The notes beneath the pieces were generated by a model. It searched no databases. It had not been told where the DNA came from and was given only the letters and a program-made list of their open reading frames with translations. Below are positions 1 through 64,000 of a stretch of DNA of 64,000 nucleotides, one piece after another (the first letter of the stretch is position 1; every line of letters starts with the position of its first letter). A program made the position numbers and the translations under genes. The DNA lies in assembly GCF_000422985.1 (NCBI RefSeq), contig NZ_AUHC01000005.1:1-64000 (forward strand). The letters run 5' to 3'. This DNA comes from Erythrobacter cryptus DSM 12079 (GTDB lineage: Bacteria; Pseudomonadota; Alphaproteobacteria; Sphingomonadales; Sphingomonadaceae).

Positions 1-381
1 GCACCAGCCTCTCCCGGAACAGCCATACCGTGGTGGCATCGGGCACCCGGCCATCGAGCCCCAGGCCCAGAAACCGCTGGAACGACAGACGGTCCTTGAT
101 CTGGAACTCGCATCCCTCGTCGGAGAGCAAATAGAGCGCCTGCAGCACCAGGATCTTGAACATCATCACGGGGCAAACGGCGGTCGCCCGCCTTTGCCCC
201 GCTCGCTGCGCCGAAGTGCCACGATCAATGGCCCGCGCAACACTTCAAAATCCACCACCGACGCCAAACGCTCCAGCCGATCACCCGCCGCGCTCAGCGC
301 CGCATACCGATCCGACAGATCAAAGAAACCAGGCTGACCCACCACCATCGCCCCCGTTCGATACGGCGGCCATTGAATCAA
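1..381 (-). pseudogene. IS5-family transposase, N-terminal part, frameshifted and cut by the window edge
   Basis: The reverse strand encodes the N-terminal region typical of one IS5-family subgroup common in sphingomonads: GQPGFFDLSDRYAALSAAGD near the start, then GKGGRPPF. The frame stops at 166-168 (TTT GCC CCG TGA), but one extra G there would restore PVMMFKILVLQALYLLSDEG, which runs on through a DRLSFQRFLGLGLDG stretch and leaves the window at position 1. A 1-bp deletion is therefore the simplest reading. The likely start is the ATG at 381 or the internal ATG at 348, just before VGQPGFF. The DDE catalytic part lies outside the window. A programmed frameshift is possible but there is no A-rich slippery run at the break. 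Confidence 0.75.
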
Positions 382-508
382 ATCAGCGCCTCAAAGGCGA
401 GAGGTTCTTCGAGGCGTCCATCTCTCCGTGCATGATTGGGGTGTTGCTCGCCGCTCGATCGCACGATCCGCGCCGCGCCGCATCCCCCGCACGGCGGGCC
501 GGATGGCC

Positions 509-524
509 TATGCCGCTTGGCATA
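509..524. promoter_or_regulatory. Short dyad upstream of the broken histidine kinase
   Basis: TATGCC-GCTT-GGCATA is a perfect 6-bp inverted repeat with a 4-nt spacer, ending 34 nt before the kinase ATG at 559. The surrounding 382-558 stretch holds no gene. It could be an operator or part of a promoter; nothing further in the sequence decides this. Confidence 0.3.
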
Positions 525-558
525 TGACAAAGCCGCCTGAAGCCTCGAATCTTATGGC

Positions 559-2625
<2,067 letters not shown>

Positions 2626-2823
2626 GGCGCAAGCGAGCTGATCGCCTGCGCCAGATATTGGAGCAGCCAATAGAGCGCCGGGTGCCACGCCTCTCCAAAG
2701 GCGGCGAGCACCAGGCCGGCAAGCGAGAAGCGCGCCAGCCACTGCGCAAAGCCAAGCGCGAGGCTGATGAGCGCCATGCTCTGGTCGATACGGAAGGCGG
2801 GGCTCCTGCTTGTCGAGCCGCGA
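2626..2823 (-). pseudogene. Remnant of a membrane-protein gene
   Basis: Directly after the kinase break, the reverse strand reads as protein-like sequence: FRIDQSMALISLALGFAQWL, then ARFSLAGLVLAAF and HPALYWLLQYLAQAISSLA, with two hydrophobic helices. It has no start and no stop of its own, and a possible upstream piece (SVLGIGASRLDKQ) is in another frame. I do not recognise the family. It looks like an internal fragment of a gene brought next to the kinase by a deletion or rearrangement. Coding potential here is judged by eye only. Confidence 0.4.
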
Positions 2824-3156
2824 AGCACCGATGCCCAGCACCGAGACGGTGGCGGCGCTCTCCTGCAAGTCTCGCGCGGCCTCTTCCCCTTCATCGAGAG
2901 GGTCTGGGCCGATGGCGGCTACACCCATCACCGTGTCACCCAGGCCACCAGCATTACCGTCGAGATCGTCAGCAGGATCGCCGGACAATCCGGCCTCGTC
3001 GTGCTGCCCCGGTGCTGGGTGGTCGAGCGCTTCTTCGCTTGGATCAACCGTAACCACCGCCTCGCCACGGATGTCGACGCCACCCTCAAATCCGCAGCAG
3101 CCTTCCTCTACACCGCCGCCATGCTCATGATCCGCCGATTGGCACGATCAGCTTGA
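2767..3156 (+). pseudogene. IS5-type transposase, C-terminal fragment
   Basis: From about 2824 the frame matches the C-terminal third of IS1031/IS427-like IS5 transposases: RDGGGALLQ, then LFPFIERVWADGGYTHHRV with the catalytic aspartate of the second DDE position, and LVVLPRCWVVERFFAWINRN with the catalytic glutamate (WVVERFFAW), ending MLMIRRLARSA. Everything before RDGG is missing, so this is not a functional element. It belongs to a different IS5 subgroup from the fragment at 1-381 and lies on the other strand, so the two are not halves of one element. The reading frame is open from 2767, but residues before about 2824 do not look like transposase. Confidence 0.8.
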
Positions 3157-3204
3157 AATTCGATACGGCCCCTCAATCCTTGCAATCAAACCCAAAGGCC
3201 CAAA

Positions 3205-4347
3205 TTAAGAACGGGGAATGCCTTCAATAAGATGCCTGAGGGTATGAATGCATTCAACGATCTCGATCTCAATATCTGCGATGGATTCCTCTTTTGAACG
3301 AGAATCTTTTCTATAATAACCATGAAGTATTTGGTTCGCCTTTTTACGGATTCTGTGCAAATGAAAGGTCCAAACTCTTTCTGGTAATAGGCCCTCCGCA
3401 TCTTCAATCATTTCATAGAGACTCTTTGGCAACCCATTTGCATTGACGCCTCCAAGCCCATAGTGGTCTCTAAGCAAGACCTCCATAACGGACCGGAGCA
3501 TCGAAATCGCAGCAAAATACGCGCCAAACAAGAAGGCACGATGAGCTTCTCTGAGCAAACTATACATTGAAACTTTCAAATCTGACGTTTCTCCAGATGA
3601 TAATTTTTGAGGAACCATCACATGAGGAATAAGTTCTCTTCTTCTGAATAGACCCTTTAGATCTATTTTATAGTAATTTTCATCATGTATGTAAAATTCT
3701 GATTCTTCGGAATTAAATAAATCATCTAAAGAATAAATACTACTCATTAATTCAAATCCCTTATCTGCATACTCAATCGAGTTTTCATCAAAAATTCCAT
3801 CACCTTCGAGATTGGACAAATAATTTTTTAATCTATTGTCATTCTGAAGGTAAATCATCAATCCGTTACCAAAAGTTTCGGCATGACTAAAGTATTTAAT
3901 ATATTCTTTAGCCTTTTCGTTATGATCCTCCCATTCAATTTTCATTGAAGAGCGTAAATTTGGAAGATTTGACCAAAATTTACAAGTTTCTTTATCAAGA
4001 CCCTTCAAAATTTTGTTGATATGTTCGGATGCATCCGGATTGATCTTCTTAGACGAATAAATTAAGCATACAAAAATATATCTGTTTTCAAAATCCCTAA
4101 AATTTTCAATAAAATATTGATCAAAATTGAGCAAAATAGTTTCATTTGAATTTCGTAATGTGTCATTTAGATAACAGTAAGAACTTACACATTGAACACA
4201 TACGTCAATTAAACTATCATCAGAAGTGAATATACTAGCCAAAATTGAAGGTTCATTTTCGCATAGCTCCTTCAATTTGGAAAAGCTCGTCAAAAAATTT
4301 TCAATCTCTTGATAATCTTCATCTGACAACACGGCCAGAATCCCCAT
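3205..4347 (-). CDS. AT-rich gene of foreign origin, DUF4145-like C-terminal region
   Basis: A 380-residue acidic, Asn/Ile/Lys-rich protein with no signal peptide or clear membrane helix. The last third (about residues 250-375) is helical and resembles DUF4145-type domains: REAHRAFLFGAYFAAISMLR, then SVMEVLLRDHYG, a KSLYEMIEDAEGLLP helix, and a HRIRKKANQILHG motif. That domain is known mostly from proteins near or within restriction and other defence loci; its function is unsettled. The N-terminal two thirds are not recognised. Base composition is far more AT-rich than every neighbour, with codons such as AAT, ATA and AAA dominating, so recent transfer is likely. The gene stands alone between IS debris and the M28 peptidase. 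The start at 4347 has only a weak AAGA-type ribosome site; the first six codons are GC-rich like the flank, so the true start may lie a little downstream. Confidence 0.7.
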   Translation of the reverse strand: MGILAVLSDEDYQEIENFLTSFSKLKELCENEPSILASIFTSDDSLIDVCVQCVSSYCYLNDTLRNSNETILLNFDQYFIENFRDFENRYIFVCLIYSSKKINPDASEHINKILKGLDKETCKFWSNLPNLRSSMKIEWEDHNEKAKEYIKYFSHAETFGNGLMIYLQNDNRLKNYLSNLEGDGIFDENSIEYADKGFELMSSIYSLDDLFNSEESEFYIHDENYYKIDLKGLFRRRELIPHVMVPQKLSSGETSDLKVSMYSLLREAHRAFLFGAYFAAISMLRSVMEVLLRDHYGLGGVNANGLPKSLYEMIEDAEGLLPERVWTFHLHRIRKKANQILHGYYRKDSRSKEESIADIEIEIVECIHTLRHLIEGIPRS

Positions 4348-4353
4348 AGATCT

Positions 4354-4373
4354 TGATCACGATCCCGTGATCA
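4354..4373. promoter_or_regulatory. Perfect 20-bp dyad in front of the AT-rich gene
   Basis: TGATCACG-ATCC-CGTGATCA, an exact 8-bp inverted repeat with a 4-nt spacer, sits 7 nt upstream of the ATG at 4347. The position suits an operator that would block transcription or initiation, or the edge of an insertion. The remaining intergenic sequence up to 4588 shows nothing else convincing. Confidence 0.4.
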
Positions 4374-4588
4374 TATACCCGCAGGGTGCTTCATGCGATC
4401 AGAAAGTTCCTTACTGTAATGGGCTTTGCGGTCGGTGCGTCGTCATTGCGTCAGCATGACGAAGACATGCACGCTCGCATTGCCGACCCCCACGTGCTCC
4501 GGCAGACAAGACGCCGCATCAGGCCGAATATGGGCGGGAAAAGCAATGAGCCCTGCCAGCTATGCGGGCCGAGATTGCCGATCTGTCC

Positions 4589-6019
4589 TCAGCGCTGCTC
4601 CATGATCGGCGGCGCGGAGGGGACGGGCGCTCCGGTGAGGATCGCTGTGCTCTCGTTGGCAAGGATGCCGACCACCTCGGTCCACACGGCGACGTTCTGG
4701 CGCAATTGGGCAAGGTCGATCTTGTCGAGCGTGTCGTCGGGGGTGTGGTGGAGGTCGAAATAGCGGGTGCCGTCCTGCTGAAGATCGACGAGCGCGCCCT
4801 TCTGGTCGCGCACGATGTTAAGGTCAGCCCCGCCGGTGGCCGGGTCGCTCCCCGCCGCCACCCCAAAGCGCGCCACCGCGGCGGCAAGGCGCTGGTGGAG
4901 CGCCGGGTTGCTCTCCCGGAAATTGGTATCGATGCGCCAGATGCGGTCTGCCCCGAAATCGCTTTCGAGGCCCACGGCGATCGGCTCGGCAAGGTGCGCG
5001 GCGCTGTAGGCGCGGCTGCCCCAAAGGCCCGTTTCCTCCGCTCCGGCGAGCAGCACGCGAATGGTGCGCAGCGGCCGACTGGCGGCCACCTGCCTTGCCG
5101 CGGCAATGATGATCCCGCACCCGGCCGCATCGTCGAAGGCGCCCGGCGCGTTCCACCAACTGTCGAGATGGCAGGCGAGCAGTACCGGCGGCAGCAGCGG
5201 GTTGGTGCCGGGGATCTCGCCCACCACGTTGCCGCTCTCGGTGTGCCCGAGCTGGCGCGGGTTGAGCTCGAGCCTGAGCTTCACCGGCCGGCCGGCGGCG
5301 CGGGCAAACATGCGTTCGAGGTTCTCCGCATCGGGAAGGCTCAGCGCCGCCGCCGGGATCGCCGCCACCCCGGGGGGGAAGCTGGTGCCACCGGTGTGCG
5401 GATTGCGATGGTGATCGGTGCCGATCGACTTGATCACCGCGCCGATCGCGCCCTTGCTTGCGGCAATGCCGGGGCCAACCCAGCGCACCGGCCCGGCAAA
5501 GCCATAATGCGAGCCATCCTGGCTCGGGCGCATCTGGTGGCTGATATAGGCGATCTTGCCCTTGAGGCTGCCCTCGGGCGCGGCGCGCAGCGCATCGAGG
5601 CTGGGGAAGAAGGCCACCTCGGCCTCGATCCCGCCCGCCGGAGTGGCGGCGGAATTGCCGAGCGGCAGCAGCACCAGATCCTGCGCGAAGGGCGCGGTCA
5701 CCCGGGCGCGGGCGATGTCGCCGGGCACCCAGGTGTCCATCATGAAGGGTTCGATGGCGACATTGGCAAAGCCGTGCTGGCGCAGCCAGGCGGCGGCCCA
5801 AGCGCGCGCGCGGGCCTCGGCCTCGGTCCCGGCCTGGCGCGGCCCGACCTCGGTAGTCAGCCCCTCGATGAAGGCATAGGCATGGTCATCATGGGCGAGC
5901 GCCATGTCAGCGCGCTGCGCAAGGCTTGGCGGCGGCGGAGTGTTGGCAGCCAAGGGAGCGGCAGAGGCGAGCAGGAGCGCGGCCAGCGCGGTGGGGGTGC
6001 GGGTGTGAAGGCGGGTCAT
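4589..6019 (-). CDS. M28-family metallopeptidase, secreted
   Basis: A 476-residue zinc aminopeptidase of the M28 family, probably periplasmic: residues 1-25 form a signal peptide (LAALLLASAAPLAAN). Residues about 120-240 look like the usual PA-type insert. The zinc ligands are in place: HLDSWWNAPGAFDDAAG (His284 and the bridging Asp about 296), GAEETGLWGS (Glu328/329), an aspartate in ESDFGAD, and the final histidine in HHTPDDTLDK. The ATG at 6019 was chosen because the upstream extension of this frame has no signal and overlaps the diguanylate cyclase. ATG overlaps that gene's TGA by 4 nt (ATGA), so the two are translationally coupled. The exact peptide substrate cannot be told. Confidence 0.9.
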   Translation of the reverse strand: MTRLHTRTPTALAALLLASAAPLAANTPPPPSLAQRADMALAHDDHAYAFIEGLTTEVGPRQAGTEAEARARAWAAAWLRQHGFANVAIEPFMMDTWVPGDIARARVTAPFAQDLVLLPLGNSAATPAGGIEAEVAFFPSLDALRAAPEGSLKGKIAYISHQMRPSQDGSHYGFAGPVRWVGPGIAASKGAIGAVIKSIGTDHHRNPHTGGTSFPPGVAAIPAAALSLPDAENLERMFARAAGRPVKLRLELNPRQLGHTESGNVVGEIPGTNPLLPPVLLACHLDSWWNAPGAFDDAAGCGIIIAAARQVAASRPLRTIRVLLAGAEETGLWGSRAYSAAHLAEPIAVGLESDFGADRIWRIDTNFRESNPALHQRLAAAVARFGVAAGSDPATGGADLNIVRDQKGALVDLQQDGTRYFDLHHTPDDTLDKIDLAQLRQNVAVWTEVVGILANESTAILTGAPVPSAPPIMEQR

Positions 6020-7284
6020 GCCCGCCGTGCTATCGCTCCCCCGATGCCAAGTCCACCCGCCTCGCTGCCGCCGCTGCGCCCTGCCTCCTTTTCGGCCGAC
6101 AAGGGCGCGCTTGTCGCCAGCCGTGCCGCGGGCAGCGCCCCTGCGACCACCACCCGGTCGCGCCCGGCGCGTTTGGCCTGATAGAGCGCGTTGTCGGCGC
6201 GGGCATAAAGATCGCCATAGGCCTCGCCCGGCCGCAGCGTGGCCACACCGAAGCTGGCGGTGAGCGCGATCTGCGCGCCCAAAGCCTCGACCGGGCGGGC
6301 GGCGAGCGCCGCGCGCAGCCGCTCGGCCAGATGGGCGGCCGGCGCCGCGGGGCAATCCCAGGCGATGAGGCCGAACTCCTCCCCGCCGATCCGCCCGGCA
6401 AGATCGGTGGGCCGGATCGATGCCGCCATGATGCTGCCAAAGGCGCGGATCACCGCATCGCCAGCAGGATGGCCAAGCGCATCATTGATCTGTTTGAAGT
6501 GGTCGATATCGGCAATCACCATGCTCACCGGCCGCCCCTCGGCCCGCGCCCGGGCGATGAGATCGCGGGCTTCCTCGTCAAAGCTGTCGCGCCGCAAAAG
6601 CCCGCTCAGCTCGTCCTTGCGCACCACCTGGCGCACCGCGCGGATCTGGTCGGAGATGGTGGCCGCCAGGATCGCCGCGGTCAGCACCAGGGTGAGGATC
6701 GCTGCGGTAAGCACCAGCACGGCATGGCCGGCGCTGTCGCGATAGGCCGCGGTTGACATCGGCCCGCCGAGCATGAGCACCCCGATCGGGCGCAGGAAGA
6801 ATTGTGCGGCAACGATGGCAAAGATCCACACAAGCAGCCGGTCAACCAGCTGGTGCGATCGGGCCTGGGCCATGATCTGCGTGCCCATCACCATCACGAG
6901 GCCGCAGCACAGGTTGACCGCCAGCAGACTGGCGCTGACATCGCGCCGGTGATCGGCAAGGCCCACCAGCACCACTGCAACCAGCCCTGCCCCCGCCCAC
7001 AGCCGCAGCGGCACCGGCTGGCCGAGCCGCTGGCACATGCTCGCCACCAGCGCGATCACCGAGGAGATCGAGAGCGCCGCCACCGCCATCTGCACGAGGC
7101 GATGGCCGGGATCGGGGCTGTAGTGATTGATGGCAAAGCTGGTGCCCAAAAGCAGCGCGGCGAGCACATAGCCGAGGATATAACGCAGCTGGCGTTCGCG
7201 CAGCCACAGCGCAAGGCCGCCGCCCGCGAAAATCAGCGACATGCCCGGATTGACCAATCCGACAATCTGATCGAACACGGCCAT
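6016..7284 (-). CDS. Membrane diguanylate cyclase
   Basis: A 422-residue protein with six or seven predicted membrane helices in residues 1-210, then a GGDEF domain. The active loop reads GGEEF (about residues 300-304), a catalytically competent form, and an RPTD inhibitory I-site lies five residues before it, so c-di-GMP feedback control is expected. ADIDHFKQINDALGH and the C-terminal ADNALYQAKRAGRDRV motif are intact. It makes cyclic di-GMP from two GTP. The membrane part is a generic integral sensor with no named ligand domain. It is the first gene of a two-gene unit with the M28 peptidase and is divergent from ettA. Confidence 0.93.
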   Translation of the reverse strand: MAVFDQIVGLVNPGMSLIFAGGGLALWLRERQLRYILGYVLAALLLGTSFAINHYSPDPGHRLVQMAVAALSISSVIALVASMCQRLGQPVPLRLWAGAGLVAVVLVGLADHRRDVSASLLAVNLCCGLVMVMGTQIMAQARSHQLVDRLLVWIFAIVAAQFFLRPIGVLMLGGPMSTAAYRDSAGHAVLVLTAAILTLVLTAAILAATISDQIRAVRQVVRKDELSGLLRRDSFDEEARDLIARARAEGRPVSMVIADIDHFKQINDALGHPAGDAVIRAFGSIMAASIRPTDLAGRIGGEEFGLIAWDCPAAPAAHLAERLRAALAARPVEALGAQIALTASFGVATLRPGEAYGDLYARADNALYQAKRAGRDRVVVAGALPAARLATSAPLSAEKEAGRSGGSEAGGLGIGGAIARRA

Positions 7285-7455
7285 CCCCCGCCAGCTTGGC
7301 CCACCACCCTTGCTTACGGGTAAGCCAAGCGGGTTAACAGGCGCCTAAATCCGTGCCCGGGTGACGCCCGGCACGGCGGCCCGCCTCCCGCCTTGCTCTT
7401 GCCCGCGCCCCGCCCTATCTGCGGCGCACGTTTCCCTCCACCCGAAGGACAAGTG
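7285..7455. promoter_or_regulatory. Divergent promoter region between diguanylate cyclase and ettA
   Basis: This 171-nt gap must carry the promoters of both genes. It includes a perfect 6-bp dyad GCTTAC-GG-GTAAGC (7312-7325) and a second small inverted repeat, CCGGG-TGACG-CCCGG, nearer ettA. A clear AAGGA ribosome site precedes the ettA ATG. No -35/-10 pair could be picked with confidence. Confidence 0.35.
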
Positions 7456-9129
7456 ATGGCCGCGCAATATGCCTATGTGATGAAGGGCATGACCAAGACC
7501 TTCCCCGGCGCCAGCAAGCCGGTGCTCAACAACATCAACCTGCAGTTTTACCAGGGCGCCAAGATCGGGATTGTCGGCCCCAACGGCGCGGGCAAATCCA
7601 CGCTGATGAAGATCATGGCCGGGATCGACACCGATTTTTCGGGCGAGGCCTGGCCGGGCGAGAACATCACCGTGGGCTATCTGCCGCAGGAGCCCGAGCT
7701 TGATCCGAACAAGAACGTGCTCGAGAATGTCAAGGACGGGGCGCGTCACATCGCCGACATGGTCGATCGCTTCAACGAGATCAGCGCGCTGATGTGCGAG
7801 CCGGATGCCGATTTCGACACGCTGGCCGCCGAGATGGGCGAGCTCCAGGACAAGATCGATGCGGTCGATGGCTGGACGCTCGACAACCAGCTCGAAGTGG
7901 CGATGGAAGCGCTGCGCTGCCCGCCGTCCGATGCCAGCGTCGCCAATCTTTCGGGGGGGGAAAAGCGCCGCGTGGCGCTCACCCGGCTGCTGATCCAGAA
8001 GCCCTCGATCCTGCTGCTCGACGAGCCGACCAACCACCTTGATGCCGAGAGCGTCCAGTGGCTCGAAAACCACCTCAAGGAATATCCCGGCGCGGTGCTG
8101 ATGATCACCCACGACCGCTATTTCCTCGACAACGTGGTTGGCTGGATCCTCGAGCTCGACCGCGGCTCCTATTATCCCTACGAAGGCAACTATTCCACTT
8201 ACCTCGAAAAGAAGGCCAAGCGGCTCGAACAGGAGGCGCGCGAGGAATCCGGGCGGCAGAAGGCGCTCCAGCGCGAGCTCGAATGGATCCGCCAGACCCC
8301 GGCTGCGCGCCAGACCAAGTCCAAGGCGCGCATCCGCAAGTTCGAGCAGCTCCAGGAAGCCCAGAACGATCGCCGCCCGGGCAAGGCGCAGATCGTCATC
8401 CAGGTGCCCGAGCGGCTGGGTGGCAAGGTGATCGAGGCCAAGAACATCTCCAAGGCCTATGGCGACAAGCTGCTGTTTGAAAACCTCTCCTTCACCCTGC
8501 CCCCGGGCGGCATCGTGGGCGTGATCGGCCCCAACGGCGCGGGCAAATCAACCCTGTTCAAGATCATCACCGGGCAGGAGCAGCCCGACAGCGGCACGAT
8601 CGAGATCGGCGAGACAGTGCGCCTTGCCTATGTCGATCAGAGCCGCGATCATCTCGACCCGACGAAGAACGTGTGGGAGGAAATCTCCGACGGGCTCGAT
8701 TACATGAAGGTCAATGGCCACGACATGTCCACCCGCGCCTATGTTGGGGCCTTCAACTTCAAGGGGCCTGACCAGCAGAAGAATGTCGGCAAGCTCTCGG
8801 GCGGCGAACGCAACCGGGTGCATCTGGCCAAGATGCTCAAGCGCGGCGGCAATGTGCTGCTGCTCGACGAGCCGACCAACGATCTCGATGTCGAAACCCT
8901 CGCCGCGCTCGAGGATGCGATCGAGAACTTCGCCGGCTGCGCGGTGGTGATCAGCCACGACCGCTTCTTCCTCGATCGCCTTGCCACCCATATCCTCGCC
9001 TTCGAGGGCAATAGCCATGTCGAGTGGTTCGAAGGCAATTTCGAGGCCTATGAGGAGGACAAGCGCCGGCGCCTCGGCGATGCCGCCGACCGGCCGACCA
9101 GGCTCGCCTACAAGAAGCTGACGCGCTAG
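7456..9129 (+). CDS. ettA: Energy-dependent translational throttle protein EttA
   Basis: A 557-residue ABC-F ATPase, close to the 555 of the E. coli protein. Two ABC cassettes are complete: Walker A GPNGAGKST occurs twice (about residues 39-47 and 355-363), signatures are LSGGEKRRVAL and LSGGERNRVHL, and Walker B regions are LLLDEPTNHLD and LLLDEPTNDLD. The linker between them is the ribosome-contacting region of the family (EWIRQTPAARQTKSKARI). It has no membrane partner. EttA binds the ribosomal E site and gates the first peptide bond according to the ATP/ADP ratio. The ATG at 7456 has AAGGA just upstream and begins at the conserved QYAYVMKGMTKTF. Confidence 0.96.
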   Translation: MAAQYAYVMKGMTKTFPGASKPVLNNINLQFYQGAKIGIVGPNGAGKSTLMKIMAGIDTDFSGEAWPGENITVGYLPQEPELDPNKNVLENVKDGARHIADMVDRFNEISALMCEPDADFDTLAAEMGELQDKIDAVDGWTLDNQLEVAMEALRCPPSDASVANLSGGEKRRVALTRLLIQKPSILLLDEPTNHLDAESVQWLENHLKEYPGAVLMITHDRYFLDNVVGWILELDRGSYYPYEGNYSTYLEKKAKRLEQEAREESGRQKALQRELEWIRQTPAARQTKSKARIRKFEQLQEAQNDRRPGKAQIVIQVPERLGGKVIEAKNISKAYGDKLLFENLSFTLPPGGIVGVIGPNGAGKSTLFKIITGQEQPDSGTIEIGETVRLAYVDQSRDHLDPTKNVWEEISDGLDYMKVNGHDMSTRAYVGAFNFKGPDQQKNVGKLSGGERNRVHLAKMLKRGGNVLLLDEPTNDLDVETLAALEDAIENFAGCAVVISHDRFFLDRLATHILAFEGNSHVEWFEGNFEAYEEDKRRRLGDAADRPTRLAYKKLTR

Positions 9130-9219
9130 GCCGCAGGAAGGGTGTCCTTTACCCGCTGTTAATCAGCCCGCCTCCACCTTGCGCCGCATAGACAAGGGGT
9201 CGCAAGAAGGAAGCGGGGC

Positions 9220-9903
9220 GTGGCAACAGGGATCAATGTGCCGTTCGAGGTGGCAGCGGCGCTGAGCGCGGGCTCGCTCGGCCTCGGCGCGGGGATCGCT
9301 GTCTGGGCAGGCAAGTGGCGCAATCGCAGGATGGCGCCCGCAACAGCGGATGCCGAGGCCGATCCGCTCGGGGCGCTGTTCCGGCCGGCCACTCTTTCGC
9401 GCCTCATCAACCGGGTCGAGCGCCGCCAGCCCCGCAGCGGCCGGGCGGTGCTCCATGGCCACATCGACGGGCTTGCCGCGCTCGAGGCGCAATGGGACGC
9501 GCCCACCCGCGAGGCGGTGCGCGCGCAGATCGCCGCGGTGATGCGCGCCAGCCTACGCCGCCATGATCGCATCGCGCTTGGTGATGGCACGATCGGCGAG
9601 GGCTTCACCATCCTTGTGCCTGGTGCCGACGAGCAGGCGGGGGTGCGGATCGCGCGGCGGCTGGGGCTGGTGCTTTCGCAGCTGCGCCTGCCCGGGATCG
9701 GGCGGCGCGGTCAGCTTGCCGCCAGCTTCGGGGTCGGCGCCGCACCATCGGACGAGGATGCCGTGCTGATCGCCCGGCGCGCCCGGCGCGCGCTGGCAGC
9801 CGCGCGCATGCGAGGCTCATCCGAGGTCATCACCGCGAGCAGCTCGGCCGAGCCCATTAGCCTTCCCGCCCCCTCGGCCGGGCGCGATCCCGAGGTGGCC
9901 TAG
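9220..9903 (+). CDS. Degenerate GGDEF-domain protein
   Basis: A 227-residue protein with an N-terminal hydrophobic stretch (VAAALSAGSLGLGAGIAVWA), a spacer, then a domain with the GGDEF fold pattern: RHDRIALGD, TIGEGFTILVPGADEQAG and LAASFGVGAAPSDEDA, followed by a terminal alanine/arginine helix like those ending GGDEF domains. The active loop is GEGF instead of GGDEF and the metal-binding DxDxFKxxND segment is missing, so catalysis is very unlikely. A role as a c-di-GMP or GTP-binding decoy, or as a structural membrane protein, is possible. The start is GTG at 9220 with AAGAAGGAAG upstream. It lies 90 nt behind ettA and converges on the next gene, overlapping it by 4 nt. Confidence 0.65.
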   Translation: MATGINVPFEVAAALSAGSLGLGAGIAVWAGKWRNRRMAPATADAEADPLGALFRPATLSRLINRVERRQPRSGRAVLHGHIDGLAALEAQWDAPTREAVRAQIAAVMRASLRRHDRIALGDGTIGEGFTILVPGADEQAGVRIARRLGLVLSQLRLPGIGRRGQLAASFGVGAAPSDEDAVLIARRARRALAAARMRGSSEVITASSSAEPISLPAPSAGRDPEVA

Positions 9904-10487
9904 GGCGTCAGCCAGCAGCCTTGCCAGGCCGCTCCCTCGTCCGTGCGCGTGAAGCGGGCACGCAGGTGGCCCGTATGGGAAAGATAGAGCCAGTCGATCA
10001 CGGCAATCCTGATCCTGAGCAGGGCAAAATGATCCCGCGCCGGGACCAGCTCGGCCTCCTCCGGCTCTCGCCCCTCAACTTCGCCGGGCAGGCCCGAGGT
10101 CGGGCCGGATGACACCACCCCCGGCCCCTCGCCGAGATAGCAGCGCCGGGCAAAGCGGGTGCTCCCCGTCCAGGCGGCATCGACCTCAGGGCCGGTGGTG
10201 AGGATCTCGCCGGTGCCGCGCAGGCGGATCTGGATCTTGGCGCCCTGATCATAGAACAGCGCCGCGACCCGCGGATCGCCCGCGATCACCGCGGCCTTGG
10301 GGGCTCGGGCATCGGTGTGCAGGCGCAGGCTCCAGGCGGCCTGATCGAAGGCGCGCAGCACCATCACCCGGGCATCGACATCGCCGGTGACGATCACCGG
10401 GGTATGCATCGCCGAGCGGCGATCGCGCGCGGCGCGAATCAGGCGCTGGGCGCAGTCCTTGCGGACATCCTCGAGGCTTGCGAACAT
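9900..10487 (-). CDS. Pyridoxamine 5'-phosphate oxidase-like flavin-binding protein
   Basis: A 195-residue split-barrel protein. The N-terminal RSAMHTPVIVT and the following VMVLRAFDQAAWSLRLHTDA segment, then PRVAALFYDQGAKIQIRLRG, match the FMN-binding half of PNPOx-type proteins; the C-terminus has DHFALLRIRIAVIDWLYLSH. It lacks the full PdxH C-terminal signature (no typical RxxPP-type end), so true PNP oxidase activity is not assured. It may instead be a general flavin reductase or heme-utilisation type member. It is monocistronic, and its stop overlaps the stop of the GGDEF-like gene. Confidence 0.75.
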   Translation of the reverse strand: MFASLEDVRKDCAQRLIRAARDRRSAMHTPVIVTGDVDARVMVLRAFDQAAWSLRLHTDARAPKAAVIAGDPRVAALFYDQGAKIQIRLRGTGEILTTGPEVDAAWTGSTRFARRCYLGEGPGVVSSGPTSGLPGEVEGREPEEAELVPARDHFALLRIRIAVIDWLYLSHTGHLRARFTRTDEGAAWQGCWLTP

Positions 10488-10662
10488 CGCAGGGCGCCAT
10501 CGGTCGGTCGGGGCGCGACGTCAAGCTGCCGGGGGAGATATTCATTTATACGGCATTTTTTCTGAACATCGGTGAAGCGGTTCATCCCTGCGACAGTCTG
10601 CAGCGGATAATCGCCCGATTCTCAAATCAGCCGCGTGTGGTGGGCCGGCGCAGTTGGAGGCC

Positions 10663-11820
10663 ATGATGATGATACCCTTCCCCGCCCGCAGCGCGTCGCT
10701 GATGGCACTGGCCCTGGCGCTGGCCACCGGGCTGGGCGCCGCCCCGGTGACAGCACAGGATTCGCGCGAAGCCCGGATGGAGGCGCGCGCCCAGGCGCGT
10801 GCCCAGGCCCGAACCGAGAGCGATCGCCCGATGCGGCGGAGTGAGATGCGCCGCGCTCCCGCGCCCGCCGAAGCGATGCGTGCGGCACCGCCGCCGCGCC
10901 TCGAACGGCGCGAGGCCGCGCGCGCGCCGCGTTTCGATGGCCCGCGTCCGGCGCAGACGGGTTGGCAGCAGTCCCAGGCGCCGATGCGCCCGGCCGCGCC
11001 TGCCGCAGGCGTCGCGCCGCGGCCGCGCTTCGGCGCCGCCGAACTCGCCCCGCCACGTGCCGGGCGGATCGACCGGAGCGCCGAGCGCCGCGCCGACCGG
11101 ATCGAGGAGCGCGGCGATTGGCGCGCCGACAGGCTTGAGGAACGTGGGCGCGATCGTGCCGCCGCGCGGGTCGAACGCCGCAGCGACGTCCGCGCCGACC
11201 GGATCGAGGAGCGCGGCGACCGGCGCGCCGGACAGATCGCACAGGGCGATGACCGCCGCGGCAGCTGGGGCGACCGGGGCCGCGGCGACTGGAACGATCG
11301 TCGCGGAGACGGGCGCGGCACCTGGGGAGACGGGCGCCGGGATGGGCGCGGCACCTGGGGCGATGGCCGCCGTGGGGACTGGAACGATGGTCGCCGTGGC
11401 GGCTGGCGCGATGGCAGGCGCGATGATGACTGGGGCCGCAGCCGCTGGCGCCGCGATGACTGGCGCTGGAACTGGCAGGGCCGCCCGGGCTGGGATCGGC
11501 GTGATTTCCGCCGCTGGGATCGCGGCTGGCGCTATGATCGCAATTACAACTGGTTCGATTATCGCCGGGGCAACCATTTCCTGTTCCGCCCCGGCCCCTA
11601 TTTCCCGCCCTACCGCAGCCATCGCTATTCACGCCTGAGCATCGGGCTGTTCCTCGACAGCCTGTTCTTCCAGCCGCGCTTCTTCATCAACGATCCCTGG
11701 GCCTACCGCCTGCCGCCGGTCTATGGGCCCTATCAGTGGGTGCGCTATTACGATGATGTGCTGCTGGTGGATATCTACACCGGCGAAGTGGTCGATGTGA
11801 TCTACGACTTCTTCTGGTAA
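10663..11820 (+). CDS. RcnB-like periplasmic protein with Arg/Gly/Asp-rich repeats
   Basis: The protein has a signal peptide (LMALALALATGLGAAPVTAQ), a long low-complexity middle, and a C-terminal RcnB-type domain ending YGPYQWVRYYDDVLLVDIYT and VVDVIYDFFW. In the middle, blocks of RADRIEERGD and GRGTWGDGRR recur, and the DNA repeats with them (about 11090-11400). RcnB of E. coli is a small periplasmic protein affecting nickel/cobalt export; here the repeat region makes the protein about 385 residues, far longer than that protein, so metal function is only an inference. Three in-frame ATGs lie at 10663, 10666 and 10669; the GGAGG at 10656 fits 10666 or 10669 best. A TTG at 10654 is less likely. 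Confidence 0.75.
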   Translation: MMMIPFPARSASLMALALALATGLGAAPVTAQDSREARMEARAQARAQARTESDRPMRRSEMRRAPAPAEAMRAAPPPRLERREAARAPRFDGPRPAQTGWQQSQAPMRPAAPAAGVAPRPRFGAAELAPPRAGRIDRSAERRADRIEERGDWRADRLEERGRDRAAARVERRSDVRADRIEERGDRRAGQIAQGDDRRGSWGDRGRGDWNDRRGDGRGTWGDGRRDGRGTWGDGRRGDWNDGRRGGWRDGRRDDDWGRSRWRRDDWRWNWQGRPGWDRRDFRRWDRGWRYDRNYNWFDYRRGNHFLFRPGPYFPPYRSHRYSRLSIGLFLDSLFFQPRFFINDPWAYRLPPVYGPYQWVRYYDDVLLVDIYTGEVVDVIYDFFW

Positions 11821-11837
11821 GATCAGTCCCCCTGAAG

Positions 11838-11870
11838 CCCCCGCCGCGCCGCAAGGCCGGCGGGGTCTTT
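11838..11870 (+). terminator. Rho-independent terminator of the RcnB-like gene
   Basis: An 8-bp GC stem, CCCCGCCG (11839-11846) with CGGCGGGG (11858-11865), closes an 11-nt loop and is followed by TCTTT. It starts 18 nt after the stop codon. It also lies at the 3' end of the convergent lysyl-tRNA synthetase gene, where the opposite strand lacks a T-run. Confidence 0.75.
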
Positions 11871-11884
11871 GTGCCTCTTGCCGA

Positions 11885-13504
11885 TCACTCGGCCCGCGCC
11901 AGCGCCTCGGCGATGAGTTGGCGGGTCGGGGCAATGCCATAAAGCGCGATGAAGCTGCCCATGCGCGGCCCCTGTTCGCTGCCGAGCAGGGTCTCATAAA
12001 GCGCCCGGAACCAGTCACGCAGATTGGCAAAGCCGAATTCGGGTTGCTTGCCGATCTCATAGACGAGGGTCTGCAACTCCTCGGCGCCCGTTGCCGGATC
12101 GACCGCGGCGAGCGCCGCATCGAGCGCCTGCAGCGCCGCGATCTCGCCACCCACCGGCGCGCGGCGCACCAGCGTGGGGGCGATGATGTCGCGGATATAG
12201 GCGATCGCCTTGGTCACCAGCGCATCGAGCGCCGGATGGGCAGCAGGATCGGCATTGGCGACATAATTGCCAAGGTAAGACCACACCGCCTCGCGCGTGG
12301 CCCCGGCGCCGAGCACGCCAACGAGATTAAGGAGCAGGCTGTATGGCACCGGCAGGCTCTCCCCCTGCCCCGGCGCATCGGCGCCCTCGTGGCGCCCATT
12401 GGCGCGCAGCAGGTGCCACACAGGGTTGCCCAGACGCTTGTGAATATCCTGGCCAGGGATGGCGCTGCGGAACTGCCAGTAATCATCCACCGCCTTGGGG
12501 ATCACCCCGGCGTGCAACTGCTTGGCGCTGCGGGGATTGGCGAAGATGTAGAAACCCAGCGATTCCTCGCTGCCATAGGTCAGCCACTCCTCGATCGAGA
12601 GGCCATTGCCCTTGGACTTGGAGATCTTCTCGCCCTTGGAATCGAGGAACAGCTCGTAGATCAACCCTTCCGGCTTGCGCCCGCCCAGCACCTCGGCAAT
12701 CTTGCCCGATTGGATGCCGCTGTCAGTGAGATCCTTGCCGTACATCTCGTAGTCAACGCCAAGCGCGACCCAGCGCATCGCCCAGTCGACCTTCCACTGG
12801 CACTTGGCCCGGCCGCCCAGCGCCGATTGCTCCACCAGGCTGCCATCGGCATCGGTAAAGCGAATGATCCCGGCCTCGGCATCGACCACCTCGATCGGCA
12901 CCTGCAGTACCTGGCCGGTGGTCGGGCTGATCGGCATGACCGGCGCATAGGTGCGGCGCCGCTCCTCGCCCAGCGTCGGCAGCATGATCGCCATGATCGC
13001 ATCATAATGCGCAAGCACGTTGCGCAGCGCATCGTCGAAGCGGCCCGAATTGTAGCACTCCGAGGAGCTGACGAACTCGTATTCAAAGCCGAAGCGATCA
13101 AGAAAGTCGCGCAGCATCGCATTGTTGTGCGCGGCAAAGCTCTCATACTTGCCGAAAGGATCGGGGATGCGCGACAAGGGCTTGCCGAGGTGCTCGGCCA
13201 GCATCGCCTGGTTGGGGACATTGTCGGGCACCTTGCGCAGCCCATCAAGATCGTCCGAGAAGGCCACCAGCCGGGTTGGCGCCCCGCCGGTCAGGGTTTC
13301 ATAGGCGCGCCGCACCAGCGTGGTGCGCAGCACCTCCTGGAAGGTGCCGATATGCGGCAGGCCCGAAGGGCCATAGCCGGTTTCGAACAGCACCCCGCCG
13401 GGCTTGCCGTGCGGCAGGCGGCGGGCGAGGCGCTGGGCCTCCTGGAACGGCCAGGCCTTGGAGACCTGCGCGGCGGCAATCAGTTCGTCTTGGCTGATGG
13501 TCAT
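11885..13504 (-). CDS. lysK: Lysine--tRNA ligase, class I
   Basis: A 539-residue class I lysyl-tRNA synthetase, the archaeal-type enzyme that most alphaproteobacteria use in place of class II LysS. The HIGH-type motif is GPSGLPHIGTFQE (about residues 44-56) and the KMSKS motif is EKISKSKGNG (about residue 290). It charges tRNA-Lys using ATP. The ATG at 13504 begins MTISQDELIAAAQVSKAWPF, which matches the usual N-terminus; the open frame extends upstream without a good start. It is divergent from the helicase gene, with a 127-nt shared promoter gap, and has no coupled neighbour. Confidence 0.95.
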   Translation of the reverse strand: MTISQDELIAAAQVSKAWPFQEAQRLARRLPHGKPGGVLFETGYGPSGLPHIGTFQEVLRTTLVRRAYETLTGGAPTRLVAFSDDLDGLRKVPDNVPNQAMLAEHLGKPLSRIPDPFGKYESFAAHNNAMLRDFLDRFGFEYEFVSSSECYNSGRFDDALRNVLAHYDAIMAIMLPTLGEERRRTYAPVMPISPTTGQVLQVPIEVVDAEAGIIRFTDADGSLVEQSALGGRAKCQWKVDWAMRWVALGVDYEMYGKDLTDSGIQSGKIAEVLGGRKPEGLIYELFLDSKGEKISKSKGNGLSIEEWLTYGSEESLGFYIFANPRSAKQLHAGVIPKAVDDYWQFRSAIPGQDIHKRLGNPVWHLLRANGRHEGADAPGQGESLPVPYSLLLNLVGVLGAGATREAVWSYLGNYVANADPAAHPALDALVTKAIAYIRDIIAPTLVRRAPVGGEIAALQALDAALAAVDPATGAEELQTLVYEIGKQPEFGFANLRDWFRALYETLLGSEQGPRMGSFIALYGIAPTRQLIAEALARAE

Positions 13505-13631
13505 GGCGAGGCGCGCTATCTGCCAAGCACGCAGCGCTGGCAAGAGCAAAGGCCGCCGCGGCATGGATGCGGCTTGCCGTGTCGCTTCCTTGCGAGGCGG
13601 CGCCGGATTTACAAGCGCGGCGCCCTCGCCC

Positions 13632-16433
13632 ATGCTCGCCCGCGTGAGTGCCCCTACCCCGCCCATTCCGCCCGTGCTCGCCCTTCCCGCGCTCCACGCC
13701 AGCCATGCCGGAACCTGGCTGCGCGGCGATGCGCAAGGGCCGACCAGAGCGGCATCCAAGGGCGATGCGATCATGGCCGCCGCCGACACCCCGGTGCTGC
13801 TGCTCAATGCGCCGCTGGTGGCAAGTCGGCTGGGCTACCCCGATCTTTCCGGCCTTGATCTGCTCGAGGCCTTCGCCTTCGTCCATCCGGCGCGCTTCTG
13901 CGTACCCACCCCGCGCGGGCTGGCCGAGGCGCTGGGCCTCGCCCCGCCGGCGAGCGAGGACGATGTGCCCGAACTGCTCCAGCGCGCTGCCGGGGTGCTG
14001 ATCGCCACCTGCCAGAGCCACGACTGGCCCGAACGTGACGGGGCCTGGAGCGCGCTGCAGGCGCTCGAGCGGCTGCGCTGGCCCTGGGTTCCGGTGCTGA
14101 AACCCCATGTCGCACGGCCCGAACGCGCCGAGCGCTGGCTCTTTGCCCGCCTGCCCGAGTGGGAAGAAGCGCCCGAACGCCCGGCCCCGCGGCAGGTGCA
14201 CCTTGCCCCCGAGGCGGTGCTCGCGCGGCTTGCGCGGCTCACCGGCACCGGCGCCGAGGAACGCGCCGGCCAGCGCGTCTATGCGCTCGAGGCGGCGCGC
14301 ATCTTCGCCCCGCGCGCCGCAGCGGCGCGCCCGCATCTGGCGCTCGCCCAAGCGGGCACCGGAATCGGCAAGACCCTGGGCTATCTCGCCCCGGCGGCGT
14401 TGTGGGCCGAGGAGAGCGGCGGGACGGTCTGGGTTTCGACCTATACCAAGAACCTGCAACGGCAGTTGCGCGCCGAGGCGCGCCGCGCCTGGCCTGCCCG
14501 GCGCGCCGATGGCTCGCCCCCGGTGGTGGTGCGCAAGGGCCGTGAGAACTATCTCTGCCTGCTCAATCTCGAGGATGCCTTGCAAGGCGGCTTTGGCGGG
14601 CGGGCGGCGGTGCTGGCGCAGCTGGTGGCGCGCTGGGCTGCTTACACCAGCGATGGCGACATGATCGGCGGCGATCTGCCCGGCTGGCTCGCCACGCTGT
14701 TCCGCAGGCGCGGGATCGCCGCGCTCACCGACAGCCGCGGCGAGTGCATCTATGCCGGCTGCCCGCATTACCGCAAATGCTTCATCGAACGCGCCGTGCG
14801 CGACAGCGCGCAGGCCGATCTGGTGATCGCCAACCACGCGCTGGTGATGGTGGCGGCAGCCCGGGGGCGCGACCCTGCCCTGCGCCCCACCCGCCTGATC
14901 TTCGATGAAGGCCACCATGTCTTTGATGCTGCCGATTCGACCTTTGCGGTGAGCCTTTCGGGCCAGGAGGCGATCGAATTGCGGCGCTGGCTGCTCGGCC
15001 CCGAGCGCGAGGGACGCGGGCGCCGGCGCGGGCTCGCTGCAAGGCTGGCGGATGTCGCGAGCTATGACGATGCCGGAGCCGAGGCCATCGCCGCTGCCGC
15101 CGAGGCGGGCCAAGCCCTGCCGGGCGAGGGCTGGCTCCAGCGCCTTGTCGAAAGCAGCCCGAGCGGGCCGGTCGAGGCGCTGCTCGCCGCGGTGCGCGCG
15201 CTCGTCTATGCTCGGGACGAGAGCGGCGGGGCCGAGGCAGGCTATGGCATCGAGACCGAGGCCGCGGGCCTGCCGGGCGAGATGATCGAGGCGGCCGGTG
15301 CAGCGGGTGAGGCACTCGCCGCGATCCGCCTGCCGCTGCTGCGGCTCTCCGCCCGGCTCGAAGCGATCCTTGCCGATCCGCCCGACTGGCTCGATGCGCA
15401 GGGCCGCGCGCGCATCGAAGGGACGCGCTTTGCACTTGCCTGGCGCTGCGATCTTCTGGCGGCCTGGGAAGCGCTGCTCGCCCGGCTCGGCGGGCCGGCA
15501 GATCCTGAATTCGTCGATTGGCTCGCGGTCGAGCGGGCCGAGGCGCGCGAATATGATGTGGCGCTGCACCGCCGCTGGCTCGATCCGACCAAGCCCTTTG
15601 CCAAGGTGGTGCTCGAGCCGGCGCACGGGGTGCTGCTGACCAGCGCCACCCTTACCGATCGCGCAGCCGGCGAGGATGGCTGGGCCAGCGCCATTGCCCG
15701 CTCGGGCGCCGCGCATGTGGCCAGCACCCCGCTGCTTTCGGCCGTTGCCAGCCCCTTCGATTATGCCGCGCGCGCGGCGGTGCTGATCGTCACCGATATC
15801 CGCAAGGGCGATCTGCCCGCGCTCGCCGGTGCCTATGCCCGGATCATCGAGGCCTCGGGCGGCGGGGTGCTCGGCCTGTTCACCGCGATCCGGCGGCTGC
15901 GCGCGGTGCATGGCCGGATCGCCGATCGCCTCGCGCGGGCGGGGCTTCCGGTCTACGCCCAGCATGTCGATCCGATCGACACCGGCACGCTCGTCGATAT
16001 CTTCCGCGAGGACCCGCGCGCCAGCCTGATCGGCACAGATGCCCTGCGCGACGGGGTGGACGTGCCCGGCGATTCGCTGCGCTGCGTGGTGCTGGAACAG
16101 GTGCCCTGGCCCCGGCCCGACATTCTCCACCGCGCCCGGCGCGCGGCAGCGGCGGCAAGCAGCGGCGGGGGCAGCGCCTATGATGATCGCATCATCCGCG
16201 CGCGGCTTGCCCAGGCCTTCGGGCGCCTCATTCGCTCCGGGCAGGATGCCGGGCATTTCGTGGTGCTCTCACCCGCCTTTCCCTCGCGCCTCCTCAGCGC
16301 CTTTCCCGAGGGCACGCCGGTGCGGCGGGTGACGCTCGATGAGGCTTTACAAGCCCTCGCCGCTGGTGTTGGGGGCGTGGCGGATGCGGATGCGGATGCG
16401 GATGCGGATGCGGGAGGAGCCTTGCAGCGATGA
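13632..16433 (+). CDS. DinG/XPD-type ATP-dependent DNA helicase with Fe-S cluster
   Basis: A superfamily 2 helicase of about 933 residues. Walker A is AQAGTGIGKTLGYLAPA (about residue 240), the DEAH box is LIFDEGHHVFD (about 423), and four cysteines fit a 4Fe-4S cluster as in DinG and XPD: one in NYLCLLN (about 309) and three in ECIYAGCPHYRKC (about 372-383). Late motifs include DGVDVPGDSLRCVVLEQVPW and RLAQAFGRLIRSGQDAGHFV. The first 100 residues are an extra domain seen in alphaproteobacterial members (LLNAPLVASRLGYPDLSGLD). It probably unwinds D-loops, R-loops or stalled forks. The start could be ATG 13632 or GTG 13644. The C-terminus carries a (Ala-Asp) repeat, and the stop overlaps the next gene as ATGA. 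Confidence 0.9.
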   Translation: MLARVSAPTPPIPPVLALPALHASHAGTWLRGDAQGPTRAASKGDAIMAAADTPVLLLNAPLVASRLGYPDLSGLDLLEAFAFVHPARFCVPTPRGLAEALGLAPPASEDDVPELLQRAAGVLIATCQSHDWPERDGAWSALQALERLRWPWVPVLKPHVARPERAERWLFARLPEWEEAPERPAPRQVHLAPEAVLARLARLTGTGAEERAGQRVYALEAARIFAPRAAAARPHLALAQAGTGIGKTLGYLAPAALWAEESGGTVWVSTYTKNLQRQLRAEARRAWPARRADGSPPVVVRKGRENYLCLLNLEDALQGGFGGRAAVLAQLVARWAAYTSDGDMIGGDLPGWLATLFRRRGIAALTDSRGECIYAGCPHYRKCFIERAVRDSAQADLVIANHALVMVAAARGRDPALRPTRLIFDEGHHVFDAADSTFAVSLSGQEAIELRRWLLGPEREGRGRRRGLAARLADVASYDDAGAEAIAAAAEAGQALPGEGWLQRLVESSPSGPVEALLAAVRALVYARDESGGAEAGYGIETEAAGLPGEMIEAAGAAGEALAAIRLPLLRLSARLEAILADPPDWLDAQGRARIEGTRFALAWRCDLLAAWEALLARLGGPADPEFVDWLAVERAEAREYDVALHRRWLDPTKPFAKVVLEPAHGVLLTSATLTDRAAGEDGWASAIARSGAAHVASTPLLSAVASPFDYAARAAVLIVTDIRKGDLPALAGAYARIIEASGGGVLGLFTAIRRLRAVHGRIADRLARAGLPVYAQHVDPIDTGTLVDIFREDPRASLIGTDALRDGVDVPGDSLRCVVLEQVPWPRPDILHRARRAAAAASSGGGSAYDDRIIRARLAQAFGRLIRSGQDAGHFVVLSPAFPSRLLSAFPEGTPVRRVTLDEALQALAAGVGGVADADADADADAGGALQR
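16383..16412 (+). repeat. Hexanucleotide repeat (GATGCG)5 inside the helicase gene
   Basis: Five exact, in-phase copies of GATGCG near the 3' end of the helicase gene encode Asp-Ala five times. A change in copy number would keep the frame and only lengthen or shorten an acidic C-terminal tail, so slippage would be tolerated. Confidence 0.9.
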
Positions 16434-16969
16434 AAACCCTCGGTCTCCTGCGCCACGCCAAGTCGGACTGGGACGATACCAGCCAGCGCGATTTCGATCG
16501 CGGCCTCAACGCGCGCGGGCGCAAGGGCGCAGCGCTGATCGGCGCGCATATTCGCCAGCACCCGGTCACATGGGACAAGCTCATCGCCTCGCCCGCGGTG
16601 CGGGTGAAGCTGACGCTCGAATCTGCCCTTCCCGAAATGCCGGTGATCTGGGACGAGCGGCTATATCTTGCCAGCGTCGATACCATCTTCGAGACGATCG
16701 AGGCCCATGCCGGCAGCGGCGCCGAGGAGGCCGATGCGATCCTCATCTCCGGGCACAATCCGGGGCTGCAGGACGTGATCCTCGAGCTTGTCGCCCCGGC
16801 CAAGGAGAACGCGCTGTTCAGGGAGGCAGCGGCGAAATTTCCCACCGCCGCCTTTGCCGTGCTGGAATGCGACATTTCCCATTGGTCCGAGCTCAAGCGC
16901 TATTGCGGCAAGCTCGTCCACTTCACCCGTCCGCGCGATCTCGATCCCACGCTGGCGCCCGAAGGCTAG
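16430..16969 (+). CDS. SixA-type histidine phosphatase
   Basis: A 179-residue histidine phosphatase-superfamily protein. LGLLRHAKSDW carries the RHG-type catalytic motif (His9), NARGRKGA and IASPAVRVKLTLE match the substrate-binding arginines, and ILISGHNPGLQ gives the second active-site histidine. Similar small enzymes act on phosphohistidine of phosphorelay proteins (SixA) or on small phosphate esters; the sequence does not settle the substrate. ATG overlaps the helicase stop by 4 nt, so the two are co-translated. Confidence 0.85.
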   Translation: MKTLGLLRHAKSDWDDTSQRDFDRGLNARGRKGAALIGAHIRQHPVTWDKLIASPAVRVKLTLESALPEMPVIWDERLYLASVDTIFETIEAHAGSGAEEADAILISGHNPGLQDVILELVAPAKENALFREAAAKFPTAAFAVLECDISHWSELKRYCGKLVHFTRPRDLDPTLAPEG

Positions 16970-16993
16970 CGCAGTCACGCCCCGCGCCGGTCC

Positions 16994-19900
16994 CTAGGTC
17001 ACCGGCACGAGATTGTCGTCCGAATCGCGGTCGATGATGAAATTGTAGGGATCAACCCCGGCAAAGGCGGGCTTTCTTGCCGTCACCACCTCCACCACCT
17101 GCCGCCCGCTGCGCAAGGTGCGGCGCTCCATCGCCAGAACATCAGCCTGGTCGAAGGCGCCCGCACCGGGCCGCTCGACGAACACCCCGATCTCGATCGG
17201 CTCGGCCAGCTGTGCGGGCCGCTCCACCCCCTTGCTGTCGGCGTAAAACTTGCCCGCCTCGATGGTGATGCGGGTGCGCCACCGGCCATCGGCACCCCGC
17301 CTGCTCACCGCCTCGCGCGCCTTGAGATCATAGATGGTGATCTTCTCGAACAGGTCGGTGATCAGCGCCTGATCCTCGGGCGTCTTCGCTTCCTTGCGCA
17401 GCTCGGCGATGAGATCGAGGCTGCGCGGATAGGGCGCGGGCTTGAACTTGTAGCGCGCGACCAGCCGCGCGAGCGCGCGGTTGACCGCCTCCTCGCCAAG
17501 CCGGTGCTGGAGCAGATACATCACCAGGCTGCCCTTGCGGTAATGCAGGTGCTGCTGGTTCTCGACCCGGGCAAGCGGCTGCTCGCCCAACACGTCGCCC
17601 TTGCGCCCGTCAAGGTAGCGATCGAGCTCGAACTTGAGGAAGCGGCGGATCTTGTCCTCGCCATAGAGCTGCTTCATCACCATCAGCGCCGAATATTGCG
17701 CGAGCGTTTCCGACAGCAGCGTTGCCCCCTGCATGTCCGCGCCGATCACCTGGTGCGCCCAATATTGGTGCGCCAGCTCATGCGCGGTGACATAGGAGAC
17801 ATAGTCGATCGTCTCCGGATCGCGCACGTCGGCGGCAAAGCCGATGCTTTCCGAATAGGGCATGGTGCCGGCAAAGGCCTGGGCAAAGCTCTCGTAGCCG
17901 GGAAACTCGATGATCCGGGCATAGCCGAACTGGTAGGGCCCGAAATGGCGCTCGTAATAGGCAAGGCTGGCCTTCATCGCCTTGAGCATCCCCGGCACGT
18001 TCCAGACATGGCGCGGATCGTGATAGACCGAGAGGGCAACCTTGCCGGCCCGGTCCCTGGCCTCCGCATAGCGCGCCGATTGCACCGAGAAGAAATTGAG
18101 GATCGGCGCCGGGCTCTGGAACACGGCGATGCGCCGCCCGTCCTTGATGACGTCCGAGACCTTGTCGCCCGGTGCCACCGGCACCTGATCGGCGGCGGTG
18201 GAGATGGTGATGCGCGCATTCACCCAATCCGCCCCGATATAATTGCGCTGCTGCGCGGCGCTGTCCTCGAGCCTTGCCATGCGCAGCTCGTCGGGCAGGC
18301 CCTGGCGGCGGCGCTGGGTGCGGTCGGTGAGCAGGCCGAAGCGGCTCATGCCGATCACGGGCGCAAAGGTGGCGTTGTTCACGAAGGTGCCGTTGGCAAC
18401 GATATCGGTGGCCGCCTCGCGGTTGGCAAAGCCGCGCCGCCACACCTCGGAGGTGAAATCGAGCCGGGTGCGCGCCCCGGGGGTGAGCGGCTCGGCAAAG
18501 CGGTAGATGCGGATGCCGTGGCGCGGATCGTGCTGCACCATCCGGGCGCCGGCGATCGCGAGCCGGGGATAGGCGGTCTCTTGCTCCTGGCGCAGCACCA
18601 GCTCGCGGATCGGCACGCCGCTGTTGTTGACGAGCTCATAATGGCCCGACGTCGTCATGCGCCGATCTTCGGGATAGATCGCCACGTCAAAGGCGACATC
18701 GGTGACCACCGGGCGCGGCAGGGTTTCATAGCGCAGATACTTGCGCTCCATCTCCGCCAACCGCGCCTCGGCCTCGTCGGCCGTCTCGTAGATATTGAGC
18801 ACCTTGATGTTGTGGTGGATCGCCAGGCCCGTGCCCACCATTCCTGCGAGCGCCGCCGCGCCGATGCCGGCCGATGGCAGGGTGATGCGCCGCGCCATCG
18901 CGCGCATCCGCGGCAACACTGAGGTCTGCGTGCCGCGCGGCCACAGCCAATGCGCCAGCACCAGCAGCACCACGCCAAAACAGGCCCAATAGGCGCGCGC
19001 GATCAGCCCGCCGATCCAGAAGCCGCCGGTGCCGTTCATGTCGCTGAGCGGTTCGGCCGGGGTGCCGCCGTAATTATAGAGGATGTTGGTGTAGCCGAGG
19101 TTCACCATGAAGATGCGCGCGAGGAACCACGCGAGAAACAGCCCCCAGCCGACATACTTGTTGGGGCTGAGCACCTGGAAGAACACCGCCAGCACCGCCA
19201 CCAGCAAGAGGTCGATCGTCTGCGGCAGAACATAGGCGCCAAGGTAAAGATCAAGCCCGATCGCCGGCGCCCCCTTGATCAGCTGATAGGCGATGCCCGC
19301 GAGCATCCCGGCGAGCGAGAGGCCAAGCAGCACCACCAGGATCGCCAAGATCTTGGGCACGAACATCACCCAGGCCGGCACCGGGGCGGCATCGATCAGC
19401 TCGCCGATCTTCACCTCACGCTCGCGCCAGACCAGTTCCCCGCCATAGAACACGGCAACGATCAGGCTGATGAGGAACATGTTGGACAGCACGGTCTCGA
19501 TCACCTGCGCGGTGAGCGGATAGGACGGGGTGCCGTAGAGCGTTTCGGCCAGCGCAAGGTTGAGCGCGACGAAGCCGAGGCCGAGCAGCAGCAGCACCGC
19601 AAGGCCCGGGCTGCGCAGCACCAGCAGCACCTCGGTGCGCAGCCGCGCGAGGAAGGCGCCGAGGCGCTGGCCGGCATCAAAGCGCCGGGTGGCCGGGGCG
19701 GCAAGGCGCTGCGGCGCGGCGGTCGCCGCGTCCTCGCTGCGGGCCGCCTCACGCGCCAGTCGCCGCTGGCGCCAGCGCGAGGGCGCGCGCTCGGTCATGC
19801 TGAAGCGCCACCAGGCCAGCCCCAGGAACAGCGCTGAAAGCCCGAGCGCAAACAGCCGGTTGAACAAGAGGTTGCCTTCAAGCGGGATGGCGCGGGTGTT

Positions 19901-20587
19901 CATTTCCGCCGCGGTCCAGTAGCGCGTCGCCTCGCCCAGCGCGCCCACGCCGAGCGGCTCGAAGCGCGCCACCTCATCCTGATAGGAGGGATCGGCCCCC
20001 AGCACCGCGCCGATCACCAGATAACCCATCACCAGCACCAGCACACCGAGATAGCTCGCCAGCATCGAGCGGGTCAGCGTTGCAAGGCTGAACAGCAGCG
20101 CTGAGGAGAGGATGATGTTGGGCACCGCGATCACCAGGAACGGCCAGGCATAGGTGCCAAGGCCCGCCGGCCCCACGGTTTCCGGATCGACCCAGGGCAT
20201 CGCCGCCCCCACCGCGATCCCCAGCGGCACGGCAAGATAGCCGATCAGCGCGATGGCAAGGCCGCCGAGGAAGCGCCCGGCAAGAAAGCTGGTGCGCCCC
20301 ACCGGGGTGGCGCGGATCATCGGGCCAAAGCCGGTGGTATCATCGCGCACCACCGCATTGGCGACAAAGGCGGTGATGACGAAGAGGTAGAAGGTCGCCA
20401 TCACCCCGAGCGCGAAGGTGATGGCAAAAGGGGCATTCTCGTGCACCGCGCCAGGCGTACCGACGCTGACATTGTCGCTGGCGGCAAGGCCGAAGCCGAG
20501 CAGGAAGAAGATCGCAAGCGCAACCCAGAACACCGGGTTGGCAAGCTGATAGCGCACTTCAAAGGCAGCAAGACGAGCGGCGAGCAT
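16994..20587 (-). CDS. ABC transporter permease fused to an M1-family aminopeptidase domain
   Basis: A 1197-residue protein. Residues 1-about 590 hold two sets of about six membrane helices, the ABC-2 permease pattern duplicated; the two halves are joined by a charged loop (about 265-310). The last 500 residues are an M1-type peptidase with the zinc motif HELAHQYWAHQ (about 932) and a downstream LLSETLAQYSAL glutamate. The usual GAMEN motif is replaced by GTMPYSESIGF, as I recall for this fused family. The next gene upstream encodes the matching ATPase, so they form one exporter. Its cargo is unknown; the fusion suggests that a peptide or protein is cut or bound on the outer face. Stop at 16994 converges with the SixA-type gene. 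Confidence 0.9.
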   Translation of the reverse strand: MLAARLAAFEVRYQLANPVFWVALAIFFLLGFGLAASDNVSVGTPGAVHENAPFAITFALGVMATFYLFVITAFVANAVVRDDTTGFGPMIRATPVGRTSFLAGRFLGGLAIALIGYLAVPLGIAVGAAMPWVDPETVGPAGLGTYAWPFLVIAVPNIILSSALLFSLATLTRSMLASYLGVLVLVMGYLVIGAVLGADPSYQDEVARFEPLGVGALGEATRYWTAAEMNTRAIPLEGNLLFNRLFALGLSALFLGLAWWRFSMTERAPSRWRQRRLAREAARSEDAATAAPQRLAAPATRRFDAGQRLGAFLARLRTEVLLVLRSPGLAVLLLLGLGFVALNLALAETLYGTPSYPLTAQVIETVLSNMFLISLIVAVFYGGELVWREREVKIGELIDAAPVPAWVMFVPKILAILVVLLGLSLAGMLAGIAYQLIKGAPAIGLDLYLGAYVLPQTIDLLLVAVLAVFFQVLSPNKYVGWGLFLAWFLARIFMVNLGYTNILYNYGGTPAEPLSDMNGTGGFWIGGLIARAYWACFGVVLLVLAHWLWPRGTQTSVLPRMRAMARRITLPSAGIGAAALAGMVGTGLAIHHNIKVLNIYETADEAEARLAEMERKYLRYETLPRPVVTDVAFDVAIYPEDRRMTTSGHYELVNNSGVPIRELVLRQEQETAYPRLAIAGARMVQHDPRHGIRIYRFAEPLTPGARTRLDFTSEVWRRGFANREAATDIVANGTFVNNATFAPVIGMSRFGLLTDRTQRRRQGLPDELRMARLEDSAAQQRNYIGADWVNARITISTAADQVPVAPGDKVSDVIKDGRRIAVFQSPAPILNFFSVQSARYAEARDRAGKVALSVYHDPRHVWNVPGMLKAMKASLAYYERHFGPYQFGYARIIEFPGYESFAQAFAGTMPYSESIGFAADVRDPETIDYVSYVTAHELAHQYWAHQVIGADMQGATLLSETLAQYSALMVMKQLYGEDKIRRFLKFELDRYLDGRKGDVLGEQPLARVENQQHLHYRKGSLVMYLLQHRLGEEAVNRALARLVARYKFKPAPYPRSLDLIAELRKEAKTPEDQALITDLFEKITIYDLKAREAVSRRGADGRWRTRITIEAGKFYADSKGVERPAQLAEPIEIGVFVERPGAGAFDQADVLAMERRTLRSGRQVVEVVTARKPAFAGVDPYNFIIDRDSDDNLVPVT

Positions 20588-20602
20588 GGCGCGGCCTCCC
20601 CC

Positions 20603-21490
20603 TCAGGAGGCCAGCGCCGCAGCGCGGCGGGTTTCGGCCAGCGTCGCGAAATAGACATCCTCGAGCGTGCCGGTGACGGGCTCGAAGCCTTGGGGCTGCT
20701 GATCGGCAAGCACGTGCACGATGACCTGCCCGGCAAAGAAGCGGTGCGAGATGACCTCGTGCGCAGCCTGGATGTCGGGGAGCTGGTGGTGCGGGATGGT
20801 GCGCTGCCACACCCTTCCCGCAGTCGCCGAAATCAGTTCACGCGGTGCGCCCTCGAGCCGCACCTTGCCGCCGGCAAGCACCGCCATGCGCGGGCACAGG
20901 TCGGCCACGTCCTCGACGATGTGGGTGGAAAGGATCACCACCACGTTCTCGCCGATCCCGGCGAGCAGGTTGAGAAAGCGGTTGCGTTCTTCCGGATCGA
21001 GCCCGGCGGTCGGCTCGTCGACGATGATCAGCTGCGGATCGCCGATCAGCGCCTGGGCAATGCCGAAACGCTGGCGCATCCCGCCCGAGAAGCCCGCGAT
21101 CGCCTTGTTGCGCACCGCCCACAGATTGGTCTGGGCGAGCAGGGTCTCGACCACCGCCCGCCGCTCCCCCCGGGCGGTAATGCCCTTGAGCAGAGCCATG
21201 TGATCGAGCATCCGATAGGCCGAAATGCGCGGATATACGCCAAAATCCTGCGGAAGGTAGCCAAGCGTGCGGCGCAGGAGATCGGGCTGCAAGAGCACGT
21301 CGATCTCGCCAAAGCGGATGCTCCCCTGCGTGGGTGCCTGAAGCGTGGCGATGGTGCGCATAAGCGTCGATTTGCCCGCGCCATTGGGGCCGAGCAGCCC
21401 GAACATGCCCTTGGGGATCGACAGCGTCACGTTGTCGAGCGCACGGGTGCCGTTGGGATAGGTGTGGCTGACGCCTTGAAGTTCGAGCAT
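20603..21490 (-). CDS. ABC transporter ATP-binding protein
   Basis: A 295-residue ATPase with Walker A LLGPNGAGKSTL, Q-loop YLPQDFGVYP, signature FSGGMRQRFGIAQAL, Walker B LIIVDEPTAGLDP and an H-loop in STHIVEDV. It energises the permease-M1 fusion encoded 15 nt downstream. The start is the ATG at 21490 (MLELQGVSHTYPNGT); the frame extends a little upstream without a better start. A 95-nt gap separates it from yedK on the same strand, so it may have its own promoter. Confidence 0.93.
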   Translation of the reverse strand: MLELQGVSHTYPNGTRALDNVTLSIPKGMFGLLGPNGAGKSTLMRTIATLQAPTQGSIRFGEIDVLLQPDLLRRTLGYLPQDFGVYPRISAYRMLDHMALLKGITARGERRAVVETLLAQTNLWAVRNKAIAGFSGGMRQRFGIAQALIGDPQLIIVDEPTAGLDPEERNRFLNLLAGIGENVVVILSTHIVEDVADLCPRMAVLAGGKVRLEGAPRELISATAGRVWQRTIPHHQLPDIQAAHEVISHRFFAGQVIVHVLADQQPQGFEPVTGTLEDVYFATLAETRRAAALAS

Positions 21491-21585
21491 GATGATCCCC
21501 CATGGCGGCCACAACCAGCCTTGTGCTCCATCCTAGCGCCGCGGCGCGCAATGGAAAGCTGCATTGGTGGAGCGGCCCCGCGGCT

Positions 21586-22245
21586 TTATCGAGCAGGCGG
21601 GCGGTTGGTCGATCCGGATGGCCCATTGGTGGGCGGCGGGCTGCGGCGCACCCAGGGCTCATCGCTGCGGCTGATGGTGATCGGCCCGCGCCAGGGGCGG
21701 CACAGCGCCAGGGCCTCCGCGGCGCTGCCGCCAAGCCAGATGGCCTGATCACCGGGTGCAAGCAACACGGGCATGCGCTCATGGACGGTGGCGGCATCGC
21801 TTCCGGCGCTGTCGGTCATCACCATGGCATAGCAATCGCCCCATTCGGCCGAGGGTCGCCACACCCCGGCCGCGGCGAACAGCGGCGCATCGGGAAGGGT
21901 AAGCCAGGTGCGCGTCATTCGCCCTTTGGGACCCTCGGCCTCGGCCCAGGCGGTGAGCGGGATGAGGCAGCGCCGCTGCGCAAAGGCCTGGCGCCAGAAG
22001 AAGGTGGAAAGCTTGTCGGCGCGCGCATTGTTGACAGGCTTGGGCTTGAGCTTCTGGCCCTGCTTGCCGGTGAGCACCAGCGGAAAGCCCCAGACCATCG
22101 CGCGCACGCGCGCCTCGGCCACCACGAGGCCGGAATAGCCGGGATAGACTTCGGCGGCAAAATTGGCGCCGCCTGCCGCCTCGCGCGCATCGAACCAGGC
22201 GGCAACCTCGCCCGCGTTCTTGGTCATGCGGTAGAGGTTGCACAC
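21586..22245 (-). CDS. SRAP (YedK/HMCES) abasic-site protein
   Basis: A 219-residue SOS response-associated protein. Cys2 (MCNLYRMT), which forms the thiazolidine cross-link with abasic sites in single-stranded DNA, is present after Met removal. Other conserved parts are NNARADKLSTFFWR, RRCLIPLTAWAEAEGPKG with the active-site glutamate, and VHERMPVLL with the histidine. It shields abasic sites in single-stranded DNA during replication. It lies 6 nt behind ubiA on the same strand. The C-terminal tail (RRSPPPTNGPSGSTNRPPAR) is basic and disordered. Confidence 0.93.
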   Translation of the reverse strand: MCNLYRMTKNAGEVAAWFDAREAAGGANFAAEVYPGYSGLVVAEARVRAMVWGFPLVLTGKQGQKLKPKPVNNARADKLSTFFWRQAFAQRRCLIPLTAWAEAEGPKGRMTRTWLTLPDAPLFAAAGVWRPSAEWGDCYAMVMTDSAGSDAATVHERMPVLLAPGDQAIWLGGSAAEALALCRPWRGPITISRSDEPWVRRSPPPTNGPSGSTNRPPAR

Positions 22246-22251
22246 CGCCGC

Positions 22252-23160
22252 TCAGGCCCCGGCATTGCCGACGACAAAGCAGGCCGCCGCCATCAGCGCC
22301 CCGGCCCAGCGGTTGGCGCGGAACCGAACGAGCGGATTGGCGGGATCGACCGGATCGAGACTCGCCACCTGCCAGGCCAGGTGCCCGGCGACGGGGAGCA
22401 GCGCCGCCAGCGCGAGGGGATCGGCACGGTAGAGCCAGAAGGCCAGCGCCCACAGGCCCACCGCCGCGGCATAGAAGGCGGCAATCCCGGCGCGCACCCG
22501 CGGCCCCAAGGCGAGCGCCGAGGAACGGATACCCACGAGCGCATCATCCTCGCGATCCTGCAGGGCATAGATCGTGTCATAGCCGATCACCCAGGCCACG
22601 CACCCGGCATAGAGCGCGGCGAGCACATCCCAATTGTCGGCGCGCAGCTCCACCCAGCCGACCAGCGCCCCCCAGGAGAACACGAGGCCAAGCCAGGCCT
22701 GCGGCCACCAGGTGATACGCTTCATGAAGGGATAGGCGGCCACCAGCACCAGGCTTGCCAGCGCCACCACCTGCGCCTGCCAGCGCAGCTGCACAAGCAC
22801 CACGAGGCCGATGAGGCACAGCGCCGCGAGCCAGCCCCAGGCGAGCCGCTGTGACACCCTGCCGCTGGCCACCGGGCGCGCCGCGGTGCGCGCCACCTGC
22901 GCATCGAGATCGGCATCGATGATGTCATTATAGACGCAGCCCGCCCCGCGCATGGCAATGGCGCCAAGCAGCAGCCAGGCCACAAGGCCCCATTGCGGCC
23001 CTGCGCCTGCCAGCCACACGGCAAAGCCGCAGGGCCAGAACAGCAGCCACCAGCCGATCGGCCGGTCGAACCGGGCAAGCAGGGCAAGGTCGCGCAGGCC
23101 TTGCGGCAGGCGCGCCACCAGGCCGCGGTGTTCGGTGTCGGGGACGATCCCTGTGTTCAT
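22252..23160 (-). CDS. ubiA: 4-hydroxybenzoate octaprenyltransferase
   Basis: A 302-residue membrane prenyltransferase with eight or nine helices. The two aspartate motifs that hold Mg-prenyl diphosphate are CVYNDIIDADLDAQVART and YDTIYALQDREDD. RFDRPIGWWLLFWPC is the usual N-terminal signature for UbiA. It attaches the isoprenoid chain (expected decaprenyl in sphingomonads) to 4-hydroxybenzoate in ubiquinone synthesis, which feeds the oxidase chain encoded later in the window. It is divergent from rsmE with a 39-nt gap. Confidence 0.93.
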   Translation of the reverse strand: MNTGIVPDTEHRGLVARLPQGLRDLALLARFDRPIGWWLLFWPCGFAVWLAGAGPQWGLVAWLLLGAIAMRGAGCVYNDIIDADLDAQVARTAARPVASGRVSQRLAWGWLAALCLIGLVVLVQLRWQAQVVALASLVLVAAYPFMKRITWWPQAWLGLVFSWGALVGWVELRADNWDVLAALYAGCVAWVIGYDTIYALQDREDDALVGIRSSALALGPRVRAGIAAFYAAAVGLWALAFWLYRADPLALAALLPVAGHLAWQVASLDPVDPANPLVRFRANRWAGALMAAACFVVGNAGA

Positions 23161-23199
23161 CGCTTGCTTCCTAGCCCGCCGTGGGCCTAGGGCCAAGCC

Positions 23200-23943
23200 A
23201 TGCCCGCAACCCCCGCATGGCCCCCCAAAAGCGCCCCGCGCCTGTTCGTGCCCCCCGTGCTTGGCCCGGGCGCGCAGCGGCAGATCGAGGGCAACCAGGC
23301 CCATTACCTCGCCCGGGTGATGCGGGTGGCGCCCGGCGATACGGTGATCCTGTGCGATGATGCCACCGGCGAATGGGCCGCGCGCGTCGCCGAAGTGGGC
23401 AAGCGCGTGGTGGTGCTCGAGGTGGCCGAGCAGCTGCGCGCACGCGAGGCGGTGCCGGATCTGTGGCTGTGCCCGGCGCTGATCCGCAAGGACCGCTTCG
23501 ATCTCGTGCTGGAAAAGGCAACCGAACTGGGCGCGGCGCGAATCCAGCCGGTGATCACCCGGCGCTGCGTTGCCGACAAGCTCAACCTCGAACGCGCCCG
23601 GACGATCACCATCGAGGCGGCCGAGCAATGCGCCCGCACCGCCCTTCCCGACCTTGCCGAACCGGCACGGCTCGAATCGCTAATCGGCAACTGGCCCGGT
23701 GATCGCATCCTGTTTTTCGCCGACGAAGCCGGGGGCGCGCCCGCAGCCGAAGCCTTTGCCGCCGCGCGCGGGCCGGCGGCAATCCTCACCGGGCCGGAAG
23801 GCGGGTTTGACGAGACCGAGCGCGCGCGCATCCGCGCTCTTGCCGCGGCGCGGCCCGTGAGCCTCGGCCCGCGCATCCTGCGCGCAGAGACCGCCGCAAT
23901 CGCCGCGCTGGCACTGTGGATGGGCAGCGCCGGGGATTGGTGA
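23200..23943 (+). CDS. rsmE: 16S rRNA (uracil(1498)-N(3))-methyltransferase
   Basis: A 247-residue SPOUT-class RNA methyltransferase. The N-terminal PUA-like part has HYLARVMRVAPGDTVILCD. The SPOUT knot region is visible as LTGPEGGFDETERARI and SLGPRILRAETAAIAAL, the RsmE signature. KATELGAARIQPVITRR is the typical centre. It methylates U1498 of 16S rRNA. It is followed by gshA 123 nt downstream, an order I have seen often in sphingomonads. Confidence 0.94.
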   Translation: MPATPAWPPKSAPRLFVPPVLGPGAQRQIEGNQAHYLARVMRVAPGDTVILCDDATGEWAARVAEVGKRVVVLEVAEQLRAREAVPDLWLCPALIRKDRFDLVLEKATELGAARIQPVITRRCVADKLNLERARTITIEAAEQCARTALPDLAEPARLESLIGNWPGDRILFFADEAGGAPAAEAFAAARGPAAILTGPEGGFDETERARIRALAAARPVSLGPRILRAETAAIAALALWMGSAGDW

Positions 23944-24066
23944 GCGCAGGGGCACTGCCGCCCCCGTGGGCCACACCTTGCGGCCTGTTCCGCGCCAGTG
24001 CGAATTGGCCTTCCCAGCGGCAGATCGGTTTCCTAAGGCAACCGGCCACGGAGAGGGCCAAGCCGC

Positions 24067-25437
24067 ATGAGCACACGCGAATCCACCACTGCCGACGATC
24101 CGGTGATCGAGAGCTTCGAGCAGCTGCTCGCGCCGATGATCCGCGGGGAAAAGCCGCCCGAGCGCTGGCGGATCGGCACGGAGCACGAGAAGCTGGTTTA
24201 CAAGCGCGCCGATTTTCGCGCGCCGTCCTATGACGAGCCTTGCGGCATCCGCGATCTGCTCAAGGGACTCGAGGCCTTTGGCTGGACGCCGATCGAGGAA
24301 GGCGGCAATGTTATCGCCCTCAAGGGCGCGGATGGGGCGATCAGCCTTGAACCTGCCGGCCAGCTCGAACTGTCCGGCGCGCCGCTCGAGAACCTGCACG
24401 AGACCTGTGCCGAAACCGGGCGTCACCTCGCCCAGGTGAAGCAGGTGGGCGAGAAATGCGGGGTCGGCTATCTTGGCCTAGGCATGTGGCCCGACAAGCG
24501 CCGCGAAGACCTGCCGATCATGCCCAAGGGCCGCTATGCCATCATGATGCGGCACATGCCGCGGGTGGGCAAGCTCGGGCTCGACATGATGCTGCGCACC
24601 TGCACCATCCAGGTCAACCTCGACTATGCGTCCGAGGCTGACATGGTGAAGAAGTTCCGGGTGGGCCTTGCGCTCCAGCCGCTGGCGACCGCGCTGTTCG
24701 CCAATTCGCCCTTCACGGAAGGGAGGCCCAACGGCTTTCTTTCCTATCGTTCGCACATCTGGTCGGACACCGATCCGGCGCGCACCGGGATGCTGCCCTT
24801 CGTCTTCGAGGAAGGCTTCGGCTACGAGCGCTGGGCGCAATACATGCTCGACGTGCCGATGTATTTCGTCTTCCGCGACGGCAAATATATCGATGCCGCC
24901 GGGCTATCCTTCCGTGATTTCCTCGAGGGCAGGCTCTCGGTCCTGCCCGGTGAGCGCCCGCGCCAGAGCGACTGGTGGGACCACCTTTCCACCGCCTTTC
25001 CCGAGGTGCGGCTCAAGAGCTTTCTCGAAATGCGCGGCGCCGATGGCGGGCCATGGAGCCGCATTTGTGCCCTGCCCGCCTTCTGGGTCGGCCTCCTCTA
25101 TGACCAGAGCGCGCTCGATGCGGCGTGGGACCTCGTCAAGCACTGGTCGATGGAAGAGCGCGAACGCCTGCGGAACGAAGTGCCGCGACTGGCACTCGCC
25201 ACGAAATCACCGAGCGGCGGCACCTTGCAGGACTTGGGGCGCGAGGTGCTCAAGATCGCCCATGCGGGACTGAAGGCGCGCGCGCGCCTCAACGCAGCCG
25301 GAGACAACGAGACCGGCTATCTCGAAACGCTCGACGAGATTGTCGCCAGCGGCAAGGTGCCGGCCGAGCGCCTGCTCGATGCCTATCATGGCGAATGGAA
25401 CGGCGACATCACCCGGGTTTACGAGCAATCATTCTAA
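24067..25437 (+). CDS. gshA: Glutamate--cysteine ligase, plant/alphaproteobacterial type
   Basis: A 456-residue GCS2-class enzyme, the first step of glutathione synthesis. The family hallmark RIGTEHEKLVY (about residues 35-45), CTIQVNLDY, FANSPFTEGRPNGFLSYRSH and SFLEMRGADGGPW are all present, and the length fits the class. The plant-type class is the usual form in alphaproteobacteria. The ATG at 24067 follows a GGAGAGGG ribosome site. The ABM-domain gene begins 14 nt after the stop. Confidence 0.94.
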   Translation: MSTRESTTADDPVIESFEQLLAPMIRGEKPPERWRIGTEHEKLVYKRADFRAPSYDEPCGIRDLLKGLEAFGWTPIEEGGNVIALKGADGAISLEPAGQLELSGAPLENLHETCAETGRHLAQVKQVGEKCGVGYLGLGMWPDKRREDLPIMPKGRYAIMMRHMPRVGKLGLDMMLRTCTIQVNLDYASEADMVKKFRVGLALQPLATALFANSPFTEGRPNGFLSYRSHIWSDTDPARTGMLPFVFEEGFGYERWAQYMLDVPMYFVFRDGKYIDAAGLSFRDFLEGRLSVLPGERPRQSDWWDHLSTAFPEVRLKSFLEMRGADGGPWSRICALPAFWVGLLYDQSALDAAWDLVKHWSMEERERLRNEVPRLALATKSPSGGTLQDLGREVLKIAHAGLKARARLNAAGDNETGYLETLDEIVASGKVPAERLLDAYHGEWNGDITRVYEQSF

Positions 25438-25451
25438 GGGGGGAGAGGGAC

Positions 25452-25754
25452 ATGCTGATCGTTCTGGCCAAGGCCAAGGTGAGCGCTGCCGCGCTTGACG
25501 AGGCCCGCAAGGCGATTGCCGCGATGGTGGCAGCGTCCAACGCCGAGGAAGGCTGCATCGCCTATGCCTTCGCGCAGGACCTCCTTGATCCGAGCTTGCT
25601 CCACATCGTCGAGAAGTGGCGCGACGAGGCGGCGCTCGCCGCCCATTTTGCGACGCCGCACATGGCCGCCTTCAGCGCGGCGATTGCCGGGCTCGGCTTC
25701 GAGGTGATCGAGGCGCGCAAATATCACGCCGATGAGGGCGCGCCGGTGATGTGA
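25452..25754 (+). CDS. ABM-domain (YgiN-like) monooxygenase-fold protein
   Basis: A 100-residue dimeric alpha/beta-barrel protein: EEGCIAYAFAQDLLDPSLLH and VEKWRDEAALAAHFATPHM are the usual ABM signature. Relatives include quinol monooxygenase YgiN and small heme or antibiotic-biosynthesis oxygenases, but many are uncharacterised. It directly follows gshA and has a GGGGAGAGG ribosome site, so it is probably co-transcribed. Confidence 0.85.
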   Translation: MLIVLAKAKVSAAALDEARKAIAAMVAASNAEEGCIAYAFAQDLLDPSLLHIVEKWRDEAALAAHFATPHMAAFSAAIAGLGFEVIEARKYHADEGAPVM

Positions 25755-25757
25755 GGC

Positions 25758-27194
25758 CTATTCCGCCGGGAAAGGCGGCGCGCCCTGCGCCCCTGCCGCG
25801 GCGGCGCTCCTCTGTCCGCTGAGCCAGCGCCCCAGCCGCACCAGCGGCGCGGTGATGAGGCCCTGCTCGGCCATCCAGGCATGATAGGCGCGATACTTGG
25901 GGTCCTCTGCCAAAAGGTGGGCCTCCTCGGTGCGCGCGCGCCAATAATAGATCGCGTTCACCACCAGCAGGAACACGCTGTTGCGCAAGGCATCGGCAAA
26001 CGAGCCTGAAGTGACGAGGAAGGGCAGCACCGAAGCCCACCAGAACAGGTTCTTGGCGAGATAGGCCGGGTGGCGGGTGAAGCGGTAGGGCCCGTTCGTC
26101 ACCACCCCGCGATAGGTGAGGTTGGAAAAGCGGATGCCGAACACCACCGTGGCCCAGGCATAGATCGCGGTGAGAAACACGAGCAGCGCCCCCCAGGCCC
26201 ACAGCAGCGCGGGATTACCGGCAAACCAGTGCGCCCAGCCCGGGGCGGCGATCTCGTAGCTCAGGATCTGCCGGTCGGGGCCGATGATCCCCCAGACGAA
26301 GGGCGGATAGCACAGCAGCGCCGCGAGCCACCCGGCAAGCAGCGGATTGCCCGAGCGGATGTGCGAATCGAGCGGGCGCAAGGTGAGGAGGTAGCCCACC
26401 GTGCCGATCTCGACATCGATCACGAACAGCAGCGTCACCAACAGGCCGACAAGGCCAACCGGGTCGCTGGCAAGTCTGGAAAGATCGGCCTCCACCACCT
26501 GGGCAAAGCCTGCCGGCAGGATCGAGATCATGAAGGCGCCGAAGAAGCCCTTGATCGCCCAGGCGCGCCAGTGCCGGGCGATCGCTGCGCCGTCCCAGGT
26601 GCCGCGCCCGATCGCCCCGCCGCCGAGCAGCGCCGCGCCGAAATGCCAGGTGCCATCGCGCGGCTCGACGAGGTAGCGGTCAAGCCAGATGACATAGGGC
26701 ACCGAAAGCGCCACCAGCGGCACCACGGCAAAGGTGAGCACCTGCATCGCGAACAGGTAGGAGCCTTCCCAATACCAGCGCGCAAGGCCATAGAAGGCAG
26801 CGAGGATCGCCCATGTGGCCCACAGCCCGCACAGCTTGACCACCGCGATCGGCAGCACTTCGGCCAAGGGGCGGGGGCGGCGCCAGTCGATCCCGGTCGA
26901 GGGCCGCAGGTGCACCTTGTCCACCAGCACCGACCAGAGCGCCATCGGCAGGGCGGCAAAGAGCAGCGCGGCAAGCGCGGCATAGGGCCCGGAGAGCACC
27001 CCGCGCTCTGGCCCCAGCGCACCCTCCAGCGCCAAGGCCCCGGCGATGTCGGGATAGCTGCGGCAGAAGGCGATCCAGCCGATCAGCCCGGCAAGCCCGG
27101 CAAGGCCGACACCGGTCGAGACATCGCTGGCCGGCGGCGCCGGGCGCGCTGAGGTTGTGGGCGGGACAAGCGGGGCCATGATGCCAAGGCCCAT
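25758..27194 (-). CDS. Polytopic membrane protein with ICMT/PEMT-like C-terminal domain
   Basis: A 478-residue protein with about ten membrane helices. The C-terminal third carries the isoprenylcysteine carboxyl methyltransferase / phospholipid methyltransferase motif GPYRFTRHPAYLAKNLFWW (about 370-390), followed by an EDPKYRAYHAWM segment with the AdoMet-contacting glutamate. The N-terminal two thirds are hydrophobic and not recognised. This is much longer than the usual ICMT-like protein of about 150-200 residues, so an extra membrane module has been joined. The substrate is unknown. The start may be ATG 27194 or 27179. It lies downstream of bamB but with a 75-nt gap. Confidence 0.7.
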   Translation of the reverse strand: MGLGIMAPLVPPTTSARPAPPASDVSTGVGLAGLAGLIGWIAFCRSYPDIAGALALEGALGPERGVLSGPYAALAALLFAALPMALWSVLVDKVHLRPSTGIDWRRPRPLAEVLPIAVVKLCGLWATWAILAAFYGLARWYWEGSYLFAMQVLTFAVVPLVALSVPYVIWLDRYLVEPRDGTWHFGAALLGGGAIGRGTWDGAAIARHWRAWAIKGFFGAFMISILPAGFAQVVEADLSRLASDPVGLVGLLVTLLFVIDVEIGTVGYLLTLRPLDSHIRSGNPLLAGWLAALLCYPPFVWGIIGPDRQILSYEIAAPGWAHWFAGNPALLWAWGALLVFLTAIYAWATVVFGIRFSNLTYRGVVTNGPYRFTRHPAYLAKNLFWWASVLPFLVTSGSFADALRNSVFLLVVNAIYYWRARTEEAHLLAEDPKYRAYHAWMAEQGLITAPLVRLGRWLSGQRSAAAAGAQGAPPFPAE

Positions 27195-27269
27195 AGCGCA
27201 AAAGGGTTAACGCCTTGGCCATGGCGGCCGCGGCGCGGCGCGCACCCCAAGCGCCCGGTTCGCGCGCGC

Positions 27270-28616
27270 CTAGCGCCAGGCGTGGATGGTGCCGCTGTCG
27301 TCGAGGATGTAGAGCATCCCGTCAGCCACGATCGGAGCCAGGCTCACCGGCGCGCCGAGATCGGCGAAGAACTGCGCCGAGCCTTCCCCCGCGCTCACCC
27401 GCCACACCTCGCCGCGCGAGCTGGCCACCCACAGCTGCCCCCCGGCGAGCACCGGGCCGGTCCAGAAGATCGGGCCCTTCTTGTCCTCCTCGTCCTTGTA
27501 GCGCTGGAGCTGGGCGATCCAGCGCACCCGGCCCGAGGAACGGGCAATGGCGAGCAGGCGCGCATCATCGGTGAGCGTGAAGATCCATTCCCCCGCAATC
27601 GCCGGGGTGGAGATGCCGGCAAGGTTGAGCTCCCAGATGCGCTGGCCGGTAACCAGCTCATAGGCGGCCATGCGCCCACCCTGGCCGAGCGCATAGACCC
27701 GGCCCGAATCGATGATCGGATCGGCATCAATATCGGTGACGGAGCCCACCGTGGTCGAGATATTGGTGCGCGCCAGCGCGTCCGACCACAGCACGCGGCC
27801 GTTTTCGTAGCGGTAGGCGGTCAGCTCGCCGCTCGAATAGCCGGCGACGATGGTGCCCTGCCCGGCGGCGGGCGCGGCCACCCCGAACACCCCCGAAGCG
27901 GTGGTCGAGCCGCTTTCGTTCCACACCAGCGCGCCGTTGGAAAGATTGAGCGCCAGCAGCTGGTTGTCCTGCGTCATCACGAACAGCTGGCCAAAGGCGA
28001 TGGTAGGCGATCCGCGTAGCGGGCCGGCGGGCTTGACCTTCCAGATCACCTCGCCTGTCTCGGCATTCAATGCCTTGACCTCGCCAACGCCGTTGGTGGC
28101 ATAGACCCGGCCCGCATCATAGCTGACCCCGCCGCCGAAAGCCGAAGGGGACTGGTCCTTGGTAAGATCGTCCTCGACCCGGCTCCAGATCCGCGCCCCG
28201 GTGTTCTTGTCGAAGGCGACGATGGCGCCATCGGTGCCCTCGGCATAGAGCTTGCCGCCGCCCACCACCGGAGCCGCGGCAAGCCGCATCCGATTCGTCG
28301 AACCGGCCACCTTTGCGGTCCACACTTTCGAAGGGTTCTGCGCCAGCGCAAGGTGACCATAGCTCTTGCTGGCGGTGCCGCCTGCTTGCGCCCATTCGGC
28401 ATTGATGCGCGGCGGCGGCAGCACCACCGAGACCGCAGCCAGCGCCGGATCGACCTCGGTGCCGCGCTCGATCCGCGAGAGGATCGGCACGCGGTTGCCG
28501 ATCGTGGGGGTGGTCTTGTCGTCCCCACCGCCAAACAGCCCGCCCTTGCACCCCGTCAGCCCGGCGGCCATCAGGCCCGCCAGCAGCGCGGCGCGCACAA
28601 ATTTGCTTGTCATCAT
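27270..28616 (-). CDS. bamB: Outer-membrane assembly lipoprotein BamB
   Basis: A 448-residue PQQ-type beta-propeller lipoprotein. The lipobox is GLTGC (Cys about 23), followed by a Gly/Asp linker and seven or eight blades with repeats such as GARIWSRVEDD, TGEVIWKVKPAG, NGALVWNESG and TGQRIWELNLAG. BamB is a periplasmic-face scaffold for BamA in beta-barrel insertion. It lies 23 nt behind a YfgM-like gene, the same pair as in E. coli, but der does not follow. Confidence 0.9.
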   Translation of the reverse strand: MMTSKFVRAALLAGLMAAGLTGCKGGLFGGGDDKTTPTIGNRVPILSRIERGTEVDPALAAVSVVLPPPRINAEWAQAGGTASKSYGHLALAQNPSKVWTAKVAGSTNRMRLAAAPVVGGGKLYAEGTDGAIVAFDKNTGARIWSRVEDDLTKDQSPSAFGGGVSYDAGRVYATNGVGEVKALNAETGEVIWKVKPAGPLRGSPTIAFGQLFVMTQDNQLLALNLSNGALVWNESGSTTASGVFGVAAPAAGQGTIVAGYSSGELTAYRYENGRVLWSDALARTNISTTVGSVTDIDADPIIDSGRVYALGQGGRMAAYELVTGQRIWELNLAGISTPAIAGEWIFTLTDDARLLAIARSSGRVRWIAQLQRYKDEEDKKGPIFWTGPVLAGGQLWVASSRGEVWRVSAGEGSAQFFADLGAPVSLAPIVADGMLYILDDSGTIHAWR

Positions 28617-28639
28617 ACCCGTCCGTCCAATCCCGTCAC

Positions 28640-29425
28640 CTATCCGGCCGCATCTGCCGCGGCCGCGCTCCCCCCGTTGGTCTCGGCGCCTTCCTCCTTG
28701 AGCAGCTTGCCCACATCCTCGACCGCGTCAACGCCAAGCAGCCCGGCCATCTGCCGCGCGCGTGAGCGCAGGGTTTCAGAGAGGCTCTCATCCTTGGCGA
28801 TCGCGGCAAACAGCTTGCCCGCCTCGGCGCGATTGCCATTTTCAAGGTGGGCCATCGCCACCAGCTCCGCCGCGCTGCCAAACAGCGCCTGGCCGGGTTT
28901 GGCCAAGGGCGCGAGGCGGGCGATCACCTCGGTGGGCTTCATGCTGTCAAACCCGAGCGTGACCTCGCGCAGCAGCGCCAGATCGCGCAGCGCCGGCGGC
29001 GTTTCCGGATCGCTGGCAATCGCCTTGTAAAGCACCCGAGCGCGGGCCGGATCGCGCTCCTCGATGGCGTTGCTTGCCTCGATGAAGCGAGCCGCCGCGC
29101 GCGCCCCGGGTGAGGCCTCGCCACTCAGCAGGGGCGCGATCTTCTGGTTCGATGTGGCAAAATCGCGCTGCTCGGCATAGTCAAGCGCGGAGATCAGCGT
29201 CTCGGACTGGGCCTCGAGCTGGCCCTCGCGCCAGTTGTGCCACAGCATGTAGGCCCCCAGAGCCGCGATCAGCGCGACGATCCCGCCGAGCAGCTTCCAC
29301 CCATGTTCGCGCAGGAAGGTGAGCAGCGCATCCTCGCGCACCGCCTCGTCGATCTCGCGGATCAGCACCTCGTCCTCGGCCGAGGCGGTCGGGACAGGAG
29401 GACGAGAGGTGGGAATGCGTGCCAT
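28640..29425 (-). CDS. YfgM-like tetratricopeptide membrane protein
   Basis: A 261-residue protein with one N-terminal membrane anchor (LLGGIVALIAALGAYMLWHNW, about residues 47-67) and periplasmic TPR-like helices (RFIEASNAIEERDPARARVL, ELVAMAHLENGNRAEAGKLF). This is the TPR_21/YfgM arrangement; YfgM works with PpiD at the SecYEG translocon. The last 20 residues are a Gly/Ala tail. It forms an operon with bamB. Without an alignment the assignment rests on architecture and gene order. Confidence 0.8.
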   Translation of the reverse strand: MARIPTSRPPVPTASAEDEVLIREIDEAVREDALLTFLREHGWKLLGGIVALIAALGAYMLWHNWREGQLEAQSETLISALDYAEQRDFATSNQKIAPLLSGEASPGARAAARFIEASNAIEERDPARARVLYKAIASDPETPPALRDLALLREVTLGFDSMKPTEVIARLAPLAKPGQALFGSAAELVAMAHLENGNRAEAGKLFAAIAKDESLSETLRSRARQMAGLLGVDAVEDVGKLLKEEGAETNGGSAAAADAAG

Positions 29426-29453
29426 GGATGGGCCTGTGATCCTTGCCGTGGGT

Positions 29454-29476
29454 CGGCCCGCCGATCAGGCGGGCCG
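29454..29476. terminator. Perfect 9-bp hairpin between the glycosyltransferase and YfgM-like genes
   Basis: CGGCCCGCC-GATCA-GGCGGGCCG sits downstream of the glycosyltransferase stop and upstream of the YfgM-like ATG (both on the reverse strand). There is no T-run on either side, so it may be a weak or Rho-assisted terminator, or only a transcript-end stabiliser. The gap 29426-29592 shows nothing else. Confidence 0.4.
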
Positions 29477-29592
29477 GTGAGCGCGCTCTTTAGGCAGGTG
29501 CTGCCTTGCGCGCAATGGCAGGCTGAGCCCCGTGCCCGGCGGCCCACCGCTTCGTGCAGCACGATTGAACCGGGGATGAAGCGCCGCGCCGC

Positions 29593-30732
29593 TCAGATCG
29601 CCCGCCCGATTGCCGCGCCATAAGCGGCGCGATAGGCCGCGAGCATCGCAGCAAAATCATAATGCGTCCGGGCATGGGCGCGGTTGGCTGCGCCCAGCGC
29701 AGCGCGCAGCGCAGGATCGCCCGCCAGCCGCGCGAGCGCGGCCCCCAGCGCGGCGCCATCGCCCGGCGGCACCACCAGCGCGCGGTTGGGCTCGGAGAGC
29801 ATGGCCCGCACATCGCCGACATCGGGCGCGGCCACCGGTAGGCCCGCGGCCATCGCCTCGGCCAGCGCAAGCGGAAACTGTTCCGAGCGCGAGGACAGCG
29901 CGAAGATGTCGAACAGGCCCACCACCCGCGCGGGATCAACCCGCCCCGGGAGATGCACCCTGTCCATCAGCCCATGGGCCGCCGCCGCAGCCCGGATCGC
30001 CGCTTCCTCCGGCCCCTCGCCGCAGATGACGAGGTGCCATTCGGGGGACAAGGCGGCACAGGCCTTGACGAGGAGCGGCAGGTTCTTGACCGCGCGCAGG
30101 CCGGCGAGCGTGCCAACCCAGTGCGTGCCCGGCGCCTTGGCGAGCGGCAGCGCGGCCGGATCGGGCGGAGCGGCAAAGGCAGCGGTGTCGATCCCGTTGG
30201 CAATCCGCAGCACCCGCCCGCGCGGCTGGCGCCAGGCACCAAGCGCGATGCGCTCAAGCCCGTGCGAGGGCACGATCAGCCGCGCCGCCGTGCCCAGGCC
30301 CACGCGGCGGTAGAGATTGCGCTGCGGTTTGAGGCCCGCCGCCTCGTCCTCGTTGAAACCATCTTCGTGGTGGATGAGCGGTGCAAGCCCAAGCGCGCGT
30401 GCAAACAGGCGATGGGCCATCACCACGTCCATCGCTCCCCAATTGTAGGTGAGGATGAGGTCATGCCCGCGCATCGCTCGGGCCAGGGCCCACAGCCGCG
30501 CCGGGCTGGGCCGGCCCTTGAGCGGGGGGAAATCCTCGGGGAAGCTTGCCGCCACCCCGGGATCGATCAGGGCGCGCGCCCCCAGTGCCCCAGGCTCGGC
30601 GGAAATCACGCTGTGCGCAAGGCCCTCGCCCAGCGCATTCATCAGCCGCACGCAGCGCACCTCCTTGCCCCCGGCATCGAAGGTCGAATGGCAATGAAGG
30701 ACGCGAAGGCGCCCGCGGGCGGGTGGGTTCAC
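29593..30732 (-). CDS. GT4-type glycosyltransferase
   Basis: A 379-residue GT-B enzyme. The N-terminus reads RVLHCHSTFDAGGKEVRCVR, the acceptor side. The C-terminal donor-binding part has THWVGTLAGLRAVKNLPLLV and SEQFPLALAEAMAAGLPVAA, matching the EX7E region of GT4 enzymes. The sugar and acceptor cannot be told; an envelope polysaccharide is a guess. The start is GTG 30732, whose GTGA overlaps the stop of the upstream hydrolase, so the two are coupled. Confidence 0.85.
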   Translation of the reverse strand: MNPPARGRLRVLHCHSTFDAGGKEVRCVRLMNALGEGLAHSVISAEPGALGARALIDPGVAASFPEDFPPLKGRPSPARLWALARAMRGHDLILTYNWGAMDVVMAHRLFARALGLAPLIHHEDGFNEDEAAGLKPQRNLYRRVGLGTAARLIVPSHGLERIALGAWRQPRGRVLRIANGIDTAAFAAPPDPAALPLAKAPGTHWVGTLAGLRAVKNLPLLVKACAALSPEWHLVICGEGPEEAAIRAAAAAHGLMDRVHLPGRVDPARVVGLFDIFALSSRSEQFPLALAEAMAAGLPVAAPDVGDVRAMLSEPNRALVVPPGDGAALGAALARLAGDPALRAALGAANRAHARTHYDFAAMLAAYRAAYGAAIGRAI

Positions 30733-31595
30733 GCGACCTCGTCCAGCAGGGCGTGGATCGCGGCGCGCACCTCGGGCTCGTCGAGCGTCGGAGCGTGGCC
30801 CACCCGCGGCACGGTGATGGTCCGCATCTTTGGGTTGCGCGCTGCCATGCGCTTGACCGTCTCCGCGCTCAGGAGATCGGACAATTCCCCGCGCACCAGC
30901 AGCATCGGCACGCCCACCAGGGCCTCGAAGGCGAGCCACAGATTGGGCGGCGCGGCATTGCCGGGCCGGGCGAAAGGCTCGGCAATCGCCATGTCGTAAT
31001 CGAAGCTGATCCGTCCGTTCTGGGTAACCACCATGGTGCGCTTGGCCAGCTCGAGCCACTGGTCGAGCGTGTAATCGGGAAAGGCCGCGCCGTGGGTTTC
31101 GGCCAGCGCCCTGGCGGCGTGCACCCAGGTGGGAAAGCTGCGCCCATGCCCGACATAGCCGGCAATGCGCTGCAACCCCTCCGGCGCGATCTCCGGGCCG
31201 ATGTCGTTCAGCACCACTGCGGCCATGCGCCCGGGCTGCGCCTGGGCCATCAGCATGATCATCAGCCCGCCCATCGAGGTCCCAATGGCGATGAAGCGGG
31301 TGATCGCTTGCTCGGCCAGCAGCTTTTCCACATCCGCGACATACGTGGCTGGGGTGTAGGTTTCGGGATCACGGGCATAGTCGCTCTGCCCGCGCCCGCG
31401 CATTTCGGGCACGATCACCCGGCGCTTGGCGCTCAGATCCTCGGCCAGCGCAGCAAAATCACGGGCATTGCGGGTCAGGCCATGCAGGCACAGCACCGGC
31501 AGGGCGCTGCTGCCTTCAGGCCCCGGATAGTTGCGATAGTGCAGGTTGAGGCCATCGCTGCTGGTCCAGAAGCGATCTTCGTAAAGTGCAGCCAT
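30729..31595 (-). CDS. Alpha/beta hydrolase
   Basis: A 288-residue alpha/beta-fold hydrolase. The oxyanion region is VLCLHGLTRNARDFA, the nucleophile elbow is AIGTSMGGLM (Ser in GTSMG), the acid lies in LLVRGELSDLLS and the histidine in RVGHAPTLDEPE. It resembles esterases and epoxide-hydrolase-like proteins. The start ATG at 31595 opens MAALYEDRFWTSSDGLNLHY; the open frame runs upstream without a plausible start. The 92-nt gap to selO, which runs the other way, must carry both promoters. Confidence 0.88.
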   Translation of the reverse strand: MAALYEDRFWTSSDGLNLHYRNYPGPEGSSALPVLCLHGLTRNARDFAALAEDLSAKRRVIVPEMRGRGQSDYARDPETYTPATYVADVEKLLAEQAITRFIAIGTSMGGLMIMLMAQAQPGRMAAVVLNDIGPEIAPEGLQRIAGYVGHGRSFPTWVHAARALAETHGAAFPDYTLDQWLELAKRTMVVTQNGRISFDYDMAIAEPFARPGNAAPPNLWLAFEALVGVPMLLVRGELSDLLSAETVKRMAARNPKMRTITVPRVGHAPTLDEPEVRAAIHALLDEVA

Positions 31596-31687
31596 GAACG
31601 GCAATTGTCCCCTCGATCGATCCTTGCCGGGAGCATGGCACAGCCGCATGGCTTGCGCACCCCGACGCTTGGTCGCACTATCGCGGG

Positions 31688-33115
31688 ATGAACGCGCCTG
31701 CGCAACTGCCTGATTGGCCCGCCACCTACCGCCCCGATCCGGCGATCCTGCCACTGGCTGGCTGGATCGGCGATGCGGTTGCTGCGGCCGATTTTCCGAC
31801 GGCGCGGCTGCGCTGGCGCAATGACCGGGCAGCGGCGAGCATCGGGCTCGATCACCTCGACGATGAGGCCTGGATTTCGCATTTCGCCCGCTTCACGCCC
31901 CTGCCCGGCAATCTGCCGCAGCCGCTGGCGCTGCGCTATCACGGACATCAGTTCCGGGTTTACAACCCCGAGATCGGCGACGGGCGCGGCTTCCTGTTTG
32001 CGCAGCTGCGCGCCGGCGATGGGCGCTTGCTCGATCTGGGCACCAAGGGATCGGGCACCACCCCCTACAGCCGCTCGGGAGACGGGCGCCTCACGCTCAA
32101 GGGCGCGGTGCGTGAGATCCTCGCCACCGAAATGCTCGAGGCGCTCGGCGTCAACACCTCCAAGACGCTGAGCGTGATCGAGACCGGCGAGGAACTCTGG
32201 CGCAATGACGAGCCTTCGCCCACCCGCTCGGCGGTGCTGGTGCGCCTGTCGCATTCGCATATCCGCATCGGCACCTTCCAGCGCCTCTTGGCGATCGGGG
32301 ATGAAGCGCGCATGGCGGCGCTGGTTGCCTACTGTCTCGCGCAGTTCCCTGGCCCGCCCCCGCCCGACGATGCCCCGGGGCGCGAGCAACCGGCGGTGCA
32401 ATTGCTGCACCAGGTGGTCGAGCGCCTTGCTGATCTTGCCGCCAGCTACATGGTCGCCGGCTTCGTCCACGGGGTGCTCAACACCGACAACATGAACATC
32501 ACCGGCGAGAGTTTCGACTATGGCCCGTGGCGCTGGCTGCCGCGCTGGGATCCGGGCTTTACCGCGGCCTATTTCGATCATGCCGGGCTCTATGCCTTTG
32601 GTCGCCAGCCCGAGGCGATCCACTGGAATTGCGGGCAATTGGCCGTGGCGCTGCGGCTGCTGGCCGACAGCGCCCCGCTGGTGGCAGCGCTCGAGCGTTT
32701 CGGGCCGCTCTACATGGAGCACGTGGCGCGGCGCTGGTGCTGGCGGCTGGGGGTGGCGCCGCGCGGGCTCGAGGAGGATGCGCGGCTTGTCTCCCTGTGC
32801 GAGCGGGACATGCGCGCGGGCGGCTGGCAGCCCGATGCCTTCTTCTTCGCCCATCGCGGCGGGCGCGGGGCCAGGGGCGCGCTGGCCGAAGCGCTCGCCG
32901 CCTATGAGCCGCTGCCAGGCGCGCATCCCTATTGGGCCGAGCCCGCCCCGCAGAGCCTGTTGATCGAGGAGGTCGAGGCGATCTGGGCCGCGATCGATGC
33001 GGCAGATGACTGGGAGCCGCTTTATGCCAAGCTTGCCGCGCTGCGCCGCATGGGCGAGGCCCATGGTCCCGCGCCAGCCCCGGCGGGCCATGCTGCCGCA
33101 CAGGCGCACAAGTGA
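31688..33115 (+). CDS. selO: Protein adenylyltransferase SelO
   Basis: A 475-residue pseudokinase-fold protein that transfers AMP to Ser/Thr/Tyr of target proteins. The length equals that of E. coli YdiU (478). The nucleotide-binding core shows ALRYHGHQFRVYNPEIGDGR, DLGTKGSGTTPYSRSGDGRL and KGAVREILATEMLEALGV, and the metal-binding HGVLNTDNMNITGESFDYGP. The C-terminal Cys of vertebrate SelO is not needed in bacteria and is absent. It is monocistronic. Confidence 0.94.
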   Translation: MNAPAQLPDWPATYRPDPAILPLAGWIGDAVAAADFPTARLRWRNDRAAASIGLDHLDDEAWISHFARFTPLPGNLPQPLALRYHGHQFRVYNPEIGDGRGFLFAQLRAGDGRLLDLGTKGSGTTPYSRSGDGRLTLKGAVREILATEMLEALGVNTSKTLSVIETGEELWRNDEPSPTRSAVLVRLSHSHIRIGTFQRLLAIGDEARMAALVAYCLAQFPGPPPPDDAPGREQPAVQLLHQVVERLADLAASYMVAGFVHGVLNTDNMNITGESFDYGPWRWLPRWDPGFTAAYFDHAGLYAFGRQPEAIHWNCGQLAVALRLLADSAPLVAALERFGPLYMEHVARRWCWRLGVAPRGLEEDARLVSLCERDMRAGGWQPDAFFFAHRGGRGARGALAEALAAYEPLPGAHPYWAEPAPQSLLIEEVEAIWAAIDAADDWEPLYAKLAALRRMGEAHGPAPAPAGHAAAQAHK

Positions 33116-33218
33116 TATCCTTTAGCCTGCCTTACCCTATCTTTTGGCGGCTTTCCGCGATAGCGCTGGCAGCAATCGCGGGCCGGCAACGGGGTGCGGG
33201 CCGCATCATCAAAGGGGC

Positions 33219-34640
33219 ATGGGCAAGGTGAGCGAGCAGCTTCTCATATCCTTTGAACCGGCCAGCGGCGAGGAGCTGTGGCGCGGCGCGCACAGCGATG
33301 TCGAGGCGGCGATCTCGGCCGCGCGCGGTGCCTGGGCAGCCTGGGCAGCACTGCCGCTCGGCACCCGGATCGAGACCTTGCGCAGCTTTGCCAACGAGCT
33401 GCGCCGCGAGGGCGAGGCGCTGGCCGAGCTGATCGGGCGCGAGGTGGGCAAGCCCCTGTGGGAAGCGCGCGGTGAAGTCGATGCCGTGGCGGGCCAGGTC
33501 GATATCGCCGTCCAGGCCTATGCCGAGCGCACCGGCAAGAAGAAGTTCGATGCAGGCGTGGGCGCCAGCGCCGCGGTGCGGCACAAGCCGCACGGGGTGA
33601 TGGCGGTGATCGGCCCCTTCTCCGCTCCGGCGCAGGCGCCTTGCGGCCATATCGTGCCCGCGCTGATCGCGGGCAATGCGGTGCTGTTCAAGCCCTCGGA
33701 AAAGGCACCCGCGGTGGGCGAAGCGCTGGTCGCCTGCTTCCACCGCGCCGGGGTGCCCGAAGCGGTGATCCAGGCAGTGATCGGCGGGCCGGAGGAAGGC
33801 AAGGCGCTGGTCGCCCATCCCGGCGTCGATGGGGTGCTGTTCACCGGATCGGTGCAGGTGGGCCTTGCGATCAACCGCAAGCTTGCCGCCAATCCCGGAA
33901 AGCTGGTCGCGCTCGAGATGGGAGGCAACAACCCGCTGGTGGTGGTGGAGACCCCCAAGCTGGCAGATGCGGCCGCGCTGGTGGTGCAGAGCGCCTTTGC
34001 CTGTGCCGGGCAGCGCTGCACCGCAGCGCGGCGCCTGATTGTCACCCCGGGCGCGCATGACGGGCTGATGGAGCACCTCGTGCCGCTCACCCGCAAGCTG
34101 ATGCTGGGCGATCCGGTGGGCGAGCCGCAGCCCTTCATGGGCCCGGTGATCGACAATGACACCGCCGACCGGCTGGCGGAGAGCTTCCTTGCGCTCCTCA
34201 CCGCGGGCGGGCGCCCGCTCTTGCACATGCGCCGCTCAATGCCCGATCTGCCCTTCATCACCCCGGGCATCATCGATGTCACCGATATCCCCGAGCGGCC
34301 CGATCTCGAGCTTTTCGGACCGGTGCTGCAGGTCATCCGGGTGCCCGATCTCGACGCCGCGATCACCGAGGCCAACAACACCCGCTTTGGCCTTTGCGCC
34401 GCGCTGATCGGCGGCTCGGCCGAGGATTACGGGCGCTTCTGGGCCAATGTCCGCGCCGGGGTGATCAACTGGAACAGCCCCACCACCGCGGTGTCGCCCA
34501 AGGCGCCGCTGGGGGGGATCGGCCTGTCGGGCAACCATCGCCCCGGGGCAGGTTATGCCGCCGATGCCTGCGCCTATCCGGTCGCCAGCACCGAGCTGGA
34601 TCAGCCGCGCGCCAGCCTTGGCCTCGGGGTGCGCTCCTGA
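33219..34640 (+). CDS. astD: Succinylglutamate-semialdehyde dehydrogenase
   Basis: A 473-residue NAD-dependent aldehyde dehydrogenase. The catalytic cysteine is in FACAGQRCTAARR, the general base glutamate is in VALEMGGNNPLV, and GVLFTGSVQVG is the NAD-loop. INWNSPTTAVSPKAPLGGIG is characteristic of AstD. AstD is step 4 of the arginine succinyltransferase pathway, but no astA, astB or astE is found here. The start is ATG 33219 with AAAGGGG just upstream. Confidence 0.9.
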   Translation: MGKVSEQLLISFEPASGEELWRGAHSDVEAAISAARGAWAAWAALPLGTRIETLRSFANELRREGEALAELIGREVGKPLWEARGEVDAVAGQVDIAVQAYAERTGKKKFDAGVGASAAVRHKPHGVMAVIGPFSAPAQAPCGHIVPALIAGNAVLFKPSEKAPAVGEALVACFHRAGVPEAVIQAVIGGPEEGKALVAHPGVDGVLFTGSVQVGLAINRKLAANPGKLVALEMGGNNPLVVVETPKLADAAALVVQSAFACAGQRCTAARRLIVTPGAHDGLMEHLVPLTRKLMLGDPVGEPQPFMGPVIDNDTADRLAESFLALLTAGGRPLLHMRRSMPDLPFITPGIIDVTDIPERPDLELFGPVLQVIRVPDLDAAITEANNTRFGLCAALIGGSAEDYGRFWANVRAGVINWNSPTTAVSPKAPLGGIGLSGNHRPGAGYAADACAYPVASTELDQPRASLGLGVRS

Positions 34641-34648
34641 GACCCGTA

Positions 34649-35368
34649 TCAGGGCGCGCGATAGAGAAGCTCGACCGCGGTCATGCCATGGGCTGCCGGG
34701 CGGGCCAGCACCAGCAGCCGCGCGCCTGCCTTGCCTTGCGCGGCAATGAGCGCGGCGGGAGCGCTGTAACGGGTGGCTGCCAGCCCGGCGCGACGGGCGC
34801 GGACGTAGTGATAATGGAGCACGTCCTCGCCCGCCGCCGGGGTGGCATAGCGGATGATGCGGATGCGGCAGGGGGTCTGATCGGCCCCGGCAGCCTGAAG
34901 CACCATCGCCTGCGGCGGCAGGGCAGCGGCGGGGGGAAGATCGGCAGCGAGCAGAAAATCCTCGCCGAGGCGCCGAGCGCAGGCCGCCGGCGCTCCAAGC
35001 GCAGCGAGCAAGGCGCCCGCATCCGCCTGCGGCCCCGGCGCGCGCGCAAAGGCGGCCTCGGCAGGCGGCGGCAGGGCCGGGATCGGGCCGCCTTCAAGCA
35101 GTGCGATCCGCGCCGCCTCGCGCGCCGCGCGCGCCGCCTCGCGTGTGGCCTTGAACAGCGGCAAGGCGCTGCTGTCAGCCTGGCCGAGGATGGCATTGGC
35201 CTCGTTGCGGCTGGCAAGATCGGGATCGCTCATCAATGGATCGTGGAGCGCCCGGGCAACCACTGGATCGCGCGCCAGCGCCGCCTCCTCACCCGCCCCG
35301 GCGCGCTCGCGCGGAGCGCAGGCCGCCAGCAGCAGGCACAGCAAAGCAAGGGCAAGGATTCGGGCCAC
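34649..35368 (-). CDS. Hypothetical lipoprotein
   Basis: A 239-residue protein with a lipoprotein signal (LALALLCLLLAAC, Cys about 17) and an Ala/Arg-rich body (AREAARIALLEGG). The C-terminal half contains a beta-strand-rich segment (EDVLHYHYVRARRAGLAATR). I do not recognise the family. It converges on astD with an 8-nt gap. Similar short lipoproteins of this kind are known from sphingomonads, but the function is unknown. Confidence 0.7.
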   Translation of the reverse strand: MARILALALLCLLLAACAPRERAGAGEEAALARDPVVARALHDPLMSDPDLASRNEANAILGQADSSALPLFKATREAARAAREAARIALLEGGPIPALPPPAEAAFARAPGPQADAGALLAALGAPAACARRLGEDFLLAADLPPAAALPPQAMVLQAAGADQTPCRIRIIRYATPAAGEDVLHYHYVRARRAGLAATRYSAPAALIAAQGKAGARLLVLARPAAHGMTAVELLYRAP

Positions 35369-35694
35369 GAGCAGGGAAGTGGCACAATATGGTTAAGACT
35401 GCCCCCTGTTCGGGGCTTGGGGCATGGCAAGACGCCCCCGGGCCGCAATCGACCCGGGGGCGCCCCTCACGCCGACCGCAGCCAGCGCGCCGGCAGCCAT
35501 GTGGTGGGCATGGCCGCAAGCCTTTGAACCTTTCGCCATTACCCTTGGCCCGGCGGGTGATTCGCTCTGTCCATTCATCTATAGGAACTCCAAGATGAAC
35601 AACGGCCACTGAGAGGTGACAGCGCCGGTTCAGCCGCAGGGGTGCGCGCCGCAGCGCTTGCGCTGCTCTGCGCCCGTCCCTAACGGCGCTGCGA
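35369..35694. other. 326-nt gene-free region with a strong hairpin
   Basis: No convincing protein gene or tRNA. The main feature is a perfect 10-bp inverted repeat, CGCCCCCGGG (35433-35442) and CCCGGGGGCG (35453-35462), with a 10-nt loop and no T-run. A five-codon open frame (ATG at 35595) and an AGAGGTG sequence follow. The region holds the promoters of both the divergent lipoprotein gene and rarD. It could also hold a small RNA, but this is not shown. Confidence 0.35.
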
Positions 35695-36612
35695 ATGAGC
35701 GCTTCCCCCGCCGCCGCCGCTGCCACTGCTCCCCACAGCCCCGAGCGTACCTCGGGCCTGCTCCCGGCGCTTGGCGCCTACATCATGTGGGGCTTCCTGC
35801 CGCTTTACCTGCTGCTGGTGCGCAGCGTTCCCCCGGTCGAGTTCGTCGGCTGGCGGATCATCTGGACGTTGCCGCTGTGCCTCGCGATCCTCGCCCTGCG
35901 CCGCCAGCTGCCCGAGCTTCGCGCCGCGCTCGCCCGCCCGCGCAGCCTGCTGGCGCTGATGGCCAGCGCCGCGCTGATCGGGATCAACTGGTTCGTCTAT
36001 ATCTGGGCGATCATGGCGGGCGAGGTCTATGCCACCAGCATCGGCTATTACCTCAATCCGCTTCTCAACGTGCTGCTTGGCACCCTGCTGCTGGGCGAGC
36101 AGCTGTCGCGCTGGCAGTGGCTGGCGGTGGCGATCGCCGCGGCTGCCGTGGCGCTGCTTGCCGCCGGGGCGGCGACGAGCCTGTGGATCAGCCTGAGCTT
36201 AAGCCTCACCTTCGCGCTTTATGGGCTGGTGCGCAAACAGGTGGCAGTGGGCGCTCTTGCTGGCCTGACGATCGAGAGTACGCTGCTTGCCATTCCGGCG
36301 GCGGCGGTGGTGGGCTGGTATGCGCTGAGCCCCACAGGTTCGGCCTTCGGCCATGACTGGTGGATGAGCATCCTGATCATCTTCTCCGGCGTCGCCACCG
36401 CGGTGCCGCTGCTGCTGTTCGCGATCGCGGCGCGGCGGATGGACTATTCGACGCTCGGTTTCATCCAGTATCTGGCCCCCACCATCGTCTTCATCCTTGG
36501 CCTCACGGTCTTCCGCCAGCCGCTGGCCCCAGCCAAGCTGGCAAGTTTCATGCTGATCTGGCTGGCGGTGGCGATCTTCGTGGCCGATCTGTGGCGCCGC
36601 CGCCGGGCCTAG
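35695..36612 (+). CDS. rarD: EamA-family transporter RarD
   Basis: A 305-residue membrane protein with ten helices in two EamA halves. The first half has GAYIMWGFLPLYLLLVRSVP and the RarD hallmark INWFVYIWAIMAGEVYATSI; the second ends FIQYLAPTIVFILGLTVFRQ. RarD proteins are thought to export small hydrophobic compounds or antibiotics such as chloramphenicol, though the substrate in this group is unknown. Its stop overlaps the stop of pyrC (CTAG). Confidence 0.88.
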   Translation: MSASPAAAAATAPHSPERTSGLLPALGAYIMWGFLPLYLLLVRSVPPVEFVGWRIIWTLPLCLAILALRRQLPELRAALARPRSLLALMASAALIGINWFVYIWAIMAGEVYATSIGYYLNPLLNVLLGTLLLGEQLSRWQWLAVAIAAAAVALLAAGAATSLWISLSLSLTFALYGLVRKQVAVGALAGLTIESTLLAIPAAAVVGWYALSPTGSAFGHDWWMSILIIFSGVATAVPLLLFAIAARRMDYSTLGFIQYLAPTIVFILGLTVFRQPLAPAKLASFMLIWLAVAIFVADLWRRRRA

Positions 36613-37646
36613 CCGACAAGGCGCCAGCCGAGCCGCTGCCCGGCGTGCCAGGGGACGATTTCCTCCCCGGCCACGGTCAGAACCTCAGGCACATCGGTCT
36701 CCCCCCGCACGAGCGTGATCGTTTCCTCATTGACCGGCAGGCGGTAGAAGGCCGGGCCATGGAGCGCAGCAAAGCCCTCGAACCGCTCGAGAGCGCCCTC
36801 CTCGTCAAACACGGTGACATAGCTTTCAAGCGCAAAGGGCGCGCCGAAGATGCCGGCACAGCCGCAGGCCGCTTCCTTGGCCTTGCGCAGATGCGGGGCG
36901 CTGTCGGTGCCGAGGAAGAACTTGGGATTGCCGCTGGTCGCCGCCTTACGCAGTGCCAGGCGGTGCTCCTCGCGCTTGGCCACCGGCAGGCAGTAATTGT
37001 GCGGCTGGATCCCGCCCACCAGCATGGCATTGCGGTTGATGTGGAGGTGCTGCGGGGTGATGGTGGCAGCCACCTGTGGCCCGGCGCCAAGCACGAAATC
37101 GACCGCATCGGCGGTGGTGATGTGCTCGAACACGATCCGCAGCTTCGGAAAAGCCGCAACAATGGCGCGCAGGTGCCTCTCGATGAACACCTTTTCCCGG
37201 TCGAACACATCGACCGAATGATCGGTCACCTCGCCGTGAATGCACAGCACGATGTCCTCGGCCTCCATCCGCTCGAGCACCGGATGGATCTTCTCGACAT
37301 TGGTCACGCCCGCAGCCGAATTGGTGGTGGCATGGGCAGGATAGAGCTTGGCCGCGGTGAACACCCCCGCCGCCGCGCCGCGGACAAGATCATCGGGATC
37401 GGTGTCATCAGTAAGATAGCAGGTCATCAGCGGCTCGAAGCGCACACCATTCGGCACCGCGGCGCGGATGCGCGCGCGGTAGGCCTCGGCCAGCGCCATG
37501 GTCGTCACCGGCGGGGTGAGATTGGGCATGACGATCGCCCGGGCAAATTGGCGCGCGGTATAGGGCACCACGTCGCGCATGATCTCACCATCGCGAAAGT
37601 GCAGGTGCCAGTCATCGGGGCGGCGGATGGTGAAGCGATCGGTCAT
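36609..37646 (-). CDS. pyrC: Dihydroorotase (class II)
   Basis: A 345-residue amidohydrolase closing carbamoyl-aspartate to dihydroorotate in pyrimidine synthesis. The metal-binding HxH motif is DWHLHFRDG, the carboxylated lysine lies in FTAAKLYPAHATTNS, and further ligands are in VLCIHGEVTDHSVDVFD and FEHITTADAV. FFLGTDSAPH gives the catalytic aspartate. Length equals that of E. coli PyrC (348). It is divergent from ygfZ, 38 nt away. Confidence 0.95.
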   Translation of the reverse strand: MTDRFTIRRPDDWHLHFRDGEIMRDVVPYTARQFARAIVMPNLTPPVTTMALAEAYRARIRAAVPNGVRFEPLMTCYLTDDTDPDDLVRGAAAGVFTAAKLYPAHATTNSAAGVTNVEKIHPVLERMEAEDIVLCIHGEVTDHSVDVFDREKVFIERHLRAIVAAFPKLRIVFEHITTADAVDFVLGAGPQVAATITPQHLHINRNAMLVGGIQPHNYCLPVAKREEHRLALRKAATSGNPKFFLGTDSAPHLRKAKEAACGCAGIFGAPFALESYVTVFDEEGALERFEGFAALHGPAFYRLPVNEETITLVRGETDVPEVLTVAGEEIVPWHAGQRLGWRLVG

Positions 37647-37684
37647 CCCTTCCCCTTAGCCGCGCCGCGCCCTATCTGTCACCC

Positions 37685-38425
37685 ATGGCCAGCCATCTTG
37701 CCCAGCGCGCGCTTGTGCGCATTGCCCCGCTCGATCCGGGCGAGGATGCCGCCGGTTTTCTGCAGGGGCTTGTCACCAATGACGTCAAGGGCCCGCTGCC
37801 CTGCTATGCTGGCCTGCTCACCCCACAGGGCAAGCACCTGTTCGATTTTCTCGTCTGGGCGGACGGAGCGGATATCCTCCTCGATTGCGAGGCGGCCGAG
37901 GCCGAGGCGCTGATAAAGCGCTTGATGGTCTATCGCCTGCGCCGCCGGCTTGCCATCACCCGCGAGGAACGCCTGGGGGTGCATTGGTCACCCGAGCCGC
38001 ATCCCGGCGCCGTGCCCGATCCGCGCCTCGCTGCGCTTGGCTGGCGCTGGCTGGGACCGCCCAGCGGGGCAAGCGCCGATGCGGCCTGGCACGCCCATCG
38101 CCTTGCCCACGGCGTGCCAGAGGGCCGGGCCGAAATGGGCGATATCCTGTGGCTCGAAACCAATGCCGCCGAGCTGAACGGGGTGAGCTTCACCAAGGGC
38201 TGCTATGTCGGGCAGGAGAACACCGCGCGGATGAACTGGCGGCAGAAGGTGAACCGCCGACTGGTGGTGGTGCCGCTCGCCGCCTCCGATCCGACGCGGC
38301 GCAAGGCTGCCTGGCCGGAACTGGGCCTCGCCATCGATCACCTCAAGGTCGAAACGCTCGATCCGGCCAGCCTGCCAGCCTGGCAGCGCGCCGCTCTCAT
38401 CCGGGCAGGATCGCCACCCGCCTAG
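37685..38425 (+). CDS. ygfZ: Folate-binding protein YgfZ
   Basis: A 246-residue GcvT-fold protein. The defining motif is FTKGCYVGQENTARMNW, with the cysteine that contacts folate. YgfZ supports assembly or repair of certain iron-sulfur enzymes and modified tRNA synthesis. Nearby fold features are GFLQGLVTNDVKGP and DFLVWADGADILLDCE. It is shorter than E. coli YgfZ (326), as is usual in alphaproteobacteria. The stop overlaps the TetR-family gene's stop. Confidence 0.9.
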   Translation: MASHLAQRALVRIAPLDPGEDAAGFLQGLVTNDVKGPLPCYAGLLTPQGKHLFDFLVWADGADILLDCEAAEAEALIKRLMVYRLRRRLAITREERLGVHWSPEPHPGAVPDPRLAALGWRWLGPPSGASADAAWHAHRLAHGVPEGRAEMGDILWLETNAAELNGVSFTKGCYVGQENTARMNWRQKVNRRLVVVPLAASDPTRRKAAWPELGLAIDHLKVETLDPASLPAWQRAALIRAGSPPA

Positions 38426-39018
38426 GCCGCCTCACGCGCGGCAAGGCTCGCTTCAAGCAGCGCTGTGGCCCGCTCGCGCGCGGCATCACGCGGCAGGCCA
38501 AGCGACTTGGCCAGCGCCGAGCCGATCAACGCATCGCCCAGTGCCATCAAAACCAGCATCAGGGTGTCGCGGTGGATGCGCTGTTCGCAGCCCGGAGCCT
38601 CGGCCTCGCCCGCAGCCAGCTCATCCACCAGATCGTGGATCGTGCCGATGATCGGATCGAGCGCATCCTCGTTGCCGGTCAGCAGCATCCAGCTGGTCAG
38701 CGCCCCCGCCCCTTCGCGGTCGAAGGCATCGAAGGCAAGATCGACCACCTCGCGCGCCGAACCAAGCCCGGCGCGGCTGGCGTGCACGGCTTCGCGGATG
38801 GTCTCGCACACCGCCCGGGCAAGATGCTCGGCCAGGGCCTTCTGCAGCCCCGAGGCCGATCCGAAATGGTGCAAAAGGTTGGCATGGGTTCGCCCGATCC
38901 GCGCCGCGACCGCTTTGAGCGTCACCGCTTGTGGGCCAGCCTCGATCAGGAGCGCGCGCGCCGCCGCCAGCGCGTGGCTGCGCGATTCCTCCGGGCTCAA
39001 TCGCTTGCGGACTGCCAT
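38422..39018 (-). CDS. TetR-family transcriptional regulator
   Basis: A 198-residue regulator. The N-terminal HTH reads TLKAVAARIGRTHANLLHHF (about residues 34-53), the TetR recognition region. The C-terminal ligand-binding half is helical (LMLVLMALGDALIGSALAKS). The ATG at 39018 gives a standard 198-residue TetR; the open frame extends upstream but without a TetR-like sequence. Its target gene is unknown, possibly itself or a neighbour. Confidence 0.88.
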   Translation of the reverse strand: MAVRKRLSPEESRSHALAAARALLIEAGPQAVTLKAVAARIGRTHANLLHHFGSASGLQKALAEHLARAVCETIREAVHASRAGLGSAREVVDLAFDAFDREGAGALTSWMLLTGNEDALDPIIGTIHDLVDELAAGEAEAPGCEQRIHRDTLMLVLMALGDALIGSALAKSLGLPRDAARERATALLEASLAAREAA

Positions 39019-39065
39019 GCAAAAGCCGGTAATGGCTTTTGCCGGGGCGGACAAGAGCCGCCCGA

Positions 39066-39599
39066 TCAGGCCGCGCGCTGGTGCACCCCCGCTTGCGCGG
39101 CGAGGCTGCGGCGATATTGCGCCGCGGGCGCCTTGCCCTTGCGGGCGCAGGAAAAACGCTCCTCGATCCGCCCGCTCGGCTCGAAGCCGAGCTTCCTCAG
39201 GACCTTGCCCGAGGCCGGATTGTCGAGGAAGTGCCAGGCACCCAGAATGGTGTGGCCGAGCATTGCGGCGATCGCGAGCATGGCTTTCCCTGCCTCGCTG
39301 GCATAGCCCTGCCCCCAATGCGGCCGGGCGATCCAGTAGCCGAGTTCGGCGCCAACCTCTGCCGGCTCCAGGCCGATGCAGCCGATCACCTGCGCATCGC
39401 GCGCGAGTGTGACGAGCAGGCGCGGAAAGAGCGGATCAACAGGCCGGGCGGCAAAGGCGCGGGCATCGGCTTCGTCGTAGGGCCAGGGTGCGCGGGCAAG
39501 ATTGCGCACCACGCCTTCATCGGCAATTGCCCGGTGAAGCGCCGGGGCATCCTCGCCCCAGATCGGTCGGAGCAGCAATCTGTTGGTGCGGTGAAACAC
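39066..39599 (-). CDS. GNAT-family N-acetyltransferase
   Basis: A 177-residue GNAT protein of the RimJ/RimL type: NRLLLRPIWGEDAPALHRAI at the start, then GAELGYWIARPHWGQGYASE, the acetyl-CoA loop with the Q/R-x-x-G-x-A pattern, and VLRKLGFEPSGRIEERFSC at the end. It transfers acetyl to an amine, perhaps of a protein N-terminus. It lies between rpmA and the TetR gene, on the same strand as both, with 219 nt of structured spacer upstream. Confidence 0.85.
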   Translation of the reverse strand: MFHRTNRLLLRPIWGEDAPALHRAIADEGVVRNLARAPWPYDEADARAFAARPVDPLFPRLLVTLARDAQVIGCIGLEPAEVGAELGYWIARPHWGQGYASEAGKAMLAIAAMLGHTILGAWHFLDNPASGKVLRKLGFEPSGRIEERFSCARKGKAPAAQYRRSLAAQAGVHQRAA

Positions 39600-39708
39600 G
39601 CCATCCTCCTCCTCGCCCCGCGTCGCCGATAGAACGGACGCATGACAATTTTAAGGCCGCGAAACTTTGTGATTCGGCAGACCTGAAGCTCGAGGGAGAA
39701 CGTCAAAA

Positions 39709-39786
39709 GGGAGACGAGCCCCCCTTGCAGCAAGGGACGGCCCTGTCTCCCTCAATGGGAGGTCTTGCACCTCCCGGGACCGTCCC
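39709..39786 (-). terminator. Nested inverted repeats downstream of rpmA
   Basis: Three overlapping stems fill the gap: GGGAGGT-CTTGC-ACCTCCC (39757-39775), an enclosing GGGACGG/CCGTCCC pair (39734-39740 with 39780-39786), and GGGAGAC/GTCTCCC (39709-39715 with 39745-39751). The second and third cannot form together. This resembles a terminator or a structured 3' end of the L21-L27 transcript, but with no T-run. The rest of 39600-39818 shows nothing else. Confidence 0.5.
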
Positions 39787-39818
39787 TGACGGACGATCCC
39801 TTCAGCGAATCATCCGTT

Positions 39819-40088
39819 CTATTCGGCAGCCTGCGCCACGGCATCGACCGACACATATTTGCGGCCGAGCTTGGCCGCGTGGAATCGCACCACCCCGGCG
39901 GTAAGCGCATAGAGGGTGTGATCCTTGCCCATCCCGACATTCACGCCCGGATAGACCTTGGTGCCGCGCTGGCGAATGATGATGTTGCCGCCGATCACTT
40001 CCTGACCGCCGAACTTCTTGACGCCGAGGCGCCGACCGGCCGAATCGCGCCCGTTGCGCGAGGAACCACCTGCCTTCTTGTGTGCCAT
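39819..40088 (-). CDS. rpmA: 50S ribosomal protein L27
   Basis: An 89-residue L27: [20 protein letters not shown] at the start, then [20 protein letters not shown] and [20 protein letters not shown]. It is the ribosomal protein whose N-terminus reaches the peptidyl-transferase centre. There is no N-terminal cleaved extension of the Firmicutes kind. It follows rplU by 15 nt. Confidence 0.98.
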
Positions 40089-40103
40089 GGTGCGCGAGCC
40101 TCC

Positions 40104-40487
40104 TTATGCGGCGCTGGCGTCGGCTTCGGCCGGCGCTGCGCTCTTGGTCTTCTTGGCGGCGGCCTTCTTGGCCGGCTTTTCTGCCGCGGCGGCGCCCACG
40201 GCGGTGATGCGCAGCAGCGTGAGCTGCTGGCGGTGGCCGTTCTTGCGGCGATAATTGTGGCGGCGCCGCTTCTTGAACACGATCACCTTCTCGCCCTTGG
40301 CCTGGGCGATGATCTCTGCCGAGACCGTCACCGCCTTGGGATCGGCCAGGGTGTCACCTTCGCCTGCGAGCAAGACATCGCCCAGCGTGATCGTGTCACC
40401 GGCTTCACCCGCCAGCTTCTCAACGGCAATCTTGTCTCCAGCGGCAACCCGATACTGCTTGCCGCCAGTGCGCACTATCGCGAACAT
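40104..40487 (-). CDS. rplU: 50S ribosomal protein L21
   Basis: A 127-residue L21: [20 protein letters not shown], then [20 protein letters not shown] and [10 protein letters not shown], which complete the normal protein. A C-terminal extension of about 27 residues, rich in Ala and Lys ([20 protein letters not shown]), follows; such tails are common in alphaproteobacteria. It is first in the rplU-rpmA operon. Confidence 0.97.
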
Positions 40488-40593
40488 GGCTTCATACTCT
40501 CAAACTGGTGCGGTGCCCGGCCTGTGGAACCAATGTTCCCCCAACCGAACGGCAATCGGGGGCCACGCGCGGTGACCCCGTGAAGGATGAGCG

Positions 40594-40622
40594 CCCCTAG
40601 GTGAAAGGCTTGTGCAAGTCAA
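40594..40622 (-). promoter_or_regulatory. Likely sigma-70 promoter of rplU-rpmA
   Basis: On the reverse strand TTGACT (40622-40617) is followed, after exactly 17 nt, by TAGGGG (40599-40594), a good -35 with a GC-rich -10. It sits about 107 nt before the rplU ATG, which leaves a long leader. Confidence 0.45.
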
Positions 40623-40722
40623 CCGGCGAGCCAACCTGAAGCGGCCAAAAATCGCCGCAAGGGCGCCGCTGAGGCACCTTTGCCAAGCGCGCGCGGCATG
40701 GTAACGCTGCTTCGGGATTGTC

Positions 40723-41220
40723 ATGCACCACCTTCGCCACCTGCCCGGCCTCATCGGCCTTGCCGCCGCGCTTTCGGCCTGTTCGGCGAGCGAGGGACGC
40801 TATCCCTCCTTGGCGCTGCGCCCGTTCGAGGTCTCGCCGCCCGAAGCCGCAGCACCTGCCCCGCCGCCGATTCGCTCCGGGATCGATCCGGCGATGATCG
40901 ATACGCTTACCCGCCGGGCGGAGGCGGCCCATGCCGCCTTTCTTGCCGCGCAAGGCACCGCCGCCCCGCTTGCCGAGGCCGCGCGCGGCCTTGCCATCGA
41001 AAGCCCGGCACGCGCCCGGGCGCTGGTGGCGCTGGGCGAAGTTTCCTCGCGCCGCAGCGATACCGCCGCCGTCCTTGCCGAGATCGATGCGCTTGCAGCC
41101 GATGCGGCCACCCGCCTCGCCCGCGACCCGGCGCTGGAAGCAGCCCAGGCCGAGGTTGCCGCCTTGCTGATGCGCGAGGATGCCGTGCTCGCGCAGCTGT
41201 GGGAGGCGATGGGATCGTGA
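40723..41220 (+). CDS. Hypothetical lipoprotein
   Basis: A 165-residue protein with a lipobox LSAC (Cys about 20) in a hydrophobic N-terminus, a Pro/Ala linker (SPPEAAAPAPPP), and an Ala-rich helical body with no recognised domain (EIDALAADAATRLARDP). It ends GSWEAM-like and its TGA overlaps the GTG start of the Fnr-type regulator by 3 nt, so they are co-translated. The function is unknown. Confidence 0.72.
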   Translation: MHHLRHLPGLIGLAAALSACSASEGRYPSLALRPFEVSPPEAAAPAPPPIRSGIDPAMIDTLTRRAEAAHAAFLAAQGTAAPLAEAARGLAIESPARARALVALGEVSSRRSDTAAVLAEIDALAADAATRLARDPALEAAQAEVAALLMREDAVLAQLWEAMGS

Positions 41221-41909
41221 ATCTTGCGTGCAGCACCTGTCCGGTCAAGGAAACCGCCGCCTGCGCGGTGCTTACCCCCGAGGAGCGCGAGGCGCTGGCC
41301 GCAGCCGGGCGCACCCGCGTCTTGAAGCGCGGCGAGATGCTGTTTGCCGCTGGCGATGAGGATGCCGCCTGCGCCACGCTGCTGAGCGGCGCGCTCAAGG
41401 TCTCCTCGGTCGATGTCGAGGGCAACGAGCAGATCCTCGCGCTCGTTCACCCTTCGGGCTTCATCGGCGAATTGTTCAGCCCCTTTGCCCATCACGACGT
41501 GGTGGCGCTGACCGAAAGCCGCCTTTGCACCTTTGCCAAGGTCGATATCGAGCGGGCGATCGAGGATTATCCGGCGCTCGCCCGGGCGCTGCTGCGCCGC
41601 AGCCAGGCAGACCTGCTGGCCAGCCGCAACCTGCTCGAACTCACCGGCCATGCCAGCGCCGAGGCGCGCCTCGCCGCGCTGCTGCATGATTTTGCCGCGG
41701 CGGCGAGCGAAAGCTCGTGCCACCTTGCCAGGCGTTTCGAGCTGCCGCTCACCCGCGGCGAGATCGCCAACATGCTGGGGCTGACCATCGAGACGGTGAG
41801 CCGCAAGCTCGGCGAACTTGAGGAAATGGGCGCGATCCGGCGCGAGGGCAAGCGCGGCATCGCGCTCACCGATCCTGGCCTGCTGGTGGAGCTTTCCGGA
41901 CGCGGCTAG
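41217..41909 (+). CDS. Fnr/FnrN-type Crp-family regulator
   Basis: A 230-residue regulator. N-terminal cysteines CSTCPVKETAAC (C-x2-C-x7-C) are the FnrN pattern that holds an oxygen-sensitive 4Fe-4S cluster; the fourth cysteine is likely the one in ESRLCTFAKVD. The C-terminal HTH has LTIETVSRKLGELEEMG, with the E-x-x-S-R contacts typical of Fnr that read TTGAT-N4-ATCAA. Start is GTG 41217, overlapping the lipoprotein stop. It should switch genes on or off at low oxygen. A matching box lies at 42466. Confidence 0.9.
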   Translation: MNLACSTCPVKETAACAVLTPEEREALAAAGRTRVLKRGEMLFAAGDEDAACATLLSGALKVSSVDVEGNEQILALVHPSGFIGELFSPFAHHDVVALTESRLCTFAKVDIERAIEDYPALARALLRRSQADLLASRNLLELTGHASAEARLAALLHDFAAAASESSCHLARRFELPLTRGEIANMLGLTIETVSRKLGELEEMGAIRREGKRGIALTDPGLLVELSGRG

Positions 41910-41969
41910 GGTTCACCCAAATCGGGATGGGGCAGCGCCATGGGAGAGGGACGCTGCCCCAGGGGAGCT

Positions 41970-42410
41970 TCAGGCCACCAGCGTCGCAATCAGCGCCACG
42001 GCAAGGCCCCAGCACACCAGCAGCACCGGGAGCACGAGGACCTGCGCGCTTGCCTCACCGGCGCTGAGGTGGCCGGTCAGGGTCATGATCCCGTGGGCCT
42101 CGAACTCACCCTGCGTTGCCGGGCGCGAGGCATTCTCCTTGAGCCGCGTCCAGATCGCCGGCACCCCGAAAAAGGCAGCAATCAGCAGAACGATCACCGC
42201 CATCGGAATGGCGAGGCCCGGATTGGCAAAGGCGCTGCCCACGATCGCCAGAAAGCCGAGATAGCAGGCGATGGTGGCAGCGTAGAGTGAATTGGGCAGG
42301 CCGAAATTGCGATCGGCCTCGATCTGGTGGCGCACTCCCAGCGCGGCAGGGGGCTGATCAAGGCGGCGGGCCTCGCCGCGGGCGATGCGTTCGGTAACGA
42401 TATGGCTCAT
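41970..42410 (-). CDS. Hypothetical membrane protein under likely Fnr control
   Basis: A 146-residue protein with three membrane helices (SLYAATIACYLGFLAIVGSA, LAIPMAVIVLLIAAFFGVPA, VLVLPVLLVCWGLAVALIAT) and a 45-residue cytoplasmic N-terminus. I do not recognise the family. It converges on the Fnr-type gene, and a near-consensus Fnr box lies 56 nt upstream of its ATG (42466-42479), so oxygen control is likely. The gene stands next to the mo-cofactor operon but on a separate transcript. Confidence 0.75.
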   Translation of the reverse strand: MSHIVTERIARGEARRLDQPPAALGVRHQIEADRNFGLPNSLYAATIACYLGFLAIVGSAFANPGLAIPMAVIVLLIAAFFGVPAIWTRLKENASRPATQGEFEAHGIMTLTGHLSAGEASAQVLVLPVLLVCWGLAVALIATLVA

Positions 42411-42465
42411 GGCTCGATCCTCCTTGGCTTGGAGGAGAACCTAGCCCGCGCGCAGCGGAGAAACC

Positions 42466-42479
42466 TTGAGGTGGATCAA
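42466..42479. promoter_or_regulatory. Fnr-type operator
   Basis: TTGAG-GTGG-ATCAA matches the Fnr consensus TTGAT-N4-ATCAA at nine of ten fixed positions. It lies between the moaE stop and the membrane-protein ATG at 42410, so it can serve only that gene. The Fnr-type regulator gene is about 560 nt away. Confidence 0.6.
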
Positions 42480-42480
42480 A

Positions 42481-42945
42481 TCAGCTTTGCCAGCGCGCCA
42501 GATCGCGGTGATCGGCCTCACGCGGCTCGATCCAGTACCATTGCCCGGCGCGCTTCTCGCGCTTCCAGAACCAGGCGGCGCTCTTGAGGTGATCCATGCA
42601 GAAATCGACCGCATCGATTGCGTCGCGGCGGTGGAGCGCGGCGGCCGAGACGCACACGATCGGCTCGCCGGGGCGCATCAGGCCGATGCGGTGGACCATC
42701 AGCAGGCCCATCAGGGTGAAGCGCTGGAAGGCGCGGTCGGCAAGATCGTGCATCCCCGACAGGGTCAGCGGCTCGTAATGCGTCAGTTCGAGCGCTTCGA
42801 CCCCGGGATCGCTGCGCACCTCGCCCACGAAGGTGCACACCCCGCCAAGGCCGGGGTTGGCCTCGGTGAAGGGCCCGATCAGCGCGCCGGGATGGAAGGG
42901 CGCATCGAGCAGGCGGATATCGCGGTGCAAGGCGCGCGAGGGCAT
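42481..42945 (-). CDS. moaE: Molybdopterin synthase catalytic subunit
   Basis: A 154-residue MoaE. GGVCTFVGEVRSDPGVEALE and LELTHYEPLTLSGM are the dimer and binding core, and HLKSAAWFWKREKRAGQWYW holds the active-site lysines. It inserts the two sulfurs from MoaD into cPMP to give molybdopterin. It follows moaD by 3 nt in a moaA-moaD-moaE operon. Confidence 0.95.
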   Translation of the reverse strand: MPSRALHRDIRLLDAPFHPGALIGPFTEANPGLGGVCTFVGEVRSDPGVEALELTHYEPLTLSGMHDLADRAFQRFTLMGLLMVHRIGLMRPGEPIVCVSAAALHRRDAIDAVDFCMDHLKSAAWFWKREKRAGQWYWIEPREADHRDLARWQS

Positions 42946-42948
42946 CGC

Positions 42949-43188
42949 TCAGCCCCCAGAAACGGGCGGGAGCAGCGCGATCTCGTCGCCCGCAACCGCC
43001 TGCAGTGAGGCCTTGTCGGCCAGCAGCGCGCCGTTCAGCGCCACCCGGTTCCTCGGGTCGTCAAGCGCAGCGGCGAGGGCCGGAGCAAGCTCGGCCTTCA
43101 GCCCCGCCCAGTCGAGCGGCGCTGCCAGTTCGAGCGCGGGAGCGCCGGCAAGGTCAGCGAGCCGGCCGAGAAAGACCACCCTGACCAC
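42949..43188 (-). CDS. moaD: Molybdopterin synthase sulfur carrier subunit
   Basis: A 79-residue ubiquitin-fold protein ending in the diglycine tail (LLPPVSGG) that is adenylated and thiocarboxylated. The start is GTG 43188, overlapping no gene; the moaA stop is 1 nt upstream. It pairs with MoaE. Confidence 0.93.
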   Translation of the reverse strand: MVRVVFLGRLADLAGAPALELAAPLDWAGLKAELAPALAAALDDPRNRVALNGALLADKASLQAVAGDEIALLPPVSGG

Positions 43189-43189
43189 C

Positions 43190-44263
43190 TCACCCCCCTG
43201 TCAGCGACATGTGCCGCGCCAGCGCCGGGGCAGCACCGCGCGCATCCATCCGGAAGTGATGGCGCTCGGGCTTGATCGCCAGGGCCTCATCGAGCGCCGC
43301 GGACAGCCGCGCCTCGGGATCCTCCGAGCGCAGCGCGGCGCGCAGATCGACCCGCTCGCCCCCGCCAAGGCAGGGGAAAAGCTGGCCGGTCGCCGTCACG
43401 CGCAAGCGGTTGCAGCCGGAACAGAAATTACCGGTGTGCGGCGTGATGAAGCCGAGCCTGCCGCCGGTCTCGGCAATGGTGACATAGCGCGCCGGGCCGC
43501 CGGTGCGGTGATCGCTGTCGGTGAGGCTCCAGCGTTGGGCGAGCCGGGCGCGCACCTCGTTGAGCGGCAGATATTGGTCGAGCCGGTCTTCCTCGACATC
43601 GCCGAGCGGCATCACCTCGATCAGGGTGACATCATGCCCCTCGCCATGGCCCCAGGCGATGATTTCGGGCAGTTCGGCCTCGTTCACGCCCTTGAGCGCC
43701 ACGACATTGAGCTTGACCGTGAGACCTGCGCGGCGGGCTGCGGTAATGCCGTCCAAGACCTGAGGCAAGGCATCGCGCCGGGTGAGCCTGGCAAAGCGCG
43801 CACGGTCAAGCGTGTCGAGCGAGACGTTGATCCGCCTGACCCCGGCGCGGGCGAGCGCCTCGGCGTGGCCCGCAAGGCGGGTGGCATTGGTGGTCAGGGT
43901 AAGTTCCTCAAGCCCATGGCCGAGGTGCCGCCCGAGCGCGGCGATCAGGTCGATGATCCCGCGCCGCACCAGCGGCTCCCCCCCAGTGAGGCGCAGCTTG
44001 GTGACGCCGCGCGCAATAAAGCCGCAGGCGAGCTGATAAAGTTCCTCGAGGCTCAGCACCTCGCGCTTGGGCAAAAAGGTCATGCGTTCGGGCATGCAAT
44101 AGGCGCAGCGCAGATCGCAGCGATCGGTGACCGACAGGCGCAGATAGGTGATGCGGCGCTGGAAGCGGTCGATCAGCGGGGGCGCGGAGGGCGACACACC
44201 GACATCAGGCAGCACCAGAAGATCAGGCTGGCGGGGTGGCTGAACCGGCATCCTCATCGTCAT
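43190..44263 (-). CDS. moaA: GTP 3',8-cyclase
   Basis: A radical SAM enzyme that converts GTP to the cPMP precursor. The SAM cluster motif is DRCDLRCAYC, the KLRLTGGEPLVRRG segment is the SAM-binding GGE, and the C-terminal cluster is in NFCSGCNRLRVTATGQLFPC, ending GG. Length (357) is slightly above E. coli MoaA (329). The ATG at 44263 overlaps the Rossmann-like gene by 41 nt; a GTG just before SPSAPPLIDRF would give a shorter, non-overlapping start. Confidence 0.94.
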   Translation of the reverse strand: MTMRMPVQPPRQPDLLVLPDVGVSPSAPPLIDRFQRRITYLRLSVTDRCDLRCAYCMPERMTFLPKREVLSLEELYQLACGFIARGVTKLRLTGGEPLVRRGIIDLIAALGRHLGHGLEELTLTTNATRLAGHAEALARAGVRRINVSLDTLDRARFARLTRRDALPQVLDGITAARRAGLTVKLNVVALKGVNEAELPEIIAWGHGEGHDVTLIEVMPLGDVEEDRLDQYLPLNEVRARLAQRWSLTDSDHRTGGPARYVTIAETGGRLGFITPHTGNFCSGCNRLRVTATGQLFPCLGGGERVDLRAALRSEDPEARLSAALDEALAIKPERHHFRMDARGAAPALARHMSLTGG

Positions 44264-44573
44264 GGCACACGAGATACTGGCCTGTCACCCCGGGCGCATC
44301 TGCCAAAAAGCGCAGCACCGTCTCGCGCGCCTCGCCGGGACGGCCTGCCACCACATTGACCCTGGTGGGCGCCGCCTCGCGGGCGAGGTCGCGGGCGAGC
44401 GCGCGGCGCCAATCGGCGTGATCGTGGGGCGCCGGGTGCATGAGGATGGCAAGCGCTCCGGTTTCGGGCGCAGCGATCAGCCGCCTTGCCGCTTCGAGAT
44501 AGAAGGCCATGAAGGCCCCCGCCGCATCGAGCGCGGCCGCCGGCAGGGCGGGAACCTCGAGCACGCGCTGCAT
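44223..44573 (-). CDS. Small Rossmann-like protein between folB and moaA
   Basis: A 116-residue protein of simple alpha/beta make-up: AFMAFYLEAARRLIAAPETG, ALAILMHPAPHDHADWRRAL and APTRVNVVAGRPGEA look like a partial Rossmann sheet. It lacks a full nucleotide-binding Gly loop. Its catalytic role is unknown. It lies 4 nt behind folB and its 3' end overlaps the moaA start, so these are co-transcribed. I have seen comparable short genes next to folB in sphingomonads, but this is from memory. Confidence 0.65.
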   Translation of the reverse strand: MQRVLEVPALPAAALDAAGAFMAFYLEAARRLIAAPETGALAILMHPAPHDHADWRRALARDLAREAAPTRVNVVAGRPGEARETVLRFLADAPGVTGQYLVCHDDEDAGSATPPA

Positions 44574-44577
44574 CGGC

Positions 44578-44964
44578 TCACTCCGCCGGATCGGCTGGCC
44601 GTTCGCGGTGCAGGGTGATGCCGATCGCCTCGCCCGCCTCGGCGATGGCGAGCTTGACGATCTTCACCGTCACTGCCTCGACCTTTTCGTCCTGCACGAA
44701 CAGGGTTTGGCAGATATGATCGGCCACCGCCTCGATCAGCTTGAAGTGCACACCCTTGGGCAGCCCCTCGGTGGCGGCGAACTTGAGATCCATGTAGTTC
44801 TTGCTCGCCTCAAGCGGGGTGTCGGGGTGATAGTGCTGCGCAACGCGGTAACGTGCCGCGATCGAGATGCGCAGCGGCTGGGGCTGGCCGGTCTCCTCGG
44901 AATAAATGCCGGTAAGGACATCGACGACGAGATCGTTGACTTCAAGGGTGAGGGTATCGGCCAT
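44578..44964 (-). CDS. folB: Dihydroneopterin aldolase
   Basis: A 128-residue FolB-type protein: LEVNDLVVDVLTGIYSEETG at the start (the catalytic glutamate region), then PLRISIAARYRVAQHYH, KLIEAVADHICQTLFV and VKIVKLAIAEAGEAIGITLH. The enzyme acts in folate synthesis. The ATG at 44964 has a GGATG region upstream; the frame opens further with no better start. It heads a folB-(Rossmann)-moaA-moaD-moaE run. Confidence 0.87.
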   Translation of the reverse strand: MADTLTLEVNDLVVDVLTGIYSEETGQPQPLRISIAARYRVAQHYHPDTPLEASKNYMDLKFAATEGLPKGVHFKLIEAVADHICQTLFVQDEKVEAVTVKIVKLAIAEAGEAIGITLHRERPADPAE

Positions 44965-45027
44965 GGCGAGGCCCGTTGGCAGGATGGCGGGCACAAGTCC
45001 AGCCTTGGCCGGGCCGCGGCGCGCGCT

Positions 45028-45930
45028 CTAGTGGTTTGACCAGCGCGCGAAGATCGCGCTCGGCAGCAGCCGCGCGCCCTCGCCCTCCTCGCGCACGGCA
45101 AGATCGCCATGCTCGATCTGGCCCGGCAGGTGGCCAAGCACCTCGTTGAGCAGCCCGGCAAGCGCAAGGCTGCTCATCCGCACGGCATAGACGGTGAGGA
45201 ACAGGAAGCGGCTCTGCCCATCAAGCAGCCGCGCGCAATCGGCGATGAGGCCAGCCAGGTGCTCCTCGAGCCGCCACACCTCGCCCTCTGGCCCGCGCCC
45301 GAACTTGGGCGGATCGAGGATGATCCCGTCATAGCGCTTGCCCCGGCGCACCTCGCGCGCGGTGAACCTCGCGGCATCATCGATCAGCCAGCGGATCGGG
45401 CGATCTTCCATCCCCGAGAGCGCGGCGTTGGCGCGGGCCTGGGCGACCGATTTCTTCGAGGCATCGACATGGGTCACGCGCCCGTGGCGGGACAGCGCCA
45501 GAGTGCCTAGCCCGGTATAGGCAAAGAGGTTGAGCATTTCCGCCCCCTCCATCCCCGCCAGCTGGGCGCGCATCCATTCCCACACCGGCGCCATGTCGGG
45601 GAAGAATTGCAGGTGGCGAAAGGGCGTGGGCCGGGCGATGAATCGCACCTCGTGCCAGGCGAGCGGCCAGCCCCCCTCGGGCAGCGGCGCGGCGAGGTGC
45701 CAGCGCCCGCCGCCATCCTCGTCTGCCCCGGGGATGAACTCGCCCGCAGCCTGCCAGTCGGCAAGGCGCGGCTGCCACAGCGCCTGCGGCTCGGGCCGGA
45801 TGAAGCTGTAGGGGCCGAAGCCCTCCCACTTGCGCCCGCCGCCGCTGTCGATCAGGCGATAGGCCGGATCAGGGCCGGGCCACGCTTCGCACTCCATCAC
45901 CAGCGGCTGCTGGACCAGGCGCGCCATCAC
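45028..45930 (-). CDS. Class I SAM-dependent methyltransferase (RlmI-like)
   Basis: A 300-residue methyltransferase. LNLFAYTGLGTLALSRHG is the SAM motif, VTHVDASKKSVAQARANAAL the acidic loop, and IILDPPKFGRGPEGE the catalytic DPPxF, as in RNA m5C methyltransferases of the RlmI/RlmK group. It lacks the PUA domain of RlmI, and its exact target is unknown. ATG (45930 or 45927) overlaps the thrC stop, so it is coupled to thrC at the tail of the oxidase cluster. Confidence 0.82.
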   Translation of the reverse strand: MMARLVQQPLVMECEAWPGPDPAYRLIDSGGGRKWEGFGPYSFIRPEPQALWQPRLADWQAAGEFIPGADEDGGGRWHLAAPLPEGGWPLAWHEVRFIARPTPFRHLQFFPDMAPVWEWMRAQLAGMEGAEMLNLFAYTGLGTLALSRHGRVTHVDASKKSVAQARANAALSGMEDRPIRWLIDDAARFTAREVRRGKRYDGIILDPPKFGRGPEGEVWRLEEHLAGLIADCARLLDGQSRFLFLTVYAVRMSSLALAGLLNEVLGHLPGQIEHGDLAVREEGEGARLLPSAIFARWSNH

Positions 45931-47336
45931 CCGGCCCCAGCATGGCCAAGCACATAGTCGCGCGTTGCGACATAATCGCCGGGGAGCGCCACCATGCTCT
46001 CCTCGCGCCCAAACAGATCGCCCACCCGCGCCGGCAGGGCCGGGCGCACGCCCACCGCCCGTTCCACCGCATCGCGGAACTTGGCCGGATGTGCGGTCGC
46101 CAGCGTCACCAGCGGCACTCCGGCGGGAACAACGCCAGCGGCGGCCACAGCCTGCGCGGCGTGCAGCCCAACGGCCGTGTGGGGATCGATCACCTGCCCG
46201 GCCACGCGATAGGCCCAGGCCATGGCGCGGGCGGTTTCGGCCTGATCAGCGCGAGCGCTGGTGAACAGCGCCGCCGCCCCTTCGGCCTGGGCGTTGGTGA
46301 GCTGCATCGCGCGGGTCTGTTCAAAGCCGCGCATCTGCTGGGCCAGCGCCGCCCCATCGCGCCCGCCGCAATCGAATAGCAGCCGCTCGAAATTGGAAGA
46401 GACCTGGATGTCCATCGAGGGCGTGATGGTGGGGGTGACGCCGCCCGCCGAGTAATCGCCGGACGAGAGCGCGCGGTGGAGGATGTCGTTGATGTTGGTG
46501 GCGACGATCAGCCGCTCAATGGGCAGGCCCATCTTCGCGGCGACATAGCCCGCGAACACATCGCCGAAATTGCCGGTCGGCACCGAATAGGCGACCGGGC
46601 GATCAGGCCCGCCCAGTTGCAGCGCCGAGGCGAAGTAATAGACCACCTGCGCCATCAGCCGCGCCCAGTTGATCGAATTGACCGCACCGAGATTGAGCCG
46701 CCCCGTCACCTCGGGATCGGTGAACATGCGCTTCACATGCGCCTGGGCATCATCGAAACTGCCGTCGATCGCCAGGTTGTGCACGTTGGGGCTCAGGACC
46801 GTGGTCATCTGCCGACGCTGCACGTCACTCACCCGCCCTCTGGGGTGGAGCATGAAGATCTCGACCCGATCGAGACCGGCCACGGCCTGGATCGCTGCCG
46901 AGCCGGTATCCCCGCTGGTTGCGCCGACGATGGTGAGTCTCTCGCCTCGGCGGGCAAGGAAGGTCTCGAACAGCCGCCCGAGCAATTGCAGCGCCACGTC
47001 CTTGAAGGCGAGCGTCGGGCCGTGGAACAGCTCGAGCAGCCAATGCTGTGCGTCGAGCTGCACCAGCGGCGTGACCGCCCCATGGCCGAAATCGCCATAG
47101 ACCTTGTGGCAGATGGCCGAGAGTTCATCCTCGGTCAGGCTCCCTGAAACGAAGGGCGCCATCACCCGCGCGGCAAGATCGGGATAGGCAAGGCCGCGCA
47201 TCGCCCGGATCTCGTCTTTGCTGAACCGCGGCCACTCGGCCGGAACATAAAGGCCCCCGTCGCTGGCAAGGCCTGCCAGCGTCACCCCTTCGAAATCGAG
47301 CGCCGGCGCGCCCCCGCGTGTCGAGACATATTGCAT
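45927..47336 (-). CDS. thrC: Threonine synthase
   Basis: A 469-residue PLP enzyme. The Lys that binds PLP is in HGPTLAFKDVALQLLG, and SGDTGSAAIQAVAG is the phosphate loop. YVSTRGGAPALDFEGVTLAG is the N-terminal signature; PTGNFGDVFAGYVAAKMGLP and DPHTAVG follow. It converts O-phosphohomoserine to threonine. The ATG at 47336 opens MQYVSTRGG; the open frame extends upstream through surf1. It lies 11 nt behind surf1. Confidence 0.95.
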   Translation of the reverse strand: MQYVSTRGGAPALDFEGVTLAGLASDGGLYVPAEWPRFSKDEIRAMRGLAYPDLAARVMAPFVSGSLTEDELSAICHKVYGDFGHGAVTPLVQLDAQHWLLELFHGPTLAFKDVALQLLGRLFETFLARRGERLTIVGATSGDTGSAAIQAVAGLDRVEIFMLHPRGRVSDVQRRQMTTVLSPNVHNLAIDGSFDDAQAHVKRMFTDPEVTGRLNLGAVNSINWARLMAQVVYYFASALQLGGPDRPVAYSVPTGNFGDVFAGYVAAKMGLPIERLIVATNINDILHRALSSGDYSAGGVTPTITPSMDIQVSSNFERLLFDCGGRDGAALAQQMRGFEQTRAMQLTNAQAEGAAALFTSARADQAETARAMAWAYRVAGQVIDPHTAVGLHAAQAVAAAGVVPAGVPLVTLATAHPAKFRDAVERAVGVRPALPARVGDLFGREESMVALPGDYVATRDYVLGHAGAG

Positions 47337-47347
47337 GGGCGCGCGGG

Positions 47348-47911
47348 TTAGCGCCGACGGCGGCGCAATGCCAGCACGTAGATGACCAGCGCCGTCAGCG
47401 CGAAGAAGAACCACTGCCCGGCATAGGCGAGGTGGTTGTTGGGCAAATCGCCGGGATCGGGCCTTGCCATCGGCTGCAATCCGGCCACCGGCGGATCGGC
47501 AACCAGCCGCGGCCCCGGCGCGATCACGCCGGTGATGATGCCGCCCGCAAAGTCCGGCCTGGCGATGTCGCGGGTGTATCCTAAATCGACCGCGACGCTT
47601 GCATCCGGGCTGACCGCGCAAGTCGCGCGCTGGACCCAGCCCTTCTGTCCGCTCGCCGAGGTGCCCGATACCGCCTCGATGGCGGTGACGCCGGCACAGG
47701 CCACCCGGCTGCGGCGGAACAGCACATCCTCGCCCTTGCCGGAGAGCGGAAAGACCACCGCCTCGCCGGCATTCGCCGCCGCCTCGTAGCGGGCAATCAG
47801 CGCCTCCTTCTCGGCGCGGCGGCCCAGTTGCCAAATACCGAGGCCGATCATCGTGGCGACCGCCGCCAGCACGAAGATCGTCGGGATGATCGGCACACGG
47901 CGGGCGGTCAT
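47348..47911 (-). CDS. SURF1-family cytochrome oxidase assembly protein
   Basis: A 187-residue protein with the SURF1 topology: one helix near each end (VPIIPTIFVLAAVATMIGLG and HLAYAGQWFFFALTALVIYV) and a periplasmic middle. The N-terminal LGIWQLGRRAEKEALIARYE motif is the SURF1 signature; NNHLAYAGQWFFFAL is the C-terminal one. SURF1 helps insert heme a into subunit I. ATGA overlaps the DUF983 gene's stop. Confidence 0.88.
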   Translation of the reverse strand: MTARRVPIIPTIFVLAAVATMIGLGIWQLGRRAEKEALIARYEAAANAGEAVVFPLSGKGEDVLFRRSRVACAGVTAIEAVSGTSASGQKGWVQRATCAVSPDASVAVDLGYTRDIARPDFAGGIITGVIAPGPRLVADPPVAGLQPMARPDPGDLPNNHLAYAGQWFFFALTALVIYVLALRRRRR

Positions 47912-48279
47912 TGAGCGCGTTCCTCGTATTGGTGGTAGACCCACATGGTCTTGTAGAACCTCAGACCGAAAACGACGCTGCCCACCGTGACCGGCCCCCA
48001 GAACAGGAAGGTCGTCCACAGCGGCGGCCGTAGCCATTCGTCGACCGCCAGCGCCGCGATGATCAGCACCAGCGCCAGCAGCATCGTCACCACGCCGACA
48101 AAGCGCCCGCCCCGCTCGAGGGCCAGAATGTCGAGCCCGCAATTCGCGCATTGATCCGCGAGGCCTGCCGGCTCGGCGAACAGCGTCTTCGCGCCGCAGC
48201 GGGGACACAAACCGGAAAGGGCAGCCGAGACGAACCCCGGCTGCCCTCCCTTATCCTTCGGACTTTCGCCCGGAGCCAT
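47908..48279 (-). CDS. DUF983 membrane protein
   Basis: A 123-residue protein with a zinc-ribbon-like start (LCPRCGAKTLF, then CANCGLDIL) and two helices (VGVVTMLLALVLIIAALAVD, TFLFWGPVTVGSVVFGLRFY). DUF983 genes occur next to ctaE in alphaproteobacterial oxidase clusters; the biochemical role is unknown. Its ATG shares one base with the ctaE stop (TGATG), and its stop overlaps surf1. Confidence 0.9.
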   Translation of the reverse strand: MAPGESPKDKGGQPGFVSAALSGLCPRCGAKTLFAEPAGLADQCANCGLDILALERGGRFVGVVTMLLALVLIIAALAVDEWLRPPLWTTFLFWGPVTVGSVVFGLRFYKTMWVYHQYEERAQ

Positions 48280-49148
48280 CAGTGGTATTCGGCGCCCCAG
48301 CCGCCCCAGACATAGACGGCGACGAACAGGAACAGCCACACCACGTCGACGAAGTGCCAGTACCACGCGGCGGCTTCGAAGCCGAAGTGCTGGCGCGGGG
48401 TGAAGTGGCCGAGATAGGCGCGGTAGAGGCACACGGCGAGGAAGATGGTGCCGACGATCACGTGGAATCCGTGGAAGCCGGTCGCCATGTAGAAGGCGCT
48501 CGAATAGGTGTTGCCGCCAAAACCGAAGGGCGCAGCGCTGTATTCATAGGCCTGGATCGCGGTGAACAGCAGCCCAAGCGCGATCGTCGCCCACAACCCC
48601 TGCTTGAGCCCCTCACGGTCACCGTGAATGAGCGCGTGGTGCGCCCAGGTGACCGTGGTGCCCGAGCACAGCAGGATCAGGGTGTTGAGCAGCGGCAGCG
48701 AGAAGGGATCGAGCACCTCCATCCCTTCCGGGATAAACTTGGCGATCGCCCCTTCGGTGCCGAACAGGCTGGTGGTGGCGCCGGTCGCCGGATCATATTC
48801 AAGCGGTGCGGGGAACAGCGCGAAATCGAAGAAGCTCCAGAACCAGCCGACGAAGAACATCACCTCCGAAGCGATGAACAGGATCATGCCATAGCGCAGG
48901 TGCAGCTGCACCACCGGAGTGTGATCGCCGCGCTGGGCCTCGATCACGATGTTGCGGAACCAGAAGAAGAAGGTCGCCAGCAGCCCGGCAAGACCGGCCC
49001 ACAGCACCACGCGGGAAGCCGTCCCGAAGACGTCGGGATGCCACGACATCACCATGCCGCTGGTGAAGGTGAGCGCCGCGATCGATCCGATCAGCGGCCA
49101 GATATCGGGTTCGAGGATGTGATAATCGTGGTTTGCCTTGCCAGCCAT
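48279..49148 (-). CDS. ctaE: Cytochrome c oxidase subunit III
   Basis: A 289-residue subunit with seven helices. HDYHILEPDIWPLIGSIAAL at the start, then LRYGMILFIASEVMFFVGWF (helix III with the conserved E), TTVTWAHHALIHGDREG, and ATGFHGFHVIVGTIFLAVC. It stabilises subunit I of the aa3-type oxidase. It belongs to the ctaC to surf1 run. Confidence 0.96.
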   Translation of the reverse strand: MAGKANHDYHILEPDIWPLIGSIAALTFTSGMVMSWHPDVFGTASRVVLWAGLAGLLATFFFWFRNIVIEAQRGDHTPVVQLHLRYGMILFIASEVMFFVGWFWSFFDFALFPAPLEYDPATGATTSLFGTEGAIAKFIPEGMEVLDPFSLPLLNTLILLCSGTTVTWAHHALIHGDREGLKQGLWATIALGLLFTAIQAYEYSAAPFGFGGNTYSSAFYMATGFHGFHVIVGTIFLAVCLYRAYLGHFTPRQHFGFEAAAWYWHFVDVVWLFLFVAVYVWGGWGAEYH

Positions 49149-49180
49149 TGGTCTGTCCCGTCCTGGGTTGCCTCTTGGGT

Positions 49181-49780
49181 TTATCGCGCGCGCGGCGGCG
49201 CCGGTTCTGCCGGCGCCTTGGCGCGGTGGAAGGTATAGCTCAGCGTGATCTGTTCGACCCCCTTCATCGCCGGATCGTCAAGCATTGCCGGATCGACGAA
49301 ATAGAGCACCGGCATGGTCACTTCCTCGCCCGGCGCGAGGGTCTGCTCGGTGAAACAGAAGCACTGGATCTTGTTGAAATACTTGCCGGCCTTCTCGGGT
49401 GTGACGTTGAAGGTTGCCATGCCGGTGACAGGCTCGGACGACAAATTGCGCGCGACATAGGTGGCGATGTCACGCTCGCCAATGGTGACGGTGTCGGTTG
49501 GCTGCGAGGGGCGGAAACGCCAGGGCATGTCACTCGCGGTCGAGGCATCGAAGCGGATCGAGATCTTCGCCCCCGTCGCCTGCGCCGCGGCAGCGGCGGC
49601 CTTGGCCTCGCTTGCCACCATGGTGGTGCCGCCGAACCCGGTGACCTGACAGAACAGGCGATAGAGCGGCACCGAAGCATAGCCCAGCCCCAGCATCGCG
49701 CAGGCTCCCGCGAGCGCAATGAGCCCGGTGCGCCGGTTGCGCTCGGCGGTCTCGGCAGACGTCTGCGGAAGGCTCGCCAT
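49181..49780 (-). CDS. ctaG: Cytochrome c oxidase assembly protein CtaG/Cox11
   Basis: A 199-residue copper chaperone for the CuB site. One N-terminal helix (GLIALAGACAMLGLGYASVP) with LYRLFCQVTGFGGTT, the conserved copper-binding KIQCFCFTEQTL pair, and a periplasmic immunoglobulin-like domain (PVLYFVDPAMLDDPAM). The ATG at 49780 overlaps the stop of the 43-residue ORF. Confidence 0.95.
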   Translation of the reverse strand: MASLPQTSAETAERNRRTGLIALAGACAMLGLGYASVPLYRLFCQVTGFGGTTMVASEAKAAAAAAQATGAKISIRFDASTASDMPWRFRPSQPTDTVTIGERDIATYVARNLSSEPVTGMATFNVTPEKAGKYFNKIQCFCFTEQTLAPGEEVTMPVLYFVDPAMLDDPAMKGVEQITLSYTFHRAKAPAEPAPPRAR

Positions 49781-49911
49781 CAGCCCTGCCCTCCGATCCG
49801 GGCGATGGTGATGGCGTAGAAGAGGATCACGAAGAAAAGCAGCGTGCCCGCCACCACCAGATTGCGGCTCTTGCGCCGCCGGATGAATTCGCGCTCTTCC
49901 TCAGGCGTCAT
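49780..49911 (-). CDS. 43-residue single-helix protein in the oxidase cluster
   Basis: A short ORF between ctaB and ctaG: a charged N-terminus ([16 protein letters not shown]) followed by one helix ([20 protein letters not shown]). Its ATG overlaps the ctaB stop (ATGA) and its stop touches the ctaG start, so it is embedded in the operon. Small proteins at this spot, often called CoxF-like, are known in alphaproteobacterial clusters. It was found by reading the gap, and falls below common ORF cutoffs. Confidence 0.8.
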
Positions 49912-50837
49912 GCCAGCCACCCCTGATAGGCCGCGAGCCGATCTGCCACCAGCGCGGCAAAGAGCACGAAGAGATAGACGATCGAGAACTTGAACAGGCG
50001 TTTTTCGGGCAGCATCTTGTCGGTCAGCCCGTCACGGCGGCGGCGCGCCACGGGAAGTGCCAGCACCACGAACAGCGCCGACAGCACCACCGCAACCGAG
50101 CCATAGAGCCAGCCCGCCCCACCGATCACCCATGGGGCAATCGCAACAGGCGCCAGCACCAGGGTGTAGGCCATGATCTGCCGCCGGGTCGCCCGCTCCC
50201 CCGCCACCACCGGCAGCATCGGGATGCCGACCTTGGCGTAATCGGCCTCGACGAACAGCGCCAGGGCCCAAAAATGCGGCGGGGTCCAGAAGAAGATGAT
50301 CGCGAAAAGCAGCAGCGGCATGGCGGTGATCTCGCCGGTCACCGCCACCCAGCCGATCAGCGGCGGGAAGGCCCCCGCCCCGCCGCCGATGACGATGTTC
50401 TGCGGCGTGCGTGGCTTCAGCCACATGGTGTAGATCACCGCGTAGTAGATGATTGCAGCAAGCAGCAGCGCCGCGGCGAGCCAGCCGATCGCCACCCCCA
50501 TCAGACAGATCGACACCGCCGAAAGAAAGATGCCGAAATCGCGCGCGTCCTCGCGCCGCATCCGCCCACCGGGCAGCGGGCGATTGCGGGTGCGCTTCAT
50601 GCCCGCGTCAAGATCGGCCTCCCACCAATGGTTGAGCGCCGCCGATCCGCCCGCGCCCATCGCAATCGCAAGGATCGCGGTGAAGGCAAGCACCGGGTGC
50701 AGGCTGCCGGGCGCGGCGAGCACCCCGCAGATCGCGGTGAAGATCACCAGCGTCATCACCCGCGGCTTGGTGAGCGCGAAGAAGTCGCGCCACTCGGTCG
50801 GTAGGCTCACGCGCGTCGAAGGGGCGGTGCTGGCCAT
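49908..50837 (-). CDS. ctaB: Protoheme IX farnesyltransferase (heme O synthase)
   Basis: A 309-residue UbiA-superfamily prenyltransferase. The aspartate motifs are [20 protein letters not shown] and [15 protein letters not shown], and [11 protein letters not shown] is the family signature. About nine helices. It farnesylates heme B, the first step to heme A for subunit I. The start is probably ATG 50837 (MASTAPSTR); an upstream ATG at 50873 is also open. Confidence 0.94.
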
Positions 50838-50932
50838 GCTCTCCTTGCTTTCATGGGCGAGGAGCGCGGCCAATATTGCCCGCGCCCCTGCCTTGTCCTT
50901 GCTTGCCCCCTTGGGGGGGCGATCACGCCCGG

Positions 50933-52645
50933 TTACGCCGTCACCGGACGATGATCGTGGTAATCATGCGCGTCGGTGATCACCGGCAGCGTCTCGAACT
51001 GGTGGAAGGGCGGCGGACTCGGCAGGGTCCATTCGAGCGTGGTCGCCCCTTCACCCCATGGATTGGCCTCAGCCTTGCGCCCGGCCACGAAGGCATAGAG
51101 GATGTTGAGGAAGAACAGCACCATCGAGCCGGCCATGATGTAATAGCCATAGGTGCTGATCTCATGCCAGTACTGGTAGGCTTCCGGATAGTCGGGATAG
51201 CGGCGCGGCATCCCCTGCATCCCGAGGAAGTGCTGGGGGAAGAAGATCACGTTGACCCCGACGAAGAAGGTCCAGAAATGCAGGTGGCTGAGCAGCTCGG
51301 AATGCATCCGCCCGCTCATCTTCGGAAACCAGTAGTAGAAGCCGGCGAACATCGAGAACACAGCGCCCATCGAGAGCACGTAGTGGAAATGGGCCACCAC
51401 GTAATAGGTATCGTGCAGGTTGTCGTCGATCCCGCCATTGGCGAGCACCACGCCGGTCACCCCGCCCACGGTGAACAGGAAGATGAAGCCAAGCGCCCAG
51501 ACCATGGGCGACTTGAACTGGAGGCTGCCGCCCCACATCGTCGCGATCCAGCTGAAGATCTTTACCCCCGTGGGCACCGCGATCACCATGGTCGCCGCGG
51601 TGAAATACATCTTGGTGTTCACGTCGAGACCCACGGTGTACATGTGGTGCGCCCAGACGATGAAGCCGACGACACCGATCGCCACCATGGCATAGGCCAT
51701 GCCGAGATAGCCGAACACCGGCTTGCGGCTGAAGGTGGCGACGATCTGGCTGATCATGCCGAAGCCGGGCAGGATCATGATGTAGACTTCGGGATGGCCG
51801 AAGAACCAGAACAGGTGCTGGTAAAGGATCGGATCGCCGCCGCCGGCCGGATCGAAGAAAGTGGTGCCGAAATTGCGATCGGTCAGCAGCATGGTGATCG
51901 CTGCCGCCAGCACGGGCAGCGCCAGCAGCAGAAGGAAGGCAGTGACCAGCACCGACCACACGAACAGCGGCATCTTGTGCAGGGTCATCCCCGGCGCGCG
52001 CATGTTGAAAATGGTGGTGATGAAGTTGGTCGCCCCAAGGATCGAGCCGGCGCCAGCAAGGTGCAGCGAAAAGATCGCGAAATCCACCGCCGGGCCAACC
52101 GAACCGCTCGTCGAAAGCGGCGCATAGACCGTCCAGCCCACGCCCGCCCCCGGGCCGGAGCCACCCGGCACGAACAGCGAGAACAGCAGGCTGAAAAAGC
52201 CCGCCACGGTCAGCCAGAAGCTGATGTTGTTCATCCGCGGGAAGGCCATGTCGGGCGCGCCGATCATCAGCGGCACGAACCAGTTGCCAAAGCCGCCGAT
52301 CATCGCCGGCATCACCATGAAGAACACCATGATGAGGCCATGCGCGGTGATGAATACGTTCCACATGTGGAGCGCGGTGTTGAGATCATTGCCGCCGCCC
52401 ATGAACTGGGCCCACCACTGAAGATACTGGATGCCCGGCTCGGCCAGCTCGAGACGCATGATCCCGGAGATGGCGCCCCCGACGATCCCCGCGATGATCG
52501 CGAAGATCAGGTACATCGTGCCGATGTCCTTGTGGTTGGTCGACATGAACCAGCGGGCAAAGAAGCCTGGCTTGTGGTCGGCATGATCATGCGCACTGTG
52601 GGCATGATCGTGATGGATGTCGAAGCCTTCTGCGGTGGTTGCCAT
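50933..52645 (-). CDS. ctaD: Cytochrome c oxidase subunit I
   Basis: A 570-residue subunit with 12 helices. The metal ligands are visible: [18 protein letters not shown] (heme a His), [18 protein letters not shown] (the CuB His-Tyr pair), [10 protein letters not shown] (two CuB His), and [19 protein letters not shown] (heme a3 and a His). GHPEVY with Tyr marks an A-type oxidase, which fits the aa3 cluster. It is 39 nt behind ctaC. Confidence 0.97.
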
Positions 52646-52684
52646 GGTCAGCTACTCTTCATGCTTCCAAATTCGTCGGATGGT

Positions 52685-53695
52685 TCAGCCGGCCGCGCCG
52701 GGGGCCGCGGGCGCGGCAGCGGCGCTGGCCGCCTGCTCACCCGGCATGGTGCCGCCCTGCGCCTTGACCCAGGCGGCAAATTCGGCCGGCGGCAGAGCCT
52801 CGACCACGATCGGCATATAGGCATGGCGCGCGCCGCACAGTTCGGAGCACTGGCCGTAATAGACACCCGGCTCCTTGATCGTCAGCAGCTTCTCGTTGAG
52901 CCGCCCGGGCACCGCGTCCATCTTGAACCACAGCGAAGGTATCGCAAAGGCATGAATCACATCGGTCGCGGTAGTCTGAATCTTGAGCGGCACGCCCGCA
53001 GGCACAACCATGCGATTGTCCACCGCCAACTGCGCCGGCTCACCGCGCTTGAGCGCCTCATCCGCAGGCAGCATGTTCGAGATCACCTCGATGTCGCCGT
53101 GATCGGGATAGGTATAGCCCCAGTACCACTGATAGCCGGTTGCCTTGATGGTGACGGCATCTGCCGGCGGAGTCTCATACTGGCGGGCCAACAGCGTGAT
53201 CGAAGGCACCGCGATCACCACCAGGATGATCACCGGCACGATCGTCCACACCACCTCGATCATGGTGTTGTGGGTGGTCTTGGAGGCAACCGGATTGGCA
53301 CGGCGGTTGAAGCGGATCACCACGTAGAGGAGCAGGCCGAGCACGAACAGACTGATCGCGGTGATCACCGGGAGCAGGATCGTGTCATGCATCCACAGCG
53401 CGTAATCGCCATTGGGCGAATACTGATCCTGGAAGGTCAGGCTCTTGGCCATCGCATCCGGTTCATCGCCGCGCGGATCGGTCGGCATCCCCTTGCCCTT
53501 GGTCGGCGCCATCGGGGTGTAGGCGCTTGCATCGGCAGCAGGTGCAGCGGGCGCCGAGGCATCGGCAGGCGCTGCAGCAGCGGCGGGGGCTTCAGCGGCA
53601 ACCGGCGCCGCAGGAGCGGCGTCCTGCGCCGCAACGCTCAGCGGCGCAAACGCCGCGAGCCCGGCAGCGAGCGCCGCCAGGATAGCCTTCTTCAT
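52685..53695 (-). CDS. ctaC: Cytochrome c oxidase subunit II
   Basis: A 336-residue subunit. A signal peptide (ILAALAAGLAAFAPLSVAAQ), a long Ala/Pro linker, two helices (ILLPVITAISLFVLGLLLYV and IVPVIILVVIAVPSITLLAR), then a cupredoxin domain with GYQWYWGYTYPD and the binuclear CuA motif GQCSELCGARHAYMPI. The extended C-terminal Ala/Gly tail is not usual. Start is ATG 53695; the frame opens further upstream but without a signal peptide. First gene of the oxidase operon. Confidence 0.96.
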   Translation of the reverse strand: MKKAILAALAAGLAAFAPLSVAAQDAAPAAPVAAEAPAAAAAPADASAPAAPAADASAYTPMAPTKGKGMPTDPRGDEPDAMAKSLTFQDQYSPNGDYALWMHDTILLPVITAISLFVLGLLLYVVIRFNRRANPVASKTTHNTMIEVVWTIVPVIILVVIAVPSITLLARQYETPPADAVTIKATGYQWYWGYTYPDHGDIEVISNMLPADEALKRGEPAQLAVDNRMVVPAGVPLKIQTTATDVIHAFAIPSLWFKMDAVPGRLNEKLLTIKEPGVYYGQCSELCGARHAYMPIVVEALPPAEFAAWVKAQGGTMPGEQAASAAAAPAAPGAAG

Positions 53696-53943
53696 ACGGG
53701 TGTCCCTTTGACCCATGTGCATGTGTCCAAGTGCTTCGAAACTGATCCCATGCCGCCTGCCTGCCCGACCCCCTCGCGGATTCGCACCAGACAGCATCAA
53801 GCCGGCCTTGCAGCCTGTCTCAGCCTCGCCCTTAGCGATGCTTGCCGAGGGCCTCAAGCGCTTCTAGGGAGAAAATTATGCAAGCCGGCATGTTGCCCGC
53901 GCAAGTCGGCCATTTCTCCCCCTGTTTTCCATGAGGTTTGCCT
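53696..53943. promoter_or_regulatory. Divergent promoter region of ctaC and pyrE
   Basis: This 248-nt gap must contain the promoter of the oxidase operon (reverse) and of the pyrE operon (forward). I saw no Fnr-type box and no clear sigma-70 pair. Small GC-rich inverted repeats are present but none stands out. Confidence 0.4.
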
Positions 53944-54525
53944 GTGACGCAAGATGAAGTCCTGGCCGAGTTCCGCGCTTCCGGAGCGCTGCTCGAGGGG
54001 CATTTCAAGCTCTCCTCGGGGCGCCACAGCGCCCATTATCTGCAATGCGCGCGGGTGCTGATGAACCCGGCGCGCGCCGCGCGCATCGCCGCGGCGGTGG
54101 TGGCAGGCATCCCGGCCGCAGTGCGCGAGGCGGTTGAAGTGGTGGTCTCTCCGGCAATGGGGGGGATCATCATCGGCCACGAGGTCGCCCGGGTGCTGGA
54201 GAAGGATGCGCTGTTCCTCGAGCGGCCCGAGGGGGTGTTTCACCTGCGCCGCGGCTTTGCCCTGAAGCCGGGCGCCAAGGTGCTGATGGTCGAGGACGTG
54301 GTTACCACCGGCCTTTCGAGCCGCGAGGCCATCGCCGCGGTGGCGCGTGAGGGCGGCGAGGTGATCGCCGAATGCGCGATCATCGATCGTTCCTGCGGCA
54401 CTGTCGATCTCGGCGTGCCCTTCCATCCGCTCATCGCCATTGATTTTCCCACCTACGATCCCGATTCTCTGCCCGAGAGCCTGGCACGCCTGCCCGTGAC
54501 CAAGCCCGGAAGCCGCAAAGCATGA
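53944..54525 (+). CDS. pyrE: Orotate phosphoribosyltransferase
   Basis: A 193-residue PRTase. [18 protein letters not shown] is the PRPP-binding loop, and [20 protein letters not shown] is the orotate side. It makes orotidine 5'-phosphate. Start is GTG 53944 ([10 protein letters not shown]), with GAGG upstream; a TTG at 53938 is less likely. Its end overlaps pdxJ (ATGA). It is first of a seven-gene forward run. Confidence 0.96.
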
Positions 54526-55277
54526 CCACCACCCTCCACCCCCGGCCCTTGCGCCTCTGCGTCAATATCGACCACGTCGCAACCATCAGGAATGCGCGCG
54601 GCGGGGATCATCCCGATCCGGTGCGCGCGGCCGAGATCGTCGCGGCAGCCGGCGGCGATGGCATCACCGCCCATCTGCGCGAGGATCGCCGACACATCCG
54701 CGACGCCGATCTTGCCCGCATCCAGGAGGCGACCGATCTGCCGCTCAACCTCGAGATGGCGGCGACCCGCGAGATGCTGGAGATCGCGCTGCGGCACCGG
54801 CCCCATGCCGCCTGCATCGTGCCGGAAAGGCGCGAGGAGCGCACCACCGAGGGCGGGCTCGATGCGGCGGGCCAGCACAATTCGCTTGCCCCGATCATCG
54901 ATGAGCTGAAGGGCGCAGGAATCCGCGTCTCGCTGTTCATCGAGGCGGACGAGCGCCAGCTCGATGCCGCGCTGCGGCTGGGCGCGCCGGTGGTCGAGTT
55001 CCATACCGGCGAATATGCCCACGCCTTCCTTGATGGCGACCGCGATAAGATTGCGCGCGAAGTGAAGCGTATTACCGACATGGCAGCGCTCGCCGCCAAG
55101 AACGGGATCGAGCCGCACGCCGGCCATGGCCTTACCTATGCCAATGTCCAGCCGATCGCCGCCATCCCGCAGATTGCCGAGCTCAACATCGGCCATTTCC
55201 TCATTGGCGAAGCAGTGTTCGTGGGCCTTGATCACGCGATCCGCCGGATGCGCGAATTGATGGACGAAGCACGGTGA
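54522..55277 (+). CDS. pdxJ: Pyridoxine 5'-phosphate synthase
   Basis: A 251-residue TIM-barrel enzyme. [20 protein letters not shown] is the N-terminal signature, [20 protein letters not shown] the central one, and [17 protein letters not shown] near the end. It condenses aminoacetone phosphate with deoxyxylulose 5-phosphate, so this organism uses the DXP-dependent vitamin B6 route. ATG overlaps pyrE stop. Confidence 0.97.
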
Positions 55278-55558
55278 ACCCGCCCGATCTTCCCCCCCTT
55301 TCAGGCGAACAGAAGCGCTGGGCCTTGGCTGCTGCCGGCCTGTTCCTGCTCGGCATCGGCTTTCTCGGCTTTGCCTTGAGCAGCGGGGTGATGCGCGTCT
55401 TCGCGGTGGGCTGGGTGGCGCTGATGATCTTCGGCTTTGTCGGCGCGATCCGCGTGGCCAAGGGCGACTTTGCCCACCCGCTGTTCAAGGCGCAGGTGAT
55501 GCTCCACCTCGTTGCCATCGGCCTCCTGGTCGCGGTGATCATCCGGGCGTTCAAGTGA
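55274..55558 (+). CDS. Small membrane protein between pdxJ and acpS
   Basis: A 94-residue protein with three helices ([59 protein letters not shown]). The start is GTG 55274, overlapping pdxJ's TGA as GTGA; its stop overlaps acpS GTG. Family not recognised. Embedded in the run, so expressed with it. Confidence 0.75.
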
Positions 55559-55956
55559 TCATCGGCCTCGGCAACGACCTGTGCAATATCGAGCGCATCG
55601 CCCGCTCGCTCGAACGCTATGGCGAGCGCTTTGAAAACCGCGTCTTCACGCCCGTTGAAATCGCCAAGGCGCGGCGCCGCCCCTTCACCATCGCCGGCAC
55701 CTATGCCAAGCGCTTTGCTGCCAAGGAGGCCTTCAGCAAGGCGGTGGGCACGGGCTTCCGGCGCGGCGTCTTCATGAAGGATATCGGCGTCATCAACGCC
55801 CCCTCGGGCGCGCCGACCCTCGCGCTGACCGGCGGCGCGGCAAAGCGGCTTGAAGAATTGACGCCAAAGGGCCATGAGGCGCGCATCCATCTCACCCTTA
55901 CCGATGATCATCCCTGGGCCCAGGCCTTCGTGATCATCGAGGCAATCCCCCTGTGA
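55555..55956 (+). CDS. acpS: Holo-[acyl-carrier-protein] synthase
   Basis: A 133-residue phosphopantetheinyl transferase. [20 protein letters not shown] gives the catalytic aspartate, and [18 protein letters not shown] the second conserved glutamate. It loads the prosthetic group onto acyl carrier protein. Start is GTG 55555, overlapping the previous ORF stop. Its stop overlaps the lepB GTG. Confidence 0.96.
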
Positions 55957-56840
55957 TCGGCCCCTTCATGGCAAGCACAAAAACCACTTCCGCTCAGGCC
56001 CAGCCCGAAAAGATCAACTGGATCGCGGAAATCCGCGGCCTGGCCTTGATGCTGCTTGCCGTTCTGGCCTTCCACAGCCTGGTGGCCAAGCCCTTCTACA
56101 TCCCCTCGACCTCAATGATGCCGACCTTGTGGGTGGGCGACCGGCTGGTGGTGAGCAAATATCCCTATGGCTGGTCATGGGCCTCGGCGAGCTTCCACCT
56201 CTTGCCGCGCGGCAGCTGGCGGGTGTGGCCCAAGACGCCCGAATATGGCGATATCGTCATCCCCGTGCACCCCTTGCGCGACGAGGACTACATCAAGCGC
56301 GTGGTGGCACTGCCGGGCGATACCATCGAGGTGCGCGGCGGGCAGATCATCCTCAACGGCAAGCCGATCAAGCGCGAGGTGGTGCCCCCGGTGCGCCTGC
56401 CCTTCGAGCCTGATCTGATCTGCCGCGATGGCCCGTGCCTTGCGAGCTTCGAGGCCTATCGCGAGACCGGGCCGGACGGGCGCGACTATTTCGCCCCGCC
56501 CACCTGGCGCGAAACCCTGCCCAATGGCGCGACCTATCTGACCATCGATTTCATCGATCAGCCGCTCGATGATTTCGGCCCCTACACTGTGCCCAAGGAC
56601 AGCGTCTTCGTGATGGGCGACAATCGCGACCAGAGCGCCGACAGCCGCGCCCCGGCCGAGGAAAACGGGCTGGGTGGCGGGGTGCCGATGGCCAATATCG
56701 GCGGGCGCGCGGAGTTCATCACCTTCAGCCTCGATGGCTCGACCACCTGGAACCCGGCGACCTGGCTTTCGAGCCTGCGGCCCGGCCGCGCCTGGACCAG
56801 CCTGCGCCCGCCGCTGGTGGAAGGCGCGGCCAAGCACTAG
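55953..56840 (+). CDS. lepB: Signal peptidase I
   Basis: A 295-residue membrane protease. The catalytic serine is in [19 protein letters not shown], the lysine in [14 protein letters not shown], and the C-terminal box is [13 protein letters not shown]. One N-terminal anchor ([20 protein letters not shown]). It removes signal peptides in the periplasm, including the ones predicted here. Start is GTG 55953 (overlap with acpS) or ATG 55968 (MASTKTTS). Confidence 0.95.
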
Positions 56841-56860
56841 CAAAGGGGGCAAACCAGCCC

Positions 56861-57997
56861 ATGGCGCGCAAGTTCCTCTATATCGTGGCGGCGGTGATCG
56901 TGCTCGTCATCGGGGCGCGGATCGTTTACGAATTGTTCCAGAAGGAACTGGCGGCGATTGCGCTGGTGCCCTCCGCGCCCTTTGCCCCGGTCAGCCCGCT
57001 TGAAGAGAGCGCCTATGAGGCGGCGGGCATGTGGTATGCGCGCCCCGGCATCGGTCTTGGCGATCCCACCCGCTGGCAGCCGCCGCTCGCTCCCGGCGCT
57101 GCCCCGCTCCCGGCAGACGAGGCGCCACCCTTCGCGGTGTTCTTCGTCCACCCGACGAGCTATCTCAACCGGGCCGCCTGGAACGCGCCGCTCGCAAATG
57201 GCGGCGATCCCGAGGCTGAGCGCATTGCCCGCATCTATTTGCGCGGCATGGCGAGCGCCTTCAACCCGGCGCAGGAGATCTGGGCGCCGCGCTATCGCCA
57301 GGCGACCATGGGCGCCTTCCTCACCGATGCGCCCGAAGCGCGCCAGGCGCTCGATGCCGCCTATGGCGATGTGCGCGAAGCCTTCCGCTTCTTTCTTTCC
57401 ACCATCGACCCCACGATGCCCTTCGTGCTCGCCGGCCATTCGCAAGGCGCGCTCCATCTCAAGCGCCTGATTGCCGAGGAAGTGAAGGGCACCCCGGCAG
57501 CGCGCCGGCTGGTGGCGGCCTATCTCATCGGCTGGCCGGTCTCGCCCCACCGCGATCTGCCCGCTATGGGCCTTCCCGCCTGCGGTGCGCCAGACCAGAC
57601 CGGCTGCGTCATCAGCTGGTCGAGCTTTGCCGAGCCGGCCGATCCCGCGCAAGTGCTCGAAGCCTATGGCAAGACCCCGGCGCTCGATGGCACGCCGCCG
57701 GGCGCCGAGCCGATGCTGTGCACCAATCCGCTGACCGGCATGCCCGGCGGCGCCGCGCCCGCCAGCGCCAATCTCGGCACGCTGGTGCCCGAGGACACGA
57801 TGGAGAAGGGCGAACTCGTCCCCGGACTCGTCCCGGCGCGCTGCGACAGCCGCGGGATCCTGTTGATCGGCCCGCCGCCCGAAATGGGCAGCTATGTCCT
57901 GCCGGGCAACAATTACCACGTCTATGATATCCCGCTGTTCTGGGCCAACACCCGGGCCGATGTCATCCGCCGCGCCGCAGCCTGGAAAGCCCCCTAG
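56861..57997 (+). CDS. DUF3089 alpha/beta hydrolase
   Basis: A 378-residue protein with an N-terminal membrane anchor (FLYIVAAVIVLVIGARIVYE) and a lipase-like fold. The nucleophile elbow is VLAGHSQGALHLKRL (Ser in GHSQG); VFFVHPTSYLNRAAWN and WAPRYRQATMGAFL are DUF3089 signatures. It may act on membrane or cell-envelope lipids; the substrate is unknown. It lies 20 nt behind lepB and 5 nt before ruvX. Confidence 0.85.
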   Translation: MARKFLYIVAAVIVLVIGARIVYELFQKELAAIALVPSAPFAPVSPLEESAYEAAGMWYARPGIGLGDPTRWQPPLAPGAAPLPADEAPPFAVFFVHPTSYLNRAAWNAPLANGGDPEAERIARIYLRGMASAFNPAQEIWAPRYRQATMGAFLTDAPEARQALDAAYGDVREAFRFFLSTIDPTMPFVLAGHSQGALHLKRLIAEEVKGTPAARRLVAAYLIGWPVSPHRDLPAMGLPACGAPDQTGCVISWSSFAEPADPAQVLEAYGKTPALDGTPPGAEPMLCTNPLTGMPGGAAPASANLGTLVPEDTMEKGELVPGLVPARCDSRGILLIGPPPEMGSYVLPGNNYHVYDIPLFWANTRADVIRRAAAWKAP

Positions 57998-58002
57998 AGC
58001 CG

Positions 58003-58482
58003 ATGGACGCACTGATCCACGAGGATGCGCGCGGCTTTGCTGCGGCGCTTGCGGATGGCGGGGTGCTGCTCGGCCTTGACCTCGGTACGCGGACCATCGG
58101 CACCGCGCTGTGCGATGCCGGCTGGCGCTTTGCCACCAATCACACCACCCTTCCCCGCAGCAAGTGGGGAAAGGACCGCGAGGCGCTTGCCGCGTTGATC
58201 ACGGCACGAGCGGTCAGGGGCATCGTGCTCGGCCTGCCGCGCAACATGGACGGTTCGGAAGGCCCGCGCGCCCAGGCCAGCCGCGCCTATGCCCGCAACC
58301 TTGCCGCCGCCTTCGGCCTGCCGATCCTGCTCTGGGACGAGCGCTGGTCAACCCAGGCAGCCGAAGCGGCGATGATCGATCAGGATATGAGCCGGGCCAA
58401 GCGCGCGCGCGCGATCGATGCCCATGCCGCTGCGGTGATCCTGCAAGGGGCGATCGACCGGCTCGCCGGCGGCGTGCTCTAA
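58003..58482 (+). CDS. ruvX: Holliday junction resolvase-like protein YqgF/RuvX
   Basis: A 159-residue RNase H-fold protein. LLGLDLGTRTIGTALCD holds the first catalytic aspartate and ILLWDERWSTQAAEAAMID the second region; IVLGLPRNMDGSEGPRAQA is the family core. In E. coli YqgF is involved in 16S rRNA 5' processing. Its stop overlaps the stop of the next convergent gene. Confidence 0.93.
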   Translation: MDALIHEDARGFAAALADGGVLLGLDLGTRTIGTALCDAGWRFATNHTTLPRSKWGKDREALAALITARAVRGIVLGLPRNMDGSEGPRAQASRAYARNLAAAFGLPILLWDERWSTQAAEAAMIDQDMSRAKRARAIDAHAAAVILQGAIDRLAGGVL

Positions 58483-59396
58483 CCTTCCCGTGCCGATAGC
58501 ATCCGGCGCCGTGCCCGGGCGGCGCCGGCCACCATGCGGCTACCCGAAAGCTCCGCCGCGCGCCAGATCGCCTCGGCAGCTTCGGCATCGGCGGCGATTT
58601 CCGCCCGCGCCGCAAAGCTGGCGAGGCGCAGCCGATCGCTGGGATGATGCGCGCCGACCCATGCGGCATAGTCGAGCGCCGCATCCGTCCCGCTCGCCAC
58701 CGCCACCTTCAGCAGCACCTCCTGCACATTGGGGTTGAGGAGCCGCGCCAGCGTGCCGCGCTCCAGATCAAAGCCATACTGATCGAACCAGGCCTGGGCC
58801 GGATCCACCGCAATGAGGTTGAGCGAGACCGAGAGGCTTTCGGGCGGGTGCTGGCAATGCACATCGACATGGCGGCGATAGAGCATGAGCTTGCCCGGGG
58901 TGAGCGCGCTGCGCTCGACGAAACGCAGGCCTGCACCCTCGCCCGTGTAGCCGGCAAGCGCCTGATAATCTTCCTCGTAATAGTCGCTGACATAGCCCGG
59001 GCCGCAATAACCCACGGTGAGAAAATCGAAATTGTGGTCATGCGCAATGCCATAGACAAAGCTTTGCGGCCCGCTTGCATGAAAGGCATGGTCGTGCGGC
59101 GCGGGCCAAATCGCCGCGCGCAGGAAGGCGGCTCCCGGGCGGCTCAAGCGCGGGCGGCTGAGCATGAGCGCCTGCACCCCATAGGCGCTGTCAATCAGCG
59201 CGCCAGTGCGACCGGCCAGTTGATCGACCAGCAATTCGCCGAGGAAGTCGCGGTTGTTAGCCAGCCGCCGCATCCAATCGGCCGCTTCGCGGGTGCTGGC
59301 CGGATCGTCGGCCAGGAAGGCAATGTCCTCGAGCGCTGCGACGCATTCGGCAAGCGTGCAGCTCTCCTCATGAGGATTGTCGATCACCAGCGGCAT
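58479..59396 (-). CDS. Uncharacterised protein C of a three-gene unit: cupin-like core and helical tail
   Basis: A 305-residue soluble protein. The middle (about residues 85-200) has a metal-ligand-like pattern: YGIAHDHNFDFLTVGYCGPG, a tyrosine/glutamate cluster (SDYYEEDYQALAGY), then GKLMLYRRHVDVHCQHPPES and LSVSLNLIAVDP. This fits a cupin-like beta-barrel with two or three histidines, judged by eye only. The last 80 residues are helical and repeat-like (EVLLKVAVASGTDAALDYAA). I do not recognise the family by name. Start ATG 59396 shares one base with the stop of the preceding gene, so they are coupled. Convergent with ruvX. Confidence 0.6.
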   Translation of the reverse strand: MPLVIDNPHEESCTLAECVAALEDIAFLADDPASTREAADWMRRLANNRDFLGELLVDQLAGRTGALIDSAYGVQALMLSRPRLSRPGAAFLRAAIWPAPHDHAFHASGPQSFVYGIAHDHNFDFLTVGYCGPGYVSDYYEEDYQALAGYTGEGAGLRFVERSALTPGKLMLYRRHVDVHCQHPPESLSVSLNLIAVDPAQAWFDQYGFDLERGTLARLLNPNVQEVLLKVAVASGTDAALDYAAWVGAHHPSDRLRLASFAARAEIAADAEAAEAIWRAAELSGSRMVAGAARARRRMLSAREG

Positions 59397-60337
59397 CAGG
59401 CTGCCTCGGTCAATAGTGCGGCCATCTCGGGCCGACCCGCGCACAGCCGCGCCGTCAGGCCGCGCGCCTCAGCCGCAAGCGGATCGGCAGGATCGCCCGC
59501 CAGCGCGCCGAGGAGTTTGAGACCTTCCGCCGCATCGAGCGCCAGCGCCTGGCGCAGCGCTTCCCAGCGCAGATCGCGCGCTGCCGCCTGGTCGCGTACC
59601 AGCCGCGCCATGTGCAAGAGCGCCGGGCGATGGCCAAGTGCGCCGAGCACGTCCAGCGCCATGAGCTTCTGGCTGGTGCGCTTGCACCCGCTCACTCGCC
59701 GCAGCACGCGCCCATCAGCGCAGGCGACCAGCGCCCCTTCAGCAGGCGTATCGGGCACGCGGATCAGCTGCAGGAGCACAAGCGGGCGGGTGACGGCGAC
59801 GATCCGGCGGGCCTCGCCCACCCCGCGGCGCGCGAGCTTAACGCCTGGGTTGAGCGCAATTTCGGCACTCATCAGGCTTGCGGGCGCCCGCTGATAGCAG
59901 ATCGCCGCGCCTTCGCCGGCCAGCACCACTTCGTGCACCTCGCCATCCTCGAAGAGCACGGCCTCAGGCACAGCGCTGGCCCGGGGAGCGTGGACGACAA
60001 GGCCCAGCACCGCGCCGGCGTGAGCGGCAAGTTCGAGCCGGACGAGGCCCTCGGCGCTGCGGTGGCCAAGCGCGGGCAAGGCCAGCGGCTCGGCCCTCAA
60101 GGCGGCGAACAGCGGCTGCAACAGGCTTGCAAGCAGGGCTTGGCCCGCCTGTGCATCGGCGAAAAGGCGAGCGAGCACCGGGCACTGCTCCAGCCCCGCA
60201 CCCCCGGCATGGCGCGCCAGTTCCGCGGTGATCGCGCCCACCTCGCTCTGCGCGCGCCATGTGGCGAGCGCCGCCTCGGTCAGCGGCTGGTCTGGCCCCT
60301 GCGCGCGCAGCCGGGCGAGCGCAGGATCAACCCGCAT
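59396..60337 (-). CDS. Uncharacterised protein B of the three-gene unit: helical tail, degenerate cupin-like core
   Basis: A 313-residue soluble protein. The middle third (DGEVHEVVLAGEGAAICYQR, MSAEIALNPGVKLARRG, then RPLVLLQLIRV) lines up in order with the cupin-like part of protein C, but lacks its histidines. The C-terminal third is helical and looks like HEAT-type repeats (MALDVLGALGHRPALLHMAR, EALRQALALDAAEGLKLLGA). The start ATG 60337 (MRVDPALARLRA) is 7 nt behind the peptide's stop. No signal peptide or membrane helix. Function unknown. Confidence 0.6.
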   Translation of the reverse strand: MRVDPALARLRAQGPDQPLTEAALATWRAQSEVGAITAELARHAGGAGLEQCPVLARLFADAQAGQALLASLLQPLFAALRAEPLALPALGHRSAEGLVRLELAAHAGAVLGLVVHAPRASAVPEAVLFEDGEVHEVVLAGEGAAICYQRAPASLMSAEIALNPGVKLARRGVGEARRIVAVTRPLVLLQLIRVPDTPAEGALVACADGRVLRRVSGCKRTSQKLMALDVLGALGHRPALLHMARLVRDQAAARDLRWEALRQALALDAAEGLKLLGALAGDPADPLAAEARGLTARLCAGRPEMAALLTEAA

Positions 60338-60344
60338 CGCGCGC

Positions 60345-60485
60345 TCACTTGGGCAGGATCTCGTAGAGATAGACCATGATCTCGAAGACCCGGTCGTCAA
60401 CCTGGCCGCCGGCCTCGATCACCGCGCCGAACAGCGCGGCGGCATCATCGAGCAGCGGGATCTCGTTGAGTTCGATTCTGGGCAT
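60345..60485 (-). CDS. 46-residue peptide, first gene of the three-gene unit
   Basis: A small acidic peptide: PRIELNEIPLLDDAAALFG at the start, then VDDRVFEIMVYLYEILPK at the end. A clear ribosome site (AAGGGGAA) lies ahead of the ATG at 60485. The next gene begins 7 nt after its stop. It has an amphipathic pattern but no signal, no Cys, and no recognised domain. It could be a precursor of a modified peptide, or a small partner protein of the two larger ones. Below normal ORF cutoffs. Confidence 0.5.
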   Translation of the reverse strand: MPRIELNEIPLLDDAAALFGAVIEAGGQVDDRVFEIMVYLYEILPK

Positions 60486-60617
60486 GTGGCGTTCCCCTTC
60501 CCCTTGTGCGGCGGCGCGCCTGTGCGGCAAGCGCCCGCCGGCAAGCGTGCGCGCCGGCATGAGGGATGCAAAATTAAAAGATTGCAACCCTGCCGCCGCC
60601 GCTCCTATTGCCAGCGC

Positions 60618-61100
60618 ATGACCACGCCTGCTGCCCGTTTCGATGCGCGCACCGCCTCGCAATGGTTCTTCCGCCATGGCCATACCGGTTGGCTCGGCCT
60701 CAGGTTCACCGATCAGGGGGACAACTGGGTCGAGCTGGAACTGCCTTGGCGCGCCGATCTCATCGGCGATCCCGGCCGCGAGGTGCTCGCCTCTGGCCCG
60801 ATCATCAGCCTCATGGACATGGCCAGCGGCATGGCGATCTGGCAGACCCGCGGCACTTTTGCCCCGGTGGCAACGCTCGATCTTAGGGTGGATTACCAGC
60901 GCCCGGCGCGCCCCCGGGCGAGCGTCAGGGGAAGGGTCGAATGCTATCGCACCACCCGCTCGGCCGCCTTCGTGCGCGGCATTGCCTATGATGCCGACCC
61001 GGCCGATCCGGTCGCCCATGTGGCCGGCTGCTTCATGACCATTGCCGCCGATCCGCGCCAGGAGGTGCCCGCACTCAAGGGAGCTGTTGGCCTTGGCTGA
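60618..61100 (+). CDS. PaaI-type hot-dog thioesterase
   Basis: A 160-residue hot-dog protein: WFFRHGHTGWLGLRFTDQGD, then PIISLMDMASGMAIWQTRGT (the central helix with aspartate) and VATLDLRVDYQRPARPRASV. Likely acyl-CoA thioesterase; substrate unknown. Start is ATG 60618, the first in-frame start after the divergent peptide gene; the open frame goes on upstream through other genes. It is followed by a second hot-dog gene with overlap. Confidence 0.85.
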   Translation: MTTPAARFDARTASQWFFRHGHTGWLGLRFTDQGDNWVELELPWRADLIGDPGREVLASGPIISLMDMASGMAIWQTRGTFAPVATLDLRVDYQRPARPRASVRGRVECYRTTRSAAFVRGIAYDADPADPVAHVAGCFMTIAADPRQEVPALKGAVGLG

Positions 61101-61491
61101 CACGATCATCGAACTGCCCGCCTATGCCCGCTCGCTCGGGATCAAACTCACTGGCGAGGAAGAGGCGGGGATGCCGGTGCTGCGGCTTGATTTTGGAGAA
61201 ATGGTCGAGGGCCGCCCCCGGCACTTCCACGGCGGGGCGACCGCCGGGCTGCTCGAGACCGCTGGCTATGCCGCGCTGCGCACCGCGCTGGTGGCGGCCG
61301 GGCGCGATCCGGTGATGAAGCCGATCAACATCACGGTGCAATATCTCTCCGCAGGCCGGTCGCAGGCGAGCCATGCGGTGGGCCGCATCACCCGCCTCGG
61401 GCGGCGCAACGCCAATATCGCGGTCGAGGCCTGGCAGGATGATCGCAGCCGCCCGATCGCCACCGCGGTGATGAACATCCTGATGGTCTAA
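61093..61491 (+). CDS. PaaI-type hot-dog thioesterase, second copy
   Basis: A protein of about 132 residues with VEGRPRHFHGGATAGLLETA, the usual HGG-containing central helix of PaaI-type thioesterases, and KPINITVQYLSAGRSQ. Start choice: TTG 61093 has AAGGGAG 9 nt upstream and overlaps the previous stop by 8 nt; an ATG at 61042 would overlap by 59 nt. The two genes are probably a heterodimer or paralogous pair, co-translated. Confidence 0.78.
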   Translation: MADTIIELPAYARSLGIKLTGEEEAGMPVLRLDFGEMVEGRPRHFHGGATAGLLETAGYAALRTALVAAGRDPVMKPINITVQYLSAGRSQASHAVGRITRLGRRNANIAVEAWQDDRSRPIATAVMNILMV

Positions 61492-61521
61492 CGCCGCGGC
61501 GGCGCGAAGGTGATGGCGGCC

Positions 61522-63720
61522 TTATGGCGGGCCGGTGGGCGATACCGAGGGCGTCGGCGCCGGCGCCGGCGCGGGCTGCACCGCCACCCCGCCCCCATCG
61601 ATCCTGAGTTCGACCGGCACGCCTTCCTGCCGCAGGGTAACGCCAGTGCCCTCGATGCTGATCGTGGCCCCCTCCTGCCCGAGCGGGAGCGCCCCGCCCT
61701 CGACATCGAGCGGCTGCACCGGGCCTTCGGGGTCGGGGGTGGTATCGGGCCGGGGCCGCCCCTCGCCCTCGATCCTGAGCGCCCCGCGCATGAAATCGCG
61801 CCAGATCCGCGCGGGCAGGCTGCCCCCGGTGATCCCGGCAAGCGGGGTGTTGTTATCATTGCCGATCCACACGCCGACAACCAGATCGCCGGCATAGCCC
61901 ACGAACAGCGCATCGCGGTAATCCTGGGTGGTGCCGGTCTTGCCGAAATTGGCAACCGGCAGGCGCGCCGCGCGCCCGGTGCCGCGGTTGATCGCGGCGC
62001 GTAGCATCGCCTCCATGTCCGCATGGGTGCGGCGCGAGAAGCTGCGCTTGCCGCTCGTCAGCCATTCCCACCAGCCCGGCTCGCCCCGGGCAAAGGGATG
62101 GGGTTCAACCGGGAACTGGTTGGCCGCGATCCCGGCATAGGCGGCGGTGAGTTCGAGCAAGGTCATCGCGCTGGTGCCGAGCGCGAGGCTCGGGTCACCC
62201 TCGGCCATCGGGGCGCGGATGCCGAGGCGCCGGGCGGTGCGGATCACCTTGTCGCTGCCCACCGCCTGGAGCAGCCGCACCGCAGCGACATTGCTCGATG
62301 AGGCAAAGGCATCTTCCAGCGTGATCTTGTCCGAATAGCGCCCCCCGGCATTGCGCGGGCGATAGCTGCCTTCGACAATCTCGGTGTTGGCGATGGTATC
62401 GGACGGCTTCCACCCTTCCTCGAGCGCGGTCAGATAGACGAAGGTCTTGAAGGTCGATCCCGGCTGGCGGCGCGCCTGGGTGGCGCGGTTGAAGGGCGAA
62501 CGCGCATAGTCGCGCCCACCGACCATCGCCACCACCTCGCCGTTGCGGCGCATGGCCACCAGCGCCACCTGCGCCTTGCCCAGCGGCGCGCGAGCGACAA
62601 TCCGGCTTGCCAGCCCCTGAAGCCGGGCATCGAGTGTGGTGGTGATGGTTTGCGTGGCATAGCTTGCCTCGATCCCCTCGCGCGCCAGCGGCAGGGCCCA
62701 ATCGGCAAAATAGGTGCCGGTGGGCAGCTTGTCGTCGCGCGTGCGCACGTCAAGCCGGGGATCGGGCAGCGCCGCGGCCTCGGCCGGGGTGAGGTAGCCT
62801 TCCTCCACCATCGCCGCGATCACCTGCTCCATGCGCGCCCTGGCCTTGTCATAATGGCGCGTGGGGGCATAGCGCGAGGGCGCCTGCAACAAGCCGGCCA
62901 GCATCGCCGCCTGTTCGGGCCTGAGCTTTTCCGGCTGGCGGTAGAAATAGTGCAGGGACGCGGCGCGCAGGCCATATTGGTTGTCGCCGAAATAGGCGTT
63001 GGACAGATACCGCTCGAGGATCTCGTCCTTGGTCAGCCAAGCCTCGAGCCAGAAAGCGATCAGCGCCTCGCGCGCCTTGCGGCTGAGCGATTGTTCGGGC
63101 GTGAGGAAGGTGAACTTGGCGAGCTGCTGGGTGATGGTCGAGCCGCCGCCATAGCCGGTGAGCGCCGCCCGGGCGATACCGCGCGGATCGATGCCCCAAT
63201 GGCTGTAGAAGCGCCGGTCCTCGATCGCGAGGAAAGCCTGCACCACGTGCGGGGGGAGGTCAGCAACCCTGACCGGGGCGGCAACGATCGCCCCCTGCCG
63301 CGCGATCGGGGTGCCATCGCTGGCAAGCAGGGTGATCTGCGGCGGGGCGATGGGTTCAAGGCTCTTGGAAAGCGGCGCGGTGATGGCGAGCCAGGCGATG
63401 AGCAGAGCAAAGAGGCCGAGGGCGGCGATAAGCCCCCGCCCCGCCCACCACAGGCGCGAGCGGCCCTGCCAATAGGCGCGCTGCCACCATCTGCGCCGAC
63501 GCCGCTCCTCGGCGGAAAGCGCTTCATCGATCGCGCCAAGCCGCGCGTCCCAGGCGGCATAATCAGGGGCGCCAGCGGCGCGCGCGCCGGGGCGTTCCTC
63601 GGGCTCGTCATCATCGAGCGCGCGGGTCGATTCGTAGAGCGGGAAGAAGCCGCCGGGCGCATCCTCGCCAGCGCGCGCGCCAGCCGGTGTGCCCTTGCGG
63701 AATCGATCGAGGAAAGCCAT
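61522..63720 (-). CDS. Penicillin-binding protein 1A-type bifunctional transglycosylase/transpeptidase
   Basis: A 732-residue class A PBP. The N-terminal 90 residues are cytoplasmic and charged, then one helix (LIAALGLFALLIAWLAITAP). The GT51 glycosyltransferase shows AIEDRRFYSHWGIDPRGIAR and GGGSTITQQLAKFTFL; the transpeptidase has QPGSTFKTFVYL (the SxxK serine), SSSNVAAVRL (SxN) and GKTGTTQDYRDA (KTG). The C-terminus is Pro/Ala-rich. It polymerises and cross-links peptidoglycan. Confidence 0.94.
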   Translation of the reverse strand: MAFLDRFRKGTPAGARAGEDAPGGFFPLYESTRALDDDEPEERPGARAAGAPDYAAWDARLGAIDEALSAEERRRRRWWQRAYWQGRSRLWWAGRGLIAALGLFALLIAWLAITAPLSKSLEPIAPPQITLLASDGTPIARQGAIVAAPVRVADLPPHVVQAFLAIEDRRFYSHWGIDPRGIARAALTGYGGGSTITQQLAKFTFLTPEQSLSRKAREALIAFWLEAWLTKDEILERYLSNAYFGDNQYGLRAASLHYFYRQPEKLRPEQAAMLAGLLQAPSRYAPTRHYDKARARMEQVIAAMVEEGYLTPAEAAALPDPRLDVRTRDDKLPTGTYFADWALPLAREGIEASYATQTITTTLDARLQGLASRIVARAPLGKAQVALVAMRRNGEVVAMVGGRDYARSPFNRATQARRQPGSTFKTFVYLTALEEGWKPSDTIANTEIVEGSYRPRNAGGRYSDKITLEDAFASSSNVAAVRLLQAVGSDKVIRTARRLGIRAPMAEGDPSLALGTSAMTLLELTAAYAGIAANQFPVEPHPFARGEPGWWEWLTSGKRSFSRRTHADMEAMLRAAINRGTGRAARLPVANFGKTGTTQDYRDALFVGYAGDLVVGVWIGNDNNTPLAGITGGSLPARIWRDFMRGALRIEGEGRPRPDTTPDPEGPVQPLDVEGGALPLGQEGATISIEGTGVTLRQEGVPVELRIDGGGVAVQPAPAPAPTPSVSPTGPP

Positions 63721-63890
63721 CGCGCCCGCTGTATTACCAGCCTAGCACACTCGGCCGCAAGCGCCTTGGTCAGCGCCGCTTGGCTGCCCCTTCCGGCAGG
63801 TCGTCGCCTCAGGGCGCTGGCAATCTTCGGCGACCAGTTGCTTCCCGCCAACGCACAACTTTTGGCGCAGCGACGGGGCATGCCAAACCG

Positions 63891-64000
63891 ATGTCCGATG
63901 CGGCACAAGGCGCCATCGTAACCGCCTTGCGGGTCCGGCTCTCGTCAGAAGAGAGCTGGAACGACTGGGTTGCAGGAATTGCACACATGCCCCTGCTGCT
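63891..64000 (+). CDS. Partial gene at the window edge, unknown
   Basis: An ATG at 63891 opens a frame (SDAAQGAIVTALRVRLSSEE, then WNDWVAGIAHMPLLL) that runs off the window end. With only 36 residues no family can be named. The preceding gap 63721-63890 contains nothing else clear. Confidence 0.35.
   Translation, partial: MSDAAQGAIVTALRVRLSSEESWNDWVAGIAHMPLL

Follow-up and report, generated by a model that had tools for sequence, protein, structure and literature searches.

A peptide gene and two predicted cupin-HEAT proteins in sphingomonads: a candidate RiPP-type modification system with a thiol-dioxygenase-like fold

Which function could unite a 46-residue peptide and two large proteins whose genes follow one another almost without interruption? 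Analysis of the window, the 64,000-nucleotide stretch of DNA from Erythrobacter cryptus DSM 12079 examined here (contig NZ_AUHC01000005.1, positions 1 to 64,000), placed all three genes on the minus strand, an orientation that the preliminary description of this DNA had not given:

P1, 60345 to 60485 (stop codon included), minus strand: gene of the 46-residue peptide and candidate precursor, an open reading frame whose orthologues lie 5' of P2 at 29 of the 30 genus loci.
P2, 59396 to 60337, minus strand: gene of a 313-residue protein, by AlphaFold model and fold search a cupin with a degenerate metal site and HEAT-like helices.
P3, 58479 to 59396, minus strand: gene of a 305-residue protein, by AlphaFold model and fold search a cupin of thiol-dioxygenase fold with HEAT-like helices.

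The three reading frames were all present as that description had stated, and so was their tight coupling: 7 nucleotides separate the end of P1 (60345) from the start of P2 (60337), while the TGA of P2 and the ATG of P3 share one base at 59396 (TGATG). The AlphaFold models of P2 and P3 (mean pLDDT 96.2 and 96.0, respectively) likewise contain the middle beta part and helical C-terminus that had been read from the sequence, and N-terminal helices besides. The same description had proposed a peptide-modification or peptide-sensing system; comparative evidence supports this and favours modification over sensing because of the three-histidine signature of P3, the paralogy of P2 and P3, peptides with a recurring motif, tandem precursors and exporters. 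P1 is thus likely to serve as a precursor of RiPP type, modified by an enzyme in which P2 and P3 come together as a cupin-HEAT heteromer.

The searches made turned up no homologue that had already been named and assigned a clear role. Pfam and NCBIfam held no model covering P1 and no thiol-dioxygenase or other enzyme family matching P3, and this missing sequence match to any enzyme family counts against the modification reading. Across Pfam, NCBIfam, PADLOC and PHROGs, no family was obtained for P1, P2 or P3, matches to DUF693 and a dehydrogenase (E 0.18) were discarded as noise, and no description of the trio was found in the open-access literature searched. A search of the genome for a second P1 copy returned none that was convincing (second match E 0.6).

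In the predicted structure of P3, a cupin of thiol-dioxygenase fold precedes HEAT-like helices. Residues 11-222 share the fold of cysteine, 3-mercaptopropionate and mercaptosuccinate dioxygenases, plant cysteine oxidases and ADO, with Z up to 13.5: this value was reached against 4qma (rmsd 3.4, 162 aligned), 8vni (rmsd 3.6, 168 aligned) and 4tlf, and 8vni was also the top Foldseek match (E 1e-7). The parts of P3 that matter for the argument are the following:

59034 to 59042, minus strand: His119-Asp120-His121, candidate metal ligands; His at both positions in 106/106 family sequences, 17/17 outside the class.
58857 to 58859, minus strand: His180, candidate third metal ligand; His in 105/106, and in 17/17 outside the class.
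58482 to 58727, minus strand: C-terminal helices, residues 224-305, HEAT-like in the model; HEAT_2 is matched in relatives.

Pfam HEAT_2 matches 16 of the 106 P3 family members, the copy in the window not being among them. In the 17 sequences from outside the class, R93, W97, Q182 and S191 were kept together with the three histidines. The candidate site, an HxH pair and a later histidine in the sequence, resembles the metal site of thiol dioxygenases. In cysteine dioxygenase a Ser-His-Tyr set is present, which is probably not kept in P3, where S191-x-N193 is found. A search of the P3 profile against PDB sequences returned no thiol dioxygenase chain, so the link between P3 and these enzymes rests on predicted structure; and because no sequence library places P3 among them, we treat it as a relative in fold and not as a member of the family. 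P3 further differs from thiol dioxygenases in its C-terminal HEAT-like part, its paralogous partner and the adjacent peptide gene, the product of which has no cysteine in the window.

For P2, the model delimits two parts:

59693 to 60064, minus strand: beta (cupin) part, residues 92-215, from the secondary structure of the model.
59402 to 59683, minus strand: C-terminal helices, residues 219-312, HEAT/alphaRep-like in the model and by an alphaRep profile match.

The P2 profile matched designed alphaRep HEAT repeats with E 7e-8. In fold comparisons, P2 reached Z 11.8 over 100 residues with ectoine synthase and Z 10.0-10.6 over 148-161 residues with chains of ADO, mercaptosuccinate dioxygenase, plant cysteine oxidase and CDO; since cupins are common, the fold alone does not fix the family of P2. 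The profiles of P2 and P3 align over 260 columns (probability 93.9, E 1.6e-7), and on this ground the two proteins are paralogues. An HxH within the cupin part was found in 9 of 97 P2 rows and the best-kept histidine column held His in 52 of 97; as far as these aligned sequences go, a conserved counterpart of the P3 histidine site is absent from P2.

P1 is a real, constrained gene under purifying selection, because its pooled dN/dS over 18 close pairs is 0.177, beside 0.267 for P2 and 0.126 for P3. Two segments of the peptide were delimited, with a leader/core boundary that we infer:

60426 to 60485, minus strand: residues 1-20, candidate leader, with IELNEIPLL at residues 4-12; a recurring motif in the automatically picked peptides.
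60348 to 60398, minus strand: residues 30-46, hydrophobic C-terminal segment and candidate core; C-terminal halves are rich in Val and Ile, and similarity lies below that of the leader.

For comparison, small open reading frames were picked automatically by ribosome-binding site and position upstream of P2, yielding 130 distinct peptides, among which wrong-frame picks are retained (by eye, those at L003, L029, L141, L147, L151, L168 and L140). An N-terminal motif of the form hydrophobic-acidic-hydrophobic-x-x-hydrophobic-P/A-x-hydrophobic occurred in 109 of the 130, where 500 shuffles gave 2.6 on average and 8 at most; because the expression was devised with the peptides in view and many of these are related, the count describes the set and is not an independent test. 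In the 109 motif peptides, Val and Ile together accounted for 25% of residues in the C-terminal half and for 10.5% in the N-terminal half. Among 22 distant representatives, similarity was 0.43 in the leader and 0.25 in the tail (0.20 and 0.145 with shuffled partners), values that carry a bias from anchoring the peptides on a motif chosen post hoc. Cysteine was present in 16 of the 130 peptides; P1 of the window has none, and thiol oxidation was thus excluded as the chemistry acting on it.

The preliminary description had left the distribution of the trio, and the position of the peptide within it, to comparison with other genomes. This comparison shows that the trio is no chance arrangement. 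Of 100 relatives searched, 33 encoded P3, and every one of these belonged to the genus of the window (33 of its 61 genomes). At 29 of the 30 genus loci fetched, all three genes were present in the order P1, P2, P3, the sole exception, L022, being cut by a contig end; one of the 29 complete loci, L003, has P2 split over two frames. The junction of P2 and P3 in these 29 loci was a one-base overlap (17 loci), an overlap of 10-16 bases (10) or a gap of 12-13 bases (2). A profile search matched 98 of 296 genomes of the taxonomic order, all within the family of the window. The arrangement of a short precursor-like gene beside modification-type genes was seen directly in the 29 genus loci and taken from automatic picks in those farther away.

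P2 was also found in 182 of the 189 fetched loci with a P3 match, a number that includes duplicates, since some genomes came in from both collections used and in repeated searches. The seven others comprise four loci truncated at contig ends (L022, L071, L080 and L150), two remnants (L175 and L176) and a Vibrio plasmid, on which the gene upstream of P3 is too diverged for the P2 model; elsewhere the pair stays linked. Alignments A1 and A2 covered 24 of the first 30 loci (left out: L003, L005, L010, L022, L025 and L030) and A3 covered 22, omitting also L009 and L012, the latter with an internal stop in the frame used. A4 held 106 of 111 selected rows (left out: L012, L080, L081, L106 and L109), A5 was A4 minus two plasmid rows, and A6 held 97 of 123 listed rows.

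The remnants belong to two genus genomes in which P3 has been reduced to its last 37 model positions, flanked by ruvX and the first thioesterase gene:

L175, 2469 to 2621, and L176, 2828 to 2980: deletion remnants of P3 (3' end only) between ruvX and the thioesterases.

As only the 3' end of P3 is left there, the trio can evidently be lost. In the window, ruvX, a DUF3089 gene and a Peptidase_S26 gene lie past P3, and two 4HBT thioesterase genes followed by a penicillin-binding protein gene lie past P1. The thioesterase genes (60618-61491) are divergent from P1. The earlier statement that no transporter or protease sits beside the trio was borne out for the adjacent genes; the third gene from P3, at 55953-56840, does however encode a Peptidase_S26 (signal peptidase). 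Two genomes from which the trio has disappeared retain this gene at its position, and it is therefore not specific to the trio.

The conserved surroundings bear on the main rival explanation, according to which P1 would be a small subunit that stays bound to, or a regulator of, a dioxygenase made up of P2 and P3 whose substrate is a small molecule, for instance a thiol or an acyl compound. P3 has the fold of small-thiol dioxygenases, and among the 117 loci that exceed 8 kb, 90 have the thioesterase pair next to the trio. Neither an exporter nor a dedicated peptidase was found beside the trio in the window or the conserved sphingomonad neighbourhood, which suits a subunit and speaks against the modification reading. 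In RiPP pathways, a linked exporter or leader peptidase is common and not universal. Within the genus, P1 is moreover conserved over its whole length, with a C-terminal part as conserved as the leader, unlike a fast-changing bacteriocin. Against the subunit explanation, the C-terminal part of P1 diverges strongly between genera, exporters occur in relatives and several different peptides are encoded per locus at L220 and on the Alteromonas plasmid. The thioesterases, too, remain beside ruvX in genomes without the trio; with ruvX and both thioesterases persisting around the P3 remnants, the neighbourhood is not specific to the trio and a functional link to the thioesterases was rejected. Overall, we consider a subunit or regulator improbable, if still the most serious competitor.

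Beyond the family, the P2-P3 pair was found in another order of the class in 3 of 96 genomes of one family; upstream of the pair, two of these encode a peptide whose C-terminal part differs, and the third locus runs off its contig. Outside the class, a phylum sample of 398 genomes contained P3 in 2; in the two families concerned it was then found in 6 of 149 genomes of one and 6 of 147 of the other, first matches included. Plasmid-borne P3 matches were obtained in Alteromonas stellipolaris (40.5% identity, 84% covered) and Vibrio sp. ED002 (23.6%, 56%). In a FastTree phylogeny of P3 (90 of 121 sequences), L220 and L188 from outside the class paired (0.98) and grouped with 67 sphingomonad sequences (0.95), two more sphingomonad sequences lying outside that group. 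This nesting suggests horizontal transfer.

Peptides of these distant loci support the modification reading. L220 encodes three tandem peptides sharing an IPxLDxDV-like N-terminal part, with C-terminal parts that are similar in two and different in one, and the two peptides of the Alteromonas plasmid have LKNE near the start in common and diverge thereafter. L229/L230 carry a peptide with what we take to be a GG-type leader, and a similar one, presumably of the same type, is present in L140. As to whether the peptide gene is always in first place, a check that the preliminary description had suggested, it was so in the 29 complete genus loci; outside the class, no convincing upstream precursor was seen at L189, L221, L223 and the first of two L226 copies, which also weighs against the modification reading. 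A Pfam exporter scan, which outside the class covered L188, L220, L221, L225 and L226, located HlyD, MacB or ABC-transporter genes adjoining P2-P3 in all five; these are four records, because L225 and L226 are one genome. That genome has three P3 copies in about 14 kb, with MacB, HlyD and ABC genes among them. At L203, a pump-like gene pair was noticed upstream by eye.

Adjoining exporters, together with the small and hydrophobic nature of the peptide, would also suit an unmodified secreted signal with P2-P3 as its sensor or carrier. We give this explanation only a slight chance, as P3 keeps an enzyme-like histidine set and neither membrane nor DNA-binding domains were detected in P2 or P3 with Pfam, NCBIfam and the AlphaFold models. 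A toxin-antitoxin or phage-defence unit, for which the tight gene coupling, the plasmid copies and the patchy distribution with losses could be cited, appears more remote still: PADLOC matched none of eight proteins scanned, the sole PHROG match was a weak one of unknown function for the Alteromonas P3, phage records gave no match at E 0.01 and the chromosomal place is fixed in most sphingomonad loci.

For a precursor processed by P2 and P3, the following mechanism can be envisaged. The N-terminal segment of P1 (IELNEIPLL) would serve as recognition leader, bound probably by P2 or a HEAT surface, and the hydrophobic C-terminal segment would be the part that is changed, offered to the metal site of P3. 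P3 itself would be a cupin that depends on a metal at its three histidines and probably uses oxygen; P2 would pair with it and assist in holding the peptide, and the HEAT helices of the two proteins would act as scaffold. Oxidation would then concern non-thiol side chains, our guess being hydroxylation, desaturation or a cross-link, and the product would probably be secreted in those relatives that have exporters. We infer the modification of P1, the use of metal and oxygen and the P2-P3 complex from the comparisons above.

Among known systems, the MNIO (DUF692) RiPP systems, of which methanobactin is an example, differ in their enzyme: P2 and P3 are predicted cupin-HEAT proteins without the MNIO barrel, and no MNIO match was obtained in Pfam/NCBIfam or in the models. 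In organization they are alike: there too, the gene of a short precursor neighbours those of a metal oxygenase and a partner protein, as in the pbs cluster (PMC12257519). The nearest precedent in the literature searched is PbsQ, a cupin-like enzyme for which hydroxylation of an ornithine in a RiPP precursor has been reported, so that a cupin-fold protein acts on a residue of a ribosomal peptide there as well (PMC12257519). PbsQ is, however, described as related to a JmjC-domain protein and belongs to a multi-enzyme cluster, and neither a HEAT part nor a paralogous partner is mentioned in the passages on it that were consulted (PMC12257519).

If the proposed function is correct, P2-P3 would represent a type of peptide-modifying enzyme unnamed in Pfam and NCBIfam, in which the thiol-dioxygenase fold has been turned to thiol-free peptide chemistry, and precursors with very different cores would be available for substrate-range tests. 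The sphingomonad version, located mostly at one chromosomal place and without exporter, poses a separate question, namely the role of such a peptide within the cell or outside it. In its widest form, the proposal is of a new RiPP class across Pseudomonadota, with a paralogous cupin-HEAT heteromer of thiol-dioxygenase fold that would oxidize hydrophobic cores at non-thiol positions, giving exported bacteriocin- or signal-like products in some bacteria and a conserved product without exporter in sphingomonads; we see the chances of this wider proposal as evenly balanced.

A few further arrangements were observed. On the Vibrio plasmid (L189), a short P2-P3-like pair lies near a Tn3 transposase and annotated restriction-modification genes, and a small open reading frame overlaps the 3' end of P3, so that the peptide may there follow the enzymes instead of preceding them. 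Two family genomes (L158/L159 and L170/L171) have a second, distant P2-P3 copy elsewhere, by eye next to yidC/engB-like genes. At L222, candidate precursors at 9002-9193 and 6710-6841 stand ahead of two tandem P2-P3 pairs and contain internal repeats (FIFAARK/FIFAAQR and MPPQNQ/LPPQDQ) like those of multi-core precursors.
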